Positions 1 to 64,000 of a stretch of 64,000 nucleotides of DNA are shown one piece after another. Both the position numbers and the translations under genes were made by a program. How positions within the stretch are numbered: position 1 is the first letter of the stretch; each line of letters opens with the position of its first letter. This DNA is from Rubripirellula tenax (GTDB lineage: Bacteria; Planctomycetota; Planctomycetia; Pirellulales; Pirellulaceae). The stretch covers positions 528,372 through 592,371 of the forward strand of contig NZ_SJPW01000004.1 in the NCBI RefSeq assembly GCF_007860125.1, read 5' to 3'. The notes under the pieces were generated by a model. The model had not been told where the DNA came from. It made no database searches and saw only the letters and a program-made list of their open reading frames with translations.

Positions 1-71
1 AGGCAACGTTCCATTTCTTGGTGACACATCGGGGTCGTCATGCTTTAAGCGAGTTAAAGCAATGGAGGTAC

Positions 72-1346
72 ATGAAGAAACAATCAAGTCCATTTGAAAG
101 GGTCACGGGCATGGGGCAACTGTCCATCGTGGAACACGCGTTGTGTCCCCTCGATTCACGTGCATCACTTCGCGAGAATCTTGTCCACGGTGCGAAGTAC
201 TCCTTCGTGAACAAGTCAGGGCAGCGAGGCTATGCCAAGGCCCGCGTTTTCTCACCTTTGGGATTGTCGGCCTCTGACGAGCTGTACCTTTGGGGTATGC
301 TCGCGCTGAGTCTTCTGCCCGCCGAACCTCACGCGGAACTCGTGGCGACGCCGCACTGGATTCTCAGGCAACTTGGAATCATCAACCAAGGAAGCAAGCG
401 TGGTGGTCGGCAGTACAAAACCTTCGGCGAAGCACTTCGTCGGTTGTCTGTGTTGAACTACATGAGCGACAACTTCTACGATCCGACGCGAGCCGAACAC
501 CGTCGGGTCAGCTTCAGCTTCTTCAGCTATAGCTTGCCGGAGGACCCACGATCTTCGCGGGCATGGCGAATCGCTTGGGACCCGATTTTCTTCGAGATGG
601 TAAAGTCCACAGCAGGTCATTTTCGTTTTGATCTCGCCGTCTATCGGGAATTGGACGCTGCCAGCCGACGACTGTTTCTTTTCGTCAGCAAAGTGCTTTC
701 GCACCGCCGCACGCGTCTGCGAGCGATCGCACTGGAACAGTTAGCAACTGATCTACTTGGGTTCAGCCCGACGTTGGCTCCTCGTGAGATGAAAGCGAAA
801 GTGCGTCGCTGCCTGAAACGGCTGATTGAACTACACGTTCTATCAGAAGCGGAAGTCTTCAAAACCAGTTGCGGAAATCAATTCGTTCGGCTTCAACGCG
901 GCTCCTACTTTCAAACGGCCAAGCATGCGAGCTACCGACCATCTTCCGCCGACTCCCCCACTCTCGAGACACTGCGTGAGATAGGCTTCGAGGACGGTCC
1001 AGCGATTCGACTGATTCAACGTTTCTCGCCTCGCCTGCTAAATGAATGGTGTGACATCACTCAAGCAGCGATTGAACGACACGGCATGTCGTTCTTTTAC
1101 AAAAGCCCGATGGCTTTTCTCGTCGACTCACTCGACAAGGCATCCAACGGCACACGAACTCCGCCCGACTGGTGGGTTGATCTGAAACGAAAGGAAGCGA
1201 AGCTGCATGAGATGACACCGCAGAGTTCCGAAGTATTCCAAAAGCTTCGAGCCGAAATCTTTCAGGACAACGTGACGTCCAAAATCAAGGACAGCTCCCC
1301 TACCGTTGTTTCCTCCGCCCGCGACATTCTGAGATCAGTTGGTTAA
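72..1346 (+). CDS. RepA-like plasmid replication initiator (RPA family)
   Basis: This 424-residue protein resembles replication initiator protein A (RPA, PF10134), which binds origin iterons and starts plasmid replication. Family features are the early VEHALCPLD segment, the A(K)ARVFSPLGLSASDELYLWG block near residue 65, and two winged-helix-like regions (about 85-200 and 205-290) typical of Rep proteins. An upstream in-frame start exists at 18, but the ATG at 72 is preferred because GGAGG lies at 64-68. The gene is followed directly by an AT-rich repeat tract, iterons and a DnaA box, which supports the role. The C-terminal 130 residues look variable. Family assignment is from recalled patterns; whether the replicon is active or a chromosomal relic cannot be seen. 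Confidence 0.75.
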   Translation: MKKQSSPFERVTGMGQLSIVEHALCPLDSRASLRENLVHGAKYSFVNKSGQRGYAKARVFSPLGLSASDELYLWGMLALSLLPAEPHAELVATPHWILRQLGIINQGSKRGGRQYKTFGEALRRLSVLNYMSDNFYDPTRAEHRRVSFSFFSYSLPEDPRSSRAWRIAWDPIFFEMVKSTAGHFRFDLAVYRELDAASRRLFLFVSKVLSHRRTRLRAIALEQLATDLLGFSPTLAPREMKAKVRRCLKRLIELHVLSEAEVFKTSCGNQFVRLQRGSYFQTAKHASYRPSSADSPTLETLREIGFEDGPAIRLIQRFSPRLLNEWCDITQAAIERHGMSFFYKSPMAFLVDSLDKASNGTRTPPDWWVDLKRKEAKLHEMTPQSSEVFQKLRAEIFQDNVTSKIKDSSPTVVSSARDILRSVG

Positions 1347-1488
1347 CTACAAAAGCAAGAACATTTGTTTTCAAGTACTTACTTTGTACAAGTACTTTGG
1401 GGCTCACCTCACCTTCGCCAAATCTCCAGGGTTTTCACAGTCGATCCGTGTGCTTACACGCAGTCGCCTTAAACAAATGGCCGAATTC

Positions 1489-1577
1489 TGTGACGCGAGC
1501 GACACGCTTTTCCGTCATTCTGCGACGCAAGCGACACGCATTTTCCCGTCTTTTGCGTGACGGTGCCGACACGTGTT
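1489..1577. repeat. Three imperfect iterons
   Basis: Direct repeats begin at 1489, 1521 and 1554. The first two match at nearly every position over about 27 bases (TGNGACGCNAGCGACACGC then TTTTCCNGT); the third keeps GACGGTGCCGACACG and GTTCC. Regular spacing on the same strand next to a Rep gene fits Rep-binding iterons. Confidence 0.6.
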
Positions 1578-1584
1578 CCTGAAG

Positions 1585-1593
1585 TTATCCACA
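1585..1593 (+). promoter_or_regulatory. DnaA box
   Basis: TTATCCACA is an exact match to the canonical DnaA-binding 9-mer. It sits 8 bases after the last iteron, where iteron plasmid origins commonly carry one. Confidence 0.6.
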
Positions 1594-1655
1594 GTTGCCG
1601 CCCCCGATAAATCGAGGAATTAGAATGGAGGCTTCTCAAATCCTGGATTGCACTC

Positions 1656-2483
1656 ATGGCTTATCTTGATACAACCGACTGGCAACTTCATCCCGAGTTG
1701 CGAGACGAACTACTTGGCGAAAAGTTTGGCGAGTTCTATATGTTGGAAGTCATGGAGAGGGCAATGGAACTGCTGCATCGACATCTGCGCACAGGCACGA
1801 TCTACGAGCACACGAAGCGTATCCTGGACGAGTATCCGCCGATTGAATTGACCGATCCCATTCATGGCTACGAGACGACTGATCTGACGGACTTATTCAA
1901 GCTTGGGAAGTTTCGCTACGATGGCGATGAAGGTCGGCTTTGTGTTTGCTCCATGACGCCTTATCAGTGCGAATTCGCCATTGGATCGGCCCGTTTGCAC
2001 GACAATAGCATCAACATGAACTGGCGTTACTTTCTAGAAGTAGCAAACACAAGTCCAAAAGTGTTTCCAAGCGACCCAGTCGGTCGGCAGCGTTTGGCCT
2101 GGGAAGTGGCGGGCATTGTGCTGCATGAAGTTGTACATAATCATGGTTTCTCGCACCCAGACTATTGGGACGTTATCGACGGCAGGGCGACGACGTTGCC
2201 GAATTTGATTGAGGCCAGGGAGTCCGAATTTGATCCGAAGTTTGAGTATTTCCGGACACTTCCCTGTGTTGCCGAGCAAGCTGTTTATCTAATCGCAAAA
2301 GATGACTTCGCAGGTACGCGCTATGATCCTTCTCGTAACCGACGCTGGCCTACACCCTGCGGCTGTCAGCTTCTGCGCCCGCCGAGAAAGGATGGTCCGC
2401 ATGGAGGAATGGCAATTGAAATACCCGAGCGAAACAGTCAGGAAAAGCTAGTTCGCGTTCGCCGCCAAGGAGATGGACTCTAA
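1656..2483 (+). CDS. Putative zinc metallopeptidase (metzincin motif)
   Basis: A 275-residue protein of unknown family with one clear motif: HEVVHNHGFSH at residues 157-167, an exact HExxHxxGxxH metzincin zinc site (three His ligands, Glu158 as general base). There is no signal peptide, so it probably acts in the cytoplasm. The N-terminal 150 residues are acidic with a Cys pair (LCVCSM, about 95-100). The C-terminal 60 residues are basic and may be disordered. It follows the origin directly, and its end overlaps the convergent DnaQ-fold gene by 36 bases. A short motif can arise by chance in a fold that is not a peptidase, but its placement in a hydrophobic helix (VAGIVLHEVVH) is right. Substrate unknown. 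Confidence 0.55.
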   Translation: MAYLDTTDWQLHPELRDELLGEKFGEFYMLEVMERAMELLHRHLRTGTIYEHTKRILDEYPPIELTDPIHGYETTDLTDLFKLGKFRYDGDEGRLCVCSMTPYQCEFAIGSARLHDNSINMNWRYFLEVANTSPKVFPSDPVGRQRLAWEVAGIVLHEVVHNHGFSHPDYWDVIDGRATTLPNLIEARESEFDPKFEYFRTLPCVAEQAVYLIAKDDFAGTRYDPSRNRRWPTPCGCQLLRPPRKDGPHGGMAIEIPERNSQEKLVRVRRQGDGL

Positions 2484-3116
2484 TTGACGAGCCGGAATCG
2501 CCGCAGAGCTTCTGGGCATCCAACGCTGCAAGGCCCGGTAGATCGCGAGATTCGCTTCAACCTTGGTCAGGAGGTCATGCTTAACCGTTTGGCGAATTTC
2601 TACGCCAAAGTAGTCTGCCAAAGTCGCGAGCCGGTAGTTTGATACTGGAGTCATCTGCACGTCTTCATAGAGCAACCAGGCCGCCCGCTGCATTATGCAG
2701 AGCGGACGAGGCGACGCGGGAAAGTACGCTCGATGACGTAAAAACCAATTGCGAAGGAATGCTAATTTCGCGGTTGCGTTGTGCGCAACCAACTGAGCGG
2801 TAGGGGAATTCTCTCTTACACCACCAAATGCATCAAGGGTTGAGTGTTGCTGTAAGAAGTTCTGCACGCAAACAAGGGCGTCTTGTTCAAGCAACTCGCA
2901 ATGTCGCCAAGTTCGGCGATCATAAGTTCCGCCGAAGAACGAACGCGGATCTGCGTCGCTTTGACGGAACCGGATCTTCGCTTCAAAGCGATCAATCTCC
3001 CGTAGGCTTTGGTCGACCGCAATGGCCGCGATCTGGATGATCGGACGGTCCGTCTCTTCGCCTGCTGCGACGAGATCGAAGAAGACTAACCGTTGATCGA
3101 CTCTTTTGGGATCCAT
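2448..3116 (-). CDS. DnaQ-like exonuclease-fold protein, probably inactive
   Basis: A 222-residue protein resembling DEDD 3'-5' exonucleases (DnaQ/epsilon). It starts VFFDLVAAGEET.RPIIQIAAIAVD, matching the first beta strands of the fold (FDxETTG...IxxIAA). It then has LVAHNATAKLAFL, matching HNAxFDxxFL, and SNYRLATLADYFGVE...HDLLTKVEANL, matching the LxxLcxxxgi...HxAxxDA region. The key acidic residues are changed: DxE becomes DLV, the HNAxFD Asp becomes Lys, and the HxxxxD Asp becomes Lys. A catalytic role is therefore unlikely; a structural or nucleic-acid-binding role, or decay, is more likely. It converges on and overlaps the metzincin-motif gene. Confidence 0.5.
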   Translation of the reverse strand: MDPKRVDQRLVFFDLVAAGEETDRPIIQIAAIAVDQSLREIDRFEAKIRFRQSDADPRSFFGGTYDRRTWRHCELLEQDALVCVQNFLQQHSTLDAFGGVRENSPTAQLVAHNATAKLAFLRNWFLRHRAYFPASPRPLCIMQRAAWLLYEDVQMTPVSNYRLATLADYFGVEIRQTVKHDLLTKVEANLAIYRALQRWMPRSSAAIPARQLESISLAANAN

Positions 3117-3389
3117 GTAACGCAGGTATCATCTTCCGATGCGTTTGTCCATGAACTGCGAATCGTACAAGTCGAATGAAGTTTGAAATCGCTTCAGCTA
3201 GGAGCAAATCTGCTGCTGACAAGTTTATCCTTGCCTAACTTTGGCGTTGCGCTATTGAAAACTCAGAGGCTGGGCACGGATTCCCGGCTTCGGCTGTCGT
3301 TTACGTTGAACGTGCTGCTGCAAGCGTGTCGCAAATTCGATTCGCAAGTGGTGGCGAGCATGACAAACTTCGATAGCCAATCGCACCTG

Positions 3390-4500
3390 GTAAACCTTGG
3401 CTTACCACCAAGGCTAAGGGCGCGGGGTTAACCTCCCGTGAAGCGATTGGCCCGTAGAGCTGGATGCATCGAGAGGTGCTTGTCCAGTTCGACGGAGGCT
3501 TCGTTGAGTAATCCGGTTACGTTTCACTGGCCTCGTATGCCAGAGATTTCTGAACCGAGTAATCCAACGATTCGATCCGATGAGATTGATCCCGCTGGGG
3601 ACTGTATTCCAGATCGGGGGCGATGCGGAAAAACCTCGCCGCGTTCTTGTCGAACGCGGGTTTGAGGCCGTCAATCTCCAAAGCAGGTGAGGTTTAATCA
3701 TGAGAATGATGAGTAATCCTGCACACGGGGTTCGGGGTCATCGACTTCGTTCAACGTGTCCGACGTGGGGAGCTTCGAGCCTGGCGACAGGCCGAACCGA
3801 GCGTGACTTGACTCGGGGACTGCTGGCAAATCCAGCGGCTGTGAATAGCTCAACTATGAAAGGCCCGCGAGGGCTTGTCGGTGAACTTTGCGAAAGACGC
3901 TGCCGAGCAGCGAAAGACCTTGGTCGATGGGTAAGGGGATGCTTCCATGTTCGGTCCCCAGAAATGCGAGACGGTTCAATTGAACTTGATTCGCTAAACG
4001 ATGCTGGCTTTGACGAGCCATGCATACGGCCAACGTTCCTCCCGCTAAAACGGGATAGCGACGTGATTCGCAAGGTGAAGGAATTGACTAACGCAGGAAG
4101 TTCAGCGGCAGCCGGTGTGGTTACCGGTGCCCGGAGCGAGTGTAGACTCGCGAGTCATCCGGGTGTTTCAAACGCCGTTGAATGGGAGTGTGGTCCAAGT
4201 AGAGAGTCGAACGAGAATCGGGCGGAAGCTCGATTTTTTGTTTGGGCGATGTATCCGGCAAGGCAGTCGGGACTCGTTGCTGTCGTAACAGGTGGTGCTG
4301 ACGGCGATAGCACGACGAAAGGACTGACGGGCAGTATGTAGCTGTCGAAGTTTTGTGTTGTTGACTGGAGTTTTCGGTCAACGGTCCCTGAAGAGGCGCG
4401 AGCGGCCTAAGAAGACTTGTGCTGACGCACGAGCCTTCTGAGGCAGCGGATCGACGGCGGACAAGCGGAGTGCGTCTGCACTCAACTTGTCAGCCGACCG
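3390..4500 (+). ncRNA. Candidate large structured RNA (about 1.1 kb)
   Basis: No convincing gene lies here; the long open frames read like translated RNA (Arg/Ser/Gly-rich, no family pattern). Many perfect local hairpins occur: 3395-3413, 3639-3659 (8 bp), 3779-3792 (GCGA tetraloop), 3822-3836, 3861-3876 (GCGA tetraloop), 3898-3912 (6 bp), 4041-4054, 4112-4127, a two-part stem 4130-4163 (6 bp outer, 6 bp inner), 4216-4235 (8 bp, GGAA tetraloop) and 4460-4491 (GACAAG/CTTGTC enclosing GAGTGC/GCACTC). GNRA loops on the plus strand fit plus-strand transcription. It lies just upstream of the conserved basic protein. It could be a group II intron-like RNA without a reverse transcriptase, or a giant noncoding RNA of the HEARO/GOLLD/ROOL kind. 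I see no diagnostic domain V. Exact ends are not defined. Confidence 0.5.
4216..4239 (+). terminator. Hairpin with GGAA tetraloop and T run
   Basis: AATCGGGC and GCTCGATT form an 8-bp stem with one G-U pair around GGAA, followed directly by Ts (TTTTTT from 4234). It looks like a rho-independent terminator but may be an internal element of the structured RNA. Confidence 0.4.
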
Positions 4501-4525
4501 GTTTTCTTTGGTGACGGGCAGTATG
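4325..4525 (+). repeat. 14-base direct repeat pair
   Basis: TGACGGGCAGTATG occurs at 4325-4338 and again at 4512-4525, near the 3' part and just past the last strong hairpin of the candidate RNA. It may mark element boundaries or paired RNA motifs. Confidence 0.4.
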
Positions 4526-4719
4526 AATTAGCGTGGGCCAATTCAAGAATATGGCACCGCGCATTTTCGATTGCTCGTTTAAGGCATCGATTGTGTCGGC
4601 TTTGATGCACTTGGTGAAAGAGACCGATGGTTTTGCCTTTTCGGTTAACGGCTTTTTGGAAGGACTGTGCCACAAACAATCCTTCCCATTTGGTCTTTCT
4701 CACTTCGGCATGGAGGCAC

Positions 4720-5400
4720 ATGAAATATCGCGTCGAAACGACATCCATTCAGGGGTTCATTCAGCAAATCGCCTGCTCCTACCTTCGCCACGGCTATTGG
4801 TTTTACGTTCGTGGATCTATTCCACCAGACAAAGATCCATTCGTCATCGATGAGAAACTGCTTTCCAAGTACAAGATCGCCGTAAGCGAATCAACGAGGG
4901 CACGACGCAAAAAAGGTGGGCGAGCCAACTTGCAACTCATTCGCCATCAAAACGTATTTGTAATCATGGCTACTAAAGGCATTCATCCGTTTTTTGAACT
5001 CGAGTCCAAGACGATTCGAGACATTCGGCACACGCCGCTGCAATACGCCGGTTACAGCGTCAGCTACAAGCCAGGTGGACGAAAGAAAGACGGAAGCCGT
5101 GATGACAAATGGCATGCACATGTGGCCCTGACACGGAGTTTCTATCTAGACCTAAAGGCGACATTCACAGAGCGAGCCAAGGTGGACTCGGCCGAAAGGC
5201 TTGCGTTAGCGTTTTACGAATTGTCAGTTGCTCCGTACGCTCCGATCCGACGACAATTGCTCACAATCCATCGCGAGGTAAATAGAATCCGAAAGATTGC
5301 TGGTCGGACGCAAATTCCGACGGACGTACTTCCGCTCCGACGAAAGGTCGTTCGGCCTTTCGAGAGACCCATTTATCGCCAGACGTCAAAAATACGATGA
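4720..5400 (+). CDS. Conserved basic protein of unknown function
   Basis: A 226-residue basic protein. The ATG at 4720 is chosen because GGAGG lies at 4712-4716; the same GGAGGYACATGAA start context is used by the RepA-like gene at 72. It reads as a compact fold: SIQGFIQQIACSYLRHGYWFYVRG (about 10-32), IPPDKDP, STRARRKKGGRANLQLIRH (about 60-78), FVIMATKGIHPFFE (about 81-95), and a C-terminal region with APIRRQLLTIHREVNRIRK and PLRRKVVRPFERP. I associate this pattern with uncharacterised planctomycete proteins but cannot verify it. The many Arg/Lys clusters suggest nucleic-acid binding. Its position just after the structured RNA suggests they form one unit. It is not a reverse transcriptase, HNH or IscB-type protein as far as can be read. 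Confidence 0.6.
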   Translation: MKYRVETTSIQGFIQQIACSYLRHGYWFYVRGSIPPDKDPFVIDEKLLSKYKIAVSESTRARRKKGGRANLQLIRHQNVFVIMATKGIHPFFELESKTIRDIRHTPLQYAGYSVSYKPGGRKKDGSRDDKWHAHVALTRSFYLDLKATFTERAKVDSAERLALAFYELSVAPYAPIRRQLLTIHREVNRIRKIAGRTQIPTDVLPLRRKVVRPFERPIYRQTSKIR

Positions 5401-5516
5401 ACCCGCCGATGTTCGTTTTGTTCTATGCATCAGCGATCTCTCTCGTCGCGAATTACCCGAACGAAACTCTGGCGATCGCCTGTGTGCTAACGCTATGGCG
5501 AATGAGCCGAAGCTGA
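5397..5516 (+). CDS. Small hydrophobic protein, coupled
   Basis: A 39-residue ORF whose ATG overlaps the stop of the preceding gene (ATGA at 5397-5400), suggesting translational coupling. It is mostly hydrophobic, with one possible membrane helix (MFVLFYASAISLVA, then LAIACVLTLW). No family is recognised. The coupling is the main support; it may be a chance frame. Confidence 0.35.
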   Translation: MNPPMFVLFYASAISLVANYPNETLAIACVLTLWRMSRS

Positions 5517-5555
5517 ACCGCTCCGAACGCGGATATCAATACGTTGGAGAAGGAA

Positions 5556-5717
5556 ATGAAGGCCTGGATTGCCGGATTGCCTGCACGCTTTGATAGCAAA
5601 CGTCTCGCGTTGCACGCTATTCGCCCTAGACTTCGCATCTTCTCCTGCGAGCCAGGATTGGGCAGGTGCGGACAGGTCATTAGGGATTGTTTTCCGATCT
5701 CGTTGCGCTATTCTTGA
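5556..5717 (+). CDS. Small cysteine-containing ORF, doubtful
   Basis: A 53-residue frame starting at ATG 5556 after GGAGAAGGAA, a good ribosome-binding sequence. It begins MKAWIAGLPARFDSKR and contains three Cys. No homology pattern is recognised. It fills the otherwise empty 370-base gap before the next gene. Confidence 0.25.
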   Translation: MKAWIAGLPARFDSKRLALHAIRPRLRIFSCEPGLGRCGQVIRDCFPISLRYS

Positions 5718-5773
5718 TCTCCAAGGCGTGGAGTCAGCAATGTGGCTGATTAACTGTAGCGAACGGAGACACT

Positions 5774-6748
5774 GTGGTAGTACTACGGAAACATTGGAGC
5801 AGCATACGCAATGTCGCGATTTTGCTCATCATGTTCGCAGGAGGCTTGGTCCTCGCCGGGCCAAGTGGTCAGTCGCATTCTTCCGTGGCTGCGGGTCTGT
5901 TTGATCAAATCCCTACAACTACGGTCGCTTTCGGACCACTGCAGGTTCCTGTTTCACCTAAGAGCGGGTCTTTCTGTGGACTTTGCGTTTTGGCACTGTT
6001 GTTGCACGCTGGAACGATCAAATCGTTTTTCGCGAAGAAGGCTAACGAACCATCAACTCGCAACACCTCATCGGCTCAGATGTCAGACAACGAACTATCG
6101 GCAGATGCAACGGCAACGTTGGCAAACGACGTGCAGGTAAACACATTCGTGAGCTTGCCTGATTTGAACGCTTCTGCGACCTCAACGAGCAGTCGCGATG
6201 CCGAGTACTATTCGGCAGGCGTTCAGATTGGCAGCCGCTACAGTTTCAGCGTTGTTATCAGGCAGAACGTTAGCAAGTTCTCTTCCGAAGCGAAGGGGAT
6301 CCTGGCGTCGCTTGCGGAAGAGCAACATGCGGCGCGATATCGGAAGAGCAAGCTTGCTGCTCTTTCGGACTTTTGCGAATCACTTTTAGCAGGAATTGAG
6401 GAACCTTGGTTCCAGCAGGCATGTCAGACGTATCAAGACTGCTTTCAAGAGAAGCTCGATGTTTTCACCGAGGCGCATGGCAAGATTGAGCATGAGCGTC
6501 AGAGACTGCGATGTGCCGCTGCGGATTATGAAGAATCGACGAAGGCAGCGTCGCTAGACGCTCAACAAACCAAGGACTTCGAGTCGCGATTCCAAGAGGT
6601 TTACGACCGAGTGATTGAAGCTCTGGAGGAGTTTGTCGATAGACTGCGTTCCTTGAACGCACGATGTGCCGCCGAGAATTCACTGGAAGCTGCTGCAAAG
6701 GGGCTGGTGGATTGTCGGGATCGAATTGAGAATAGGATGGATTCATGA
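5774..6748 (+). CDS. Membrane-anchored coiled-coil protein, unknown
   Basis: A 324-residue protein starting at GTG 5774, with GGAG five bases upstream. Residues about 14-31 (VAILLIMFAGGLVLAG) form a membrane helix or signal anchor; a second hydrophobic stretch lies at about 68-82. A Ser/Thr-rich linker (about 90-145) follows, and the C-terminal 150 residues are helical and charged, probably coiled coil. Several Cys are spread through the helical part. No family is recognised. Its stop overlaps the start of the next gene (ATGA), so the two probably work together. Confidence 0.5.
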   Translation: MVVLRKHWSSIRNVAILLIMFAGGLVLAGPSGQSHSSVAAGLFDQIPTTTVAFGPLQVPVSPKSGSFCGLCVLALLLHAGTIKSFFAKKANEPSTRNTSSAQMSDNELSADATATLANDVQVNTFVSLPDLNASATSTSSRDAEYYSAGVQIGSRYSFSVVIRQNVSKFSSEAKGILASLAEEQHAARYRKSKLAALSDFCESLLAGIEEPWFQQACQTYQDCFQEKLDVFTEAHGKIEHERQRLRCAAADYEESTKAASLDAQQTKDFESRFQEVYDRVIEALEEFVDRLRSLNARCAAENSLEAAAKGLVDCRDRIENRMDS

Positions 6749-7203
6749 CGGTTCAAGATCAACATTCGCCCGAACAATTGCTGGAGTCCGCGCAAGCGGG
6801 CTTCCCCGGATCAATTCTTTCCGATCTCGTTGAATTGTCCGACGCACTCATTGCAAGGCTACGGCATCAAGAAGAAGCAATCCAATGGCCAATCTTTGAA
6901 GTTGTCTGCCAAGCGCAGAACAACGCTGTTGTCCATGCGGGCCGGACTGCTTCGGTAGCGCGTCTGATGCGTTTGATGAAGTCTCTGGAAGGATTCGAGT
7001 CACTATTGGCTTACGCGATTGACAAGCATCCAGCTGGCCCCGACTTGGATCAGACTCTGCACGAATACATCGGCCATACTGAAAAACGGAAAGCTGTTGT
7101 GTCCGAGATGATTCGTGAAGCAGAGTCGATGACATCATCGGATCTCGAACCGATGTTTGTGTATGGGCCAGAAGGCTCGGATTCAACACGACGAGCAAGG
7201 TAG
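6745..7203 (+). CDS. Helical hypothetical protein, coupled to upstream gene
   Basis: A 152-residue acidic, largely helical protein with no signal peptide, overlapping the upstream membrane protein by four bases (ATGA at 6745). It has no recognisable motif. Coupling suggests a cytoplasmic partner of the anchored coiled-coil protein. No terminator is visible after it. Confidence 0.5.
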   Translation: MTVQDQHSPEQLLESAQAGFPGSILSDLVELSDALIARLRHQEEAIQWPIFEVVCQAQNNAVVHAGRTASVARLMRLMKSLEGFESLLAYAIDKHPAGPDLDQTLHEYIGHTEKRKAVVSEMIREAESMTSSDLEPMFVYGPEGSDSTRRAR

Positions 7204-7340
7204 CGAGGGGCGAGCCGGCTGATCTCTCGAAACCGGTGCCGGTTGTGTGTGTCGTTGATGATCGAAAGGTCGCTCAGCCGTTTGATGATTGCCCGAACGC
7301 TCACTTTGAATTGGCTTTTCGTCATCCAAGGTGCTGACAT
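7180..7340 (-). pseudogene. Possible ImmA/IrrE C-terminal fragment
   Basis: Read on the minus strand, about 50 residues (FKVSVRAIIKRLSDLSII, then R..REISR and RRVESEPSGP) resemble the C-terminal winged segment of ImmA/IrrE-type proteins (FxVSxxAxxxRxxDLxII...EP). The HExxH catalytic part is missing, so it would be a relic. The match is short and from memory. Confidence 0.25.
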
Positions 7341-7478
7341 CTACTCCGAGGCATCGTCATCATCCCAAGGTGGGTCCGTTTTTCGGATTCATAGGGAGAT
7401 ATGTGTGTCGACATCCAGTCCCCGCGATCAATTCGACAACAACGAAGTTCCGTGCGTTAGACCAGATTGTAGTCGACA

Positions 7479-9848
7479 TCACCACGTTCCTTTTGGAAGA
7501 AACTTGGCGGATGTGTTTCCGTTTAGAGAGCCCTTGTGAAGTGAGTATGCCCCGTTTGCTTCGACGTGGCCGATAAACTCTTCTTGATCGAGATGGTGGC
7601 CGCCAACGAGGTGTCGATTTGACAATACGGTCCAAAACAACGCGAGGTTTTGTTCGGCTAGGAAGTGTTCCATTCGTTCTTGGCAAAGGAGTAACACGCT
7701 CGGCCCCGGCTGATAGATTGAGGGATCCATGGCAATCACCCGACCTTCAGAGTCTTGCCACGAGCCTTGGCTGCCTCGCTGCTTCAAATTCATGCTCGTC
7801 ACAAGTGGTTTGCTTGGCAGTTTGAAGCGAACGCTGTCAATCAGCGAGGAGTCTGACGGCGAGTACTCCCATGCGTATTCTTCGGCGGTAATGAGCAGTG
7901 GTGTTGGCAATGTTCGTCCATGCTCAGTCCCATCGTACCAGTCTGATACGGCCGATGACTCTGCCTCGATCTCTTTGTATCGCTCAGACCAAAAGTACTC
8001 GCCAAGAAAGATGTCGTTGGAGTAACCGTCGTTCTCCGGAAGTGAGTACTTTGCCCAACGCTGCCTATGAGCCCATTTCATGAGTTGGGGAACTGCCTTG
8101 GCCGACGCTAGGTAGCTGTTGATTGTGAACGTGATTCTACGCTGTGTACACTCAAACTCATCTTCACCGACGGGGACGGGGCTCATCCACCGATAGTGGC
8201 CATTGAGAGTCAGCCAACGACGCCCTTCGGTATCGGCGACACTGATCATATTCATTGGATCAGGGAGATCGGACTCGATCTTAGCCCACTGATTGTCAGA
8301 AATATCGTCGTTCCAACTCGAAATGGTCACTGGTGACCACCACGAAACCGGATGTGGTTCGTAGTTGTCGCACATAGTTTTTGAGATCGTGTTGGACGGG
8401 TCCATCTCTCGACCATAGATCAGCCGCCACGGTCCGTCGTATTGAAAGCTCACTTCGCTCGTCGCACTTCTCATCTCGAAATTGTCTGAGGCTCTCGCCT
8501 GCAACTCGCGAACCGCGAGCCAACTGTACTTCTTGCCGATGGTTTCGTGACTCGTAATCGCATCGTCGGAGTGGCGAAACTCGAGATCAAAATCGCCGAA
8601 GCGCTCAGCCGTCCAGCCTAACTGGATGACACGCCGAACGAGCCAACGCCTTGCACTCTCCGAGTCCAGGGTCGGCCGACTCCGATAAAGAGCATGCGGA
8701 TTCTCGACGTATTCCCGTATGATGCGATCGAACTGATTCCGCTTCCGGCTTCCTGATCTCAGGCTACGCCCGAATCGCTCGATTGCAGCCGCAATTTCGT
8801 TTTCCGTTTCGTCGTCGGATACAGCCATGTCATCAGCGAGATCCCCCACCGATTGACGCAAACCAAGAAGGACCTTATCAGATTCTTTTAGTTGCAGGTC
8901 ACGAATTGATTCGAGCAAGGCGTACTGTCGCTCCGTGAGCGACTGCTCGAAAGAGGTCAGCAATTCACGTGGACTATGCTTGCGTGGTTCGTCAAGCCTG
9001 AAAGTGCTCCATCTGTCAAACGAACACGCATGCTCGGCAAATTTGTTGTAGTGTCCGGTGATGTACTGCGTGAAGCGATCATCAGCTATATCTCGGCATT
9101 CTTCTTTGGTCGGGAAATCGGCTGGTGCTGGCCATTGGCTTCGGTATGGGGGACGAATGAGATCAACGTCGATCGCCAAGTCGCAGCCAATGTGAATCGC
9201 GTACTCAATCGTTTGCCGCGCGTAGTCCCTGAGCAGCAGGTGAATGGGCGGATTACCATCTGCAAAAACACTATCGAACACGACCTGTGCAAGTTCGCGA
9301 ATTCCTGCTTCATCGTTCGATCGTAGCGCACATCCGTAGGCGACCGCGTTTAGTCGCTCGCGGACGTACAAATCATCAACGTCGTTGAACTGTCGATACA
9401 CTCGACAAAACAGTGGCAGACGCCGCTGAAAGAGGCACACCATAGCCTTGGTCGTTCTGTCACGCACTTCGCGGTTAGACGTCGTCAAGAACCAACCAAG
9501 AGTAACGCCAGCCAGTTCGACGATTTCGTCATCGAAAGCCTCGGACGTACCCGCATTCCATGCCCATGCGATCAAACGGTCGACCCTGCCGCCTTGGCCA
9601 TGTCGATTATGAAGAAAAGTGGACCACCACACGTCACGATCCGCCATGCACTCCGCCGATAGCTTTCGATTCAACCAATTGGCGTTTAACGGATGGTTGG
9701 GGACGATTGAAAGTGAAAGCACTGAATCCCAAAACTCGGATTCCAACTCGGCTTGATCCGTGATGGTGGATTCGACGTATGCAAACAGTTCGCTACTGAA
9801 CGCATCGGATGAACGCCAAATCAAACTGGAAACGACAGCCCGTTGCAC
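7479..9848 (-). CDS. Large STAND/Avs-like C-terminal protein, N-terminus missing
   Basis: A 789-residue protein with no signal peptide. Residues about 95-185 (AGVTLGWFLTTSNREVRDR, TKAMVCLFQRRLPL, VDDLYVRERLNAVAYGCAL) resemble the helical sensor part of large STAND NTPases of the AVAST/Avs type, where an xDRxTKALVxLL block and a DDPYVxERLxAVAYG block recur. Later there is a Trp-rich region (GKKYSWLAVRELQAR, EEYAWEYSPSD). No Walker A or B motif is present, so the NTPase domain that should precede this region is absent. The visible start (GTG at 9848) is probably not native; the frame stays open to about 9953 and then meets an ISKra4-type relic. The gene is likely a truncated defence gene. Family call moderate to low. 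Confidence 0.45.
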   Translation of the reverse strand: MQRAVVSSLIWRSSDAFSSELFAYVESTITDQAELESEFWDSVLSLSIVPNHPLNANWLNRKLSAECMADRDVWWSTFLHNRHGQGGRVDRLIAWAWNAGTSEAFDDEIVELAGVTLGWFLTTSNREVRDRTTKAMVCLFQRRLPLFCRVYRQFNDVDDLYVRERLNAVAYGCALRSNDEAGIRELAQVVFDSVFADGNPPIHLLLRDYARQTIEYAIHIGCDLAIDVDLIRPPYRSQWPAPADFPTKEECRDIADDRFTQYITGHYNKFAEHACSFDRWSTFRLDEPRKHSPRELLTSFEQSLTERQYALLESIRDLQLKESDKVLLGLRQSVGDLADDMAVSDDETENEIAAAIERFGRSLRSGSRKRNQFDRIIREYVENPHALYRSRPTLDSESARRWLVRRVIQLGWTAERFGDFDLEFRHSDDAITSHETIGKKYSWLAVRELQARASDNFEMRSATSEVSFQYDGPWRLIYGREMDPSNTISKTMCDNYEPHPVSWWSPVTISSWNDDISDNQWAKIESDLPDPMNMISVADTEGRRWLTLNGHYRWMSPVPVGEDEFECTQRRITFTINSYLASAKAVPQLMKWAHRQRWAKYSLPENDGYSNDIFLGEYFWSERYKEIEAESSAVSDWYDGTEHGRTLPTPLLITAEEYAWEYSPSDSSLIDSVRFKLPSKPLVTSMNLKQRGSQGSWQDSEGRVIAMDPSIYQPGPSVLLLCQERMEHFLAEQNLALFWTVLSNRHLVGGHHLDQEEFIGHVEANGAYSLHKGSLNGNTSAKFLPKGTW

Positions 9849-10143
9849 GCAACTAAAAGAGCTAGCTCCGGGTGTCGTCTCGCCAGGGCGCGAGTTTACG
9901 CGGCCAATTGATGGTTCGTGGTAGCTTTGGGTGCGTAAGGTCGTATCGACGCCTCATTAGCCTTCAAGACCGCGCCATAGGTTGACTCCCACGTTCGTGT
10001 GGTCTCTTCAGGGCGCAGTTTGACGGTTGATTGAGGTGCGTCGGTTTCGCGGCATTGCGTAACCTCGGATTGGTGTTTCAGAACAAGGGCGTCCCGCGTC
10101 ACACTGATGTTGCAAAACAAAAAGGCAACAACAGGACGCCCTC

Positions 10144-10815
10144 ATGGATGAGAGTAATCGCTGGGGTCACCAGCACGCAACAGATGCTCAGCAAAACGCC
10201 CTCGCGCAAGATATCGTCGAGCAGGTTTTCGATGAGATCCGCTCTCGTCTCGTTGAAGCCGTCGACGGATTCCTCAAAGAACCGATTTCACCGACAGCGC
10301 TGCATCGATTCGAACTCGCTCTGCTGCTCTTGGTTCGCGAAATCGGACGCTTGATTCTCCAGGGAGTCGTTCAATCACTCGAACCATCCGGCGCGACTCG
10401 TCTTCCCAAAGATCTGTATTATCAGTGCGGAGGATACGGAAGTCGCGCCAAACCAACGCCCAATCGTTCGATCGCCACTCGCTTTGGAATCATCGTCCTG
10501 TGGCGAACGGGATTCCGAAGTTGGCAGCGAGACGAAGAGACGATCTTCCCGTTGGAGTTGATGCTGGGGCTGGTCGAAAACGTTTCACCCGCCATGCTCG
10601 ATTGGATCGGACAGGAGATTGCCGCCGCCGGCATGAGCCAACAAGCGACACTCGATGGAACGGGCAAATTCCTGGACTGGCTTACGTGACAGACTCGGGC
10701 AGCAACGAAACGGAGTACTTTCGTCGCGTTCTGAAGAAGATGAAGCATCCGATCAGCGGCAAGAAGTTGGACTGGACTCGGGTGGCCGACTTCTATCATG
10801 TCAGCGAGCGGGTGA
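10144..10815 (+). pseudogene. ISKra4-family transposase relic
   Basis: The first frame (10144-10689) carries the ISKra4-type N-terminal half, including RFELALLLLVREIGR, CGGYGSRAKPTPNRS, GIIVLWRTGFRSW and EETIFPLELMLGL. It runs into a stop after LDWLT. A second frame continues with YVTDSGSNETEYFRRVLKK and KHPISGKKLDWTRVADFYH, which belongs to the same family, up to about 10815. A frameshift, a missing central part and loss of the C-terminal catalytic half show this is dead. It lies against the truncated STAND-like gene and may have caused that truncation. Confidence 0.65.
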
Positions 10816-11220
10816 AGGTTGAGAAATCGCTCGAAGCCGATTGGGCGTTGCGCCTTGCCGGTGGGGAGCGAATTGTTGAGGTAAAGCCAACACCCAACGA
10901 CGAAGCAGATTGGATCGTGCGTTTGGTTTCAACCCACAGCAAAGAAAGTCCACGAATCGAACGAGTCGAGATCGCCCGCGCCGGCAATGACGTTCAATTT
11001 CGCAGGAGTGAAGTTCGACACTTCGTTCCTGGCAACCTCTTCTACTTCGGCTTTGATGTTCAAACGGGTATCGGAACGATCTCTAACGCATCGTTTGGTA
11101 TCGGCGGAAGTGATTGGAAGTCGTCGGACCAGCGAATCAATTTGGAACCGACGTTGTTGGAAGCCCTCGAGGTGCCACTTCTCGCCGAGCTTGAAAGAAG
11201 GGCTGCCGGGACGAGCGTCC
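10815..11220 (+). pseudogene. Unidentified gene fragment after transposase relic
   Basis: The frame of the transposase relic continues into an unrelated stretch of about 130 residues (ALRLAGGERIVEVKPTPNDE, DWIVRLVSTHSK, ERVEIARAGNDVQFRRSE, FDVQTGIGTISNASFGIGG). Composition looks like real protein but no family is recognised. It has no start of its own and decays after about 11220. Confidence 0.3.
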
Positions 11221-11358
11221 AGAGGCGTCGGGGCGTTGAAGAAGCCCGCCACGCAATTGCTCGATTATCCCTGCCAGAGTTTTCAGCATCCGTGCTGTTC
11301 CTGTTGCCGAACCCGGCAGCCCTGTGGATTGGTGTGTTCGCAAACTGCGAAAGAATGC

Positions 11359-11520
11359 TCAGCCGGCCGACGGCGGCACGATCTTGTTGAAGCGGAGACC
11401 GCGGTGAGGGTTTGCAACCGCCTTCTTACCGGCCAGATGTTTGTCGGCCGCGATTTGATCGGTCACCTGCTGCATCATGTCTGCCAGCATCGCCAATGCA
11501 TTACTACGACGGGAGCTAGT
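11359..11520 (-). pseudogene. Short coding remnant
   Basis: On the minus strand about 53 open residues read like real protein (NALAMLADMMQQVTDQIAAD, KKAVANPHRGLRFNKIVPPS) and end at a stop at 11359-11361. No start is seen, and an in-frame stop lies just upstream at about 11520. Family unknown; possibly from the same phage-like source as the terminase relic at 12040. Confidence 0.25.
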
Positions 11521-11585
11521 TCACGGAATGCATCCCCACATTCACGCTGCCCATGCTCAGCATGAAGCAAAAATCGGTTAGCCGA

Positions 11586-11753
11586 TCACGTCAGTGTATT
11601 TTCATCGTCGAGATTCCGTGGCTCGTTGCGACCTAAGTAATTGAAGAACTTTGCCCATGCCCACGACATTGAAAATCCTAGGAAGGCAAGAAAGGCGAAG
11701 AGTCCGAGCCCAAAAACGAGGTAATCGAGCCAAGCTGGTAATGGTAATGACAC
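11586..11753 (-). CDS. Small single-pass membrane protein
   Basis: A 55-residue ORF starting at GTG 11753, with GGAG six bases upstream. One strongly hydrophobic helix (about residues 10-30, with LVFGLGLFAFLAFLGF) is followed by WAWAKFFNYLGRNEPRN and an acidic tail. The ribosome-binding site and clear membrane profile support it. Function unknown. Confidence 0.45.
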   Translation of the reverse strand: MSLPLPAWLDYLVFGLGLFAFLAFLGFSMSWAWAKFFNYLGRNEPRNLDDENTLT

Positions 11754-12039
11754 TGATCTCTCCAATGCTGTAATCGGGCCTGCGGTTCCGAACTAGAGCC
11801 CTTCGAAGAAAAGAAGGTTTGGTCTGATTCGCAAATTCCGAGTGGGACTGGTGGGAACAGAAATTGGTACGCAGACTCTTCTGGATATTGGACTCGCGTG
11901 CTCCAGTGGCTGACGTTGGAACCTTTGGAAACACGGATCGGAGCAAACTTTCAGGCGGTCGACTTAGATTCTCTTCCGGCGTTGAAGTTCTTTGAAGCTC
12001 ACTCGCTCACACTTCGGTGCAGATGGTCGATCGGTTCCG

Positions 12040-12400
12040 AATAATAACGTACCCTGCATCGAGGCAGCGACGGCGGAGCCGACGAGGCAGTCGAGGCAGT
12101 GGTTGTCGGGTAATTCAGGGCGGGCTTTCCATTCGTCGACGGTTCAGCCTCAGCCTTCGGTTTTGATGAAATACTCGGCGTTGATTGGTTCTGCAAAGCT
12201 TCAATTGGTTTCCGATTGCGTTCCGTAGACGGAGAGACATCCGCGGTCACCCATTGCGACGGCGAGGCGTGCGTGGGTGAGTGACTTCCACCAATTGGTG
12301 TCATAGATCACGTGACAGATCGCTCATTTGCCGAAGATACTCGTCGGCAAGATGTACGACAGCGGCTAGCGAACACCCGGCGTCGGCCGCCGGAGCGTCG
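12040..12400 (-). pseudogene. Terminase GpA C-terminal relic
   Basis: The minus-strand translation, read with frame changes, gives IFGK-stop-AICHVIYDTNWWKS, then HARLAVAMGDRGCLSVYG, then INAEYFIKTEG, TVDEWKARPELPDNH and LDCLVGSAVAASMQG. This parallels, residue for residue, the C-terminal part of the terminase gene at 28817. At least two stop codons and a frameshift make it dead. The two copies show that the phage-like module was duplicated or acquired twice. Confidence 0.7.
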
Positions 12401-12506
12401 AAAAGAATCTTAAAAAGTCGCTTCGGTGTGCAGGACCGACGGCATTTTCTGTGAGATCTTCAAGCTGGCGGTTGGTCCAACCGCCGTCACGAAATGATCT
12501 AACTAC

Positions 12507-12702
12507 TCACATTCCGCACCCCTGAAACAAGGTTCGACGACCGCCCCAATTGAATCGGCAAAAAACGGTGTTTTCCGATTTCGAGTTCTTGCATGCGATC
12601 CGTGTTTGGTACGGGGTGCCTGACTTTGATTCCTCCGAATCGCAAAAAACACTGCAATTTGTTGGGTCAAACGCAACTTGAAGTTTAGGGTGCGGAATGT
12701 GA
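12507..12702. mobile_element. 196-bp MITE-like element
   Basis: The ends are a perfect 15-bp inverted repeat, TCACATTCCGCACCC at 12507-12521 and GGGTGCGGAATGTGA at 12688-12702. The flanks repeat CTAACTA (12499-12505 and 12703-12709), as expected of a 7-8 bp target duplication. There is no internal ORF. It is a nonautonomous transposable element; the source transposase is not in this window. Confidence 0.65.
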
Positions 12703-12797
12703 CTAACTAAGTCGCGTCGGTCACGCCACCTACGGCGCTATCGTGACAGCAACAAACGATTGCGAATCTCGAATTGGAAATCCAGAAAGGTCCCCGA

Positions 12798-12935
12798 GTC
12801 ATACTCTACCCAATCCGAGGTCTCGTTGAGCCAGATGCATTTGACCGTTTGAAACTGGCTCACGAGTACATGTCGCTAATTGACTTGGGACAGGTGAAAA
12901 CGCGAGCGGAACTGGCGTTAATCCGGAGACCATGA
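12798..12935 (+). pseudogene. Recombinase-associated HTH remnant
   Basis: About 45 open residues (EPDAFDRLKLAHEYMSLIDL, then GQVKTRAELA) match the segment that precedes the helix-turn-helix in recombinase-type proteins usually found with DUF2924 in planctomycetes. The reading stops just where the HTH should begin. It is an isolated fragment; call from memory. Confidence 0.35.
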
Positions 12936-12965
12936 CCGTGGCCGACCGCACAAAGGAAGCGATCA

Positions 12966-13196
12966 CTACTTCTGCCGATGTTGTTCGTGATATTCGCGGG
13001 GTGTCATATTGCGGTGTTTCCAAAACAGAACGCTCAGGTATTCTGGGCATTCGAGGCTACAGCGGTTTGCGATTCGATCCAACGTGAGGTTGGTTTCACG
13101 AAGTTCCCTTTTTGCTTTCGCCAGCCGCGTCGCCGTGATCAATTCGTGCAGTGTTATTCCCACCGCACATTTAGATCGTGTTTCCAGAGCCCGTTG
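12966..13196 (-). pseudogene. AraC-type DNA-binding domain relic
   Basis: The minus-strand translation carries the C-terminal double-HTH domain of AraC/XylR regulators: ITLHELITATRLAKAKRELR, TNLTLDRIANRC, then CPEYLSVLFWKHRNMTPREY. The N-terminal ligand domain is absent and the sequence upstream belongs to the sigma-factor region, so it is a truncated remnant. The C-terminal end looks intact. Confidence 0.5.
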
Positions 13197-13293
13197 GCGG
13201 CCGAATAGCAAAGAAATTTGTCCCGCTTTTCGTCCGATTCGACGCTTATATGTATGCTCTCGCTTAAAAGCGCTCTCTCGGATCGACGACGTG

Positions 13294-13833
13294 ATGGATT
13301 CAGACAAAAATCGAGATCAAATATTGAAGGAAGCCTTTGGTTACCACAAGGCGCTCGTGGCGTATGCCTACGGCCTGCTGCGGGACTATGCCCTGGCCGA
13401 GGACGCTGTTCAGAGCGGTTACGTGGCCTTAACGAAGCGATTTGACACGATTTCGGGAGATTCGGTGCTCGCCTGGTGCCGGGGTGCTGTTCGTCTGGAG
13501 GCGCTTCAGCTTCTTCGAAAGCGCGGCAAGGTGCCGTCGTTAGAAGAAACCCTGCTTTTCGACGCGGTTGCCGATGCGTTCGAGATTGAGCAAACGCCCG
13601 AGCGAGAAGCCATGCGATTGGAGCGGCTGGAGAAGCTGCGCGACTGTTTCGCGAAAGTTCCCACGCGTTCCCAAAAAATGATTGGCGGGCGATATCTGGA
13701 TGGGCTCGGCCTACGGGAACTGGCGCTGCGGTTGAACATGAGTGAGGCAGCAGTTCGCAAGGGTATCTATCGAACGCGCTTACTTCTTCGAGAATGCATG
13801 GAACGTACCCCAATCGCACCGAGGTCGACATGA
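13294..13833 (+). CDS. ECF RNA polymerase sigma factor
   Basis: A 179-residue sigma-70 family factor of the extracytoplasmic-function type. Region 2 covers residues about 10-75 (HKALVAYAYGLLRDYALAED with AVQSGYVALTKRFD). Region 4 (about 125-170) includes RSQKMIGGRYLDGLGLRELA and LRLNMSEAAVRKGIYRTR. The ATG at 13294 gives the usual family length. The stop overlaps the FecR-like gene (ATGA at 13830), the standard planctomycete sigma/FecR pairing. It probably directs transcription of the polysaccharide locus downstream. Confidence 0.85.
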   Translation: MDSDKNRDQILKEAFGYHKALVAYAYGLLRDYALAEDAVQSGYVALTKRFDTISGDSVLAWCRGAVRLEALQLLRKRGKVPSLEETLLFDAVADAFEIEQTPEREAMRLERLEKLRDCFAKVPTRSQKMIGGRYLDGLGLRELALRLNMSEAAVRKGIYRTRLLLRECMERTPIAPRST

Positions 13834-15359
13834 ATCATGAATTTGATCAATTTTTCGACGCTTACCTCGCTGGTGAACTCAGCGCGGAGCAATCGGTTGA
13901 CTTCGCTGAGAAACTGGATTCCGATCCCGGTTTTCGCGCGGCATTTGTCGGCTTTGTAGAGGAGTCTCATGAGCTCGCCAGTGTTGCTGGCGAAGTTGCG
14001 GATTCACGTCCGGAGAAGAAGATCTCTTCTCTATCGACATCAACGTTCCGAGCCATTTCCGCAGCAGCAGCGGTCTTATTGTTAGTGGTCGCGGGATGGT
14101 TGTTGTGGCCTTGGCAGAACGCTGACGATCCCAAACTTGCCGACGTTACCGGAGAGGCCCTGGATCACAGCGTGGCTCAACTGGAGAAGGCAGTCGGAGT
14201 CCGCTGGATCGGTTCGGTTCAGCCCGCCCAGGGAGCTGCGTTGGAGCCGGGGATTCTCCGCATTGCCGGAGGAGTCGCTCAGCTTGAGTTCTATAGCGGC
14301 GCCCAGGTGATTGTTGAAGGTCCGGCTGAATTCGAACTCATCTCGGCCTATCACGCGCGCTGCCTTCAAGGGAAGATTCGGGCTCGCGTGCCAAAGCAGG
14401 CGCAGGGGTTCTCGATTCAGACGGCCTCGTTTGAGCTGATCGACCTCGGTACGGAATTCGGGATGGACGTTTCCACTTCCGGCGCTGCGAACGTTCGCGT
14501 GTTCGATGGTGAAGTGGAACTTCATGCTGAAAATCGTGCGAAGCAATCCGTGCTCGGTGGGCAGGCAATTGCAATCGACGCGGAGGGGAATTCTTCGCTG
14601 ACGCAGAATGAGTCTTCTTCATATCCAGACTTTGCCGAAGTTCAGGCGCGAGCCGATTCCGATGCGATGGCGAAGCTGGAGCGATGGAGAAAATGGAATG
14701 AGTCTCTCCGTTCTGACTCACGCATCGTCGCCCGATTCGATTTTCAAGATCGAACGATTGACCAGGGAGCGATCGTGGGATGTCGTTGGGCCGAAGGTCG
14801 CTGGCCGGGCAAGGGCGCACTTGAATTCCGCCACACCGGAGATCGTGTGCGTGTTTCGATACCAGGTAAGTTTTCCCAGCTCACCCTAGTGACTTGGATC
14901 CGATTGGACGCGTTACCAAGGCTGCGTCACCAAGCCTTGTTGTTAACGGATGAATATCGACCGGATCACATTCATTGGCAAATTCCCCCCATTGGCGGGC
15001 TGGCCCTGAAAGCGAGGTTGAAGCGTGGAGAATCAATCGTCAAGCCAGGGCAAATACCGAATGTTTTCGATCAAAATGCACTCGGAGTCTGGAGTCACGT
15101 CTGCTCTACGTTCAGTCAGCAAGAAGGAATGGTCCGGCACTACCTCAATGGGAAAGAAGTCTCGGAGCATGTTTTCGATTATGGTCGCCCACTTCAGATC
15201 GGTGTCGGAGATATCGGCAACTGGAGTGTGCCAGCCAAAATGCTCAGAGGGCCGGGTCCGCCTCGCAATTTTGTTGGCGCCATGGATGAGATGACGATTT
15301 GGAACGTGACGCTTTCCCCTGATGAAATACACGACATCTATCAACAGCACAGGCCGTGA
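13830..15359 (+). CDS. FecR/LamG-domain membrane anti-sigma-type protein
   Basis: A 509-residue protein. The N-terminal 70 residues form a short cytoplasmic helical domain (MNHEFDQFFDAYLAGELSAE) that should bind the partner sigma factor. A membrane helix spans about 74-95 (AAAAVLLLVVAGWLLWPW). A FecR-type beta domain (about 105-260) contains VIVEGPAEFELISAYHARCL and ELIDLGTEFGMDV. The C-terminal 200 residues form a concanavalin-like LamG fold (RFDFQDRTIDQGAIVG, LVTWIRLDALPR, MDEMTIWNVTLSPDEI). This end is likely periplasmic and may sense sugar polymers. Its start overlaps the sigma gene by 4 bases. It is the presumed switch for the genes from 15.4 to 28.5 kb. Confidence 0.85.
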   Translation: MNHEFDQFFDAYLAGELSAEQSVDFAEKLDSDPGFRAAFVGFVEESHELASVAGEVADSRPEKKISSLSTSTFRAISAAAAVLLLVVAGWLLWPWQNADDPKLADVTGEALDHSVAQLEKAVGVRWIGSVQPAQGAALEPGILRIAGGVAQLEFYSGAQVIVEGPAEFELISAYHARCLQGKIRARVPKQAQGFSIQTASFELIDLGTEFGMDVSTSGAANVRVFDGEVELHAENRAKQSVLGGQAIAIDAEGNSSLTQNESSSYPDFAEVQARADSDAMAKLERWRKWNESLRSDSRIVARFDFQDRTIDQGAIVGCRWAEGRWPGKGALEFRHTGDRVRVSIPGKFSQLTLVTWIRLDALPRLRHQALLLTDEYRPDHIHWQIPPIGGLALKARLKRGESIVKPGQIPNVFDQNALGVWSHVCSTFSQQEGMVRHYLNGKEVSEHVFDYGRPLQIGVGDIGNWSVPAKMLRGPGPPRNFVGAMDEMTIWNVTLSPDEIHDIYQQHRP

Positions 15360-15430
15360 ATCCATGAGCTGCGATAAGGAAATGGCAAACATCTATGAGA
15401 GAACAGAAACTAACAAATCGGTATAGACAT

Positions 15431-16762
15431 ATGATAAATCGCAGACAATCAATTCAGAAGGTTCTTTCAGGAATTGGAGCCGCTGCTTTCGGGTCTTCAG
15501 TATTACCTCAACTCACCCAGGCCGCTTCCACAAACACCGGGTATGCAGGTGGACCAAAGCGAGTCGTATTCTTCATGCAGAACAATGGGTTCGACCCCAA
15601 AAGCTGCGTCCCAACTAATGTGGCTAATAACGGCTCCCTTGCCTCAGCAATTTTGCCGAAACAAATTGAAGCCCTCAATCCCTACAAAGAAAAGCTTCAT
15701 ATTGTTAACGGTCTTCACGGGAAGCATACGAGTGCTACTCACAGTGCTTTTTTTGGTGCTCTGGGAGGTTACCGCGGAAGTAATGGCGTTCCTCCAAGCG
15801 CCTCCACAATCGATTACGAATTAAGCAAAATCCTCCCCGAAACTTTGCTCCCCCATCTCTGCATTGGGATGGACGCCCTCGAAAACATGACTACGAAGCC
15901 AACTGTAGCCAACCTATCCGCAAGTGGTGCAGGGCAAACGATTCCCATGTATTCGAACCCGAATCATCTCTACCAACTTCTTTATGGAAGTATTTCCAGC
16001 GGGGAAGTTCGTAGTCAATATGAAGCCGATAGCTCTACGCTGGAGCTGGTCGAATCCCTGGCAGTCTCAAAAGCCAGAGGACTCTCAGCAAGCGAAAAGG
16101 AACGCTACAGTAAGTTCACCCGCGGGCTCGGTGATATCAATAACTTACGAGGCAAACTCGAAAACGCGTCTGACCAACTTGCCCAGTTCGCTCCCGAGAT
16201 AGATGAGCGTTATCAAAACCCAGAATTTGAAACCGACTGGCACGATACCCTGCTCGACCTCGGAATCTCTGCCCTGAAGTCAGGAACAACCAGCGTCCTC
16301 ACTGTGGGGTCGGGGCGAGGAGATATCTTTGGCTCATGGAAGGGACTGGGAGTGGAAGTGCAAGGTCACAAACTCGGACACATGCCACAAGCTGGGAATC
16401 CCATCTGGGATCGTATTCGCCAATACAACATGAGGATGCTCATCAAAATCATGGAAGAGCTGGAAAGCGTCCCAGAGGGGAGCGGCACCATGATGGATAA
16501 CACACTCATCGTTTACACGAGCAACAACGCAGACAGACAACACACCAACGGGGCTAACTGGCCTGTGATGTTACTTGGAAACTGTGGTGGTGCATTCAAA
16601 ACTGGTCGCTTCACCCAGCTAGACGGAACCCGCCCTATCAATGCACTTTACACCTCGATCTTGAAGACGGCAGGCGTCAATACAGAACGCTTTAACATGT
16701 CAGAAACAATGGCAGGTCACTATGACTCCGGGACAGGGCCCATCAAGGCAATCATCGCCTAG
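15431..16762 (+). CDS. DUF1552 family exported protein
   Basis: A 443-residue DUF1552 (PF07586) protein, a planctomycete/verrucomicrobial family related to DUF1501 and sulfatase-like folds, with no assigned reaction. A twin-arginine signal is visible ([19 protein letters not shown], residues 3-21), so it is exported folded. Family blocks include [35 protein letters not shown] and [18 protein letters not shown]. An earlier start at 15395 is possible, but 15431 puts the Tat motif at the N-terminus. It sits 8 bases before a DUF1592-type cytochrome, its normal partner. Base composition looks more AT-rich than neighbours, suggesting transfer. Confidence 0.8.
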
Positions 16763-16770
16763 AACAGTAT

Positions 16771-19317
16771 ATGAAAGATAAGTCTATGAAAGCCCTACAA
16801 AACTACACACTCATAGCTACCGCCTTTTCACTGCTAAGCATGATGAATTTACAGGCGGAAGAACCTTACACCCCCGGGCATCCACCAGAGGGAGGCTTTG
16901 ATTCGTTCGCATCCGAATTTATCGAGCGTCATTGTTTCGACTGCCATGGTGATGGCACGGAAATGGGAGGGCTAAGCTTAGATGACCTTGGCCCTGTAAA
17001 CGAGACAAACGCAGGCCTTTGGGAATCCATCTGGGCACAGGTTGCAATCGAAGAGATGCCACCAAAAAACGAAGGGCAGCCTGAAAAAATTGATCGCCTG
17101 AAATTCACTGATTCGATTCTTAACGAATTAGGTAAAACCATGAAAGACAAGGGTGGTTTTCATGCCCACAAAACCCCCAAAAAAGCAAATTTTGTCAGCC
17201 ATGATCTACTCTTCGGAGAACTACCGAAAGATTTGAAACTGCTGCCAACCTCTTCACCGAAACGAATTTGGAGAGTGACGCCACAAGAGCATATCACTCG
17301 GCTCAATGAACTGATTAACACTGAGCCAGAATATGACCCCAAAAATCCAGGTTTAAGAACGCATGGTGACGCTGTGCCACTAGATCACGGCGGTCAACTC
17401 AAGCTCTACTTCGGTGTCGACCGAATCAATAGTTGGCAAGGCGCGACGGTCTCCTATGCAGCCGCCGTTAAAAGCGCACCGGTCGTTCTTGCTGCCGCAC
17501 ACAAGCATGGATTTGAAAATTATGCCCATTTTGCGAGCGTAAACAGTGCCGAATCTACGCAGATCCTAAGTAAAGCGGTAGACATCCTAAAATACATGGC
17601 ATATGGCCCCGAGATCTTGGTTATAGATCCGGATCAAATCACCAATGATCCAGTCCTCTATACCGCAAAACTCGAAGGAAAAAACATTATGGGAAGCACT
17701 GCGTCTGTGACCTATGATGAAAATATTGTTCGCCCTCTAACACCTCTTTACCACCTCCTGAAACAAGAGAAAGAAACGTATTCAGATGCCGAGTTGCAGA
17801 AGGTCATCGAACATTTATTCGAAATGGTAACATTCCGACCCCCAGAGGTTTCTGAGACGAATAGTTATGTGGACTTAATTAAGGAGTTAATTCCAAAACT
17901 TGGACAAAAAGAAGGACTCTTTAGAGGCTTGTCTGCGATCTTCTTAGATCGTGATGCTCTGTTCTATTCTGAACTAGCTGAAACAGGAGAGCCAGATCCA
18001 TTCGGGCGTGTCATGTTACAGGACTGGGAACTCGGTAATGCACTCAATCGAGCGCTGTGTTACATAAAGCCGGATGCGCAACTCCGGGAAGCTATAGCAA
18101 CCGGAAACATGCGCACCAGGGAAGATGTGCAGCGTGAGCTTTCTCGTATGCTCGCAGATGACAGCATTCGAAAACCACGCATCCTTCAATTTTTCAGAGA
18201 GTATTTCGACTACGACCTTGCGGTCTATATCTGCAAAGATGACAAGGCCTTAAGAAAAACAGGATATGGCAAACAAAGGCCTGATCGTTTTCAAGGAAGC
18301 ATGCTCTTTAATCTCGCCAGCACAGACCGTCTGGTTGAGTTAATCCTCGAGGAAGATCAGCAAGTTTTGAAGGAACTTCTGACGACTCAAAAAGTAATAT
18401 TTACCGGAAGCAATAAGTCGTATTACCCCGGAATAAAGATAAGGCGCGCCAAAAAAACACCGTCGAAAGACAATGCAAAAACACCCGGGAAAACAACTTC
18501 AAAAGAGAGAACCTGGAAGACTATAAGAAACGAACTCGAGTCAGATAAAACTCTCAGCATGGACAAGAGAATTGAACTGCTGCGAGAACACCACACACTA
18601 AAATACGGGCACGAAAAAGGGTATCAAGCACCTGAAATCCCGTCAGACGCAGATGCATTCTATGCAAGAGTGGGCCATCGCTCATATGGAACAGGCTCAT
18701 TTAAGCCCGAAAGATACTTACACAGCGCACCTAAAGGGCAACGTCTTGGAATTCTAACACAGCCTTCCTGGCTGGTCTCCCATTCGGATGCGATGGATAA
18801 CCATGCGATTCATCGTGGCATATGGATTCGGGAGCGCCTGCTTGGTGGAGGAATACCGGATGTGCCTATTACCGTCGATGCCCAGCTTCCGGATGAGCCT
18901 GATACTCCACTGCGCGACCGTATGCGAGTAACCCGTGAGGAGTATTGTTGGAACTGTCATGAAAAAATGGATCCGCTCGGCCTTCCCTTTGAGATGTATG
19001 ATCACGCAGGGTTTTACCGGACTAAAGAACTCGGCAAACCAGTTGACACCTCTGGGGAGATCATTGACTCCGGAGCCCCAGAGCTTGACGGTCCCGTCAC
19101 CGATGCTCTTGAGATGATTACTAAGCTCGCGAAAAGCGAACGCGTTGAACAAGTGTTTGTCCGGCACGCCTTCCGTTTTTGGATGGGACGCAACGAGACC
19201 ATTCATGACAGACCCGTCCTCCTTGCTGCCCACAAAGCCTATCAAGAAAGCAACGGCAGCATGAACGCCCTCATTACTTCTCTCGTTACATCTGATGCCT
19301 TTTTGTATCGGAAGTAA
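16771..19317 (+). CDS. DUF1592/DUF1588/DUF1585 cytochrome c protein
   Basis: An 848-residue exported protein of the planctomycete cytochrome (PSCyt/PSD) group. A signal peptide ends near MNLQA; the in-frame ATG at 16786 could be the true start. A c-type haem motif HCFDCHGDG lies near residue 52. The C-terminal half carries DUF1588 ([36 protein letters not shown]), with a second CxxCH, and DUF1585 ([18 protein letters not shown]). It probably moves electrons in the periplasm together with the adjacent DUF1552 protein; the substrate is unknown. A Lys-rich insert occurs near residues 555-580. Composition is AT-rich like the gene before it. Confidence 0.8.
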
Positions 19318-19328
19318 GGAATCTTAAT

Positions 19329-21116
19329 ATGATAAAACAATTGTTGATGATATGTACTTTGTTTGCATCGGTCTCTGCTTTCGGCCAAGTGCCGAAGATG
19401 GGCGGCGGAAAGAAGTATGATTGGACGCTCGGATACGAACCGGACAAGATCATCGAGTTCTACACGCCGCTTCCGGATGTGGATCTGAAGCTCCATCTGT
19501 TTTTCCCGGAAGACTATCAGGTCACCGACAAACGCCCGTGCATCATCTTTTTCTTTGGCGGCTCATGGGTGGGAGGCGATCCGGACCAGTTCTACGGGTT
19601 TAGCAAATATATGGCGTCGCGGGGTATGGTTGCCATTTCCGCTCAGTACCGTAACAAAAAGTACAACAAAGCCATTCCGCGCGATTGTGTGGAAGACGGC
19701 CGCGAGGCTGTGCGGTATGTGCGCCAACACGCAGTCGAGCTTGGGGTTGATCCGGATCGGATTGCTGCGGGTGGCGGCTCAGCGGGCGGGCATGTGGCTG
19801 CCGCTGTCGCCATGTGCACAAATCTTGATGCCAATCCCGACAGCCCCGTTTCAAGTATTCCCAATGCGCTCGTGCTGTTTAATCCGGTCTACAACAATGG
19901 TTCAGAGGGGTTTGGCTACAAGCAAGTTAAAGATTATTGGGAGGATATTTCTCCTTTCCACAATATTCGCGAAGGACAACCGCCAACCGTCTCATTTTTT
20001 GGGTCAAAGGATAAGCACACTAGCGTGTCGCAGATCAATGCCTTTCAAGCGGCCATGGAAAAAGCCGGCAATGTTTCAGTCTCCCATATCTATGAGGATC
20101 AGGGGCATGGATTTTTCCATATCTCGAAAGGCGGCCGGAATCTCTTTGAAGATTTGTTGATCAAGAGCGATGCGTTTTTGGTCGAGCAGAAATTTCTGTC
20201 GGGCGAAAACCGGGCCAAGGAGTGGACTGCCATGGCGATTGAACACTATGAGAACACCTCCTTGGCACAAAGAAAGACTGCCAAGAAGAAGCCGACGAAA
20301 AAGCCCACGAAAAAATCGGCGAAGAAGGAGCTGGTCGATGTGTCGGAGGGGCGCCCTGTGGTTCGATTGTGGCCACTGGAGCAGGTCGGCGGTCCGGCGA
20401 ATCGGCTGAAACATGAAGTGACCCGTCGTGGGACTATTCGATATGAAAACGTTAAGGATCCGCACCTGGTGCTCTTTTCTGCTCAACGGGCTGAGCCGAA
20501 TCCTGCGGTTGTCTATTGCCCTGGGGGTGCCTATCAACATCAGACGCCTAAGCCGGAAATCATCGAATGGCTGAACGAATGCGGGGTTACGGTTTTTATG
20601 CTCAAGTATCGGGCTTCTGGCGATCGTGAGGCGGCCTTTGAAGATGTGCAACGTGCGATGCGCCTGGTGCGTCAGAATGCAAAGCAATGGAATATCGATC
20701 CGAATCAACTGGGTGTAGTCGGATCGTCGGCGGGCGGTCATTTGGTGTTGCGCTTGAGCCAGCATCATAATCAACGTGCCTATCCGGAAATAGATGATGC
20801 GGATCAGCAGTCTTGTGAACCGGATTTTGTGATTACCGGTTCGGCGGCCTATTTGTGTGAAAAGGGAACGCAAGAAATTGTGGAGGAGTTCCCAATGAGC
20901 GGCAAGATCGCACCGACATTTATGGTCTATGCGCTGAATGACAAACGCCATGGACACAACAGTGTGGTGTATGAAAAGGCGCTAAGAGCGGTGGGCGGAA
21001 CCACGGAAATCATGGCCTCTGAAACGGGCGGTCACCCGTTGAAAGGTGTGAACTGGTTCACACCGTGCGAAGAATGGCTAAAGGCGCAGGGCATTAAGAT
21101 TAGCCCTGTAAAATGA
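19329..21116 (+). CDS. Tandem alpha/beta-hydrolase (acetyl-xylan-type esterase)
   Basis: A 595-residue secreted protein (signal MIKQLLMICTLFASVSAFG) with two complete alpha/beta-hydrolase domains of the BD-FAE/esterase-lipase type. Domain 1 (about 25-300) has the oxyanion segment FFFGGSWVGG, nucleophile elbow GGGSAGGH (near residue 155) and catalytic His in DQGHGFFH. Domain 2 (about 345-590) has YCPGGAYQHQ, GVVGSSAGGH and a late His in ETGGHPLKG. A Lys/Pro-rich linker (AKKKPTKKPTKKSAKKE, near 315-335) joins them. The likely role is removing acyl groups from plant or algal polysaccharides. It lies between two DUF1552/DUF1592 sets. Confidence 0.8.
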   Translation: MIKQLLMICTLFASVSAFGQVPKMGGGKKYDWTLGYEPDKIIEFYTPLPDVDLKLHLFFPEDYQVTDKRPCIIFFFGGSWVGGDPDQFYGFSKYMASRGMVAISAQYRNKKYNKAIPRDCVEDGREAVRYVRQHAVELGVDPDRIAAGGGSAGGHVAAAVAMCTNLDANPDSPVSSIPNALVLFNPVYNNGSEGFGYKQVKDYWEDISPFHNIREGQPPTVSFFGSKDKHTSVSQINAFQAAMEKAGNVSVSHIYEDQGHGFFHISKGGRNLFEDLLIKSDAFLVEQKFLSGENRAKEWTAMAIEHYENTSLAQRKTAKKKPTKKPTKKSAKKELVDVSEGRPVVRLWPLEQVGGPANRLKHEVTRRGTIRYENVKDPHLVLFSAQRAEPNPAVVYCPGGAYQHQTPKPEIIEWLNECGVTVFMLKYRASGDREAAFEDVQRAMRLVRQNAKQWNIDPNQLGVVGSSAGGHLVLRLSQHHNQRAYPEIDDADQQSCEPDFVITGSAAYLCEKGTQEIVEEFPMSGKIAPTFMVYALNDKRHGHNSVVYEKALRAVGGTTEIMASETGGHPLKGVNWFTPCEEWLKAQGIKISPVK

Positions 21117-21208
21117 TCTTTAACCACCGTTACCCGTCATCGATATCGACCGGACGTCCGCTTGAGCAGTTCTCTGCTCTCAGCGCCGTACCCGCCTTCG
21201 GAGTGTTC

Positions 21209-23266
21209 ATGATCCTGCGCCAGCCAATATCCAAGTTACTCGCCTTATGCCTCGTGCTCGCAATGCCCATGAGCGGCATGGCTGTCGATCACGACACGTT
21301 CTTCACCGATACGTTGCAGCCAACCTTCAAGGAAAGCTGCACTGAGTGCCACGGTCGCAACGGCGAGGTAGAGGGCGACGTCAACCTGCTGAACCTGAAG
21401 AACGTCGGTGACCTGACAGGCGATCTGGAGCTTCTCGAAAACCTGGTTGACGTGCTTGGGGCCGAAGAGATGCCGCCGGAAGACGAACCGCAGCTGGACG
21501 CAAAGCACCGTCAGCAGTTGTTGGCACAGTTGCAGAAATTGCTTCACGAGGTCGTCAGCAAGCAGAAATCCGCCGCGCAGGCGCCCATCCGGCGAATGAA
21601 CCGGTTTCAGTACAGCAACGCCGTCCGGGACTTGTTCGACCTGAAAGTAGCAATCTTCCCGCTGCCCGAGCGCGTCGTCCGGGATTACGGCTATTTCAAG
21701 CCGGAGACCGGCAAGATGCCGGACGTTATCAGAGCGGGCAACCGACCGCTCGGCAAATCGCAGATGAACGAGAAGCGGCTTGCCGACGTCCTGGCGTTCC
21801 CCCAGGACCTGCGAGCCGAACATGGGTTTGACAATCAAGGCGACCATTTGTCGCTTTCCCCGTTGTTGATGGAGTCGTTTATCGAGCTCAGCCGATCGGT
21901 CATCGACAGCCCGACGTTCACCGACAGGACCTGCGGAATCTGGCAGCAGTTTTTCGCTCCGCCGGCGCCCAGTGGAGACACACGCCTCGCCGTCCAGACG
22001 CGGCTTGAGTCGTTTCTGACTCGCGCCTTTCGACGCCCGCCCGGCACCGAGACCCTGCAACGCTTCACCAACCATGTCATGGGCTTGATTGCCGCCGGCA
22101 GTTCATTCACCAACAGCATGAAATCCGCGGCTGCCGCGGCTATCGCTTCACCGCGATTCCTCTATCTCTATGACCGCGCCAGCTCAGCTGACAAGGCTGA
22201 GACGGTTGACGACTACGAGCTCGCGTCGCGCCTGTCGTTCTTCCTTTGGGGAAGCATCCCGGACCAACCGCTTCTCGACCTGGCAGCTGCCGGCAAGCTG
22301 AAGGATCCAACCGTTCTGGCCGGCCAGGTTGACCGCATGATGACCGACAGAAAGCTCAAGCGATTCTGCGACAGCTTTCCATCACAATGGCTGCAGATGG
22401 ACCGGATCATCTCGGTCAAACCCGACCCAAAGCAGCATCCCGATTTCTACTTCAGCGGCGGCCAGTACAACGCTTCCATGCATATGATGCTCGAGCCGCT
22501 GCTTGTATTCGAAACAATCTTGATTGAAGACCGATCGATCCTTGAACTGATCGACGCCCCTTTCAGCTATCGCAGCGAGGCGCTGGTATCATGGTACGCG
22601 GACGGCAAACTCAACAAAGCCAGGCCGGCGGTCAACACTTATACGCGCGTCGCCATCACTGACCGGCGCCAGGGTGGTGTCATGACCAATGCGGCCGTGA
22701 TGACCATGACATCGGGCCCGAAGCGAACGCATCCGATCACCCGCGGCGCATGGCTGGCGACCGTTATCTTCAACGACCCGCCTCCTCCGCCACCCGCCGA
22801 CGTGCCGCCGCTGCCGGAGGATAAGAAGGACACCTCACATCTCACCATCCGCGAACGTCTCGCGGCACACCGCGAACGTGCCGACTGCGCAGGTTGCCAT
22901 GAACAGATCGACCCGCTCGGGTTTGCGCTCGAGAACTACGGTCCGACCGGACTGTGGCGGACGGTCTATGACAACAACCGCGAGATCGACATGAGCGGCA
23001 AGCTGTTTCGCCAACACAAATTCGCCAGCGTTGTCGAGTTCAAAGACGCCATTCTGCAGAACAAGAATCGCTTTACGCGGGCGCTGGTCGGGCATCTGCT
23101 AGCCTTCGCCCTGGCCCGCGAGATCGATGCCACCGACGCCGTGGCGCTGGACCGCATTGTCGAGCAGGCGACGGTCGACGACTACCGACTGAAAGGACTG
23201 ATCAAGCAGGTCGTCCTCAGCGAGTCATTTCAACGCAAATACAATCCCCCGGAGGATGACCGATGA
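21209..23266 (+). CDS. DUF1592-family cytochrome c protein
   Basis: A 685-residue exported protein. The ATG at 21209 is preferred (GGAG 5 bases upstream, followed by a good signal peptide MILRQPISKLLALCLVLAMP); a longer frame reaches 21113. Domains in order: PSCyt1 with CTECH; DUF1587 (RRMNRFQYSNAVRDLFDL); DUF1595 (TRAFRRPPGTETLQRF); DUF1592 (ASPRFLYLYD, LASRLSFFLWGSIPD); DUF1588 (RTHPITRGAWL, ADCAGCHEQIDPLGFALENY); DUF1585. A complete family member, GC-rich unlike the homologue at 16771. It overlaps the following DUF1552 gene by 4 bases. Confidence 0.85.
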   Translation: MILRQPISKLLALCLVLAMPMSGMAVDHDTFFTDTLQPTFKESCTECHGRNGEVEGDVNLLNLKNVGDLTGDLELLENLVDVLGAEEMPPEDEPQLDAKHRQQLLAQLQKLLHEVVSKQKSAAQAPIRRMNRFQYSNAVRDLFDLKVAIFPLPERVVRDYGYFKPETGKMPDVIRAGNRPLGKSQMNEKRLADVLAFPQDLRAEHGFDNQGDHLSLSPLLMESFIELSRSVIDSPTFTDRTCGIWQQFFAPPAPSGDTRLAVQTRLESFLTRAFRRPPGTETLQRFTNHVMGLIAAGSSFTNSMKSAAAAAIASPRFLYLYDRASSADKAETVDDYELASRLSFFLWGSIPDQPLLDLAAAGKLKDPTVLAGQVDRMMTDRKLKRFCDSFPSQWLQMDRIISVKPDPKQHPDFYFSGGQYNASMHMMLEPLLVFETILIEDRSILELIDAPFSYRSEALVSWYADGKLNKARPAVNTYTRVAITDRRQGGVMTNAAVMTMTSGPKRTHPITRGAWLATVIFNDPPPPPPADVPPLPEDKKDTSHLTIRERLAAHRERADCAGCHEQIDPLGFALENYGPTGLWRTVYDNNREIDMSGKLFRQHKFASVVEFKDAILQNKNRFTRALVGHLLAFALAREIDATDAVALDRIVEQATVDDYRLKGLIKQVVLSESFQRKYNPPEDDR

Positions 23267-24597
23267 TCACGCGACGCTCCTTTTTACGCGGTGCTGGCGG
23301 CGCAGTCCTCTCCTTACCCTGGCTCGAGAGCCTGGCCGAATCACCCGCCGCGCAGGCACCTCACCGCTTTGCCGTATTCTATGTCCCGATCGGTGTCGTG
23401 CGCCGCTCATTCTTCCCCCTCGAAACCGACAACGAAGTCCCCGTTTTTCGCGGCGCTGACTTTAAGGGAGTGGATGGTGCTGACATCAAGCCCGGGCTGC
23501 ATCCGTTTCCGCTGACGCCGACGATCAAGCCGCTGGAAGGCATGCGCGAACATGTGACGCTGATTACGGGAATCGATCGCACCTTTCAAAGCGGCACAGA
23601 CGTCCATGCCCAATGCGGCAGCTGCTTCCTCACCAGCGCCGCCCCGTACAGCATCCAGCACTCCGCCTATCCGCTGGATCGAACGCTCGACCATGTCATT
23701 GCCGATGAAATTGGCGGCACGACTCCGTTCCGTACCATGGAATTCAGCTGCAACCCGCACAAGGACAACAAGGAGTCGATCTACTTCGACAACATTTCCT
23801 GGTACGCCACTGGCCAGGTCGCGCCGTCTATCCGCGATCCGCGCAAGGCCTATCGCCGAATGTTCGGCACGCAGGAGATCGAGCGCGTGCGCAACATCTC
23901 CGACCTGGTCCTGGACGAAGCCCGGTCACTGAGCCGGGAACTGGGCTACGCCGACCGCGAGAAGTTCGGCGAGTACCTGGAGGCGATTCGCAGTATCGAG
24001 GTCAAGACAGATCGTCTGGAGAAGATGAAGGGTGAACTGGACAAGGTGGACTTGGCAGAGCCCAGCGCGGCACATCTGCCGCGCGGCGAGCACATCCAGC
24101 TAATGGCCGACCTTATGATCGTCGCGCTCCAGGCAGGTTTGACGCGTGTCGCGACCTTCATGATCGGCCCGGAACGCTGGGATACCCCGTACATGTTCGA
24201 CGGCCTGTTCGATGAGCCGATGAGTCATCACAAAATGTCGCATAACCAGCGGCAGTACATCACGCACCTGGAGCAGGTAGATCATTTCCACATGCAGCAG
24301 TTTGCCCTGGTGCTTGAGAAGATGAAGGCGATCAAGGAATCGAACGGCTCGACGCTGTTGGATAATACGCTCATCACCTATGGCTCCGGGCTTGGCGACG
24401 GCTCAACGCATCAGTTCCACAACCTCCCCATCATCGTCGGCGGCGGCGCCGGCTTCGGCATCAAGGGCGGCCGCCATATTCACTGCTCCGACGGCACGCC
24501 GCTGGCCAACCTATGGCTGAAGCAGGCGCAGCTGATGGGCCTCAAAGGCAATCGCTTCGCAGACAGTACCCAGGCAATGCACCAGCTGGTTGGATGA
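23263..24597 (+). CDS. DUF1552 family exported protein
   Basis: A 444-residue DUF1552 (PF07586) protein whose ATG overlaps the stop of the cytochrome gene (ATGA). A twin-arginine signal is at the start (ITRRSFLRGAGGAVLSLPWL). Family blocks include FAVFYVPIGVVRRSFFP, LITGIDRTFQSGTDVHAQCG and LLDNTLITYGSGLGDGSTHQ. Its order relative to the cytochrome gene is the reverse of the first pair (15431/16771), and the two proteins are clearly diverged, so the pairs were probably acquired separately. Confidence 0.85.
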   Translation: MITRRSFLRGAGGAVLSLPWLESLAESPAAQAPHRFAVFYVPIGVVRRSFFPLETDNEVPVFRGADFKGVDGADIKPGLHPFPLTPTIKPLEGMREHVTLITGIDRTFQSGTDVHAQCGSCFLTSAAPYSIQHSAYPLDRTLDHVIADEIGGTTPFRTMEFSCNPHKDNKESIYFDNISWYATGQVAPSIRDPRKAYRRMFGTQEIERVRNISDLVLDEARSLSRELGYADREKFGEYLEAIRSIEVKTDRLEKMKGELDKVDLAEPSAAHLPRGEHIQLMADLMIVALQAGLTRVATFMIGPERWDTPYMFDGLFDEPMSHHKMSHNQRQYITHLEQVDHFHMQQFALVLEKMKAIKESNGSTLLDNTLITYGSGLGDGSTHQFHNLPIIVGGGAGFGIKGGRHIHCSDGTPLANLWLKQAQLMGLKGNRFADSTQAMHQLVG

Positions 24598-24643
24598 TGG
24601 CAGCCCGTAGGAATTCAACGTAGGAATCACTCGAAAGCTCTCA

Positions 24644-27007
24644 ATGAAATACTACATGCTTATTTTATCGACCTTGGTTCTGTTCGCGGGAAATGCGTTT
24701 GCGGCAGAGAAACCGAACGTCGTTTTGATCTTTGCCGATGATCTAGGCTATGGCGATGTGGGATGCTACGGCGCAACCAAAGTAAAGACGCCTGGCATTG
24801 ACAAGCTTGCCGTGGAAGGGCGTCGCTTTACGGATGCCCATTCGGCGTCTGCTGTTTGCACGCCATCGCGCTACGCGCTGCTGACCGGCGAGTACCCTCA
24901 CCGCAGGAATCTCAGCAAACCGGTTTTTCTGAAAACTGGTCTGGTGATTGATACGAAACAGCAGACCGCGGCCAGCGTGATGAAAGACGCCGGATACGAT
25001 ACTGCCTGTATTGGTAAATGGCATCTTGGATTCGGAGATCGTGCTCCCGACTGGAACGGCGAGCTGAAGCCTGGACCGCTGGAGTGCGGATTTGATTACT
25101 ACTACGGCGTTCCGGTCGTCAATAGCCACCCGCCGTTCGTCTATGTTGAGAATCACAAAGTCGTTGGGCTCGTTCCTGATGATCCTTTCGTCTTCGGCAA
25201 GAAAGCGAAGACCCGAGAGTTCTTCGAGAAGATGGGAGTGAACCAGATTGGTGGCGCTGACGCGGCTCATGCGTTGTACGACGACGAAGCAGTCGGAACG
25301 ACACTGACAGAAAAAGCGGTCGACTGGATTAAGAATCGCGGGAAGAATCCATTCTTTCTCTATCTGGCTACGACCAATATCCATCATCCATTCACACCAG
25401 CACCACGGTTCAAGGGAACGAGTAAGTGCGGCCCCTACGGCGACTTCATACACGAACTCGATTGGATCGTGGCCGAAGTGATGAAAACGTTAGAAGCACA
25501 AGGCGTCGCGGACAATACGCTTGTCATTTTCACCAGCGACAACGGTGGCATGTTCAACGTCGGTGGGCAAAATGCCTGGGACGCTGGGCATCGTCTCAAT
25601 GGTGAACTGCTCGGCTTCAAGTTCGGAGCCTGGGAAGGCGGACATCGTGTGCCCTTTATTGCGCGATGGCCTGAAAAGATTGAAGCTGGGTCCGTATCGG
25701 ACGAGTTGATCTCCAACATCGACATGATCGCAACGTTCGCAGCTTTAACGGGCATGCAATTGAAAAATGGGCACGGACGCGACAGCGTTAATGTACTTTC
25801 CGCATTGACGGGCAATCCATCGAAGCCGCTGCGAGATCACATCGTGCTCGCTCCCAGCAGGCAAAGTCATCTGGCCGTTCGCAAAGGCAAGTGGATGTAC
25901 ATTGGAGCGCAGGGAAGTGGCGGATTCACGGCCGCAAAACGAGGCGCACATGCCTTCGGCGGTCCGGCAGCGATCACGTACGCGGGTTATCAGAACAACG
26001 ACATTGAGAACGGTAAGATCAAGAAGGACGCTCCACCCGCTCAGCTTTACGATCTTGTTGCAGATGTGAGCCAAACCACAAATCTCTACAACGAGTACCC
26101 TGAAGTGGTGAAGGAGATGCAGGCCTTGCTGGAAACCTATAAGCCAGTAAGAACGGCAACCCCAAAACTCGCGCCCAGACCTGCCGCGAAAACCGGACCG
26201 AAGAATGTTGAGATTCCTGTAGGGAATGCATTCCCCGGCGAGAAGACCGATTTCAAAGGGTTTGATCTCTACAAAGTGAAGACGGCAAAGGGCTATCTGT
26301 CTGTCGTGTGCCCTAAGGAAGCTGCACCCGGAAAGCCCTGGATGTGGAGGAGTGGCATGTTCTGGAAGGCAATTCCAAAGTTTCACGATGCTGACCTGAA
26401 ACTGGTTGAGCAGGGGTATCATGTTGTGCTTTCTGCGGGGCATGTATATGGACATCCCAAAGGGAATGCTGGGATTGACGCCGCGTATGACCTGCTGACA
26501 ACGGAGTATGGGTTTTCCAAAAGGTGCTCCATGGCATCCATGAGCCGTGAGACGAATGCACTGTTTCGCTGGGCCGCCACCCATCCTGAAAGGGTGGAAA
26601 GTATCTACGTCGACAACGGCGTCCTTAATTTGAGGAGCTGGCCCGGAGGTGCCCAGGTGCCCGGCAGTTCATCCAAGTTCAAGGGTCACCTACCGTCCTG
26701 GGAAGGACTGAAGAAAGCATACGGGTTCACCTCTGATGAAGAAGCGCTCGCCGCCAAAATCAGCCCGATCGACCTGCTGGAACCATTGGCCAAAGCCGGT
26801 GTTCCCATTTTGACGGTATGCGGTTCTAAGGATGACTGTTGTATCTATGAAGAGCAGGACGCCATCCTTGAGCAGCGTTACAAAGCGCTCGGTGGAGACA
26901 TCACTGTGATCATCGAGAACAAGGGGCACTCGCACGGCATGAATGACCCGACGCCGGTCATCGAGTTTATACGGAAGAACAAAAACAGGACGGACAAGAA
27001 TCAATAG
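24644..27007 (+). CDS. Sulfatase fused to alpha/beta-hydrolase
   Basis: A 787-residue exported protein (signal to about residue 20). Residues 24-495 are a type I sulfatase: NVVLIFADDLGYGDVGCYG (DD at 32-33) and the formylglycine motif CTPSR with Cys72, which must be matured by FGE or a radical-SAM enzyme. After a Pro/Ala linker (about 500-525), the last 250 residues form an alpha/beta-hydrolase: PWMWRSGMFWKA, nucleophile region SMASMSRETNAL (the usual GxSxG is altered to S-M-S-R-E), CGSKDD and a late His in NKGHSHGM. The fusion suggests removal of sulfate and acyl groups from one glycan. Confidence 0.85.
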   Translation: MKYYMLILSTLVLFAGNAFAAEKPNVVLIFADDLGYGDVGCYGATKVKTPGIDKLAVEGRRFTDAHSASAVCTPSRYALLTGEYPHRRNLSKPVFLKTGLVIDTKQQTAASVMKDAGYDTACIGKWHLGFGDRAPDWNGELKPGPLECGFDYYYGVPVVNSHPPFVYVENHKVVGLVPDDPFVFGKKAKTREFFEKMGVNQIGGADAAHALYDDEAVGTTLTEKAVDWIKNRGKNPFFLYLATTNIHHPFTPAPRFKGTSKCGPYGDFIHELDWIVAEVMKTLEAQGVADNTLVIFTSDNGGMFNVGGQNAWDAGHRLNGELLGFKFGAWEGGHRVPFIARWPEKIEAGSVSDELISNIDMIATFAALTGMQLKNGHGRDSVNVLSALTGNPSKPLRDHIVLAPSRQSHLAVRKGKWMYIGAQGSGGFTAAKRGAHAFGGPAAITYAGYQNNDIENGKIKKDAPPAQLYDLVADVSQTTNLYNEYPEVVKEMQALLETYKPVRTATPKLAPRPAAKTGPKNVEIPVGNAFPGEKTDFKGFDLYKVKTAKGYLSVVCPKEAAPGKPWMWRSGMFWKAIPKFHDADLKLVEQGYHVVLSAGHVYGHPKGNAGIDAAYDLLTTEYGFSKRCSMASMSRETNALFRWAATHPERVESIYVDNGVLNLRSWPGGAQVPGSSSKFKGHLPSWEGLKKAYGFTSDEEALAAKISPIDLLEPLAKAGVPILTVCGSKDDCCIYEEQDAILEQRYKALGGDITVIIENKGHSHGMNDPTPVIEFIRKNKNRTDKNQ

Positions 27008-28462
27008 ATGAAAAATTGCATAAGACTTTGTTGCGTTATCTGCCTGTTGGGTGCGTGTTTTTCCGTTGCCAAGAGTACCGCCGGTGAGCCCAACATCATC
27101 GTCATTATGGCGGATGATCTCGGCTACAATGACGTTGGCTGTTACGGCTGCAAGGACATCCCGACGCCGAATATCGATCAGCTGGCCAGTGATGGCGTGC
27201 GCTTCACGTCCGGGTATGTGACCTGGCACATGTGCGGCCCCTCGCGCGCAGGATTTTTGACTGGCCGGAATCAGGCCAGCTTTGGCTACTATAAGAATGC
27301 GACGCTGCCGTTCGATCCCAAGCAGGGTCTGCCGAAAATGGAAACCATTGCCAGCCTTTTGCAGAAACAAGGTTACGTGACCGGTGGGGTGGGAAAATGG
27401 CATATGGGTACAGCCAACGACCAGCATCCTAACTCCATGGGCTTCGACGACTGGTTTGGATTCCTTAGCGGCGGATTGATGTATTACCCGCTGGATCATC
27501 CTTCCTACAAAGGAAAGTACAATCCGTTAAAGCGGCCTGCGAGGTGGCGTGACATCCATCACACTTTGCCGCTGATTCACAACCAGACTCCGGTGAAGAG
27601 GGAGCGGTATCTGACGCACGAGCTGACCGATGCGGGAATCGCTTTCATGGATAAGAACAGCGAGAAACCGTTTTTCCTGTTTATGTCTTACAACGCCCCA
27701 CACCTTGATCTTGAGGCACCGGAGGAAACGATTGCGAATTTCCCAGAGGACAAGATGAGTAAGGTGCCCGGTGTAAAGCCGGGGGCTCGCAGCGTCTATG
27801 GAGCCATGGTTTATGAATTGGATCTGGGCGTAGGGCAGCTCTTGTCCAAGATCGATGATCTGGGCATTGCCAAGAATACCGTGGTTTGGTTCTTGAGCGA
27901 TAACGGCGGGATGAGCAGAACCAGCGACAACCGGCCGCTGAGAGGCAGCAAAGGAAGGGCGTACGAGGGCGGTTTACGTGTGCCGATGATTGTGAAGTGG
28001 CCTGGAAAAACACCGCAAGGCGTTGTTCTGGATGAGATGATCTCCTCGCTGGATATCGGCGCGACCTCGATCGCGATGGCCGGCGGCGATCCGGCACAAG
28101 CCGGGCTTCATGGCAAAGATATTCAGCAATACATGACACAGCAGTCAACCAAAGCACCGCATGACGTTCTGTACTGGCACACGGGTCGCGGGCAGACTCG
28201 TCAAGGCGTGATTCGTGAAGGAGATTTCAAGCTCTTGACGGCAAAGGGCAAGGCCGTGCTTTACAACTTGAAAGACGACCTCGGCGAAACGACGGATGTT
28301 GCGGCATCGCATCCCGAGCGGGTTCGATCAATGCTCGCTCGCTGGGACGAATGGAACAAAGGGAATGCACCCGATTTGTGGGGAACACCTGACAGGCCAT
28401 ACCAATACGCGGAATACGAGTGGCTGAAAGGCAGTCAGCACTACAAAGCCACGTCTGAGTGA
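27008..28462 (+). CDS. Type I sulfatase (formylglycine)
   Basis: A 484-residue exported sulfatase whose ATG directly follows the stop of the fused sulfatase. The signal peptide covers about residues 1-26. Metal-binding start NIIVIMADDLGYNDVGCYG; active-site motif CGPSR with Cys76 (HMCGPSRAGFLTGR); GVGKWHMG near 140; late acidic-His block WFLSDNGGMS. It is full length for the family. It shares the locus with esterases and FecR/sigma, so it likely acts on the same sulfated polysaccharide. Confidence 0.88.
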   Translation: MKNCIRLCCVICLLGACFSVAKSTAGEPNIIVIMADDLGYNDVGCYGCKDIPTPNIDQLASDGVRFTSGYVTWHMCGPSRAGFLTGRNQASFGYYKNATLPFDPKQGLPKMETIASLLQKQGYVTGGVGKWHMGTANDQHPNSMGFDDWFGFLSGGLMYYPLDHPSYKGKYNPLKRPARWRDIHHTLPLIHNQTPVKRERYLTHELTDAGIAFMDKNSEKPFFLFMSYNAPHLDLEAPEETIANFPEDKMSKVPGVKPGARSVYGAMVYELDLGVGQLLSKIDDLGIAKNTVVWFLSDNGGMSRTSDNRPLRGSKGRAYEGGLRVPMIVKWPGKTPQGVVLDEMISSLDIGATSIAMAGGDPAQAGLHGKDIQQYMTQQSTKAPHDVLYWHTGRGQTRQGVIREGDFKLLTAKGKAVLYNLKDDLGETTDVAASHPERVRSMLARWDEWNKGNAPDLWGTPDRPYQYAEYEWLKGSQHYKATSE

Positions 28463-28816
28463 TGAGGGAGCAGGGAAAATGAACGTGCGAACCATTTCTT
28501 CCCGACCTTTGGGTTTCTGCACGAGCCTTCTCCCGCTCTTTGTGTGCCGCGTATGACTCGGTCAAAGCTCCCCAAAAAGGACTCAGACCCAAGTAACCGA
28601 GCCAACAACGTACGAAGAGCGCAGCCTGCGGCGGTGAACCACACCGACCGCACGAACGCGATTCGCTCCGTGAAGGCGGGTGCATCGACCGAACGCTCGA
28701 AGTAATTGGGGGAAACCGCTTCGGTGTCTTCAGGATTCGGACACCGACGCGCCGAAATGGCCCTCACCAAAAGTGCTCCGGTTTCATCGACCGGAGCACA
28801 TTAGCAGTCAGTCTTG
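28463..28816. other. Gene-free stretch after sulfatase
   Basis: About 350 bases with no convincing gene. A 50-residue frame (28553-28705, plus) has no ribosome-binding site or family pattern. No clear terminator hairpin was seen after the sulfatase. Confidence 0.4.
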
Positions 28817-29815
28817 CTAGCTTCTCTTCTTGCGCTGAAGATCCTTGAAACTTACTCGGTCTCGACGGTTGGTGGCTTGATTGTCGGTGCCGAAGAGCAA
28901 GGCTCCCTGCATCGCAGCGGCGACGGCACAACCGACCAAGCAATCGAGCCAGTGATTGTCAGGTTGCTCCGGCCTCGCCTTCCATTCGTCTACCGTTCTC
29001 CCGCGCCCTTCAGTTTTAATGTAGTACTCGGCAGTGACTTGTTCGGCAAACATGCGGTGCATGTCGGGGCGATCGCCAAAAACCGAAAGGCAGCCACGAT
29101 CGCCCATCGACACGGCGAGACGAGCGTGGGTGAAGGACTTCCACCAGTTGGTGTCATAGATGACGTGGCGGATCGCTCGCTTGCCGTTGATTGACGGAAC
29201 ACGCCAGTTCAAACCGACGCGATCGCCAGGCCGCCGTTTGTATTCGCTGAATGGGTTCGAGGACGCACCGACGAAGCGACCGTGTGACGGAAGCAAGATC
29301 GACGCGTGCGGGCTCTGCCGGCAAAATTGGTAAACGACGTTGGTGGAGTGACCCCAGTTCGCGTCGATGAGGCAACGGCCAATCTTCATGGCTGCACCGT
29401 CGTCGCGTTGCCATTCGCGGCCTAGCAGATCCGAGGTGAGCGCTTCGAGGCCGGCATAAATGCTGCCCTCAAGGCCCGTGCCTTCACTGGCGTTTTCCAA
29501 GGTGTGGCGGGCGTCGCGAAGGCTAAAGTGCGCTCGTTGCTGGTCGGGGTAGGACCCGTAGTCGACGACGTAGCCGGTGAAATCGTCTTCCCATGCGGCA
29601 GGAGTACCTATTTGGTCGCGGGGAGACCGCACACGGCCGCGTCGGTGGCGTCCTGGTGCGACGCGGCGTCGAGAGCGGCGTTGGCTTGGTCGACGCGACG
29701 CCCGCCGGCACGTGGCGCCCGTGGGGTGAAGTCGCCGCACCAATCGTTGGCGATGCAAGATCGCCGGCGTCAACGTCGCCTGCGACATCTCCCATTCGTT
29801 CAAGCACGAACACAT
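28817..29815 (-). pseudogene. Phage terminase large subunit (GpA), C-terminal nuclease part
   Basis: The C-terminal 260 residues match the nuclease domain of GpA-type terminases, which cut and package phage DNA: DYGSYPDQ, KIGRCLIDANWGHSTNVVYQ, RKRRPGDR-like segment, HVIYDTNWWKSF, AEYYIKTEGRGRTVDEWKAR, NHWLDCLVGCAVAAAMQG. The first 60 residues of the open frame are Arg-rich, look out of frame and are unlikely to be native. The N-terminal ATPase domain is absent. The gene is thus a 5'-truncated or frameshifted terminase. A more decayed copy lies at 12040-12400. It is divergent from the three-gene cassette that follows. Confidence 0.65.
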
Positions 29816-30030
29816 CGACCCACCCGGCTACCGGCGGCGGCGACCCGAGTTCCTGAGAACCGCCGTCCGCAAACACGGAATCGAACGAGTTATCTGGCGT
29901 TAGCGCCATCACTCGTTTCGAACCATCAAGCCAACGCACCGACCAACCCAACCGCCCGACCAACCAATCATCGATCCATTCAGTCACGAAGCCTCTGGTA
30001 AATCTCGTTGACACGAAATGGAGTTCTCAC

Positions 30031-30537
30031 ATGCACGCGTTCATGCGATGCCTCGCAGCGTCGATGTTTTTGGTCTTTGTCTGCGCTGAATGTTCAGGCC
30101 AAAACTACCCCGATGGCACATTGGTGATGTCCCGCTTGAAAGGACGTTTCGGCAACTTCCTTTCTCGCGTGACCGGAACGCACTACACGCACACCGCGAT
30201 CGTGATTGACGGCAAGGTTTGCGAATCGACGTTCCCACGAGCCAAATGCACACCACTGACTCGCTACGCGGCCGGCAAACCTTGGATCATTCGGTACATT
30301 CCCCCAGGCGAACCGCTCACGCCCGCACAAACGCATGGAATCCGCGACTATGTCCGGCAAAACGTCGGGCGGCGATATGGATTGAAGCAGTTCTTCAATC
30401 CTAACTCCCGCCCGAATGGACGCATCTACTGCAGCCAGTTCGCGCACGGAGCACTTAAGTCGGCGGGTTTTCAACTGCCGGCGAAATCCTGGCACACCCC
30501 GGATCGCCTTCTACACGGATCGCCGATCCACCAATGA
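30031..30537 (+). CDS. Permuted NlpC/P60 (YiiX-like) hydrolase
   Basis: A 168-residue exported protein (signal about 1-23). It fits the circularly permuted papain fold of YiiX/YebB-type NlpC/P60 proteins: GTLVMSRLKGRFGNFLSRVT, His54 in HYTHTAIVID, then CSQFAHGALKSAGF with Cys134. These enzymes cleave peptide or lipid amide/ester bonds, often in the envelope. The stop overlaps the radical SAM gene (ATGA at 30534). In this phage-like setting it could be an envelope-degrading or entry factor; the role is inferred. Confidence 0.65.
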   Translation: MHAFMRCLAASMFLVFVCAECSGQNYPDGTLVMSRLKGRFGNFLSRVTGTHYTHTAIVIDGKVCESTFPRAKCTPLTRYAAGKPWIIRYIPPGEPLTPAQTHGIRDYVRQNVGRRYGLKQFFNPNSRPNGRIYCSQFAHGALKSAGFQLPAKSWHTPDRLLHGSPIHQ

Positions 30538-31382
30538 GCGTTCCGCGTGACCCTAGCAATCAAGGCGACCAAGCGATGATCGCACTACCCGCATTGGAAT
30601 ATCACCTAGCACACGGTTGCAACCTCTCGTGCCAACAATGCAGCCACTACAGCAACTTTCATGTAGCGGGCAAAATGCCGACAGTCGAGGATGCCGGGGC
30701 GGATTACGCGAATTGGTCGCATCGGCTCAAACCACGCCGTTTCGCGTTACTTGGCGGCGAGCCACTCCTAAACCCGCAAATCCTCCAGCACATCCGACTC
30801 ACACGGCAACACTGGCCCGATAGCGAACTCATGCTGGTCACGAATGGTTTCTTCCTGCATCGCTTCCCCGACTTACCCGCCATCCTGCTCGAAACGAACT
30901 GCCGACTCGAAGTCAGCCAGCACGGTACGCACGATGACTACGTCAAACGATTCCGCGAAGTCAAACATCTTGTTTGGCGATGGCGAGAGGATCACCCTGG
31001 CATCCAAATCAAAATCCGCCAATCCCATCGCGGCTGGATGCGGCAATACAAGGTCGAAAACGGCAAGCCGATGCCATTCGACACCAAACCGGAAGCCGCG
31101 TTCAAAGTCTGCATGCAGAAGACTTGCACACAGCTTCACCGCGGCGTGCTGTGGAAATGCCCGGCGCTCGCTTACTTCGCTCAGCTCGAAGCCAAGCTGA
31201 AGTTGCAAAATCTCCCGCAGTGGCAACTGTTCCGTGACTACAAAGCGATCGCCACCAACGCCAGCGACGATGAACTGCGCACCTTCATCGAAACCAAAGC
31301 TATCCCGCAATGCGGCCTATGCCCATCACGTCGCACCAAGTTCGTCCATCCCAACCCCCTGCAACGGAGTGCTTTGAAATGA
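30534..31382 (+). CDS. Radical SAM domain protein
   Basis: A 282-residue protein with the radical SAM cluster motif CNLSCQQC (Cys29, Cys33, Cys36), then RRFALLGGEPLLNP (the GGEP SAM-binding block) and MLVTNGFFL. A C-terminal Cys set (FKVCMQKTCTQLHRG, CPALAYF, and CGLCPSRR) resembles the auxiliary cluster region of SPASM-type maturases. It is coupled to the upstream hydrolase and, by ATGA at 31379, to the downstream proline-rich gene. Its likely substrate is a peptide or protein, possibly the proline-rich neighbour, but this is speculation. Confidence 0.75.
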   Translation: MSVPRDPSNQGDQAMIALPALEYHLAHGCNLSCQQCSHYSNFHVAGKMPTVEDAGADYANWSHRLKPRRFALLGGEPLLNPQILQHIRLTRQHWPDSELMLVTNGFFLHRFPDLPAILLETNCRLEVSQHGTHDDYVKRFREVKHLVWRWREDHPGIQIKIRQSHRGWMRQYKVENGKPMPFDTKPEAAFKVCMQKTCTQLHRGVLWKCPALAYFAQLEAKLKLQNLPQWQLFRDYKAIATNASDDELRTFIETKAIPQCGLCPSRRTKFVHPNPLQRSALK

Positions 31383-32056
31383 CTTATGGACCCTTCGAGC
31401 CAGAAATGCCGCCCCCTCCTTTCGTGCCGCCCTTTGATCCGCCCGGCAGCGAATCGCCGTACGTTCCCGAAGGCAGTTCCACCGATGATGACGGTTCGAG
31501 CGTCGACTTTGGCCCCCGTCCGCCTTGGTGGCCCGAAGATTTCCCCTGGCCACCCGAGCCCGAAGAGCCCACCGTGATCGAACCCTACCCGCCGATCCAC
31601 GTCTGGCCGCAACTTCCGCCCGACCATCCCTACCACGTCCCTCCTGGACACTCGGCTCCAGATGACCTGCCACCAGGTCATCCCGGCGAGTACTATCCCG
31701 GCATGCCGCCGGATCCCGTCGTGCATTCAGTCCAACCCGACGAAGAATCATCTAATGACGGCGGGTCAACCGAAGTCTCGATAACCCCATCGATCGACCG
31801 TTCAAAAACAACAACGAAACCCATTCACCCAAGCCGGCTCAACGCCGGCTTTTGTCGTTTCTGGACAGAATCAACATCCAGCTTGCTGAAACCAACGCGT
31901 CTCGATAGGTTCGGAACAAGGCGAGGCAAGACCGCCACGCCACTATCAAAAACCAACACAAAGAAAACATGGGGCGAACAACTTGATGTCCGAACCACTC
32001 GGGGCTGCAGGCGATGTATTGATCATTTACGATCCGCGTTCAGGACAAAGGGCTGA
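31379..32056 (+). CDS. Proline-rich acidic protein
   Basis: A 225-residue frame overlapping the radical SAM gene by 4 bases. The first 130 residues are Pro/Asp/Glu-rich (EMPPPPFVPPFDPPGS, RPPWWPEDFPWPPEPEEP, PPDHPYHVPPGHSAP) and probably disordered. A rho-independent terminator lies inside the frame at 31831-31853, and the C-terminal 75 residues have different, basic composition. The native gene therefore probably stops earlier: a TAA in another frame occurs near 31780, so a frameshift may have extended it. Function unknown. Confidence 0.55.
   Translation: MTYGPFEPEMPPPPFVPPFDPPGSESPYVPEGSSTDDDGSSVDFGPRPPWWPEDFPWPPEPEEPTVIEPYPPIHVWPQLPPDHPYHVPPGHSAPDDLPPGHPGEYYPGMPPDPVVHSVQPDEESSNDGGSTEVSITPSIDRSKTTTKPIHPSRLNAGFCRFWTESTSSLLKPTRLDRFGTRRGKTATPLSKTNTKKTWGEQLDVRTTRGCRRCIDHLRSAFRTKG
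31831..31853 (+). terminator. Rho-independent terminator
   Basis: AAGCCGGC, loop TCAAC, GCCGGCTT then TTT: an 8-bp perfect stem followed by a short T run. It sits inside the extended proline-rich frame and probably marks the true end of the three-gene cassette. Confidence 0.6.
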
Positions 32057-32379
32057 TTGCGATTGAAGGGTCAACGGAATCGTAATTCACATTTCCAGAG
32101 CCAAAGCAACTATTTTATTGTTTTTCCGAGTCATGCCCACCATTCCGCCGACGCTGTATCCAATAGGTAGCGTCTTCACTTTGCTGACGTCATCAGGTCG
32201 GCGTGCAGATTCTTCCTCGGGGATGGCTGCTGGTGCCGGAATCATTCGTATGTAAGGCGGTTAAGTTTGCATTCAGTATATCCAAATCAAGTTCTCATCG
32301 GCTCAAAAACTTCCTTCGCATGCGCTGCAGCCTTGTTGTTCGCAGTCCTTCCTCGCATCGTCGCTCGGGCATAAGAAAC
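32057..32379. other. Gene-free stretch
   Basis: About 320 bases between the phage-like cassette and the DUF2784 gene. No supported gene or strong repeat; it presumably holds the promoter of the envelope gene cluster. Confidence 0.4.
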
Positions 32380-32787
32380 ATGGGCAGTTTGGATATTGTC
32401 ATTACGGCCATCGTCGTCATTCATGCCAGTATTATCGGTTTGGATTTTCTCGGCGCAATTGCCGTCGTCACCAATCGTTTTCATGTCGCTCGGTTGCGGT
32501 GGTGGCAATGCCTTTACCTGTCAATTGTGTTCGTCAAAAGCCTTTCATTGCTATTCATCGATGCATGCCCGCTGACAATCGCGGAAAACTACTGCCGTAG
32601 TCTTGGCCACGTCGACACCTCCTACGGCGGTTCGTTCATTTCACACTATCTGCCGAGAATACCCACCGAAGTGGACATCGTGGTGACTTGCCTGTTGATG
32701 CTGACAGGGCTCGTTGCTGTGCTTCGAGTCGGTCACCAGCAGATTGCGACCTGCCTTGCTACGTCGCATGCACGCTCAGTCCACTAA
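32380..32787 (+). CDS. DUF2784-like membrane protein
   Basis: A 135-residue integral membrane protein with about four helices. It carries the DUF2784 hallmarks: an N-terminal helix (LDIVITAIVVIHASIIGLDF), CPLTIAENYCRSLG and SYGGSFISHYLPRIP (family pattern CPLTxxEnxxR...Y.GsFi.HYL). The ATG at 32380 is used because the upstream open frame lacks family sequence. Function is unknown for the family. It heads a probable operon with a 47-residue peptide and a WD40 protein. Confidence 0.65.
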   Translation: MGSLDIVITAIVVIHASIIGLDFLGAIAVVTNRFHVARLRWWQCLYLSIVFVKSLSLLFIDACPLTIAENYCRSLGHVDTSYGGSFISHYLPRIPTEVDIVVTCLLMLTGLVAVLRVGHQQIATCLATSHARSVH

Positions 32788-32802
32788 ACCCGAGGGTCAA
32801 AC

Positions 32803-32946
32803 ATGAACATGTTTATTGCACACATGACGCCTGAAGCAAGCAACGCAATCGGGATTGCCTTGTTACTAGGCGCGATTGCAGTGATTGTTGTCGTTGTCCT
32901 GGTCATAGTTGTGGTCATAACGCTGGTGAAGCGGTGGAAGCTATGA
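32803..32946 (+). CDS. 47-residue single-pass membrane peptide
   Basis: An ORF of 47 codons starting at ATG 32803, with a short polar N-terminus (MNMFIAHMTPEASNA) and then one very hydrophobic helix (GIALLLGAIAVIVVVVLVIV) ending in KRWKL. Its stop overlaps the start of the WD40 gene (ATGA at 32943), so the two are probably translated together. No family recognised. Confidence 0.55.
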   Translation: MNMFIAHMTPEASNAIGIALLLGAIAVIVVVVLVIVVVITLVKRWKL

Positions 32947-34502
32947 AGTTGAAATCCCTCGCCAGCCGCCGCACGTTCGTGGCGGTTCACTTTTTTCTCG
33001 GCGCGTTGCTGGTTTTCATCACACCGTTGCTGTTCTGCTTGATGAAACCTGAGCAGGCGAGCGTCTATTCATTCCATCACTTCACGCCTTTGATTCCATT
33101 TTTTGGGCTTGGCTGGATGTTGCTTGGTGCGCTTCTGATTGTGGGTAAACCGAAAATCGATCAAATTGCCAGAGCCATCTATATTGCTTGGCTGTGCTTG
33201 ATTGGCTGCCTTGCTGCACTTGGAGTTGTCCTGATTTGCGTCGCTGCGTTATCTGCAAATCGCAAGCCATTCTTCGGGGAGGGGACGATCGGCCAGTTCG
33301 GAGTCTACTTGGTCTTTCTTGGTGCAGTGTTGTTTGGCATCAGCATCGGCTTGCTGTTCCTGCTACGGCATTTGCGCAGTGCTGGACCATCTGCCGCTCC
33401 TCCTTCAACGAAGACTCGATTTGTATATTCACTTGGTGCTGGAGCCCTGAGCATTCTGGTCGCGATGCTTGGGCTCGCTTGGCAAGTTTCGATCGACCAG
33501 CAACGATCTAGCCAGCTTCAGCAAACGCACGAGCAGCAGTTGCAGGGCTATGCGTACGATGGGGGACAGGTGAAGTCACTGGTGTTCTCTCCTGACGACA
33601 ACTACCTAGCAACAGCGATAGAGTTTGATTATTCTCATCGCGGCGTTCGAATATGGGATGTCCAATCAGGCAGACTGTTACAAGAAATGGACGGTGGACG
33701 GGAGGTTCTATCACTCACATTCACGCCCGATTCGGCGAGTTTGATTGTTTGCTATGAGGACCAGTGGAACAGTGGCGGTTTCACCGTCTTCAATAGGGAA
33801 AAAGGCACGGAGGAATTCCGGAATAGTGACCATCGGATATCGAGTGTTGCGGTTTCAGCCGACGGGAAGGTTTTGGTGGCATGTGGAAACGCTGGGTACG
33901 GAAACAATTCGCTGGTGGCACCGTTCACGGTTTGGAACTTGGCGACTTTCACAAAAGTATTTGAATCGCCGCCGAAGTATGGATACATCAGTGCCGCATT
34001 TTCAGCGAGCCAAACACGCTTGGCGGTAAGGCGTCAGGAAGCGATTGAGATTTGGCCCATTCCAATGGACGCCAATTCGACATTCATTCGATCCTGGGAC
34101 CCGAGAATGGGAGGCGATGATGTGACGGCTGTTGCATTTTGCGGAGATGACACCAAAGTGGCGGCCGGCGGCGTATTTGGTTCCAAAGTGTGGAGTCTAT
34201 CTGATTCGAATGGCGACCCTGATGACGCTTCGGACTTGCCAACCGTTGGGCCGACGAACGCCGGGACATTTTCGGATGATGGCTCACTGCTTGTGGTCGC
34301 CAACCAGGAGCAATTGGTTCAAGTCATTGACCTTGAGACTGAAACGCTTTCTCACGAGTTCAAAGCTCCTTTCTGGGTCGAAGGACTGGCGATCTCTTCG
34401 GACAACAAATTGATCGCGGTCGGAGGCCAAGGTCGAGTCGTCATGCTCGACGCGAATTCCGGCGCGCTCATCAAGGAACTTGCGCAGCGAGATAGACTGT
34501 AG
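32943..34502 (+). CDS. Membrane-anchored WD40 beta-propeller protein
   Basis: A 519-residue protein. The start at 32943 is chosen because it overlaps the stop of the small membrane peptide; GTG at 32934 is an alternative. Four to five membrane helices occupy the first 190 residues (FVAVHFFLGALLVFITPLLF, GWMLLGALLIVG and others). The rest is a WD40-like propeller with repeats such as VKSLVFSPDDNYLATA, VRIWDVQSGRLLQ, FTPDSASLIVCYED, ISSVAVSADGKVLVACG and LAISSDNKLIAVGGQG. It probably serves as an envelope scaffold or sensor. Related propellers occur at 35910 and 38162. Confidence 0.75.
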   Translation: MKLKSLASRRTFVAVHFFLGALLVFITPLLFCLMKPEQASVYSFHHFTPLIPFFGLGWMLLGALLIVGKPKIDQIARAIYIAWLCLIGCLAALGVVLICVAALSANRKPFFGEGTIGQFGVYLVFLGAVLFGISIGLLFLLRHLRSAGPSAAPPSTKTRFVYSLGAGALSILVAMLGLAWQVSIDQQRSSQLQQTHEQQLQGYAYDGGQVKSLVFSPDDNYLATAIEFDYSHRGVRIWDVQSGRLLQEMDGGREVLSLTFTPDSASLIVCYEDQWNSGGFTVFNREKGTEEFRNSDHRISSVAVSADGKVLVACGNAGYGNNSLVAPFTVWNLATFTKVFESPPKYGYISAAFSASQTRLAVRRQEAIEIWPIPMDANSTFIRSWDPRMGGDDVTAVAFCGDDTKVAAGGVFGSKVWSLSDSNGDPDDASDLPTVGPTNAGTFSDDGSLLVVANQEQLVQVIDLETETLSHEFKAPFWVEGLAISSDNKLIAVGGQGRVVMLDANSGALIKELAQRDRL

Positions 34503-34635
34503 AAGAACAGGTGCAGATGTCTTTGATTTTCTTGTGGTAAGCGGGGCACGCAAAACAACGCGTCATTGATCAAATCGCCAAGTCGTTTTGCATCGGCCTT
34601 GTGCACAGAATGATGCCAGATGAAGTGGTCTCAGA

Positions 34636-35817
34636 TCAATCTTCTCGATAAAACAACCAGCGATCACGTCCTTCTGCGTATACTTGAATGGAGCACTGCT
34701 TCGGCAATTCGTACATTAGCGTTTCAACTCCAGTTTTCGTGACTGAGTGGCTATTGAGCGACATACTCGTCAAGTTTTTTAGACCCTTGAGATGCTCCAA
34801 ACCAACGTCGGAAATCTGATCGCTACCGAGATGTAAAGTCTGCAGGTTTGTCAGCTTTCCGATATGCTGCATCCCAGCGTCGCTGATGTTGCCGCAGGTA
34901 AGGCTTAAGCGATACAGGTTCGTCAGGTTGCCGATGTGTTCGATACCAGCGTCGGTGATTTGATCGCTCCGGAGCGTTAGGGATCGCAGGTTGGTTAGAG
35001 TACCAATGTGCTTCAAACCAGAGTCCGTGATTTCACTACCAGTGAGGCTTAAGTGCTCAAGTCTGGTAAAGCTCCCGATGTGCTCCAACCCGACGTCAGA
35101 AATCTTGTTGGAAAGAGAGAGATCTTCCAAGCTGTAGGATAGCCGCTTTAGATGTTCCACCCCAGCGCCGCTGATTCCTGGGCAGACGAGGATTAGATCG
35201 CGCAAGGGGTAAAGATCTCGCAGATGAGACAGGCCAGCATCCGTGATTTCGTTGCTTGAGAGCGCCAGGGAGTCAAGTCGAGTTAACGGCTTGAGGTGTA
35301 CCAAGCCAGCGTTGGTGATTGCGTTGGTTCCCCCAAGGGTCAGGCTCCGCAAATCAGTCAGGGCTTTTAGGTGTTCAAAGCCAGCGTCGGTAATTCCTTC
35401 ACCGCGGAGAGTAAGAGACTCCAAGTTGGTCAGGTTCCCGAGGTGTTGCAAGCCCGCGTCGTTGACGTAGATGTCACCGTAGATGACCAACCGTTTCAAA
35501 CTGGTCAGGTTCCCAACGTGCTCGAAGCCAGCGTCGGTGATGACCGGCGTTATGGACGCGTTACGACCAAGTTCGAGCGAACCACCACCAAGCTTGAGCG
35601 AGCGAATGTTGGTCAACTTTTTGAGGTGTGCCAGTCCATCATCGGTAGGACTTGGATAGTTAACGGAATAGGTACCGTCAGTCTCGGGACCAAAAACGCT
35701 CGCTCCCAATTCTTGTAGAGCTTTTAGGTGCGACGGGATCTCGACCTCGTGAGCGACTTCGTTCGCTCCACAACCGACGACGGTTACCAGAATCAGTGAA
35801 GTGAGTGTGCCACGCAT
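34636..35817 (-). CDS. Leucine-rich repeat lipoprotein
   Basis: A 393-residue protein. The signal peptide ends in a lipobox (LILVTVVGCGA, Cys about residue 16), so it is probably lipid-anchored. Residues about 55-360 are tandem leucine-rich repeats of about 24 residues of the ribonuclease-inhibitor/internalin-like type (LTNLRSLTLRSDQITDAGIE, HIGNLTNLYRLSL). Such repeats bind proteins or ligands. It is convergent with the upstream WD40 gene and lies near a second one. Confidence 0.8.
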   Translation of the reverse strand: MRGTLTSLILVTVVGCGANEVAHEVEIPSHLKALQELGASVFGPETDGTYSVNYPSPTDDGLAHLKKLTNIRSLKLGGGSLELGRNASITPVITDAGFEHVGNLTSLKRLVIYGDIYVNDAGLQHLGNLTNLESLTLRGEGITDAGFEHLKALTDLRSLTLGGTNAITNAGLVHLKPLTRLDSLALSSNEITDAGLSHLRDLYPLRDLILVCPGISGAGVEHLKRLSYSLEDLSLSNKISDVGLEHIGSFTRLEHLSLTGSEITDSGLKHIGTLTNLRSLTLRSDQITDAGIEHIGNLTNLYRLSLTCGNISDAGMQHIGKLTNLQTLHLGSDQISDVGLEHLKGLKNLTSMSLNSHSVTKTGVETLMYELPKQCSIQVYAEGRDRWLFYRED

Positions 35818-35909
35818 GAGAAGTCAATTTGGAAGATTTGAGGTTCGTGCAGACGAGTGCTGAGGGTGAGCAAATGCCAACTCCTGGCAGCAATTTGCCA
35901 GCCATTTGG

Positions 35910-37469
35910 TCATGGTTCTGCGTGCCGCCACCGCTTCACCGTCCAGACCATGGCGACGACCAAAAGCGAAGGCAACAGCAAGATCATTGCCCACGGGCGA
36001 TGCCCTGGGAATTCCCAAATGTAGTTATTGATCAGGATTCGTTTCCCGCCATCGATGAATCCGTCGCTTACAAAATGTTTGAATCGATGTCGTGGCATAA
36101 CTCCGACAAGGCGGGATGTTCCATCTCGAAGATCCACCGCGTGGATTTCGCGAGCTGAACGCGGAGTATGCTGTGGCGGGGACTGGAGCAGACCAGAGAG
36201 CCTTTCACGAAACGCTGATAAACCGTTCGTCTGGAGTTTTGGAATTGCCACGTAACGCATGTCCGGTGACAACCCCAGCAGTAGTCCGCTTGTCGCCAGG
36301 CGAAAGACCTCGCCACGTTCCACCATGCGTCTGACGATAAGCAGTTCGTTGCCAGCGGGATCGTACTCCATCGAAACTTGCAGCGATCCATCGTCGGTAA
36401 ACAGGTCGCCACTGGTGTCTGCGTCCACAATCTCAATCGATTCTTCGTGCACCTGTATCAGGGCAGGATAGTGCCCCGCGGCGGTTACTTGCAGAAAGGA
36501 CGGCGTCAGAAATGTCAGATTGTAGGCCGACCTGAGTATCGCATGGGATTGCGACTTATAGGCAGGAGTGATCGAGGTGTGTCGCTGCTGTGACTCGATG
36601 TCCCATCCATGGAGCGATACTTCGAAATTCGCGTCGTCCGCGACGACGATCCACAAAGTCTCTTGGTCCGGAGATAACGTGAAAGCTTTCGGATAGTTCG
36701 GTTCGAGAAAGGAACCGATTTGATTCCCAGTGCCCGTTTCCAATACTCGAATTTGGTAACCGTCCTCGATGCCTCTTTCCACCGTGACGACCCGAGATCC
36801 GTCCGAACTGAGAGCGGTCATCTGAAATTGGCCCGACGCGAACTGCGACAGTTCTTTTCCAGAGCGTAGATCGATCAATTTTGCACCAGAAAAGTTTTCC
36901 ATGACGACTGCGATCGTGGTGCCATCGACGTCGGCACAGCTATGCAGCGTTCCCCGAATACGCGAAATCGTCGTCTGCGTCGTGCCCTTATTCCAAGTAC
37001 TGATGTAGGAATTTCGGCCGGTTCCATCATGAAACGATACAACGACTAGGTTTCCATGATCCATCAAATGGACCGCACCGACGATATCCGTACCGCAATT
37101 AATGGACTGAATCATTGCCCCGCCTCGAGCATCCCAAATCTCGATGGGGCCCTGTGGAGGCTGATCGCCTTTGTGTTCAACGCGTCCACTAAACGTTTTC
37201 ACCAGCTTTGCGGGACTCCTGACCGTAGCGAGGTATCTGCCGTCTTCGGAAATCGAGACGACTTTTCGGTCTTCGGGAATCATGAACTCGCAAGCGGGCC
37301 ACGAGCAGATGTAGAGAAGCAGGACGCCCAGTAGCCACATCACATCAGCTAACACGTGCAGGCGGCGAATACGAAATTTCTTGTCGTGACGTTGGTGGTC
37401 CGCTGAATCATGATTGCCGGACGGAAGTCGACACTCTGAGCACTCGCCTGCTGGTGTACTGGCTGGCAT
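35910..37469 (-). CDS. Membrane-anchored WD40-like protein
   Basis: About 519 residues from the ATG at 37469 (the frame extends to 37595 without clear support). An N-terminal membrane helix lies in ADVMWLLGVLLLYICSWPAC. Propeller-type repeats follow (VVSISEDGRYLATVRSPAKL, GPIEIWDARGGAMIQS, MTALSSDGSRVVTVERG, FTLSPDQETLWIVVADD). A second helix closes the protein (AMILLLPSLLVVAMVW), leaving a short basic tail. The propeller would sit between two membrane anchors. It is a diverged relative of the protein at 32943. Confidence 0.65.
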   Translation of the reverse strand: MPASTPAGECSECRLPSGNHDSADHQRHDKKFRIRRLHVLADVMWLLGVLLLYICSWPACEFMIPEDRKVVSISEDGRYLATVRSPAKLVKTFSGRVEHKGDQPPQGPIEIWDARGGAMIQSINCGTDIVGAVHLMDHGNLVVVSFHDGTGRNSYISTWNKGTTQTTISRIRGTLHSCADVDGTTIAVVMENFSGAKLIDLRSGKELSQFASGQFQMTALSSDGSRVVTVERGIEDGYQIRVLETGTGNQIGSFLEPNYPKAFTLSPDQETLWIVVADDANFEVSLHGWDIESQQRHTSITPAYKSQSHAILRSAYNLTFLTPSFLQVTAAGHYPALIQVHEESIEIVDADTSGDLFTDDGSLQVSMEYDPAGNELLIVRRMVERGEVFRLATSGLLLGLSPDMRYVAIPKLQTNGLSAFRERLSGLLQSPPQHTPRSAREIHAVDLRDGTSRLVGVMPRHRFKHFVSDGFIDGGKRILINNYIWEFPGHRPWAMILLLPSLLVVAMVWTVKRWRHAEP

Positions 37470-37694
37470 TGATGTTCTGCAACTGGAGGCTGATTTGGAT
37501 CGAGCATGGTTGGTCTTCCATCGCTTGAATTCTACGCTATGAAAGAGCCTACAAATGCGAATGGGATCGCGACACAGTTTAGAAAAGTACCGCAAAAACT
37601 TTTTGCAAGAAAGTTTGCAGAGTTGCCGTCATCCTGAGTTCAGATCGACGCTAATAGATAGGAGTGCACATCTTTCTGCTCGATCGGTTTGAAA

Positions 37695-38015
37695 ATGATT
37701 TCCCAAGTTCACCTGCCTGACAAGGTAATTGCTTTCTTCATCATCGTGGCAGTGGTCAGTGTGGCTGTCCTTGTGATAATCGGGTTTTCGGTTCGGAAGG
37801 CTTCCAAAAGAATGGGGCTTGCGAATTCAATTGCGGACTGTCTCGGCATTTTTGTGCCGATCTTGCTCGTCATCTTTTTGATCGGGGGACTACTTATCTT
37901 TGACCAGAATCAGCCGCTACCAGTTGAGCAGTACCAACCGAATGACATTCCGCAGTATGAACAGGAAATGCAGCAAGAAATGGAAATGCAATCCATGAAC
38001 CTGCGGGAGGATTGA
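37695..38015 (+). CDS. Small two-helix membrane protein
   Basis: A 106-residue protein with two membrane helices (VIAFFIIVAVVSVAVLVIIG; IFVPILLVIFLIGGLLIF) and an acidic Gln/Glu/Met-rich tail (EYEQEMQQEMEM-like). TTG at 37689 is an alternative start. Two further small genes follow with 3-base spacing and a 4-base overlap. Function unknown. Confidence 0.5.
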   Translation: MISQVHLPDKVIAFFIIVAVVSVAVLVIIGFSVRKASKRMGLANSIADCLGIFVPILLVIFLIGGLLIFDQNQPLPVEQYQPNDIPQYEQEMQQEMEMQSMNLRED

Positions 38016-38018
38016 GTC

Positions 38019-38165
38019 ATGCACCTCTGTCGCCGTCCCGCTATCGCAACTTTCCTTGTCGCGCTAATCCTTGTCGGTTACCAGCGACGAACGGCACGGG
38101 CCGCTAGCGTTATGCCGAGAATCATGACTGATTCTGTTGCCTCATCAAAGGCGTACGCAAAGTGA
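38019..38165 (+). CDS. 48-residue signal-anchored peptide
   Basis: A short ORF (ATG 38019 to TGA 38165) with a basic start and hydrophobic core (AIATFLVALILVGYQ). It begins 3 bases after the previous stop, with GGGAGG just upstream, and overlaps the next GTG start by 4 bases (GTGA at 38162). This spacing supports a coupled operon. Function unknown. Confidence 0.4.
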   Translation: MHLCRRPAIATFLVALILVGYQRRTARAASVMPRIMTDSVASSKAYAK

Positions 38166-38494
38166 CTTTTCGTAATTATCTACTGACAGCTTTTTGTTGG
38201 CTGCCGATGTTGACTGGCTGCGGACGCTCGACGCCGACAACCGACCAAGCCAACGTAGCGATCCTCAGGCCGACCGTCGTGCTGCAGTCCCTCGATGAGG
38301 TTCCACGCATGTCGGCTGATCCTGTCCAGATTGCGTTATCGCCCGATGGCAGTCGTGTGGTGGCGGTCGCTCCGACCGTTGCCGGGGACAATCTTGTCGT
38401 CTGGGACTCGCGTTCGGGAAGCATCGGGGATGTCCCATTCGTTGTTGAAACTCTTGATGGTCTCTCTGGTGAAAACGTAGGTATTTGGGTTTGA
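38162..38494 (+). pseudogene. WD40-type lipoprotein, 3'-truncated beside IS256 element
   Basis: 110 residues starting at GTG 38162, coupled to the upstream peptide. The signal has a lipobox (LPMLTGCGR). One propeller-type repeat is visible (VQIALSPDGSRVVAVAP, then LVVWDSRSGSIG). The reading then ends shortly before the transposase block, far short of a full propeller. No continuation is found beyond the element (39860-40183), so the 3' part was lost. Confidence 0.55.
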
Positions 38495-38507
38495 GTTTGC
38501 AACAAGC

Positions 38508-38550
38508 TCGCCCCTCCTGACTTCGCCGTAGGCGAAGTCAGGAGGGGCGA
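38508..38550. terminator. Perfect 20-bp hairpin at the transposase 3' end
   Basis: Positions 38508-38527 and 38531-38550 are exact inverted repeats around the 3-base loop GTA, ending 7 bases from the transposase stop. There is no long T run. The stem would stop transcription from either side, or protect the transposase gene from read-through. Confidence 0.55.
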
Positions 38551-38557
38551 AGACGGT

Positions 38558-39859
38558 TTACTCGGGATTGGCTGGTGGGCGTGCGAGGGCCACGATGAGT
38601 GCGGGCAATGACGAGTGGCCGGAGATTCGGCGGAAGCCTTTCTCGGCCTCTAGCAACGCATACGAATGCCAGCGACTTGCTTGATCGGTCTCTGCTCGAA
38701 ATCGCGTCACGCGGCCGAGCTTGCGACGTGTGTTCAAGAACGAATTCTCGATCGCATTGGTGCTCAGTAGCGAGCGGTGAAGCGTGCTGGGCACGTTCAA
38801 ACGATGCAACGCTAAGAGGTCATCACCGGCTTCGTGCAGACTCCGATACGCTTCGGCGTTGATCGGTTTCAGAAACGCTTTGAGCTCACCAAAGACCTCT
38901 TGGGCAGCTTCGATCCCTTGAACGCTGCGAAGACGTGTGAACAGACGTGCTAGCTCGCCCCAATGACGCTTCGAGAGCTTGCCCTTGATGTTACGTTCCT
39001 TGTGGACCAAGCAACGCTGGATGACGGCGTCGGCAAAAAACTCAACGACCGCACCGCGAAGGGCATCACTGCCATCGAGAATGACGTACAAGCGATGCTC
39101 GCAGGTGAAACCACGCTTGACGATTCGGCTCATCAGTTCACGAGAAACTTCCAAGTTTTCGCTACTGCCCAACGCAAAGTCCAGGACATGCTTGCGGCCT
39201 TCGCTGTCGATCCCAAGTGCCGCCACGGCCGTCTGATCTTTGCTCAAACGAATGCCGTCAAGCATCAACGCACACCAAGTGGCACCGCGAAGATCTTTGG
39301 CTCGCAGTTGCTCGACAAACTTGCTTCCCGCTTCCTGCCAAAGCCAGGAAACATTCGACCGTTTGACACCGGGAGAATTCGGCTTGATCTCTTCAACGCC
39401 GCGAGTGCTCACACCCGAGACGATCGCTTGGACAATCTGTGCCTGCAGCTGCTGAGGGTCTTTGGCAGCACGGTACGTGGCCAGCTCGACTTCGTCAGTG
39501 GAACCGTCACCCGACTTCTGGCGAACTCGAGGCCGGACGACGTCTTCGCGTTCGCCTTCGTAGAGCACGCGACCTGAACTCGATCCGGCGCGATAGTGAT
39601 CGCTTGGCGATGGATCGTGCTTGGGGCCGCACAGCTCAGTGACTTCGGCGGCCATGACTTCACAGATCATCTCACGCACGTGACCCCGCAAGAAGTCGCG
39701 AAAGACCTGTCCGGTTTCAGCTGCCGAAACTTGCCCCAGTGATTCCAAAAGATTAGCTTCATTGATGATGGTCTCCCCGTCGGTTGCAGCCGACGAAAAT
39801 TGAAAAGTTGCGAAGGGCAGATTCTGCCCCTCGGGAGACCATCTTTCAACTTTCAACAA
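38558..39859 (-). CDS. IS256 (Mutator)-family transposase
   Basis: A 433-residue DDE transposase of the IS256/Mutator family. Signatures: REMICEVMAAEVTELCGPKH near the N-terminus, catalytic Asp in ALMLDGIRLSKDQT, second Asp in YVILDGSDALRGAV, RCLVHKERNIKGKL, and the third acidic residue in LLSTNAIENSFLNTRRK. It is full length. The first 35 residues may be non-native, as the conserved part starts near IINEANLLESLG. Terminal inverted repeats were not identified by eye. Confidence 0.85.
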   Translation of the reverse strand: MLKVERWSPEGQNLPFATFQFSSAATDGETIINEANLLESLGQVSAAETGQVFRDFLRGHVREMICEVMAAEVTELCGPKHDPSPSDHYRAGSSSGRVLYEGEREDVVRPRVRQKSGDGSTDEVELATYRAAKDPQQLQAQIVQAIVSGVSTRGVEEIKPNSPGVKRSNVSWLWQEAGSKFVEQLRAKDLRGATWCALMLDGIRLSKDQTAVAALGIDSEGRKHVLDFALGSSENLEVSRELMSRIVKRGFTCEHRLYVILDGSDALRGAVVEFFADAVIQRCLVHKERNIKGKLSKRHWGELARLFTRLRSVQGIEAAQEVFGELKAFLKPINAEAYRSLHEAGDDLLALHRLNVPSTLHRSLLSTNAIENSFLNTRRKLGRVTRFRAETDQASRWHSYALLEAEKGFRRISGHSSLPALIVALARPPANPE

Positions 39860-40183
39860 TTATTGGGACGCTTCCAAACCGGACAGCGATCGTGCATCCG
39901 CTGGTAGGCCGGATAAGAATCCTGAAAGAATCCTGAAAGAATCCAGGGTCGCGAATGTCCAGGCTGACGCTCGGGATACCTGCGTCGATCAACAATGGAT
40001 AAGATTTGCCCACGAACGCCCCTCGGAAATCAGAAAAACGGATATTGGAGCAGAATTCTCGCAAAAAAGGTTCTTGCCGTGGGAAGTAATCGCGTTGCAG
40101 ATGCAGCGAAACTGCCGCGAGACCGCCACCGCTGAAGCCCCGTTGATCCGTCGACCATTTCTTTCGTCTTTTCTGCCGTCGTC
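39860..40183. other. Gene-free stretch with small tandem repeat
   Basis: About 320 bases between the transposase and the sigma factor. It holds an 11-base tandem repeat, GAATCCTGAAA at 39917-39927 and 39928-39938 followed by a partial third copy. No propeller sequence that would complete the truncated gene at 38162 is present. Confidence 0.45.
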
Positions 40184-40690
40184 ATGTGCAACGCCGAGAT
40201 CGTTCGCTACTTTGCCCTTTCTCAGCCCAAGCTGCGCGCATTCATTCGGTCGATGGTATTCAATCCATCGGACGTCGACGACATTTTGCAGGAAGTCGCT
40301 GTGATCGCGATCGAGAACTCGCACCGATTTGACGCGTCGAGATCGATCGATGCTTGGGTGTTTGGAATTACTCGCAATCGAATCTTAAAGCACTTTGAGA
40401 GTCACAAGCGGCAAAACCTTTGCTTCTCCACGGAGTTAGTCGACGCATTGACCCAGGCTGCCGAGGTGGACACGGACAGCCACGATTCGCTGGAGGCCTT
40501 GCACGGCTGCCTGGAAAAAATCGAACAGCCGCATCGGGATTTGCTAATCAAACGGCACGAGCCCGGGGTCACCGCGCGGCAATTGGCCAGAGAGATCGGA
40601 TACACCGACACGCGGATGAGCCGATTGCTTCAGACGCTTTACGCGAGATTGATGAACTGCGTGCAAAACGAAATTTCGGGTGTCGCATGA
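40184..40690 (+). CDS. ECF RNA polymerase sigma factor
   Basis: A 168-residue sigma-70 family ECF factor of the planctomycete type. Region 2 (about 10-75) includes KLRAFIRSMVFNPSDVDDIL, QEVAVIAIENSHRFD and AWVFGITRNRILKHFESHKR. Region 4 (about 108-160) includes LEKIEQPHRDLLIKR and TARQLAREIGYTDTRMSRL. The stop overlaps the FecR-like gene (ATGA at 40687). It probably controls the sulfatase/xylanase genes downstream. Confidence 0.85.
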   Translation: MCNAEIVRYFALSQPKLRAFIRSMVFNPSDVDDILQEVAVIAIENSHRFDASRSIDAWVFGITRNRILKHFESHKRQNLCFSTELVDALTQAAEVDTDSHDSLEALHGCLEKIEQPHRDLLIKRHEPGVTARQLAREIGYTDTRMSRLLQTLYARLMNCVQNEISGVA

Positions 40691-42189
40691 AGAGGTCCGA
40701 GAGCGCGTCGAAGCATCTTCTGTTTTTGTTCGGCAAGGTTCGCGACGAAACGATTTCCTCGCAGGAGCTTGCCGAATTGGAATCAACGCTGCTGGCGGAT
40801 CCAGCCGCGATGAAGCTTTACCGCCGGTTCATGGCGCTGTGCTCGGGTCTGGAGCAAATCGCAAGGATGCAGTCGGATTCAGGATCGGAGGCCGCGGCGA
40901 ACTTTGGCGCCAGTCTCTCTGACGACGAGACTTTCGATTGGGCCAATGAGCTACCGCCCGTGGTCGGACAGCTCCCAATCGCTCCGCGTCCGGCTCCGCC
41001 TGTTCTGGTTCAATCCGCGAAGCCAAGTCTTTCGCCTCTTCGTCCCGCTCGCAAGACTGTCATCAGCGTCGGCGCGATGGCCTGCATCGCCGCGACGCTA
41101 GTGTTCGTTTTGATCCGCTTCGGAAGACCGAGTACGGCATCGACTTACGCGACCCTCGTCGACTCTCACCAGCCGGTATGGTCGGGCGGTCGGCAAGTTC
41201 AACCCGGCGAAGGCTTGTCGGCAACTCATTACTCGCTGGTAAGCGGTGCGGTGCGTTTGCGATACGACAACAAGGCTGAATTGCTGGTCCAAGCTCCGTC
41301 CGTTTTCTCGATCGATGGTGTGAACGAAGCAACGCTTCATTCCGGTTCACTTAGCCTGTCGGTTCCTCCATCGGCATCGGAATTTCGCGTGAAGACGCCT
41401 TGGGCAACCGTTGTTGACCGGGGAACGCGGATCGGGATCATCGCCAGCGAAGACGAAGCAATGGAGGTCCACGTCTTTGAAGGCAAAGCGGAAACGATTC
41501 GGGTGGGTGATCGGAAAGGGCAAACGTTGAAAGCGGGCGAGGCGGTCTTGTTGGCTTCCATCAATAGCGTCCCGCAATTCATGGCACCAAACCGAAGCCG
41601 TTTCGCGGAGAAGATCGAAGACCTCGATCACCTTCCAAACGTTTCCGGTGACGTCGAACTTCTTGTTTCTTCGCCAAGATCCGTGCGGCGGGTCAGAAGC
41701 GAGTTGGTCGACATTGGCCGGGCGACCGTTTTCGCAGAACAGAAGTCCGTGCGGCTTGGGGATGATTTGCCCGTGACGATCGATCGACCCGGCCGACCGG
41801 CAACCCTTCAGTCGAACGGGGCAACCATCGCGGCCGGAACGCTGGTCGATACGTTCTTAGTTCATCTTGCGGCACCACGCTCGATCCGCCGCACGAACCA
41901 AGCGTTGGTCGCGAAGGGCAAGATCTCATTCACGCATCCCGTTGTCGGAATCGTTGCGGCGGCACCGGGACGAATGGACGCGTCATTGTTGAATCCTGAC
42001 ACGGAATATCCTGGGGATCGGGATACCGGACTGGAAGATTCCATCGAAGGGAACGACCGATTCGCAGATAGGCTTCAACTGAGTTCCGATCGAAAAACAA
42101 TCACATTCCGGTTGCACGTTCACGGCCGAGAAGCCTCTGAGCCATCGGATTTCATCGACCAATTTCGAGTGTTAGTAGAAGCGAAATGA
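40687..42189 (+). CDS. FecR-domain membrane anti-sigma-type protein
   Basis: A 500-residue protein. The N-terminal cytoplasmic part (about 1-120; SSQELAELESTLLADPAAMK) should bind the sigma factor. One membrane helix lies at about 124-145. A FecR domain follows (about 150-300; VRLRYDNKAELLVQAPSVFS, WATVVDRGTRIGI). The last 200 residues look beta-rich and have no recognised family; there is no LamG fold, unlike the protein at 13830. Coupled at both ends: ATGA overlaps with the sigma gene and with the sulfatase at 42186. Confidence 0.8.
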   Translation: MKRSESASKHLLFLFGKVRDETISSQELAELESTLLADPAAMKLYRRFMALCSGLEQIARMQSDSGSEAAANFGASLSDDETFDWANELPPVVGQLPIAPRPAPPVLVQSAKPSLSPLRPARKTVISVGAMACIAATLVFVLIRFGRPSTASTYATLVDSHQPVWSGGRQVQPGEGLSATHYSLVSGAVRLRYDNKAELLVQAPSVFSIDGVNEATLHSGSLSLSVPPSASEFRVKTPWATVVDRGTRIGIIASEDEAMEVHVFEGKAETIRVGDRKGQTLKAGEAVLLASINSVPQFMAPNRSRFAEKIEDLDHLPNVSGDVELLVSSPRSVRRVRSELVDIGRATVFAEQKSVRLGDDLPVTIDRPGRPATLQSNGATIAAGTLVDTFLVHLAAPRSIRRTNQALVAKGKISFTHPVVGIVAAAPGRMDASLLNPDTEYPGDRDTGLEDSIEGNDRFADRLQLSSDRKTITFRLHVHGREASEPSDFIDQFRVLVEAK

Positions 42190-43601
42190 TTGCACGATGG
42201 ACATCATTGGTTCTCGGTTTGGTGATTGGCACGACAGCGCTGGCTCAGCAGGAACGCCCCAATGTCCTGTTCATCGCCATCGACGATCTGAAGCCGGTTC
42301 TGGGGTGCTACGGAAACAAAACCGCCATCACCCCCTCGATTGACGAGATCGCGAGGCAGGGAACGGTTTTTCTAAACGCGCACTGCCAATGGCCGGTGTG
42401 CGGCGGCAGCCGAGCAAGTTTGATGACCAGCTTGCGCCCCGAAGCGGTCGGCGTGATGGATCTGAAAACCAACATGCGAGCCAAGAACCCGAGTGTTTTG
42501 ACGCTCTCGGAACACTTCAAGAACCAAGGGTATGTCAGCGCGGGCACCGGAAAAATCTACGATCCGCGTTGTGTCGACAACAAGAAATCGCTCGACGCGC
42601 CGTCTTGGTCGATTCCCTTCGTAAGCCCCAAGTACTCATCGCTTGAATTCAACGATGTCAAGCAGGTGACCTTGGCGCCGGACGTTTCCGATAGCGATTT
42701 GGGCGACGGACAGATCGCGGACAATGGCATTCGACTGATGCGAAAACTAAGTGGGTCTGGCAAGCCGTTCTTTTTGGCGGTGGGGTTCAAGAAGCCGCAT
42801 TTGCCCTTCATCGCTCCAAAGAAGTACTGGGATCTCTACGAACGTGATCGTTTTCAATTAGCGGTTCATCAAGTCGGAATCAAAAACGACAGCGAGTACG
42901 CGCTTCACGATAGCGAGGAGTTACGCGGCTACGAGGGAGTTCCATCAGAAGGCGAGATCCCAAGTGATCTTCAACGTGAACTGATCCACGGTTACTACGC
43001 ATGCACTTCGTTCGTCGATGCCCAGGTCGGGCGACTCGTTTCCGAGTTGCGGCGGCTTGGCGAAGCGGACAACACCGTCATCCTATTGTGGGGCGATCAC
43101 GGATTTCATCTTGGCGACCATGGTATTTGGGGCAAGCACACCACGCTCGAGCAGGCCACACGCGTTCCGCTGATCATCCGGCCTCACCGCGGCACCGCCG
43201 TACCAACAACGCTTGCACCGGCGGAACTGAACGACATGTTCCCAACACTTTGCGACCTTGTGGGAATCCCCGTTCCCAGCGGAATCAACGGACGCAGCCT
43301 GTTAGCGGTCATCAACGGTTCCACCGAATCGGTGCGTGATGGCGCTCTGACCGTGTTCAAGAAAAAAGGTGCGATTGGGTATTCGTACCGAACCAAGCGA
43401 TACCGTTACACGCTGTGGCTGAACAAGAACGGCAATGTCGTCGCGTCGGAACTGTACGACTACCAGACAGATCCGTTGGAAACCCGGAACTTGATCAACG
43501 ACGTGAACTACGAACAAGTGCAACGTCAATTAAGTGACCATTTAAAAGCGGATGCCCAAGGTTGCGAGCGTCTGTTGTCCTCTACGCCAAGTCGTCGTTG
43601 A
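42186..43601 (+). CDS. Sulfatase, iduronate-sulfatase-like, variant active site
   Basis: A 471-residue exported protein (signal MIARWTSLVLGLVIGTTALA). It resembles iduronate-2-sulfatase-type enzymes: NVLFIAIDDLKPVLGCYGN, GTGKIYDPR, FFLAVGFKKPHLPF, LLWGDHGFHLGDHG and a late LYDYQTDPLETRNLI. The active-site core reads VCGGSR, with Cys72; the usual formylglycine motif is C-x-[PA]-x-R, so the Pro/Ala position is Gly. It may still be matured, or may be inactive. It is translationally coupled to the FecR-like gene. Confidence 0.8.
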   Translation: MIARWTSLVLGLVIGTTALAQQERPNVLFIAIDDLKPVLGCYGNKTAITPSIDEIARQGTVFLNAHCQWPVCGGSRASLMTSLRPEAVGVMDLKTNMRAKNPSVLTLSEHFKNQGYVSAGTGKIYDPRCVDNKKSLDAPSWSIPFVSPKYSSLEFNDVKQVTLAPDVSDSDLGDGQIADNGIRLMRKLSGSGKPFFLAVGFKKPHLPFIAPKKYWDLYERDRFQLAVHQVGIKNDSEYALHDSEELRGYEGVPSEGEIPSDLQRELIHGYYACTSFVDAQVGRLVSELRRLGEADNTVILLWGDHGFHLGDHGIWGKHTTLEQATRVPLIIRPHRGTAVPTTLAPAELNDMFPTLCDLVGIPVPSGINGRSLLAVINGSTESVRDGALTVFKKKGAIGYSYRTKRYRYTLWLNKNGNVVASELYDYQTDPLETRNLINDVNYEQVQRQLSDHLKADAQGCERLLSSTPSRR

Positions 43602-43644
43602 ACATACGGCTTGAATTCCAAAGCAAACAGAAAAGAGTCTTCCC

Positions 43645-44853
43645 ATGATGATGTTCCAACCCTTCAAGGCGTCGCAGCTGGACAGCGTCTGCCGAATGGC
43701 TGCGACTTTCGCGTTGGCGGTTCTATTCGGATCGACGCTTGGTGCCGAGACGCCAAAGACAGGGAAAGGGAACGACAAAAAGAATCGCTCGATGATCTCC
43801 GACGCGGAGCCTCCGGTTCTTGAAGCACCAAGTGGTCCGCGACTGCGAGAGATCGCACCGCTGGGATCGTTCCCGCTGATCATCGGTGGCACCTCCAGCA
43901 TTCAATTGTTGGGAACCGAGGCGGAAACGATTCTCAATCGTGAGTTCCAATTCATCACGCCGGCGAACGCCTTCAAGCAAGCCGGTGTGCATCCCGAACC
44001 GGGCGTTTGGAAATGGAAAAAGCCGGACGCATGGATTGCGAGATGCCAGGAACGCGGCGAGATCATGAGGCTGCACGCCTGTGTCAGTCCGCAATGTTCC
44101 GCGTGGGCGGAAGAAGATGATCGAACGCCAGACGAATTGCGTCAGGTCATGGAAGAGTACGTCACGGAGATTTGCAAACGCTACGGACACCACGATCACG
44201 TAAAGTGGATTGATGTCGTCAACGAAACCGTCACGCGTGAGGGTGAATGGTTCGGCCCCAAAGAAGGCGTTGGGAAATGGCAGAATCCTTGGACGCAAAT
44301 CGGGTTCGATGAAACCCATCCGCTACGTCCGCCGCTTTACATCAAGCGAGCCTTTGAGATCGCCGCGGAGCACGCCCCCAACGTCAAGCTGCTGTACAAC
44401 CAGCACGGTGACATGGAGCCCGAAGCGTGGAAAAAGGTCTGTGCCGCGGTTCTGTATCTTCGCGAAAAGAACGTTCGCATCGACGGCATTGGCTGGCAGG
44501 CTCACGTCGATTCCGACTTCGAAAAGGACGCCGGCAACATGCAACGACTGAATCAACTGATCACCTGGGCACACCAACACGATTTGGAATTCCACATTAC
44601 CGAAAACACGGTTTGGACAAAGGACGCGGATCACGACGCCCAAGCGGCGACCTTCGCGGCCATCATCCGAACGTTGCTTTCGCACTGTCGCGGCGGCGTC
44701 GTGACATGGAACGCGTGGCAAATGCGGGACTCCGATACGCAGCGGCCCGACCGGCAGGGCAACCTGTTTGACAAGAACGGAAGCCCTCGGCCGTCTTACT
44801 ATGCCGTCCAAAAAGAATTGCTGAATTTCAAGCAATCGCTTCGCCGCGAGTAG
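43645..44853 (+). CDS. GH10 endo-beta-1,4-xylanase-like hydrolase
   Basis: A 402-residue exported protein of glycoside hydrolase family 10, a TIM barrel that cuts beta-1,4-xylan with retention. A signal-like N-terminus covers about 1-34. Active-site landmarks: acid/base Glu194 in WIDVVNETV and nucleophile Glu320 in EFHITENTVW; also FITPANAFK and DGIGWQAHVD. The usual WHxQ segment is replaced by LHACVSPQCSAW, so the glycone subsites differ. Neighbouring sulfatases suggest a sulfated or otherwise substituted xylan-type polymer. Confidence 0.8.
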   Translation: MMMFQPFKASQLDSVCRMAATFALAVLFGSTLGAETPKTGKGNDKKNRSMISDAEPPVLEAPSGPRLREIAPLGSFPLIIGGTSSIQLLGTEAETILNREFQFITPANAFKQAGVHPEPGVWKWKKPDAWIARCQERGEIMRLHACVSPQCSAWAEEDDRTPDELRQVMEEYVTEICKRYGHHDHVKWIDVVNETVTREGEWFGPKEGVGKWQNPWTQIGFDETHPLRPPLYIKRAFEIAAEHAPNVKLLYNQHGDMEPEAWKKVCAAVLYLREKNVRIDGIGWQAHVDSDFEKDAGNMQRLNQLITWAHQHDLEFHITENTVWTKDADHDAQAATFAAIIRTLLSHCRGGVVTWNAWQMRDSDTQRPDRQGNLFDKNGSPRPSYYAVQKELLNFKQSLRRE

Positions 44854-45073
44854 TCCGCTGCATTTCCGCCCCCAAACGGCCTGATGAAACGACATTGGGC
44901 AGAAGAGAGTCCTGAAAAAATGCCCGTGTGGGAAATCTTGAAGAAAATTGTCGCAATTCCCGCAAAAAATCGTGTTGATGCCGGAATTAGGCCCGGTACG
45001 GCGTTTCTAACCGCGGAGGTGGTCCAACGCCGAACATCATTTGACCGCACCTGCCAGGCTCGAGAGTTACCAC

Positions 45074-45823
45074 ATGTTCCAAAAACCTTTGCTCAGTCTC
45101 AGCGCCATCCTAGCCGGACTTGTTGCCTTCAGTCCGGCCAACGTCTTGGGCGATCTCGTGCTTGTGTTCGAGGGGAATCACAATGGTACGGTTGCCCAGA
45201 TCACTAATGGTGGGACAGGCTTCGAGACGATCACATTGGATTTCTCGACGGGTGCAAACACTCCGAATGGTTCTTATGGGTACACGATCAGCGGCATTGA
45301 CGCCGCAGCTGACGGAACCGCGAACGATAGTTTGACGTTTTCGTTTGGTGTGGCAGCCGCGGGTGGAAATGGCGACGTTGCTTTTCAGGATGACGGCAAC
45401 TTTGGCGTCACTGGTAACGGCGCCGGTAATTTGAATGCTGCGGACGAAACGTTGACGTTCAGCTTATTGAGCCAATCGCTAACCCTTGGCGATCCCGGAA
45501 CCGGTTCTGTTACCGGTGGTGGCTTCAATCGGATCGCTTTCTCGCAGCTCAATAGCGCAGACGAGACAGCCGTCCTGAGCGGTGGTACATCCGCCGACGG
45601 AGTGATCACGGGGGCCACGACCTTTAGTCCAATTTCCACCTTCACGATTGGCCACACTGGCGACACCTCTAACTTTCGCGTTGGCCCGGCCCGATACCGA
45701 TTCTCCATCACGGCCGAGGCAACGGCTGTTCCCGAGCCATCTTCCCTGGCGCTGATGGCGGTTGCGTCGCTAGGTGGATGGATGCATTGGCGACGCAAGC
45801 AGCGTTCGCTTGCCAAGTCCTGA
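45074..45823 (+). CDS. PEP-CTERM sorting-signal protein
   Basis: A 249-residue protein starting at ATG 45074. A signal peptide (LLSLSAILAGLVAFSPANVLG) and a C-terminal PEP-CTERM signal (AVPEPSSLALMAVASLGGW, then basic RRKQR) mark it for export and surface sorting by an exosortase. The body is Gly/Asn/Thr-rich and beta-like (NGTVAQITNGGTGFETITLD) and of low similarity to known domains. It lies between the xylanase and a sulfatase, so it may be a surface or matrix component of the same system. Confidence 0.75.
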   Translation: MFQKPLLSLSAILAGLVAFSPANVLGDLVLVFEGNHNGTVAQITNGGTGFETITLDFSTGANTPNGSYGYTISGIDAAADGTANDSLTFSFGVAAAGGNGDVAFQDDGNFGVTGNGAGNLNAADETLTFSLLSQSLTLGDPGTGSVTGGGFNRIAFSQLNSADETAVLSGGTSADGVITGATTFSPISTFTIGHTGDTSNFRVGPARYRFSITAEATAVPEPSSLALMAVASLGGWMHWRRKQRSLAKS

Positions 45824-45955
45824 GAATGCAACGGACTTGCTTTTCGTTCACCGCTGCGATCGCCGTGTTTCTGCGCCAAGACCGCAGCTTGCGAACGTCT
45901 GATTACATTGTTCAGCGGGAACTTCTCCCTTACTTTCAATCAGACAAATAACGCG

Positions 45956-47083
45956 ATGACAATCAATCGACTGCTCGTTTTTGCATTGGTGGCGACGGCT
46001 TCGCTTTTCCAACACGCAACCATGGACGGCGCGGATTCCGACAAGCCCAACATCGTTTTGTTTTTTGTCGATGACTTTGGCGCACGCGATCTTTCGTGCT
46101 ACGGCAGCAGCCTGTACGAGACGCCGAACATGGATCGGTTGGCCGCCGAAGGAATGCGGTTCACCGATGCTTATTCAGCCTATCCCCGTTGTGTGCCCTC
46201 GCGAGTGGGGCTGCTGTCGGGGAAGTGCCCAGCACGTGTCCAATACGAGTCGGACCAACGCAAAGGCAAAGAACACCATCTTCCGCTAAGCGAAGTCACC
46301 TTTGGTGAAGCACTGCAAGAACACGGTTACCAAACCTGCTACATCGGCAAGTGGCATCTCGGTCACGAGGGTGGAGATCCGAGAGCGCAAGGTTTCGAGA
46401 CCGTCATTCATGCGGGGTCGGCCGGTGCAACGGGCAGCTTCTTCCATCCGTTTTCGGTCGAGAAAGGTCACTCCGTCGAGAACCCCATCGAAAGCAAAGA
46501 GGGCGACAACCTGATCGATCGGATGACCGACGAAGCGGTGAAGTACATCGATGCCGCGAAGGAAAAACCGTTCTTGATGGTGATGGCGCATTACGCCGTT
46601 CACACTCCAATCGAAGCACCCGAGGAGATCACGAAAAAGTATTCCAGGAAGCTTCGCAAAGCGGGTTTGGCATCGGGCGGAAAACGCGACGATGCCGACT
46701 TCGTTCGGGACCGACAAGGGATGACGAAGACGATCCAGAACAACCCGACCTACGCCGCCATGATCGAGAAGACAGACGATTCGCTTGGACGCATCATGCT
46801 GGCGCTCGCGGAAGCCGGTGTGGCGGACAAGACAGCCATCATTCTGACTTCGGATCACGGTGGCCTTTCCACGCGAGGACTCGAAAACAATCGCGGCGTC
46901 GCAACGTCCAACGCTCCCTTTCGCCAAGGCAAAGGATCGATCTTCGAGGGCGGCACTCGCGTCCCGTTGATTGTGAAGTGGCCTGGAAGAATCGAGCCCG
47001 GGAAAGTCTCGTCCGTTCAGGTGACCGGTATGGACCACTATCCGCCGATGATGATGAAGTCATCGCCTTGCAGATCTTCGTAG
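45956..47083 (+). pseudogene. Type I sulfatase, 3'-truncated
   Basis: 375 residues from ATG 45956. The first about 360 match a secreted sulfatase: NIVLFFVDDFGARDLSCYG, CVPSR with Cys79 (formylglycine site), YIGKWHLGHEGGDPR, IILTSDHGGLS. After VTGMDHYP the sequence diverges into MMMKSSPCRSS and stops; the C-terminal subdomain (normally about 100 residues more) is missing. The break coincides with the 3' end of the oxidoreductase gene on the other strand, indicating a deletion junction near 47040. N-terminal catalytic residues are present, but the product is probably unstable. Confidence 0.8.
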
Positions 47084-47583
47084 CTGGGGATCGTCGCCGT
47101 GTGGATGCAGTACTCGCTGCCCGGAAACCCGTTCAAACGAGGATACTGAAACTCGCCCGCCGCCCAAATCACATGCTTGGCTCGCAACGTCTCCGTAGTG
47201 GTGTCGATGCGAAACTCGTCGCCGACTTTGGCAACACACAACACATCGGTGTTCTCTTGGACGGGAAGCTCAAAGAACTGGGCGACACCTCGCAAGTGTG
47301 CTGCGTACTCTTGACCCGTCGGATGTTCGACTTCCAGACTGAACGCGGGCGACACGCCGATCGCCACTGAATTCAAGTCCAAGATTCCGATCGAATTGGT
47401 AGGAAACGACGGCGTGATAAACCGAGTTTCCGCGGGCCAACGATCGAACGATTCGCCAACACGATAACGATCAAGAATCCGAAATTTCTCGATCCCGGCA
47501 TGCTTGAGTGCGATGCCAACACCAACACCCGCCGCTCCCGCACCGATGACGACGACGTCGAAGATTTCCGGCTGGGATAGCAT
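47038..47583 (-). pseudogene. FAD/NAD(P)-binding oxidoreductase, C-terminally truncated
   Basis: 181 residues. The N-terminus has an FAD-binding Rossmann motif (VVVIGAGAAGVGVGIALKHA), followed by RFITPSFPTNSIGI, AAHLRGVAQFFELPVQ and ATG-like VIWAAGEFQYPR. The frame ends at DDFIIIGG, exactly where the second dinucleotide-binding GxGxxG loop should continue, so half the protein is lost at the junction with the sulfatase. It is the last gene of the minus-strand metal operon, overlapping the MerC gene by one base (TAATG at 47583). Confidence 0.75.
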
Positions 47584-48212
47584 TACGCAGTCGCCTCGGC
47601 AGACGGCTTCGCTTCACAACAACCGCACAAACATCCGTAGCGACGGTTCAGCAAGTGAGCAGAGACCAGCAACAGGCCTCCCAAGGGTGTGATCCAGGGA
47701 GCGAGACGGACGAGTAATTCTGGTGACATGAAAGACGCCATGGCAATGCCTGCGGTGCTGACGTCGGGGGATTGTTGCTCCGTAACAGCGTCCGTCGCGC
47801 ACAGTTCGCAGCATGCATCGGTGCAGACAGCAGCAGAAACGCTGGACGAGTCAGGCAACTCGCAAGCCGCACAACAATCGCCCGCGAAACCGAATGCCGC
47901 AAAGGTGATCAGCGAAATGCCGACGACCGCGATCCCGGCGGGCATCCAACGACGGTGCTGGCGAAAGCCGGGAACGAATGCCGCCAGCGCGATCACGAAA
48001 CACGCCAGCGCCATCCAGCGATGAAAGGCTGCATCAGCCAGGAAACTCAGCCCCAAAGCCGGCAAGAACGAGATCACAAACGGCATCGCCGCACAGTGAA
48101 TCGCGCAGCCGATCGACGCGACGATGCCGAACCAGTCTTGCCAACGAGACGGGCTGGCAGCGGGCGGCATGCTAGGCGTTGAAGCGGAACGAGGTTCAAT
48201 CACTTGTGACAT
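47583..48212 (-). CDS. MerC-domain membrane protein
   Basis: A 209-residue membrane protein with about four helices. It carries the MerC hallmark GCAIHCAAMP (Cys36, Cys40) in the first helix and a further Cys-rich loop (GDCCAACELP, CTDACCELC), then CLCGCC near the end. MerC proteins move mercuric ions; in this zinc-type operon a role in binding or moving another soft metal is as likely. It overlaps the GTPase gene and the oxidoreductase gene by one base each. Confidence 0.7.
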   Translation of the reverse strand: MSQVIEPRSASTPSMPPAASPSRWQDWFGIVASIGCAIHCAAMPFVISFLPALGLSFLADAAFHRWMALACFVIALAAFVPGFRQHRRWMPAGIAVVGISLITFAAFGFAGDCCAACELPDSSSVSAAVCTDACCELCATDAVTEQQSPDVSTAGIAMASFMSPELLVRLAPWITPLGGLLLVSAHLLNRRYGCLCGCCEAKPSAEATA

Positions 48213-49477
48213 TACACCGCCTCCTCTTCCAAGAGTTCGTCTTCGGTTTCCAGTTCGATCGGCGGCAACGGGTCTTCAAAGTTTGCCCAGTGCTCTGGCC
48301 CTTGCACGTATTCCAGATCGGTTAGCAGACAGTCATCGAGAATTTGAATGATTCGTTCTTGGTTCATCGCGTTGCCGATGAACACCAACTCCTGATGTCG
48401 ATCCCCGTGTTCCTTGAGGCCATGCGCGCCAACAAATTTGGATTGAATCTCGGCGACCACTTCCTCGTCGTCGGGCCACTGTTCGTCTGGCGCGGCGGCC
48501 CACCAAAAACCGGCCGGGTCCATGCGGATCGAACAACCGGCTTGCGACCAGTCATAAGCCCAGTCGTGACGCGACGCGATCCACATCAAACCTTTGCTGC
48601 GCAGCACACCGGTGAACAAGCCGTCGTCCATGTCACCATCGAGGGCGTCGGTCAAGCGTTTGGGATGAAACGGACGGTCGCGGCGATAAACAAAATTCGA
48701 GATGCCGTACTCTTCGGTTTCCGTTTCCTCTTCGCCGCGTGGCACCGCGAGCCAACCCGGTTGAGACTCGGATTCACTGAGCGAGTACAAACCCGTGCCC
48801 ATGATCTCTGACAGCTCGATTTGGCTTTCGGTCGTGTTGAGAATCTTGGCGTCGGCGTTGAGTTGCCGCAGGATGCGATTGAGTTGTTCGATGTCGTATG
48901 GCGACACCAAATCAGTCTTGTTCACGATGATGACGTTAGCGAACTCGACTTGATCGACCAGCAAGTCAACGATGTTTCGCTTGTCGTCTTCGTTCAGTCC
49001 CAAACGGCGATCCGTGAGATCGTCCCACGAACCAAAGTCCTTCATGAAGTTACCCGCGTCGACGACGGTGACCATCGTGTCAAGGTCGGCGACCAACGAC
49101 AGACTATCGCCTTCTTCGTCCTCAAACGTGAACGTCTCGGCGACCGGCATCGGCTCGGAGATGCCAGTTGATTCGATCAACAGGTAATCGAATCGTCCAG
49201 CGCGAGCGAGCCGACGGACTTCAATCAGCAAATCTTCACGCAAGGTGCAGCAGATGCAGCCGTTAGACATCTCGACGAGCTGCTCTTCGGTCCGCGATAA
49301 ATTTGCATCGCCCGACTTCACGAGCGCCGCGTCGATGTTCACTTCACTCATATCGTTTACGATCACGGCGACCTTGAGGTTGTCACGATTGGTCAAAATA
49401 TGGTTGAGCAGCGTCGTCTTTCCGGCACCAAGGAAACCGGACAGGACGGTAACGGGCAGAAGTTTGGTTTGGTTCAT
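48212..49477 (-). CDS. CobW/COG0523 zinc-chaperone GTPase
   Basis: A 421-residue G3E-family GTPase. Walker [10 protein letters not shown] (about 15-23); metal-binding CxCC in [11 protein letters not shown] (Cys74, 76, 77); ESTGISEP; guanine motif NKTD; C-terminal CobW_C domain containing [21 protein letters not shown]0523 proteins deliver zinc (ZNG1-like) or cobalt to target proteins. ATG at 49477 (MNQTKLLPV) is preferred; an in-frame ATG at 49486 also exists. It is the second gene of a probable operon behind the shared operator at 49937-49970. Confidence 0.85.
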
Positions 49478-49489
49478 TGAGATCATCCT

Positions 49490-49903
49490 TTAGGGTTGAT
49501 TGGCGATTTGGGTGAGGAGTGAGTGGGAGACTCGCGTTCGCTGGGCGTCCGCGTTATGAAACCTATTCGATGCAATTTTCCGCAGATCAATCGCGACGAC
49601 TCCGTGCCTTTGCAGTCGCTCAAGAAACAAAGCCGCGAGCGGCGATTCTTGACCGCTGTCGTACACGACAAATGTCGCGTGACGCATGGCGAAAGCGCGA
49701 GCGTTGACGACTTCGTAGTCCTCGGAATCGTCTTGAATCAGCACCCCCAATGCGACACCGTTTGGCAACGGTTCCAAAAAAGCCGCCGACGCCGAATCGG
49801 CAACCACGACAGTCTGCACGGGTGGCTGAACCGTAGGCTCACCGGCGAACGTTTGAAAACCGACCACACCCAACCATGCCGTCAACAAATATCGAACCAT
49901 CAC
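49490..49903 (-). CDS. Exported protein of metal operon, unknown
   Basis: A 137-residue protein with a signal peptide (MMVRYLLTAWLGVVGFQTFAG). The C-terminal part (LAALFLERLQRHGVVAIDLR) faintly resembles the end of ZnuA/TroA-type metal-binding proteins, but no metal-ligand His cluster is seen. It is the first gene of the minus-strand operon leading into the CobW GTPase, with a TATAC...GTATA-type palindrome 34-67 bases upstream. Function unknown. Confidence 0.5.
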   Translation of the reverse strand: MMVRYLLTAWLGVVGFQTFAGEPTVQPPVQTVVVADSASAAFLEPLPNGVALGVLIQDDSEDYEVVNARAFAMRHATFVVYDSGQESPLAALFLERLQRHGVVAIDLRKIASNRFHNADAQRTRVSHSLLTQIANQP

Positions 49904-49936
49904 TCACTCTCCAGGAAACGAAGCGACCGAAGCAAA

Positions 49937-49970
49937 TATACCGCACCTGCAATGCGTGTGCAAGTATACG
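49937..49970 (-). promoter_or_regulatory. Candidate metal-regulator operator A
   Basis: TATACCGCAC (49937-49946) faces GTGTGCAAGTATA (49957-49969 region), an imperfect palindrome. TGCAAGTATACG at 49959-49970 is the exact reverse complement of CGTATACTTGCA at 51142-51153 before the SmtB-type gene. Confidence 0.55.
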
Positions 49971-50061
49971 GCGGTTCGATTTAGACGGAGAGATTATTTA
50001 TTAAGGGAGTCGATCGGGCGGTGTCGGGATCGCTGGCTCCGCATAAAGACTCGACATCGCT

Positions 50062-50970
50062 TCAATGATCGTGACCATGATCGTGCGAGTGTTCTGAATG
50101 CGCTGGCTCGTGAGTGCCATGATCGTGACCGGGCAGGTTTTCGATGCCGACGGCGATCGCGATGCCGAGCAAGAACGCGGTGGTGAGCTTGCCGCGATCG
50201 TGATCGTGGAAGGCCACCTCGGGCAACAAGTCCGCCAGTGCGATGCCGATGAAGAAACCGGCCGAAATCGTGAGTCCCCAGCCTAGAACGCCTGAGTTGG
50301 CAGCAAAGGTCGTCGCACCGAAGTAGAACGCCAACGCCCCGATAGGGCAGGCGAGCGAGAAGGCTAGGTTCGCTGCGTTTTGTGCCGCTTGGGGCCAATT
50401 CTGTTTGCTCATCACTGATATGATCGCGAACGCATCGAGCGGTTTATGCAGCAGCACGGCCAAAAACGTACCCAGTCCCGCCAGTCCCAGCCAAGCACCA
50501 TGCGAAGCGTCAGCGATTACGCTGCTGGCCAGTGCCACGCCGTCCACTAGCGTGTGCAGCAGCAAACCAAAGAACAGCCCCGCCCAACTGATCCCCTTCA
50601 CGTCGCCGTGATCGTGCGAGTGACCGTGATCACAATGGGTATGTTGATGATCGGGCTGGGCATTCACTTCGTCCCCATTTTCGGTCACCGGGACGCCGTG
50701 GTCATGGGTATGGAACAGCCGAATGAGCAAGAACATGACCGTCAAACCGATCAAGACTCCCACACCCGCCTGCGAGTGAGATCGCAACACCTCACCACCA
50801 TGCGGCAGCAAGTGCAGCAGCGCGATGCCGATCATCAATCCCCCGACGCCGCTCATTAGCAACTGCGTCCGCAAATGCGTCATCCGCAATAGCGACGACA
50901 ACTTGCCACCGGCGAGCGAAGCCGCCGCGATCAGCAGGCAATAGACAATCAACAAGGCGGCGGTCGACAT
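50062..50970 (-). CDS. ZIP family metal transporter
   Basis: A 302-residue protein from ATG 50970 (the frame extends to 51060). Eight hydrophobic segments are visible. It has the His-rich cytoplasmic loop typical of ZIP proteins (HTHDHG, HQHTHCDHGHSHDHGD, about 90-125), then the conserved metal-binding helices GLLLHTLVDGVALA (HxxxDG) and LAVLLHKPLDAF (HxxxD, where many ZIPs have HExPE), and a His-rich C-terminus. ZIP proteins import zinc or other divalent ions. It is divergent from the SmtB-like sensor gene, so both are probably controlled from the intervening operator. Confidence 0.85.
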   Translation of the reverse strand: MSTAALLIVYCLLIAAASLAGGKLSSLLRMTHLRTQLLMSGVGGLMIGIALLHLLPHGGEVLRSHSQAGVGVLIGLTVMFLLIRLFHTHDHGVPVTENGDEVNAQPDHQHTHCDHGHSHDHGDVKGISWAGLFFGLLLHTLVDGVALASSVIADASHGAWLGLAGLGTFLAVLLHKPLDAFAIISVMSKQNWPQAAQNAANLAFSLACPIGALAFYFGATTFAANSGVLGWGLTISAGFFIGIALADLLPEVAFHDHDRGKLTTAFLLGIAIAVGIENLPGHDHGTHEPAHSEHSHDHGHDH

Positions 50971-51141
50971 CGAATTTCCAAACAGGCAACGAGAACAGAC
51001 CGCAAAAGATACGCTGTTGCATTGGTTGTGCATATAAGGTGACGGATGATTCCGCGTCACCTCGCTGTATCTCGTTATGGCTCAGGGGTGCGAGTCTCGA
51101 ATGGAATTGCCTGCGTGGGACTTGACGTCGGGCTGATGGAT

Positions 51142-51163
51142 CGTATACTTGCATAGGTAAGCA
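51142..51163. promoter_or_regulatory. Candidate metal-regulator operator B
   Basis: CGTATACTTGCATAGGTAAGCAA lies between the divergent ZIP and SmtB-type genes, close to the sensor start. TTGC...GCAA forms an imperfect inverted repeat. It shares CGTATACTTGCA with operator A in opposite orientation, and TACTTGCA with operators C and D. Confidence 0.55.
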
Positions 51164-51175
51164 ACTGTGAAACCA

Positions 51176-51568
51176 ATGGCAAAACTTAAAAATCGAAATT
51201 CAACTGTACCGGCTGACGAGTCCCCAAGCTGCGACGGGCATGGGCATCGTGGGTTGGCGATGCGAGTAGACGCGGAAGCTTGCGAGCGGGCGGCGGCGAT
51301 TTTTCGGGCGTTGGGCGATCCCCAGCGACTGCGATTGCTCATTCTGCTCGAAGCGGGTGAATGCTGCGTTTCGGAACTGTGCCAAACCCTCGACGAACCG
51401 ATGCCGGCGATTTCACAGCGGCTGAGACTGCTTAAAAGCGAACGCATCGTTCGCTCGCGGCGGGACGGCAAGCACGTCTACTACGCGCTCGCCGATGACC
51501 ACATATCGCGATTGGTGACCAACGGGGTCATGCACGCGATGGAACTTTCTCACTCTGATTCTCGTTAA
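51176..51568 (+). CDS. ArsR/SmtB-family zinc-sensing repressor
   Basis: A 130-residue winged-helix repressor (ATG 51176; GTG 51167 possible). Residues about 35-100 form the HTH core (FRALGDPQRLRLLILLEAGE, CCVSELCQTLDEPMPAISQR). The C-terminal helix has Asp107-x-His109-x10-His120-x2-Glu123, the alpha-5 zinc site DxHx10Hx2[HE] of SmtB/CzrA. When zinc binds, such proteins leave DNA. It lies beside the ZIP gene and the shared operator. Confidence 0.85.
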   Translation: MAKLKNRNSTVPADESPSCDGHGHRGLAMRVDAEACERAAAIFRALGDPQRLRLLILLEAGECCVSELCQTLDEPMPAISQRLRLLKSERIVRSRRDGKHVYYALADDHISRLVTNGVMHAMELSHSDSR

Positions 51569-51581
51569 GGAACTGAAGCAA

Positions 51582-51932
51582 ATGTCGAAACTACACACCC
51601 ATCACGACCACCAACATGGTCCTGACTGCGAACACACCGGCGTCCAGCACGGTGACCATGTCGATTATCTGCACGACGGCCACATGCACCACGTCCGCGA
51701 TGACGGACAAGTCGAAGAGCATGTTTTGGAAGTCAGCGAAGCCAATCCGAACGTTTGCACCCCGGCTCACTCTTGTACCGGACACGAAGCAGGCCACGTT
51801 CACGGTCCGAACTGCGGCCATGAAGCGGTGCCACACGGTGACCATGTTGATTACTTAGTCGATGGGCACTTGCACCATCCGCACGGCGATCACTGCGACG
51901 ATCACGGACACGTTGCTGTTGTGGGAGCGTGA
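51582..51932 (+). CDS. His-rich metal-binding protein
   Basis: A 116-residue protein that is about one quarter His. Two copies of HGDHVDYLxDGHxHH (about residues 23-37 and 84-98) are joined by a Cys/His segment (HSCTGHEAGHVHGPNC). No signal peptide is seen, so it likely buffers or traffics zinc in the cytoplasm. It starts 13 bases after the SmtB-type repressor and is probably cotranscribed with it. Confidence 0.7.
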   Translation: MSKLHTHHDHQHGPDCEHTGVQHGDHVDYLHDGHMHHVRDDGQVEEHVLEVSEANPNVCTPAHSCTGHEAGHVHGPNCGHEAVPHGDHVDYLVDGHLHHPHGDHCDDHGHVAVVGA

Positions 51933-51951
51933 GGCTCCTGACGATCTCCAT

Positions 51952-51971
51952 TACTTGCAAACGTTTTGCAA
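51952..51971 (+). promoter_or_regulatory. Candidate operator C before fur-type gene
   Basis: TTGCAAACGTTTTGCAA (51955-51971) is a palindrome of two 7-base arms around CGT. It begins TACTTGCA (51952-51959), as do operators A, B and D. It lies 45 bases before the Fur-family start, where an autoregulatory site is expected. Confidence 0.6.
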
Positions 51972-52015
51972 TTGGGTATAGTCGAAGCGTTCATGATTCC
52001 TTCTGAGATATCCAA

Positions 52016-52441
52016 ATGACCAAGAACGACGAATCGCTTGACCCGGTCAAGCAGGCGATTCGCGAGGCAGGGCTCCGTGCCACGCCGGCGCGAATGGCAA
52101 CCTTGCAACTGCTCCGCGCATCAAACACGCCGTTGACCCACGCGGTGGTGTCCGATCATCTGGCCGTCAACGGTGTCGATAAGGCGACGGCGTTTCGTAA
52201 TCTCAATGACATGGTCGAAGCAGGTTTGGTCCGGCGGACCGAAGTCGGTGATCACGTTTGGCGATTCGAGGCGACCTCTGCCGACCACGATAACACACAC
52301 CCGCACTTTTTGTGTGTCGACTGTGGCACCGTATCATGCTTGGACGATGTTAAGCTGACTGCAGGCAGTCAGAGGGCGAGCGAGAAAATCGGAGAAGTCA
52401 CCGAGATCTTACTGCGTGGTCATTGCAACGAGTGTCGTTAG
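52016..52441 (+). CDS. Fur-family metal regulator (Zur-like)
   Basis: A 141-residue Fur superfamily protein. The N-terminal winged helix (about 10-80) has LRATPARMATLQLLRASNTP and KATAFRNLNDMVEAGLVRR. Then comes the metal-binding and dimer part with HPHFLCVDCG (Cys100, Cys103) and GHCNEC (Cys137, Cys140), the structural zinc site. Its setting among zinc genes suggests Zur, but Fur or PerR cannot be excluded from sequence alone. A TACTTGCA/TTTGCAA palindrome lies just upstream. Confidence 0.8.
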   Translation: MTKNDESLDPVKQAIREAGLRATPARMATLQLLRASNTPLTHAVVSDHLAVNGVDKATAFRNLNDMVEAGLVRRTEVGDHVWRFEATSADHDNTHPHFLCVDCGTVSCLDDVKLTAGSQRASEKIGEVTEILLRGHCNECR

Positions 52442-52446
52442 ATGGC

Positions 52447-53919
52447 TCACCACAACGCGGCAAGCCATTTCCAGGCAGGTTGATGCAGCATCGCGATTGT
52501 GAATAGCATCGATGTCGCCGACCACTGTATTTTTGCGCCGTTCCAACGACTTAGCAGCGTAAGCAAGCTAGCGGCGATGAGGCAGAATAACGCGATCGTG
52601 ACGGTCGCTTGCCAGCCCAGCGTGATGCCGACGAGCGCGGCGGCCAACGAAAGCGATGTCTTACGTCTCTGGATGCGTTTGCTCGCGAAACGTTGAACTA
52701 AAATTGCCAGTGCCCAACCGGTAATTCCACCTAACACGCTGGTCACGGCCTGAACCAACCAAGTCGGCATCGCCTGACTCAAAGCGATCGGGATCTGAGC
52801 GTCAAACGCGACCGGTTGAAGTCCCGTAAAGGCGATCGGCAACGTGGCCAGCACGATCACCATCGACCGAGCCAACCACTTCGGGCAACGCAAGCGGTCG
52901 ACATCCATGAGGGCCAACATCAACAGACAACTGAACATCGCCACGTGATAGAGGTAGAGACCGATGACGGGCCACTTCGTGTACAAGATGATCCACAAAA
53001 TTCCGGCATAGTGGTAATGTGGGGCTCCGGGAACATTGGCCGCGCCGGTGACCAATTCGTACAAGAACAGCAGCCCAAAGATCGCTGCTCCGATCAGTTC
53101 AACCCAAAAGTATCGAATCGGAATGTCGGCCGCGCAGGCGCGGCAACGACCGCCTAAGTTGAGATAACTGAAGATCGGCAGATTGTCGGTTCGTCGAATC
53201 GGTGTCTCACACTTCGGGCACGCCGAGGATCGCAAGGCGATGGATTCACCACGCGGCGCACTGGCGGCGACCACGTTGATGAAACTCGCCACGCAGGCAC
53301 CGAAGTAGGTAAAGATCGCGAACACGGCGAACTTGGCGCTGCGAATTCGCAATTGTTCAAGCGCCGTCAACTCTTCGATCGTGTAGCTGCTCGGTCGATC
53401 GCGGTACTGTTCCAGAAACGCATCGATCGAGGGCAGGACAATCATGTACACCAGCACGCCGGCAATCCCGATCATCACAGCCCCCGATCGAAAGGAGACT
53501 CGCAGGCTTTGAACTCGCACGATGGCGACGCATTCGCGAACCGCCAAAATCACCAAACTCGCCAGCAACACGGCGGGCGAGAAGAACACCATCGGCGACG
53601 ACCAACGGTCGGGGGTGTCTTGCTGAATCGTCGTCCAGCTCAACAACACTGCGAAACACACCAACACCGTCAATCGAACGGCCGAGGGGAACCGCGAGCT
53701 GACGAGACTGGCAAGAGCCAACACGTTACCCAGCACCAGCATCAGCGAGCCGGAATCGACGCCGATCCGAACGGCTGAAGCGATCGCCGAGCAGCCTGCG
53801 GTGCCGATCAACAACATGCGGGCATATTCGCCAAAAAGCGAATCCGCCAACGGATCGGATGAATTCGTGAGGGATGGGTCGGAAAACATAGCAGGCACGC
53901 GAAAAGCTTGTCCAAGCAT
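52447..53919 (-). CDS. Prepilin peptidase-like (A24) membrane protein
   Basis: A 490-residue integral membrane protein. Residues about 225-310 match the N-terminal methylase part of prepilin peptidases: ASFINVVAASAPRGES, and the zinc-ribbon CPKCETPIRRTDNLP with CRACAADIP. The peptidase part keeps one aspartate region (LALMDVDRLRCPKWL), but the expected GxGD motif is missing (GGITGWALA instead). The long N-terminal extension adds several helices. It may be a non-peptidase relative. The start could be 53889. It is convergent with the Fur-type gene; an operator-like palindrome lies upstream. Confidence 0.6.
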   Translation of the reverse strand: MLGQAFRVPAMFSDPSLTNSSDPLADSLFGEYARMLLIGTAGCSAIASAVRIGVDSGSLMLVLGNVLALASLVSSRFPSAVRLTVLVCFAVLLSWTTIQQDTPDRWSSPMVFFSPAVLLASLVILAVRECVAIVRVQSLRVSFRSGAVMIGIAGVLVYMIVLPSIDAFLEQYRDRPSSYTIEELTALEQLRIRSAKFAVFAIFTYFGACVASFINVVAASAPRGESIALRSSACPKCETPIRRTDNLPIFSYLNLGGRCRACAADIPIRYFWVELIGAAIFGLLFLYELVTGAANVPGAPHYHYAGILWIILYTKWPVIGLYLYHVAMFSCLLMLALMDVDRLRCPKWLARSMVIVLATLPIAFTGLQPVAFDAQIPIALSQAMPTWLVQAVTSVLGGITGWALAILVQRFASKRIQRRKTSLSLAAALVGITLGWQATVTIALFCLIAASLLTLLSRWNGAKIQWSATSMLFTIAMLHQPAWKWLAALW

Positions 53920-53971
53920 CCGGCACGCCGACCCGCGACCGAAGCTGATTGAGAGGCAACCGAGAATCTAA

Positions 53972-53996
53972 TACTTCTGCACAACCAGTGCAAGTA
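53972..53996 (-). promoter_or_regulatory. Candidate metal-regulator operator D
   Basis: TACTTCTGCA (53972-53981) and TGCAAGTA (53989-53996) form an imperfect palindrome between the prepilin-peptidase-like gene and the BBP7-like gene. It carries the same TACTTGCA/TGCAAGTA element as operators A-C. Confidence 0.45.
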
Positions 53997-54139
53997 AGGT
54001 GGGCGCGTCGCCTGGCTGGCTTTCCGGCTGTGGCAATCTGGGTTGACTTTGTCAATTCAATCGGTCGTTTTCAATGTGCGGGTTTTTCCGTGCCGATACC
54101 AAACCATGGTCGGGCCGTTTGGCTTCTTTCTAACGGCGT

Positions 54140-54997
54140 ATGGGTTTTGTGATGCAACGAATCAGTCGGTTTTGTTTCGCAGTGGCGGTGTGGTGGCTGG
54201 CCGCGTTGCCGGCGGATGCCTGGGATCGTGGTTGTGATGATTCCCAATCGAAACCTTCGTACGAGGGCGATTCGCCGTGCAATCGCTTGAGCGACGATCC
54301 TGCTTGCATGGGACAATCGCTCGCCGATCGTCGGTATGAATCGTTGTTCTGGGTCGGCGTCGATAGCCTGTGGCTAACCCATTCGGGCAGCGAATTTCGC
54401 TCCGAGATTTTGGATCCCGGCAACAACGCCGTCGTGGTCGCTCAAACGCTCGATCACGGCTTGCCAGTCGCACCCCGATTGCGATTGGGGACGTTGCTGT
54501 TGGATTCCGTTCGCACCGAACTGAGCTACTTCGGCACCGACGGTTGGGAGTCGTCCGCGACACTGCAAAACGTCGCACCGCTGCCCGATTTGGATGCGAC
54601 GATCGATTACGACGCGGAGCTTCACAACGTCGAGTGGAATTTTTTCAGCGGCCAATCCGAAATCGATTCGCACTGGATGATCGGTTTGCGTTACCTGCGT
54701 TACCGCGATTCGTTTTCAGAAAGCTATCGTTTGGACACTGGGTTCGGGCCGTTGATCGAGGAGACGGCAAGTGGCGAAGCGACCAACGACGCGTTCGGCC
54801 CGCAGGCGGGTGTTGGGTTGGATCTTGGCGGCGGCAACACGTTGCTGCACTTGGGTGCGAAGTTGGGACTGATGAACAATCAAGTCCGTCAATCCGGGCC
54901 GGCGTTCAGCAACGCGATCTTGATCGACGGGAATCCGGAAACGACGTTTGATAAGCGTCTTGTAACGCTCACCCTCGTATTCAAAACCTTCGGTTAG
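54140..54997 (+). CDS. BBP7-like outer-membrane beta-barrel protein
   Basis: A 285-residue exported protein (signal to about ADA, residue 29). Alternating beta-type segments (LFWVGVDSLWLTHSG, APRLRLGTLLLDSVRTELSY, MIGLRYLRYRDSFSESY, VGLDLGGGNTLLHLGAKLG) resemble the planctomycete BBP7 barrel family. The last strand ends LTLVFKTFG, exactly at the junction with the truncated DUF2924 gene, so the native C-terminus may be altered. An operator-like site lies upstream, but no function is known. Confidence 0.55.
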   Translation: MGFVMQRISRFCFAVAVWWLAALPADAWDRGCDDSQSKPSYEGDSPCNRLSDDPACMGQSLADRRYESLFWVGVDSLWLTHSGSEFRSEILDPGNNAVVVAQTLDHGLPVAPRLRLGTLLLDSVRTELSYFGTDGWESSATLQNVAPLPDLDATIDYDAELHNVEWNFFSGQSEIDSHWMIGLRYLRYRDSFSESYRLDTGFGPLIEETASGEATNDAFGPQAGVGLDLGGGNTLLHLGAKLGLMNNQVRQSGPAFSNAILIDGNPETTFDKRLVTLTLVFKTFG

Positions 54998-55351
54998 CAC
55001 GAGCACTCTCAGCATCGAGCCTTTGTACTTGCGCTCGATGATTTGCCCCGGCGGCGGCACCCGTGGATCCCAGTTGTTTGGTACCGTCGTCGATTCGCTT
55101 TCCTGCGCTCGTTGCCGGGGTGGGGTCGTGCGAATCAGCGACTCGCCGGCGATCACCGTTGCTCGCAGGATAGCTCGTTCACTCAGGCCGCCCTCGGCGT
55201 CGGCTTGAAGCTTCCAGGCAACGCGACGTTGCACGAAGCGTCGGTTTCGTGATCGGCACTTTTCGCCGAACAGCTTCTCGTACTTTGCCGTGAGTTCGCC
55301 GATCGTCAGGTCCGAAAGTCCCGCGATTTGCAATTTCGTTTTAGGACTCAT
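54716..55351 (-). pseudogene. DUF2924 family protein, 3'-truncated
   Basis: From the ATG at 55351 about 130 residues match DUF2924, a family that usually precedes site-specific recombinases: LSDLTIGELTAKYEKLFGEK, RNRRFVQRRVAWKLQADAEG, PGQIIERKYKGSMLRVLVL, EGFEYEGERYKTL. After YKTL, near 54960, the frame is the antisense of the BBP7-like gene and no longer family sequence, so the C-terminus is lost. The recombinase that should follow is absent. It overlaps the gene at 55348 by 4 bases. Confidence 0.65.
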
Positions 55352-55734
55352 CGCTCACCTCCGGCTTGTTGATGCTCTTGTTGTTCTTCGCCACATTGGA
55401 CTTTTCGATCGCGCCCGATTGTTGAGCGGCAATCTTTACTTTCTGTCGCCAGATCGCTTCGACAATCAGCGTCGCGATCTTCTGTCTTTGTTCCTCGCAC
55501 AACGTCTGTTTCTCCCACTTGGAGTCGAGAACCGGTCTCGGCCGGACCCGATGCCCGGTCGTTTGGACCGGTCACAGAGAGCGAGGAATCCGAACGCAAC
55601 TCAAGCCGTTCGGGTAGAGAGTTTGAGAGAATTTGAGAACTTTCCCGCTGGTCCCGCCAGCGCAGCACCGCAACGCCCAACAACGCCGCCACTTTTTGAA
55701 CTTGATCCGCCGTACTGACCGCCGCACCCGCCAT
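55348..55734 (-). CDS. Small protein of DUF2924 module
   Basis: A 128-residue protein. The ATG at 55734 is chosen for its strong GGGAGG ribosome-binding site. The N-terminal segment (STADQVQKVAALLGVAVLRW) may be an HTH-like helical part; the rest is charged and Ser/Asp/Arg-rich. It overlaps the DUF2924 gene by 4 bases, the common order in planctomycete recombinase modules. Function unknown. Confidence 0.5.
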   Translation of the reverse strand: MAGAAVSTADQVQKVAALLGVAVLRWRDQRESSQILSNSLPERLELRSDSSLSVTGPNDRASGPAETGSRLQVGETDVVRGTKTEDRDADCRSDLATESKDCRSTIGRDRKVQCGEEQQEHQQAGGER

Positions 55735-55928
55735 TCGCACCTCCCACACAAAAGCCTCAAACCCGACCAAGCCAGACGAAACTGGCACCCTCAGGGTTAC
55801 TTATGCAGAGCAGGCAGGCCGAGTTGTGGATAATGGCAAATCGATGCAAAATTCGCTTTACAATTCAATTTAGATAGCCGCGGCAGCGAGATATGAAAGC
55901 CATGAGTGACTATCCCGACAACTTCAAC

Positions 55929-56386
55929 GTAAGCGGTCGGCAGAACTATTTGCGGGTCAGTTTCCGCCGGCGGGCTCGGCGGGCTTTGGTTTAGTCGGCG
56001 TGGGCCAGCGATTCCGCCTCGCGGTAGCTGCGGACTTTGTCTGGATGAGTGGTTGCCCAGGCGTTCGGTAGCAGCGCGTCCAGGTCAGAATCGCCACCGG
56101 CAAGACGCCGCAGCACGTCCTCCAGATATGCCCACAAGTCCAGGTTGTGTCGGTGCGCAATGGCGGTCAGCGTGTACGGTCGCGCCGCCACTTCACCACC
56201 CACCTCGCTGCCCAAGAACAACCAGTTCATGCGACCGATCGTCAGACGACGAAGATCTCGTTCGGTGTCGTTGTTGTGAATCGGCAGCCCGCCATCCTCG
56301 ATGAACACGATCAGCGGTTGCCACTGGTTCAGCGCGTAGCGGACCGCTTTACCGCTCACCAACTTCAGCCCCCGCCGAACGCTTAC
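55929..56386. mobile_element. Internally deleted IS66 element
   Basis: The left end GTAAGCGGTCGG (55929-55940) and right end CCGAACGCTTAC (56375-56386) are inverted IS66-type termini differing at one position. Only the C-terminal part of the transposase remains between them (458 bp in all). No 8-bp target duplication is seen. The left 96 bases are nearly repeated at 58640-58735. Confidence 0.6.
55991..56362 (-). pseudogene. IS66 transposase C-terminal fragment
   Basis: About 123 residues match the end of IS66 TnpC: GKAVRYALNQWQPLIVFIED, GLPIHNNDTERDLRRLTIGR, NWLFLGSEVGGE, TAIAHRHNLDLWAYLEDVLR. The N-terminal and catalytic parts are absent, so it is dead. It is bounded by both IS66 ends. Confidence 0.8.
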
Positions 56387-56558
56387 AAGAAAGCCACGAG
56401 CGATGTATCATGACGAGGTCCAAGCCAATGTCGCCGCCTAGAAAAACCTGCGTCAAACACGGCCAAAACGTCAAACCGTGCCATTCGGGTCTGGCATGGC
56501 TGTGCCAGGCACCCAAAGGACCGTTCCGGCAACGATACTTGCCCCCATTTATTCACGC

Positions 56559-57485
56559 ATGGTGTCTCACTTCGATAATCAAATCATGCCCGCACACAAG
56601 CCCTATCCGACCTTCGCACTCGCGGCCGCTGACGTATTGAAGTACCTGCACAACCGATACGGATTCGGATTGTGGATGGTAACGCGTACCGAAGAGAATG
56701 ACTGGATCGTTTTGCACGCTGAAGACCATGGTTACGGAGTCAAGCCAGGTGCCGTGTTTCGCTGGGCTGATTCCTTCTGCTCGCAAATGGTGATTGGACG
56801 AGGACCTTGCATCGCCCCTCGGTCGGACGATGTACCTGCGTACGCAGCAGCACCGATAGGTTCCCAAGTGCAAATCGGCGCGTACGTTGGGATTCCGTTG
56901 AAGGATGCCGATGGAGAGCTATTTGGCACTCTGTGCGCGATTGATCCACTCCCTCAAAGTGATGAGTTGATCAAGGAACAGCACGCGATCGAATTGATCG
57001 GTCGGCTGTTAAGCACTTGCCTCGTCGCAGAACTCAAATCGTCTGCCGAAGCGAGAAGCGACCTTCGGTTGGATGTTTCGCGATTAGTGGATCGCGAATC
57101 GGGAGCGCTCAGCCAAGCCGGATGGGAACAATACGCGGCCGCGGAAGAAATCCGATGCCAGAAGTTCGGCCATCCTGCGACGCTGCTCAGTCTAAAAGTG
57201 CCTTCGGACCAGGAGTGGCCCCTTCGCGAAGTTGTGTCTGCGGTGAGCAAAGTGTTGACGGCTGATGAAGTCATTGCAAGGGTAGAGGGCAAGTCGGAAC
57301 TGCTTGCCCTACTCCCGGAAAGTGATTCAGGTGCTGGCAAACTAGCGCTAGCTAAGGTCGAAGAGGCGTTGAAGGCTTTTCCAGGTATCGTTGTCAAAGC
57401 CGTTTCCCGAGATCCTCGACGGGGCATCCAGGCTGCGGTTGAAGAATTGCTCGGTTCGGAAAACCAAGGCGAACGCCCTGTCTGA
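56559..57485 (+). CDS. GAF-domain protein with degenerate GGDEF domain
   Basis: About 308 residues from ATG 56559 (the frame extends to 56478). Residues about 15-155 form a GAF domain (GFGLWMVTRTEENDWIVLHA, GAYVGIPLKDADGELFGTLC, AIDPLPQS). The C-terminal 140 residues have the layout of a diguanylate cyclase domain (DRESGALSQAGWEQYAAAEE, HPATLLSLKVPS), but the GGDEF loop is replaced by EGKSE (VIARVEGKSELLALLPE). It is therefore probably a signal-binding or inactive domain. It converges on a LuxR-type gene 8 bases away and lies between two IS66 remnants. Confidence 0.65.
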   Translation: MVSHFDNQIMPAHKPYPTFALAAADVLKYLHNRYGFGLWMVTRTEENDWIVLHAEDHGYGVKPGAVFRWADSFCSQMVIGRGPCIAPRSDDVPAYAAAPIGSQVQIGAYVGIPLKDADGELFGTLCAIDPLPQSDELIKEQHAIELIGRLLSTCLVAELKSSAEARSDLRLDVSRLVDRESGALSQAGWEQYAAAEEIRCQKFGHPATLLSLKVPSDQEWPLREVVSAVSKVLTADEVIARVEGKSELLALLPESDSGAGKLALAKVEEALKAFPGIVVKAVSRDPRRGIQAAVEELLGSENQGERPV

Positions 57486-57492
57486 GAGGAGC

Positions 57493-58203
57493 CTAAAACT
57501 GATCGTCGATAAGACCGTTTTCCTCCAGGCGAACCATGAGCTTCACAATATCGATGGGTTTTTGAACGCCCATCAGGTCCATGATCTTGTGACGACGGTT
57601 TTCAACTGCCTTGGTCGTTAGCCCGACGCGCGAGGCGATCTCCTTCGTTGAATCACCCATGACATATCCGCGACAAATCGTACGATCCGTTTCGTCCATT
57701 CCCAGAAGAACCGACAAGACTTCGTTCAAACTTTTTCGTTTTTCCGCTTCCGTTGAACCGACGAATTCCTTCGCGCGAGAGATGACGATGATCGCGTAGT
57801 TGGGGCTTTTCAGTTCATCGAGCCGACGCTTGAACGTTCGCATCGTAACTGTGCGTCCGTTTTCCCAACGACAGAGATGCTCAATCTCAATGTTCATGAC
57901 TCCGTCGAGAATGAGCCGGTCGGAATCGGTCGACGTCTTCACGAGGTGGGGCAGGAAGTGGCTATCCAGTGTCGATCCGACGGCTGATTTTTCGTTCAGC
58001 ATGTAGCGGCGAAAGGCGGCATTTTCGAACGTGATCACCCGACTTAAATTCTTGATCGCGACCATCGACTCGAATGAATCTAGACCCAGCGGTTGGCTGT
58101 GCTCGGAATGGTGCCACTCAAACACGGCAGCCAATATCGATGCCTTCTCTTCGTCGAAGGACGATTGATAGTGAATCGGAACGTCGGGAGGCTGATTTTG
58201 CAT
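57493..58203 (-). CDS. PAS-like LuxR-family transcription regulator
   Basis: About 236 residues from ATG 58203 (the frame extends to 58338). The N-terminal half resembles a PAS sensor (AIKNLSRVITFENAAFRRYM, RTVTMRTFKRRLDELKSPNY). The C-terminal 65 residues are a GerE/LuxR helix-turn-helix: YVMGDSTKEIASRVGLTTKA, VENRRHKIMDLMGV. It likely binds DNA in response to a signal, possibly acting together with the convergent GAF protein. Confidence 0.7.
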   Translation of the reverse strand: MQNQPPDVPIHYQSSFDEEKASILAAVFEWHHSEHSQPLGLDSFESMVAIKNLSRVITFENAAFRRYMLNEKSAVGSTLDSHFLPHLVKTSTDSDRLILDGVMNIEIEHLCRWENGRTVTMRTFKRRLDELKSPNYAIIVISRAKEFVGSTEAEKRKSLNEVLSVLLGMDETDRTICRGYVMGDSTKEIASRVGLTTKAVENRRHKIMDLMGVQKPIDIVKLMVRLEENGLIDDQF

Positions 58204-58637
58204 TTTCGTTAACCTTCGTGACACGTTCCCACCAGAACGACCGTTCCGGATGAAGCGGATCACCTTCTTAGCCGATAAAATCACTCCATCCAGCCCATTG
58301 CAAACCAGCCCATCCGTGTCCGAAATAATCGATCCCAAAAATCAACATTTTTCGAGCGGCGTCCCGTGCAAGAGCGATGCTGAAGCAGGGCAACCTGAAG
58401 ATTCGATGGCGGGCAAGGGATCGGATTGGGGGCAACAATCCGATCCCTACGCCGCCGCGAAACTCCGACAAGCCAGGGCACTAGCAAGTGCGAAGTCCGC
58501 TTCGTTAACACGAACATTTATCGCACACTGCGAGACGGTTCGCCAGCCGATCTGAGCGAATCTTGCAAGATTCCACGCTGTTCATCGACTTGCATTAGCG
58601 GCTTTAACGATGACGCCGGATAGTCAGTGGTTTGTTA
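58204..58637. other. Gene-free stretch with a strong hairpin
   Basis: About 430 bases with no supported gene. At 58417-58447 GGGATCGGATTG and CAATCCGATCCC form a perfect 12-bp stem with a 7-base loop (GGGGCAA). No T run follows, so it may be a regulatory RNA element or an element end rather than a terminator. Confidence 0.45.
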
Positions 58638-58735
58638 GTAAGCGTTCGGCAGAACTATTTGCGGGTCAGTTTCCGCCGGCGGGCTCGGCGGGCTTTGGTT
58701 TGGGCGGCGCGGGCCAGCGATTCCGCCTGGCGGTA
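58638..58735. mobile_element. IS66 end remnant
   Basis: Starting GTAAGCG at 58638, the next 96 bases match 55931-56026 at all but about five positions. This is one IS66 end including the last transposase codons (minus strand REYRQAESLARA). The opposite end was not found nearby. Confidence 0.65.
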
Positions 58736-58899
58736 CTCCCTCAGAAAGAAGTATTGTCTCGCAAATCGACTTCGCGAAGTCCAAGCGACTGCGGATCGAC
58801 GGGTAGATCAATGGAATCCGCATCGAAACGGCTTTGAAGCCAGCCAAGGGAAAGTGGTACAACAACAGAAAAAGGAAACCGTACCTCATGCCGTTTCCT

Positions 58900-59421
58900 T
58901 CACGCCTGATCCCGAGTCACTGAGATCGCTTCCAAAAGTTCGGATCGATGCTCGTCCGATCGGACCACGATTGTCAACGTAAGACCATCGAACCGAGGTT
59001 CACCTGCAAGCGGTGCCACCGCTGTTCCAAAATCAGCAATCGACATCGGGCCATATCCGGTGGCCAGGGTCGGTGTTGAGATCGTCTTCGCGCCAGCCTT
59101 GATCGCGAGATCTAAGGCGGCGACAACGGTCTTGCGGACGAGTTCGATGGAAGAGTCGTAGAACGGGTCAATCGCAACCGCATGTAGAATTAAATTGAAC
59201 GGCAGGCCTCCGGCAGCGCTCTGGACGACTGTTCCAGCAGGGACGGCAGAGAGCCCTTTGCTTTTCAAGTGTTCGTGCAACTCCGCTTGAATCGTCGGCC
59301 CAACTGCTGAAAGGATTGCTCCATTGACGCCACCGGAAAGATTCAACCATGGGTTAGCGGTAGAAATCAACACATCAGCGGCAACTGCGAGTACATCACC
59401 GACTTCAATGTTGATTTTCAT
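58900..59421 (-). CDS. Macrodomain protein
   Basis: A 173-residue single macrodomain protein that should bind or hydrolyse ADP-ribose derivatives. Landmarks: IEVGDVLAVAADVLISTANP (Asn-containing first loop), GGVNGAILSAVGP, GGLPFNLILHAVAIDPF and TISTPTLATGYGP (phosphate loop region). It is the last gene of a minus-strand operon with another macrodomain protein and KptA, 19 bases after its upstream neighbour. Confidence 0.8.
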   Translation of the reverse strand: MKINIEVGDVLAVAADVLISTANPWLNLSGGVNGAILSAVGPTIQAELHEHLKSKGLSAVPAGTVVQSAAGGLPFNLILHAVAIDPFYDSSIELVRKTVVAALDLAIKAGAKTISTPTLATGYGPMSIADFGTAVAPLAGEPRFDGLTLTIVVRSDEHRSELLEAISVTRDQA

Positions 59422-59440
59422 TTAAAACAATCCGGTGCAT

Positions 59441-59911
59441 TCAGGTCTTCCTAAATTGAACGATGACGATTCGACCCGCGAAGCGAACAGCCGCGAGTTC
59501 GTCCTTCATCATATCAAGAACAGCGACAGTCGATCCTCCACCTGTGCCAGCACCGATTAGTGGAAATGCAATCGAGGTGAAATTTTTTTCCTCCGCCAAC
59601 GCGATTGCATTGCGGCATGAATCTCGGATCGACCTTTCACTCGACCGCCACCACATGCTGATGCCGGCCACGTGGATGATGGCCTTGAATGGCAGATCGC
59701 CCGCAGTGGTGAGCACCGCGCCGCCAAGCGGAATTGCCCCGTGCTTAGCAAGCTCACGAAACGGAGCGTATCCAGCACGGCGCTTAATCGCTCCTGAGAC
59801 ACCCTGAGGAATCAGCAGCCACCAGGGGATGATGTTTCGATTCCAAGCGTTAACGATAACGTCGACGTCTTGGTCCAATAGATTTCCTTGAGCGACTTCC
59901 AGTTTGCTCAT
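59441..59911 (-). CDS. Macrodomain protein (ADP-ribose processing)
   Basis: A 156-residue macrodomain protein. Landmarks: LEVAQGNLLDQDVDVIVNAW, then N-R-N, QGVSGAIKRRAGYAPFREL, GDLPFKAIIHVAG and FPLIGAGTGGG (ADP-ribose phosphate loop). It starts 7 bases after the KptA gene, so it probably acts on products of KptA chemistry such as ADP-ribose cyclic phosphate, or reverses ADP-ribosylation. Confidence 0.85.
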   Translation of the reverse strand: MSKLEVAQGNLLDQDVDVIVNAWNRNIIPWWLLIPQGVSGAIKRRAGYAPFRELAKHGAIPLGGAVLTTAGDLPFKAIIHVAGISMWWRSSERSIRDSCRNAIALAEEKNFTSIAFPLIGAGTGGGSTVAVLDMMKDELAAVRFAGRIVIVQFRKT

Positions 59912-59918
59912 TCGACGC

Positions 59919-60473
59919 TCACGTAGGGAAAGTCAGATACTGCGGTGGCACAGCGTCGACCAACCAAACACCGTTGGCTGAAAGATAAAAGAGGTGTCCT
60001 TGTTGATGCATCGCCGCAGCGTCGATCTGGAGAACGATTGGCTTGCCTCGTCGTGAACCTACTTTGGTTGCCGTCGCTGCATCGGATGAAAGGTGGACGT
60101 GGTTTCGGGATCGCTTTTGTAGCCCAGTCGCCCGAATGCTCTCCAAAAATGCTGCAACAGTTCCGTGATAGAGCGTTTGCGGCGGCTTAGCTTCGTCAAG
60201 TTTCAAATCGACGTTGGCCAATGAGTGCCCTTGGCTAGCACGAATGCGCAGCCCGTCGTCGCTTAACGCGAATCGCTTCTTGTCACTTGTTGCGACGACT
60301 TCGTGGAGCAACTCAAGAGACAAAGCCTTGCCTCGTTCATTGGCATTGGAAATTAACTGATTGATGTCCAGCCACCCCTCATCGTCCAGTTGCATTCCGA
60401 CGACTTCAGGTTGATGCCTGAGAACAAGGCTCAGGAATTTACTGGTGGCCATGAGATTCTTTTCGCTGTTCAT
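59919..60473 (-). CDS. kptA: RNA 2'-phosphotransferase (KptA/Tpt1)
   Basis: A 184-residue protein of the KptA/Tpt1 family, which removes an internal RNA 2'-phosphate by transferring it to NAD+, releasing nicotinamide and ADP-ribose 1'',2''-cyclic phosphate. Family blocks: TSKFLSLVLRHQPEVVGM (Arg19-His20), DEGWLDINQL, KKRFALSDDGLRIRASQGHS (Arg78), TLYHGTV (His103) and RNHVHLSSD. All expected catalytic regions are present. Five bases separate it from the nitroreductase gene and seven from the macrodomain gene. Bacteria normally lack tRNA splicing that makes 2'-phosphates, so the natural substrate is open. Confidence 0.9.
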   Translation of the reverse strand: MNSEKNLMATSKFLSLVLRHQPEVVGMQLDDEGWLDINQLISNANERGKALSLELLHEVVATSDKKRFALSDDGLRIRASQGHSLANVDLKLDEAKPPQTLYHGTVAAFLESIRATGLQKRSRNHVHLSSDAATATKVGSRRGKPIVLQIDAAAMHQQGHLFYLSANGVWLVDAVPPQYLTFPT

Positions 60474-60478
60474 TAAGT

Positions 60479-61084
60479 TTAAAACCCATTCTCGATAGTC
60501 AATTCATCGAGTGAAAGTTGCCCAGGCTTCGGCCATGCGTCCTTGGTCCCTTTGCCAATCGCGACCATCGGTCCCATGACGTGATCGTCGGGCAAGTTGA
60601 TGAGCTTGGCGACGGCTTCGATGTCGAAGCCGATCATCGGGCACGACTGATAACCCATGCCTTGCGCGGCGAGCATCATCGTTTGCATCGCCATCCCGAT
60701 GCTGCGTTGAGCCTCGTCTCGCTGCAACCACTCGCGGCCCTCGTGGAACGGCCCCATCCATCCGACCAACATCTCAGCGACTTCCTTCGGAGCGTTCGCA
60801 AAGTAACGCGACGGCTCTTTCTGCCACGCCTTCATGTCGGCGGTAAACAGAGCGAGCAGCGAAGCGTCGGTCATCTGGGCTTGGTCGTTGCCAAACTCCT
60901 TGCGAATCTTCGCTCGCAGATCCGGATCGCGAAGGATGACGAACCGCCAGTGCTGGATATTGAAACTGGTCGGGGCTTGGATGGTGGCTTCGAGCAGCTC
61001 CTTTTCTTCGGCCGCGGTCATCCGGTGGTCGGCGTCGAACTGCTTGATCGCGCGGCGGTTGTAGATCGCTTCTTTGACTTGCAT
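60479..61084 (-). CDS. Nitroreductase family protein
   Basis: A 201-residue FMN-dependent nitroreductase-type oxidoreductase. ATG 61084 is chosen because AAGGA lies just upstream. Signatures: VKEAIYNRRAIKQFDADHRM, ATIQAPTSFNIQHWRFVILR, SIGMAMQTMMLAAQGMGYQS (FMN site) and GPMVAIGKG. It probably reduces quinones or nitro compounds with NAD(P)H. It heads the kptA-macro-macro operon; its link to that chemistry is unknown, possibly only cotranscription. Confidence 0.85.
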   Translation of the reverse strand: MQVKEAIYNRRAIKQFDADHRMTAAEEKELLEATIQAPTSFNIQHWRFVILRDPDLRAKIRKEFGNDQAQMTDASLLALFTADMKAWQKEPSRYFANAPKEVAEMLVGWMGPFHEGREWLQRDEAQRSIGMAMQTMMLAAQGMGYQSCPMIGFDIEAVAKLINLPDDHVMGPMVAIGKGTKDAWPKPGQLSLDELTIENGF

Positions 61085-61128
61085 CGTGGATCCTTGTAAT
61101 TGGCATGGATTGTTTTCGGAAAGTTGAA

Positions 61129-61154
61129 CCATGAGTAGCGTTATGCTACCATGG
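61129..61154. promoter_or_regulatory. Dyad operator for toxin-antitoxin promoter
   Basis: CCATG-A-GTAGC (61129-61139) and GCTAC-CATGG (61145-61154) form an inverted repeat around GTTAT. It lies just before the antitoxin start (AAGGAG at 61161-61166, ATG 61174), where autoregulatory sites of toxin-antitoxin operons are found. Confidence 0.5.
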
Positions 61155-61173
61155 CAATGTAAGGAGAAAAACC

Positions 61174-61545
61174 ATGGGACAACCAGTCAAGCTTTCTGAT
61201 GAATTGGTTTGCGACGCGCGAGCATCGGCGGAGATAACGCAGCGAAGCATTGCCGGCCAAATCGAATTCTGGGCGGCGCTGGGCAAGTCGCTCGAGCCGA
61301 TCTTGCGTGGCGATCGAGCGATGGCACTTCGCCAATCGGGGGCGGCGCGGCCATTGTCCGAAGCGATTTCGGAGGTGGATTCGCCGGCGGGTCGGCAGCG
61401 TGTCAGCGATTACCTCAACACGCGACCGTTCCCACATTTTGAACCGATAGCTGATCGCCCAGGTTTACTTCGAAAGACCGATGAAGATGGCACCGAAACG
61501 ATTGGACGGTTTGTCAATCGAGTATTCGAACCGGCCGACGAGTGA
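61174..61545 (+). CDS. ParD-like antitoxin
   Basis: A 123-residue protein. The N-terminal half matches the ParD-like antitoxin family (PF11903): PVKLSDELVCDARASAEIT, RSIAGQIEFWAALGKSLEP. The C-terminal half (DYLNTRPFPHFEPIADR) probably wraps the toxin. It has a strong ribosome-binding site (AAGGAG) and a dyad operator upstream. The stop overlaps the toxin start, the usual coupling for toxin-antitoxin pairs. Confidence 0.75.
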   Translation: MGQPVKLSDELVCDARASAEITQRSIAGQIEFWAALGKSLEPILRGDRAMALRQSGAARPLSEAISEVDSPAGRQRVSDYLNTRPFPHFEPIADRPGLLRKTDEDGTETIGRFVNRVFEPADE

Positions 61546-62093
61546 TGCTGGGCTTTGAGTCTCTCGACAAACGACCGATCATCATCGCGATTGCCGGATC
61601 CAACGGTGCCGGCAAGTCGACGTTCTTTGCGTCGCATTTGGCCGACTGCGGACTTCGCTTCGTCAACGCGGATGACATCGCACTTGAATTGGACATCGGC
61701 CCGTATGAAGCGGCCGAGGCGGCAGCGGCGATCCGAGAGTCTCTCGTCGAGCGTGGCGAGAGTTTTGTCTTCGAAACGGTCTTGTCGGACCCGGTCGGCG
61801 AAAAGGTCGATTTGCTGGCCGGATACGTGTCGCGCGGTTACGAAGTCGTGATGATCTTCATTCGCATCAAAGACGCGGCCACATCGATCCAGCGAGTATC
61901 AATGCGGGCAAGCCAAGGTGGCCACGACGTTCCGGACGCAAAACTGCGTGCAAGGTTCAAACGCACGCGAGCCAATCTTGCTCGGGCGATCGAGCGACTG
62001 CCGAACGTCTTGGTCTTCGACAATTCCGAGCTGAGCCATCCGTACCACCTTGTCGAGCGTTACCGAGACGGCAACCGCGTCGATAAACGATGA
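61545..62093 (+). CDS. Zeta toxin-like P-loop kinase
   Basis: A 182-residue P-loop protein resembling zeta/PezT toxins, which phosphorylate UDP-N-acetylglucosamine-type precursors. Walker A GSNGAGKST (residues 18-26), FVNADDIALELDIG (substrate Asp region), VFETVLSDP, and an Arg-rich lid (RARFKRTRANLARAIERLP). ATG 61545 overlaps the antitoxin stop by one base (TGATG); GTG 61542 is an alternative. The ParD-like partner is not the classic epsilon antitoxin. Confidence 0.75.
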   Translation: MLGFESLDKRPIIIAIAGSNGAGKSTFFASHLADCGLRFVNADDIALELDIGPYEAAEAAAAIRESLVERGESFVFETVLSDPVGEKVDLLAGYVSRGYEVVMIFIRIKDAATSIQRVSMRASQGGHDVPDAKLRARFKRTRANLARAIERLPNVLVFDNSELSHPYHLVERYRDGNRVDKR

Positions 62094-62836
62094 CGCCCAA
62101 TCAGAACGGGAATCAATTTTCGTGAAATAGCGAGTTTTCCCACGCGGGAAAACTCCAAGAAACTCGAAAGCTGATTGCTCTCAGCACTCTCGCAATGGGG
62201 CTCTGAACACACCCTGCCATCCCACATAACCCGCTCAAAACAGAGAGTCTCTGTTTCTCGGAAAATCACATTAGCCGAAGGTCACAGAGACAGAGAGTGG
62301 CGAGAGTTCGGTCCGAGAGAGCGCAGAGGCGGGGGCGGACCGTGAAAACAGAGTGTCTCTGTTTGGCCGACGGCAGAGACGCCAGAGAGCTGGCCGGAAC
62401 GCGTTTTACCCAGCAAAAAAGGGCGTAAAACACGAAAAAAGGCCGGCGACAGTGCAAAGCACCATCGCCGGCCTTCTGATTTACCCGGCGGTCAAAAAAT
62501 TTTGAACCAAGTCCGGAAAGTTGAGGGAACCGAACTCCTTTCAAAAGGTCTCTACCCCCCGGTGTCTCGGGTGAAGGGCTGGCGGCGGAAATTGCGAATA
62601 ACCCAGCAAAAGACGACATGAAACGTCTCTGGGTAATTCGACAATCGGGCTAGGCGGACTTCATAACCCGCCAAAATCCCTCGCCGACACGCATCATCAA
62701 AGCTTTGAACACAAACCGCCAACGAAAAAACTCTCGATGACTTGGATGGATTGGTACGACGCCCTCGACAAACCAATTTGGACGCCTGAGCCGTCGACGA
62801 TCCGCCAGATCTGGCAGCTTCTCCAGGTAACACTCA
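62094..62836. other. Gene-free stretch with hairpins and palindromes
   Basis: About 740 bases with no supported gene. It holds a 10-bp hairpin (GAGTTTTCCC/GGGAAAACTC at 62132-62155, loop ACGC) that may end toxin transcription. Two near-identical 19-base palindromes AAACAGAGNGTCTCTGTTT lie at 62238-62256 and 62346-62364. A two-part hairpin is at 62438-62474 (11-bp AAGGCCGGCGA/TCGCCGGCCTT enclosing GTGC/GCAC). Several short CAGAGA-type repeats lie between the palindromes. Confidence 0.55.
62438..62474. terminator. Strong two-part hairpin
   Basis: An 11-bp perfect outer stem and a 4-bp inner stem, with no long T run. It may terminate transcription from either neighbour or be a structural RNA element. 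Confidence 0.4.
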
Positions 62837-64000
62837 CTAACGCTCTAGTCTCGAAAGTTCGTCTGATATCCCCATGTAGCCGACACGTTCCATTTTGTCG
62901 ATCAAGTCTAGGCATCGCACTTTCATGGTCTCACTCTTCGTTTGCTCATATTGTCGGACGACAAGTTTGGAGATAGAGCGAGCAATCATTGACCCGTGGT
63001 AGGCGATGTGCGTTCCTTCCTCGCCGAGAAAGCTGAGCACCCTTTCAGCTGCAGCACACGTCACTTCGGGCAACTCAACTGATGACTGCTCCATCGACCT
63101 CAATAGAGACTCTGGGTCAGTTTCAAAGCTTGTGGATGCAATGAATGTAAGCAAGCTAGCTTCATGCTCTCGAAGAAATTCACCTGACAATCCACTGAAC
63201 GCCATGCCAACTCGCTGTCGGACTTCTTCAGACGAGTCGTCATAGAAAGCCACCAGCGACTGCTGACACTGTTCACCGACATGCTCATTGTCGATGTTGT
63301 GAGCGTAGACTGACGCAAGCTTCCGCCGCATGTCTTCGGTTCCCGTGCGAGCTTCATTCAATAGCGTCCCAGTATCGATGTCTGAAAGGTCCGCGTGAGC
63401 GATTGACACCGCTGCATTCTTAATGGATTTTTGGACGTCTGAGCGGAACGCTTCTTCATCCTTCAGTAGCGAAGTCTTCTCCTCTGGGATCGACGACTTC
63501 TCAGCTGACCAACCAAACGACTCCACCGATGAAAACGACTGTTTGGGAAGGTCGGGGAATTTCCGTTCGAGCGTCTCGATCCGCATTTTGGTGGCTTCCG
63601 AAGTTCGGTCGGCATCGAGACATCGGAGCAGGTAGAGCTCATCTCGTCCACGGATCTGCGGCGTCCGTCGTTCATGTGCGTCGCAATAGCCATTGATGAA
63701 CGACTCGATCGCATCGAGGTTTTCGTCGCTGCAATGTGGCGAAATAGCGATTAAGGCCATGCAACTGATTCGCCCTCCCGAACCAATGTCCAGACGACTC
63801 TCGTTTCGCAATACATACTCAGCGCACTCATCTGCGAATTCGCCGGCATTCTCGGTCCATGCTCTCAGGAGCAAGTAAGCGAACGTGCCGCTGTTTGTCG
63901 CCGGCAAATCGCCAACGATTTCACGCAGTAGCTCCGGCTTCTCCTTTGCGAGATGCCCGAGGGAAGCAGCCAGTTGGTCCAGTGTGACGTCGTCGATGTC
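62837..64000 (-). CDS. Large helical-repeat protein, STAND/Avs-like, cut by window edge
   Basis: The last about 388 residues of a protein whose frame stays open to the window end; the native start is outside. It is helical and acidic. The block VESFGWSAEKSSIPEEKTSL with DEEAFRSDVQ resembles the SPIPxE...MsDexWLxAm segment of large NTPases of the STAND/Avs defence group, and YLLRCLDADRTSEATKMRIE and LERKFPDLP match the helical run before it. HEAT-like helices follow (SSEEVRQRVGMAFSGL). No NTPase motif lies within the window. Family call from memory. Confidence 0.45.
   Translation of the reverse strand, partial: DIDDVTLDQLAASLGHLAKEKPELLREIVGDLPATNSGTFAYLLLRAWTENAGEFADECAEYVLRNESRLDIGSGGRISCMALIAISPHCSDENLDAIESFINGYCDAHERRTPQIRGRDELYLLRCLDADRTSEATKMRIETLERKFPDLPKQSFSSVESFGWSAEKSSIPEEKTSLLKDEEAFRSDVQKSIKNAAVSIAHADLSDIDTGTLLNEARTGTEDMRRKLASVYAHNIDNEHVGEQCQQSLVAFYDDSSEEVRQRVGMAFSGLSGEFLREHEASLLTFIASTSFETDPESLLRSMEQSSVELPEVTCAAAERVLSFLGEEGTHIAYHGSMIARSISKLVVRQYEQTKSETMKVRCLDLIDKMERVGYMGISDELSRLER

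Follow-up and report, generated by a model that had tools for sequence, protein, structure and literature searches.

A stretch of 64,000 nucleotides from Rubripirellula tenax (the window) carries on its + strand, from about position 3393 to 4562, a large structured RNA followed by a gene for a small basic protein. We consider it probable (roughly 80%) that the pair is a circularly permuted (CP) group II ribozyme with its partner gene acpG, in which domain 4 (D4) would be split, AcpG would be a reduced, catalytically dead maturase, and a 3′ hairpin would lock EBS1. The CP group II RNA (“T-large”) and AcpG were described in 2021 by Roth et al. (PMC8637638, cited throughout from excerpts of its text), so the new class of RNA-protein element envisaged in a first-pass annotation of this DNA is not new. 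What is added here is a planctomycete lineage, the EBS1 hairpin, the split-D4 reading and a predicted maturase-like fold for AcpG.

A densely structured RNA in permuted domain order

The RNA extends slightly past the limits of 3390–4500 within which dense structure had been annotated, and both folding and covariation bear the structure out. Segments 3440–3990 and 3991–4500 fold with z-scores of −3.3 and −6.8, while the flanking controls 2450–3000 and 4760–5310 fold weakly, at −1.1 and −0.3 (20 home-made shuffles each). The covariation check suggested at the time was run on loci collected through the protein encoded at 4720. RNAs that have enough sequence before a D5 motif whose bulge begins with U entered a MAFFT alignment of 65 sequences that used no structure information; loci found by nhmmer only and the cyanobacterial, Planococcus and Thermus RNAs were left out. 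A home-made, R-scape-like test, whose null keeps the tree and the substitution counts, identified 74 covarying column pairs across the 65 loci (E < 0.05, exponential-tail fit). Canonical pairing reaches at least 80% in 73 of them, and the lowest score (69.7) exceeds the top score in 15 null alignments (62.3). The covarying pairs mark P1, D5, D6, the base and arms of D1, D2 and D3 (Table 1). The view that the region holds no credible gene also stands: a 213-aa frame at 3700–4341, followed without correction for indels, is broken by 3–17 stops in 63 of 65 homologues and contains a single stop in each of the remaining two, counting the terminal one of the window itself.

The domains follow one another on the + strand as D5-D6-(predicted 36-nt circle)-D1-D2-D3, with the remaining structure lying 3′ of D5-D6, past the point at which an ordinary group II intron would stop. 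D5, whose GAGA loop is one of the GNRA loops annotated earlier, has the triad AGC in 59 of the 65 RNAs and CGC in four; its bulge is UU in 37 and UC in 28, the D5 search itself having demanded a bulge that starts with U. D6 contains seven covarying pairs (for example 3505/3566, E 1e-7), and the basal stem of D1 (3624–3627/4092–4095) is paired in 65, 65, 64 and 65 of 65 sequences. In the P2-D2 pseudoknot the central pair 3431/4121 covaries (E 0.026). Its inner positions are well kept (3431 paired in 64/64, 3432 in 63/64, 3433 in 61/65) and its outer ones poorly (3430 in 44/64, 3429 in 17/63).

Table 1 Features of the RNA and its partner gene in the window
Feature	Position	Strand	Observations
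P1 hairpin, 5′ end	3395–3413	+	3397/3411 and 3400/3408 covary
P2 hairpin	3423–3438	+	Loop nt 3429–3433 complementary to D2 loop 4119–4123 (P2-D2 pseudoknot)
Putative split D4 base stem, 3′ strand	3450–3454	+	Directly 5′ of D5; pairs with 4328–4332
Domain 5	3457–3490	+	AGC triad, 5 bp, UU bulge, 5 bp, GAGA loop; RF00029
Domain 6	3493–3581	+	Branch-site A 3575; ends in AU at the 3′ splice site
Predicted excised RNA circle, 36 nt	3582–3617	+	Between AU and GGGCG; last 6 nt = IBS1
Domain 1	3618–4097	+	Begins with 5′ splice-site motif GGGCG
EBS1 loop of D1	3947–3952	+	Best 6-column window for pairing with the circle end
Domain 2	4100–4183	+	4100/4183, 4101/4182, 4102/4181 and 4131/4162 covary
J2/3 and Domain 3	4184–4324	+	4193/4324, 4194/4323, 4255/4270 and 4279/4311 covary
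Putative split D4 base stem, 5′ strand	4328–4332	+	Directly 3′ of D3; 3453/4329 covaries
3′ hairpin cluster	4333–4530	+	4419–4421/4428–4430 covary; inverted repeat 4455–4473/4478–4496
3′ hairpin (candidate lock)	4531–4562	+	Loop nt 4547–4552 complementary to EBS1
Hairpin before acpG start codon	4658–4686	+	4664/4680 covaries; placed like D4A of ordinary introns
acpG, 226-aa basic protein	4720–5400	+	Profile match to Thermus AcpG; predicted RT/maturase-like fold

Splice signals and a 3′ hairpin complementary to EBS1

The 5′ splice site reads GGGCGA in 64 of the 65 RNAs, and the branch-site A of D6 is present in all 65, bulged as judged from the structure. In the 64 with GGGCGA the predicted circle measures 12–189 nt (median 32), and 58 circles are 15–86 nt long, the approximate range published for CP group II linkers (PMC8637638). 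EBS1 was located by scanning 6-column windows against the last six nucleotides of the circle. The D1 loop at 3947–3952 is assigned because its mean pairing with the circle end (4.50 of 6 pairs, against 3.83 when permuted; n = 64) is reached in none of 2000 permutations; the window's own copy has four of six pairs.

In the transcript, the branch adenosine at 3575 would attack the 5′ splice site (3617/3618); the 3′ end set free in this step would then attack the 3′ splice site (3581/3582), releasing the 36-nt RNA circle and leaving a T-shaped branched RNA. Branching and circle release are reported in vitro for five other CP group II members (PMC8637638). From its sequence, we infer that the present copy is likewise active as a ribozyme and releases its circle.

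The EBS1 loop is also complementary to the loop of a hairpin at the 3′ end of the RNA, with six of six pairs in 62 of 65 sequences. The mean of 5.89 pairs (4.42 when permuted) is reached in none of 2000 permutations, three pairs of this element covary (E 6e-7 to 2e-3), and none of 60 arm-permuted controls reaches the stability of the hairpin stem. The contact is not found in the excerpted account of the class (PMC8637638). Because transcription reaches the hairpin only after the catalytic domains, and because its loop pairs with EBS1 better than IBS1 does, the hairpin is probably a lock: made last, it would take over EBS1 after splicing and limit reversal. It is a fair possibility, though the less likely one, that the hairpin is instead a substrate, cut by the branched ribozyme between the ribozyme and acpG, or a clamp joining the two ends. 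Pairing that exceeds that of IBS1 would suit these roles, and CP RNAs are thought to need extra clamps (PMC8637638), but inspection by eye finds neither GGGCG nor GUGYG, the 5′-splice-site motifs, after the loop, the usual next letters being AGU, which speaks against a substrate but not against a clamp.

AcpG is a remote relative of the Thermus protein and has a predicted RT-like fold

The conserved basic protein annotated downstream proved to be just that: an uninterrupted, complete frame of 195 aa or more is present in 78 of 80 related loci, and the window's protein has 45 K+R against 20 D+E in 226 aa, its start best placed at 4720 as judged by the relatives. Profile-profile comparison with TTHC007, the AcpG of Thermus, gave an hhalign probability of 91.6 (E 8e-7; score 51.0, decoys at most 18.0) and a collinear match over 188 columns at 19% identity. 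The relationship is seen at this level only, TTHC007 being not significant (E 1.2) when a plain HMM of the family is run against the pTT8 frames. On these sequence profiles, the downstream protein is a remote AcpG, the published partner of CP group II RNA.

AcpG is reported, in the text excerpted, to lack homology to any known protein class (PMC8637638), and the window's AcpG has no match in Pfam, NCBIfam or PADLOC. Six unrelated Pfam families, each matching one of 77 AcpG sequences at E 0.013–0.079, and two PDB chains at E 0.11 and 0.39 were dismissed as noise. Two scans of viral contigs, with a peptide-pattern prefilter, found no relative of Thermus AcpG or of the present family.

Two AlphaFold models of the family (pLDDT 94), the second only partly independent because it comes from the same protein family, predict an RT palm with a thumb-like region. 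For both, group II RTs and Prp8-type chains occupy the highest VIA rows. The alignments span 157–208 residues, thumb region included, for full-length group II and G2L4 chains, and 104–110 for RT-domain-only chains; every one of the best 50 rows for model 2 is an RT-like, RdRp, telomerase or spliceosome chain. A BFVD structure search gave weak matches, several of them named RdRps or polyproteins. The absence of a family from a structure list was not counted as evidence.

The catalytic aspartate pair (YADD) of RTs has no counterpart in AcpG: at the hairpin turn where strand order places the motif, DD occurs in none of 77 sequences, and a single aspartate is found at the two turn columns in 10 and five of them. 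The 77 sequences (alignment A3) are those of the window and of 76 of 78 eligible loci, without L125 and L129. AcpG is most likely, on the predicted models, a shrunken, catalytically dead intron-encoded protein that retains palm and thumb, and it would act as a maturase helping the RNA to fold and branch.

It is unlikely that AcpG is instead an unrelated RRM-like RNA-binding protein whose resemblance to the RT palm reflects a common ferredoxin-like arrangement. Sequence comparison gives no signal to RTs, hhalign against group II RTs being not significant (probability 0.07–0.7%; runs with 7 RTs longer than 350 aa and with 18 RTs). Foldseek returned no E-value below 1e-3 for either model, its top rank for model 2 is retron Eco8 rather than a group II RT, and designed ferredoxin folds and an RRM pair are among its weak matches. 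Against an RRM-like protein, the VIA rows of both models are headed by group II RTs and Prp8-type chains, the longer alignments take in the thumb, and the gene follows the putative D4 5′ strand, the position of an intron-encoded protein. As a separate observation, not counted as evidence, the best local hhalign alignment (19 columns, 18-RT run) pairs the YADD strand of the RTs with the AcpG hairpin.

A probable split D4 and the proposed position of the permutation break

The segment directly before D5 pairs with the one directly after D3: the five positions of 3450–3454/4328–4332 are paired in 61, 64, 65, 64 and 63 of 65 RNAs, with C-G, U-A, A-U and G-C types. By eye, the same helix is present in pPNAP05 (positions 132–137 with 832–837 of locus L035, six pairs) and in pTT8 (four pairs). 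The helix that ordinary introns form between D3 and D5 is the D4 base. The helix seen here is best read, from its sequence and position, as a split D4 base, which would place the permutation break inside D4. The break would lie on the far side of the maturase gene, in the domain where ordinary introns carry that gene, and the putative D4 5′ strand, the hairpins and acpG still come after D3, as in an ORF-bearing intron. The 2021 account, in the text excerpted, assigns D4 to a 3′ stem-loop by position (PMC8637638).

The hairpin that precedes acpG is unevenly conserved: positions 4662–4664 and 4666 are paired in 59–63 of 64–65 sequences and the other inner pairs in 41–49, and the outermost two are aligned in just 17–18 of 65. 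Elsewhere in the 3′ region, a perfect 14-nt direct repeat occupies 4325–4338 and 4512–4525. Its first copy holds the putative D4 5′ strand, and so its second might be an alternative partner for the segment before D5.

Tandem duplication followed by partial loss would give a break between the maturase gene and the D4 3′ strand. We see roughly even chances that the unit arose in full along these lines, as a CP copy of an ORF-bearing intron broken in D4, with AcpG as an RT-less maturase and the hairpin making the reaction one-way. Prp8 of the spliceosome is an RT-like protein kept for splicing, and AcpG would be its small bacterial parallel, serving a ribozyme that splices backwards. The structural likeness of maturases and Prp8 is stated in excerpts of PMC10733145.

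Distribution and linkage of RNA and acpG

The RNA and the protein were annotated as a possible pair, and their linkage is close. A covariance model built on D2-J2/3 (model R1) recognises 20 copies, that of the window included, spread over 14 of 60 genomes, and all 20 lie beside and upstream of an AcpG match. The same 60 genomes hold 24 AcpG matches in 18 genomes, the window's own included; of the four that have no R1 copy, three are partial and one is at 31% identity.

From genome contigs, 80 AcpG loci were kept out of 127 relatives. Record titles assign 71 to planctomycetes, five to an unspecified “bacterium” and four to other hosts (a Calditrichota MAG, two Acidobacteria-labelled assemblies and Candidatus Contendobacter, a gammaproteobacterium), though MAG labels may be wrong. 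The CP RNA and acpG family is therefore found mostly in planctomycetes. An AcpG match occurs in 8 of 294 genomes sampled evenly across the phylum, a patchy distribution for the pair.

For the upstream counts, 12 of the 80 loci were set aside because their upstream sequence is shorter than 1600 nt, although nine of these still match. An RNA profile match lies upstream of acpG on the same strand in 66 of the remaining 68 loci, many of which also contributed to the profile; L114 and L123 have none. In 55 of the 68, a D5 of the same type precedes acpG on its strand, against three matches in 773 kb of other sequence. The RNA match begins inside D1 or later in five loci, in one of them (L085) cut by the edge. 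The other four (L062, L125, L130 and L133) have no D5-D6 match within 3.5 kb upstream, and their RNAs may be degraded, interrupted further upstream or rearranged. In two planctomycete loci, canonical group II introns have entered the upper stem of the CP ribozyme's D5 at the same place, forming twintrons; one insert (L071, about 52–2454) has a 617-aa RT-type ORF, and the other (L069, about 1508–2170) has its own D5 and no RT ORF.

AcpG is also encoded on seven plasmid records: four from Leptolyngbya and one each from Calothrix, Planococcus and a planctomycete. The repeated presence of the pair on plasmids points to a plasmid-linked role. Many CP group II RNAs have no acpG nearby, according to the excerpted text of PMC8637638. 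Calothrix plasmid5 contains two CP-type D5 copies, at 148 and 2299 of locus L031, 2.2 kb apart. The 5.5-kb Planococcus plasmid pA26H1 has four annotated genes (replication, ion channel, AcpG-like and MerR), with a D5-like motif and a correctly placed RNA match below the threshold, and is perhaps a minimal natural system.

The plasmid-type origin annotated alongside the RNA was not borne out, the 442-aa ORF at 18–1346 having no match in Pfam, NCBIfam or PLSDB. The ORF upstream of the RNA on the other strand (2448–3116) is exonuclease-like, with weak DEDD-type matches in Pfam, NCBIfam and PADLOC. Among 21 other genomes of the genus, one (G011) keeps both ORFs with the CP RNA and acpG, and two (G021 and G014) match ORF 18–1346 more weakly.

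Assignment to the CP group II class

An Rfam search, suggested with the first annotation, matched RF00029 (group II D5-D6) at 3455–3581 on the + strand (41.7 bits, E 8.3e-5). This is the sole family at gathering score in the whole 64-kb window; up to E 5, the interval 3000–5000 has one other match, a frameshift element at 4662–4687 (E 1.8), far under the cut-off. A known class is thus recognised, as the annotation had allowed, but the match leaves the domain order and the other ~900 nt unexplained. The group II reading offered at the time was right in part: the RNA is group II-like, ORF-less and very large, but it is not an ordinary ORF-less intron, because D5-D6 precede D1-D3.

A remnant of an ordinary group II intron, with a canonical D5-D6 tail lying before an unrelated structured RNA, would account for RF00029 being the only Rfam match, and the genome does carry group II introns elsewhere (D5 matches and RT genes). 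We nevertheless regard it as highly improbable: D1 starts directly after GGGCG, the 65 loci support the permuted order for the D1 basal stem, D2, D3, the P2-D2 contact, the split D4 stem and EBS1, and an exonuclease-like gene occupies the opposite strand upstream. Size and dense structure would fit a giant RNA such as HEARO, GOLLD or ROOL, an even more remote prospect given that RF00029 alone reaches its gathering score.

Discussion

CP group II RNAs are of practical interest as natural RNA circularisers, and the planctomycete set offers dozens of varied copies in which RNA and protein are closely linked and the EBS1 hairpin covaries. Should AcpG prove to be a reduced maturase, RNA and protein could be tested together as a ribonucleoprotein, a break inside D4 would explain how the permutation arose, and AcpG would join Prp8 as the second natural example of an RT-like protein used for splicing alone.

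The present family shares with the published CP group II RNA, as excerpted (PMC8637638), the order D5-D6-linker-D1-D2-D3 on one strand, a D5 with AGC, 5 bp and a UN bulge, a branch A in D6, a short linker flanked by GGGCG and NU splice sites, the P2-D2 contact, EBS1-IBS1 pairing, the lack of an internal ORF, a nearby AcpG, and occurrence on both plasmids and chromosomes. It differs in its hosts, the account naming Deinococcus-Thermus, Firmicutes and Proteobacteria where we find planctomycetes (71 of 80 loci) and cyanobacterial plasmids, in having acpG downstream on the same strand (66 of 68), and in the EBS1-complementary 3′ hairpin. Two published pseudoknots, between P1 and the 3′ end and between D3 and D1, are not seen: no significant covarying pair links these elements among the 65 RNAs. 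The excerpted account calls both phylogenetically more restricted (PMC8637638). Our search found no further paper on the class, most subscription papers and bioRxiv preprints lying outside it.

Similarity to the published RNAs is weak but collinear, in the right place and on the right strand, for both pPNAP05 (L035; E 0.0026 and 0.0077) and pTT8 (L034; E 0.21 and 1.1). Model R1 scores 15.8 bits (E 0.12) in pPNAP05 and has no match in pTT8, and the upper D5 stem, 5 bp with a GAGA loop here, has 6 bp by eye in pTT8. RF00029 itself misses both published RNAs up to E 1, and detects those of the window and Leptolyngbya. TTHC007 of Thermus pTT8 adjoins the same RNA class; it is longer than the window's AcpG (259 against 226 aa) and has the other orientation relative to the RNA.

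With canonical bacterial group II introns the RNA shares D1-3, D5, D6 and the putative D4 base stem, and it differs from them in domain order, splice-site order and expected products. AcpG resembles group II RT/maturases (PDB 8t2r, 8h2h, 6me0, 7uim and 6ar1) in its predicted palm and thumb-like fold, and acpG, like their genes, follows the putative D4 5′ strand and a hairpin. Unlike those proteins, AcpG has no aspartate pair, no endonuclease and no detectable sequence similarity to them, and it aligns only from about residue 102–156 of the RT chains, whose N-terminal part is without counterpart.
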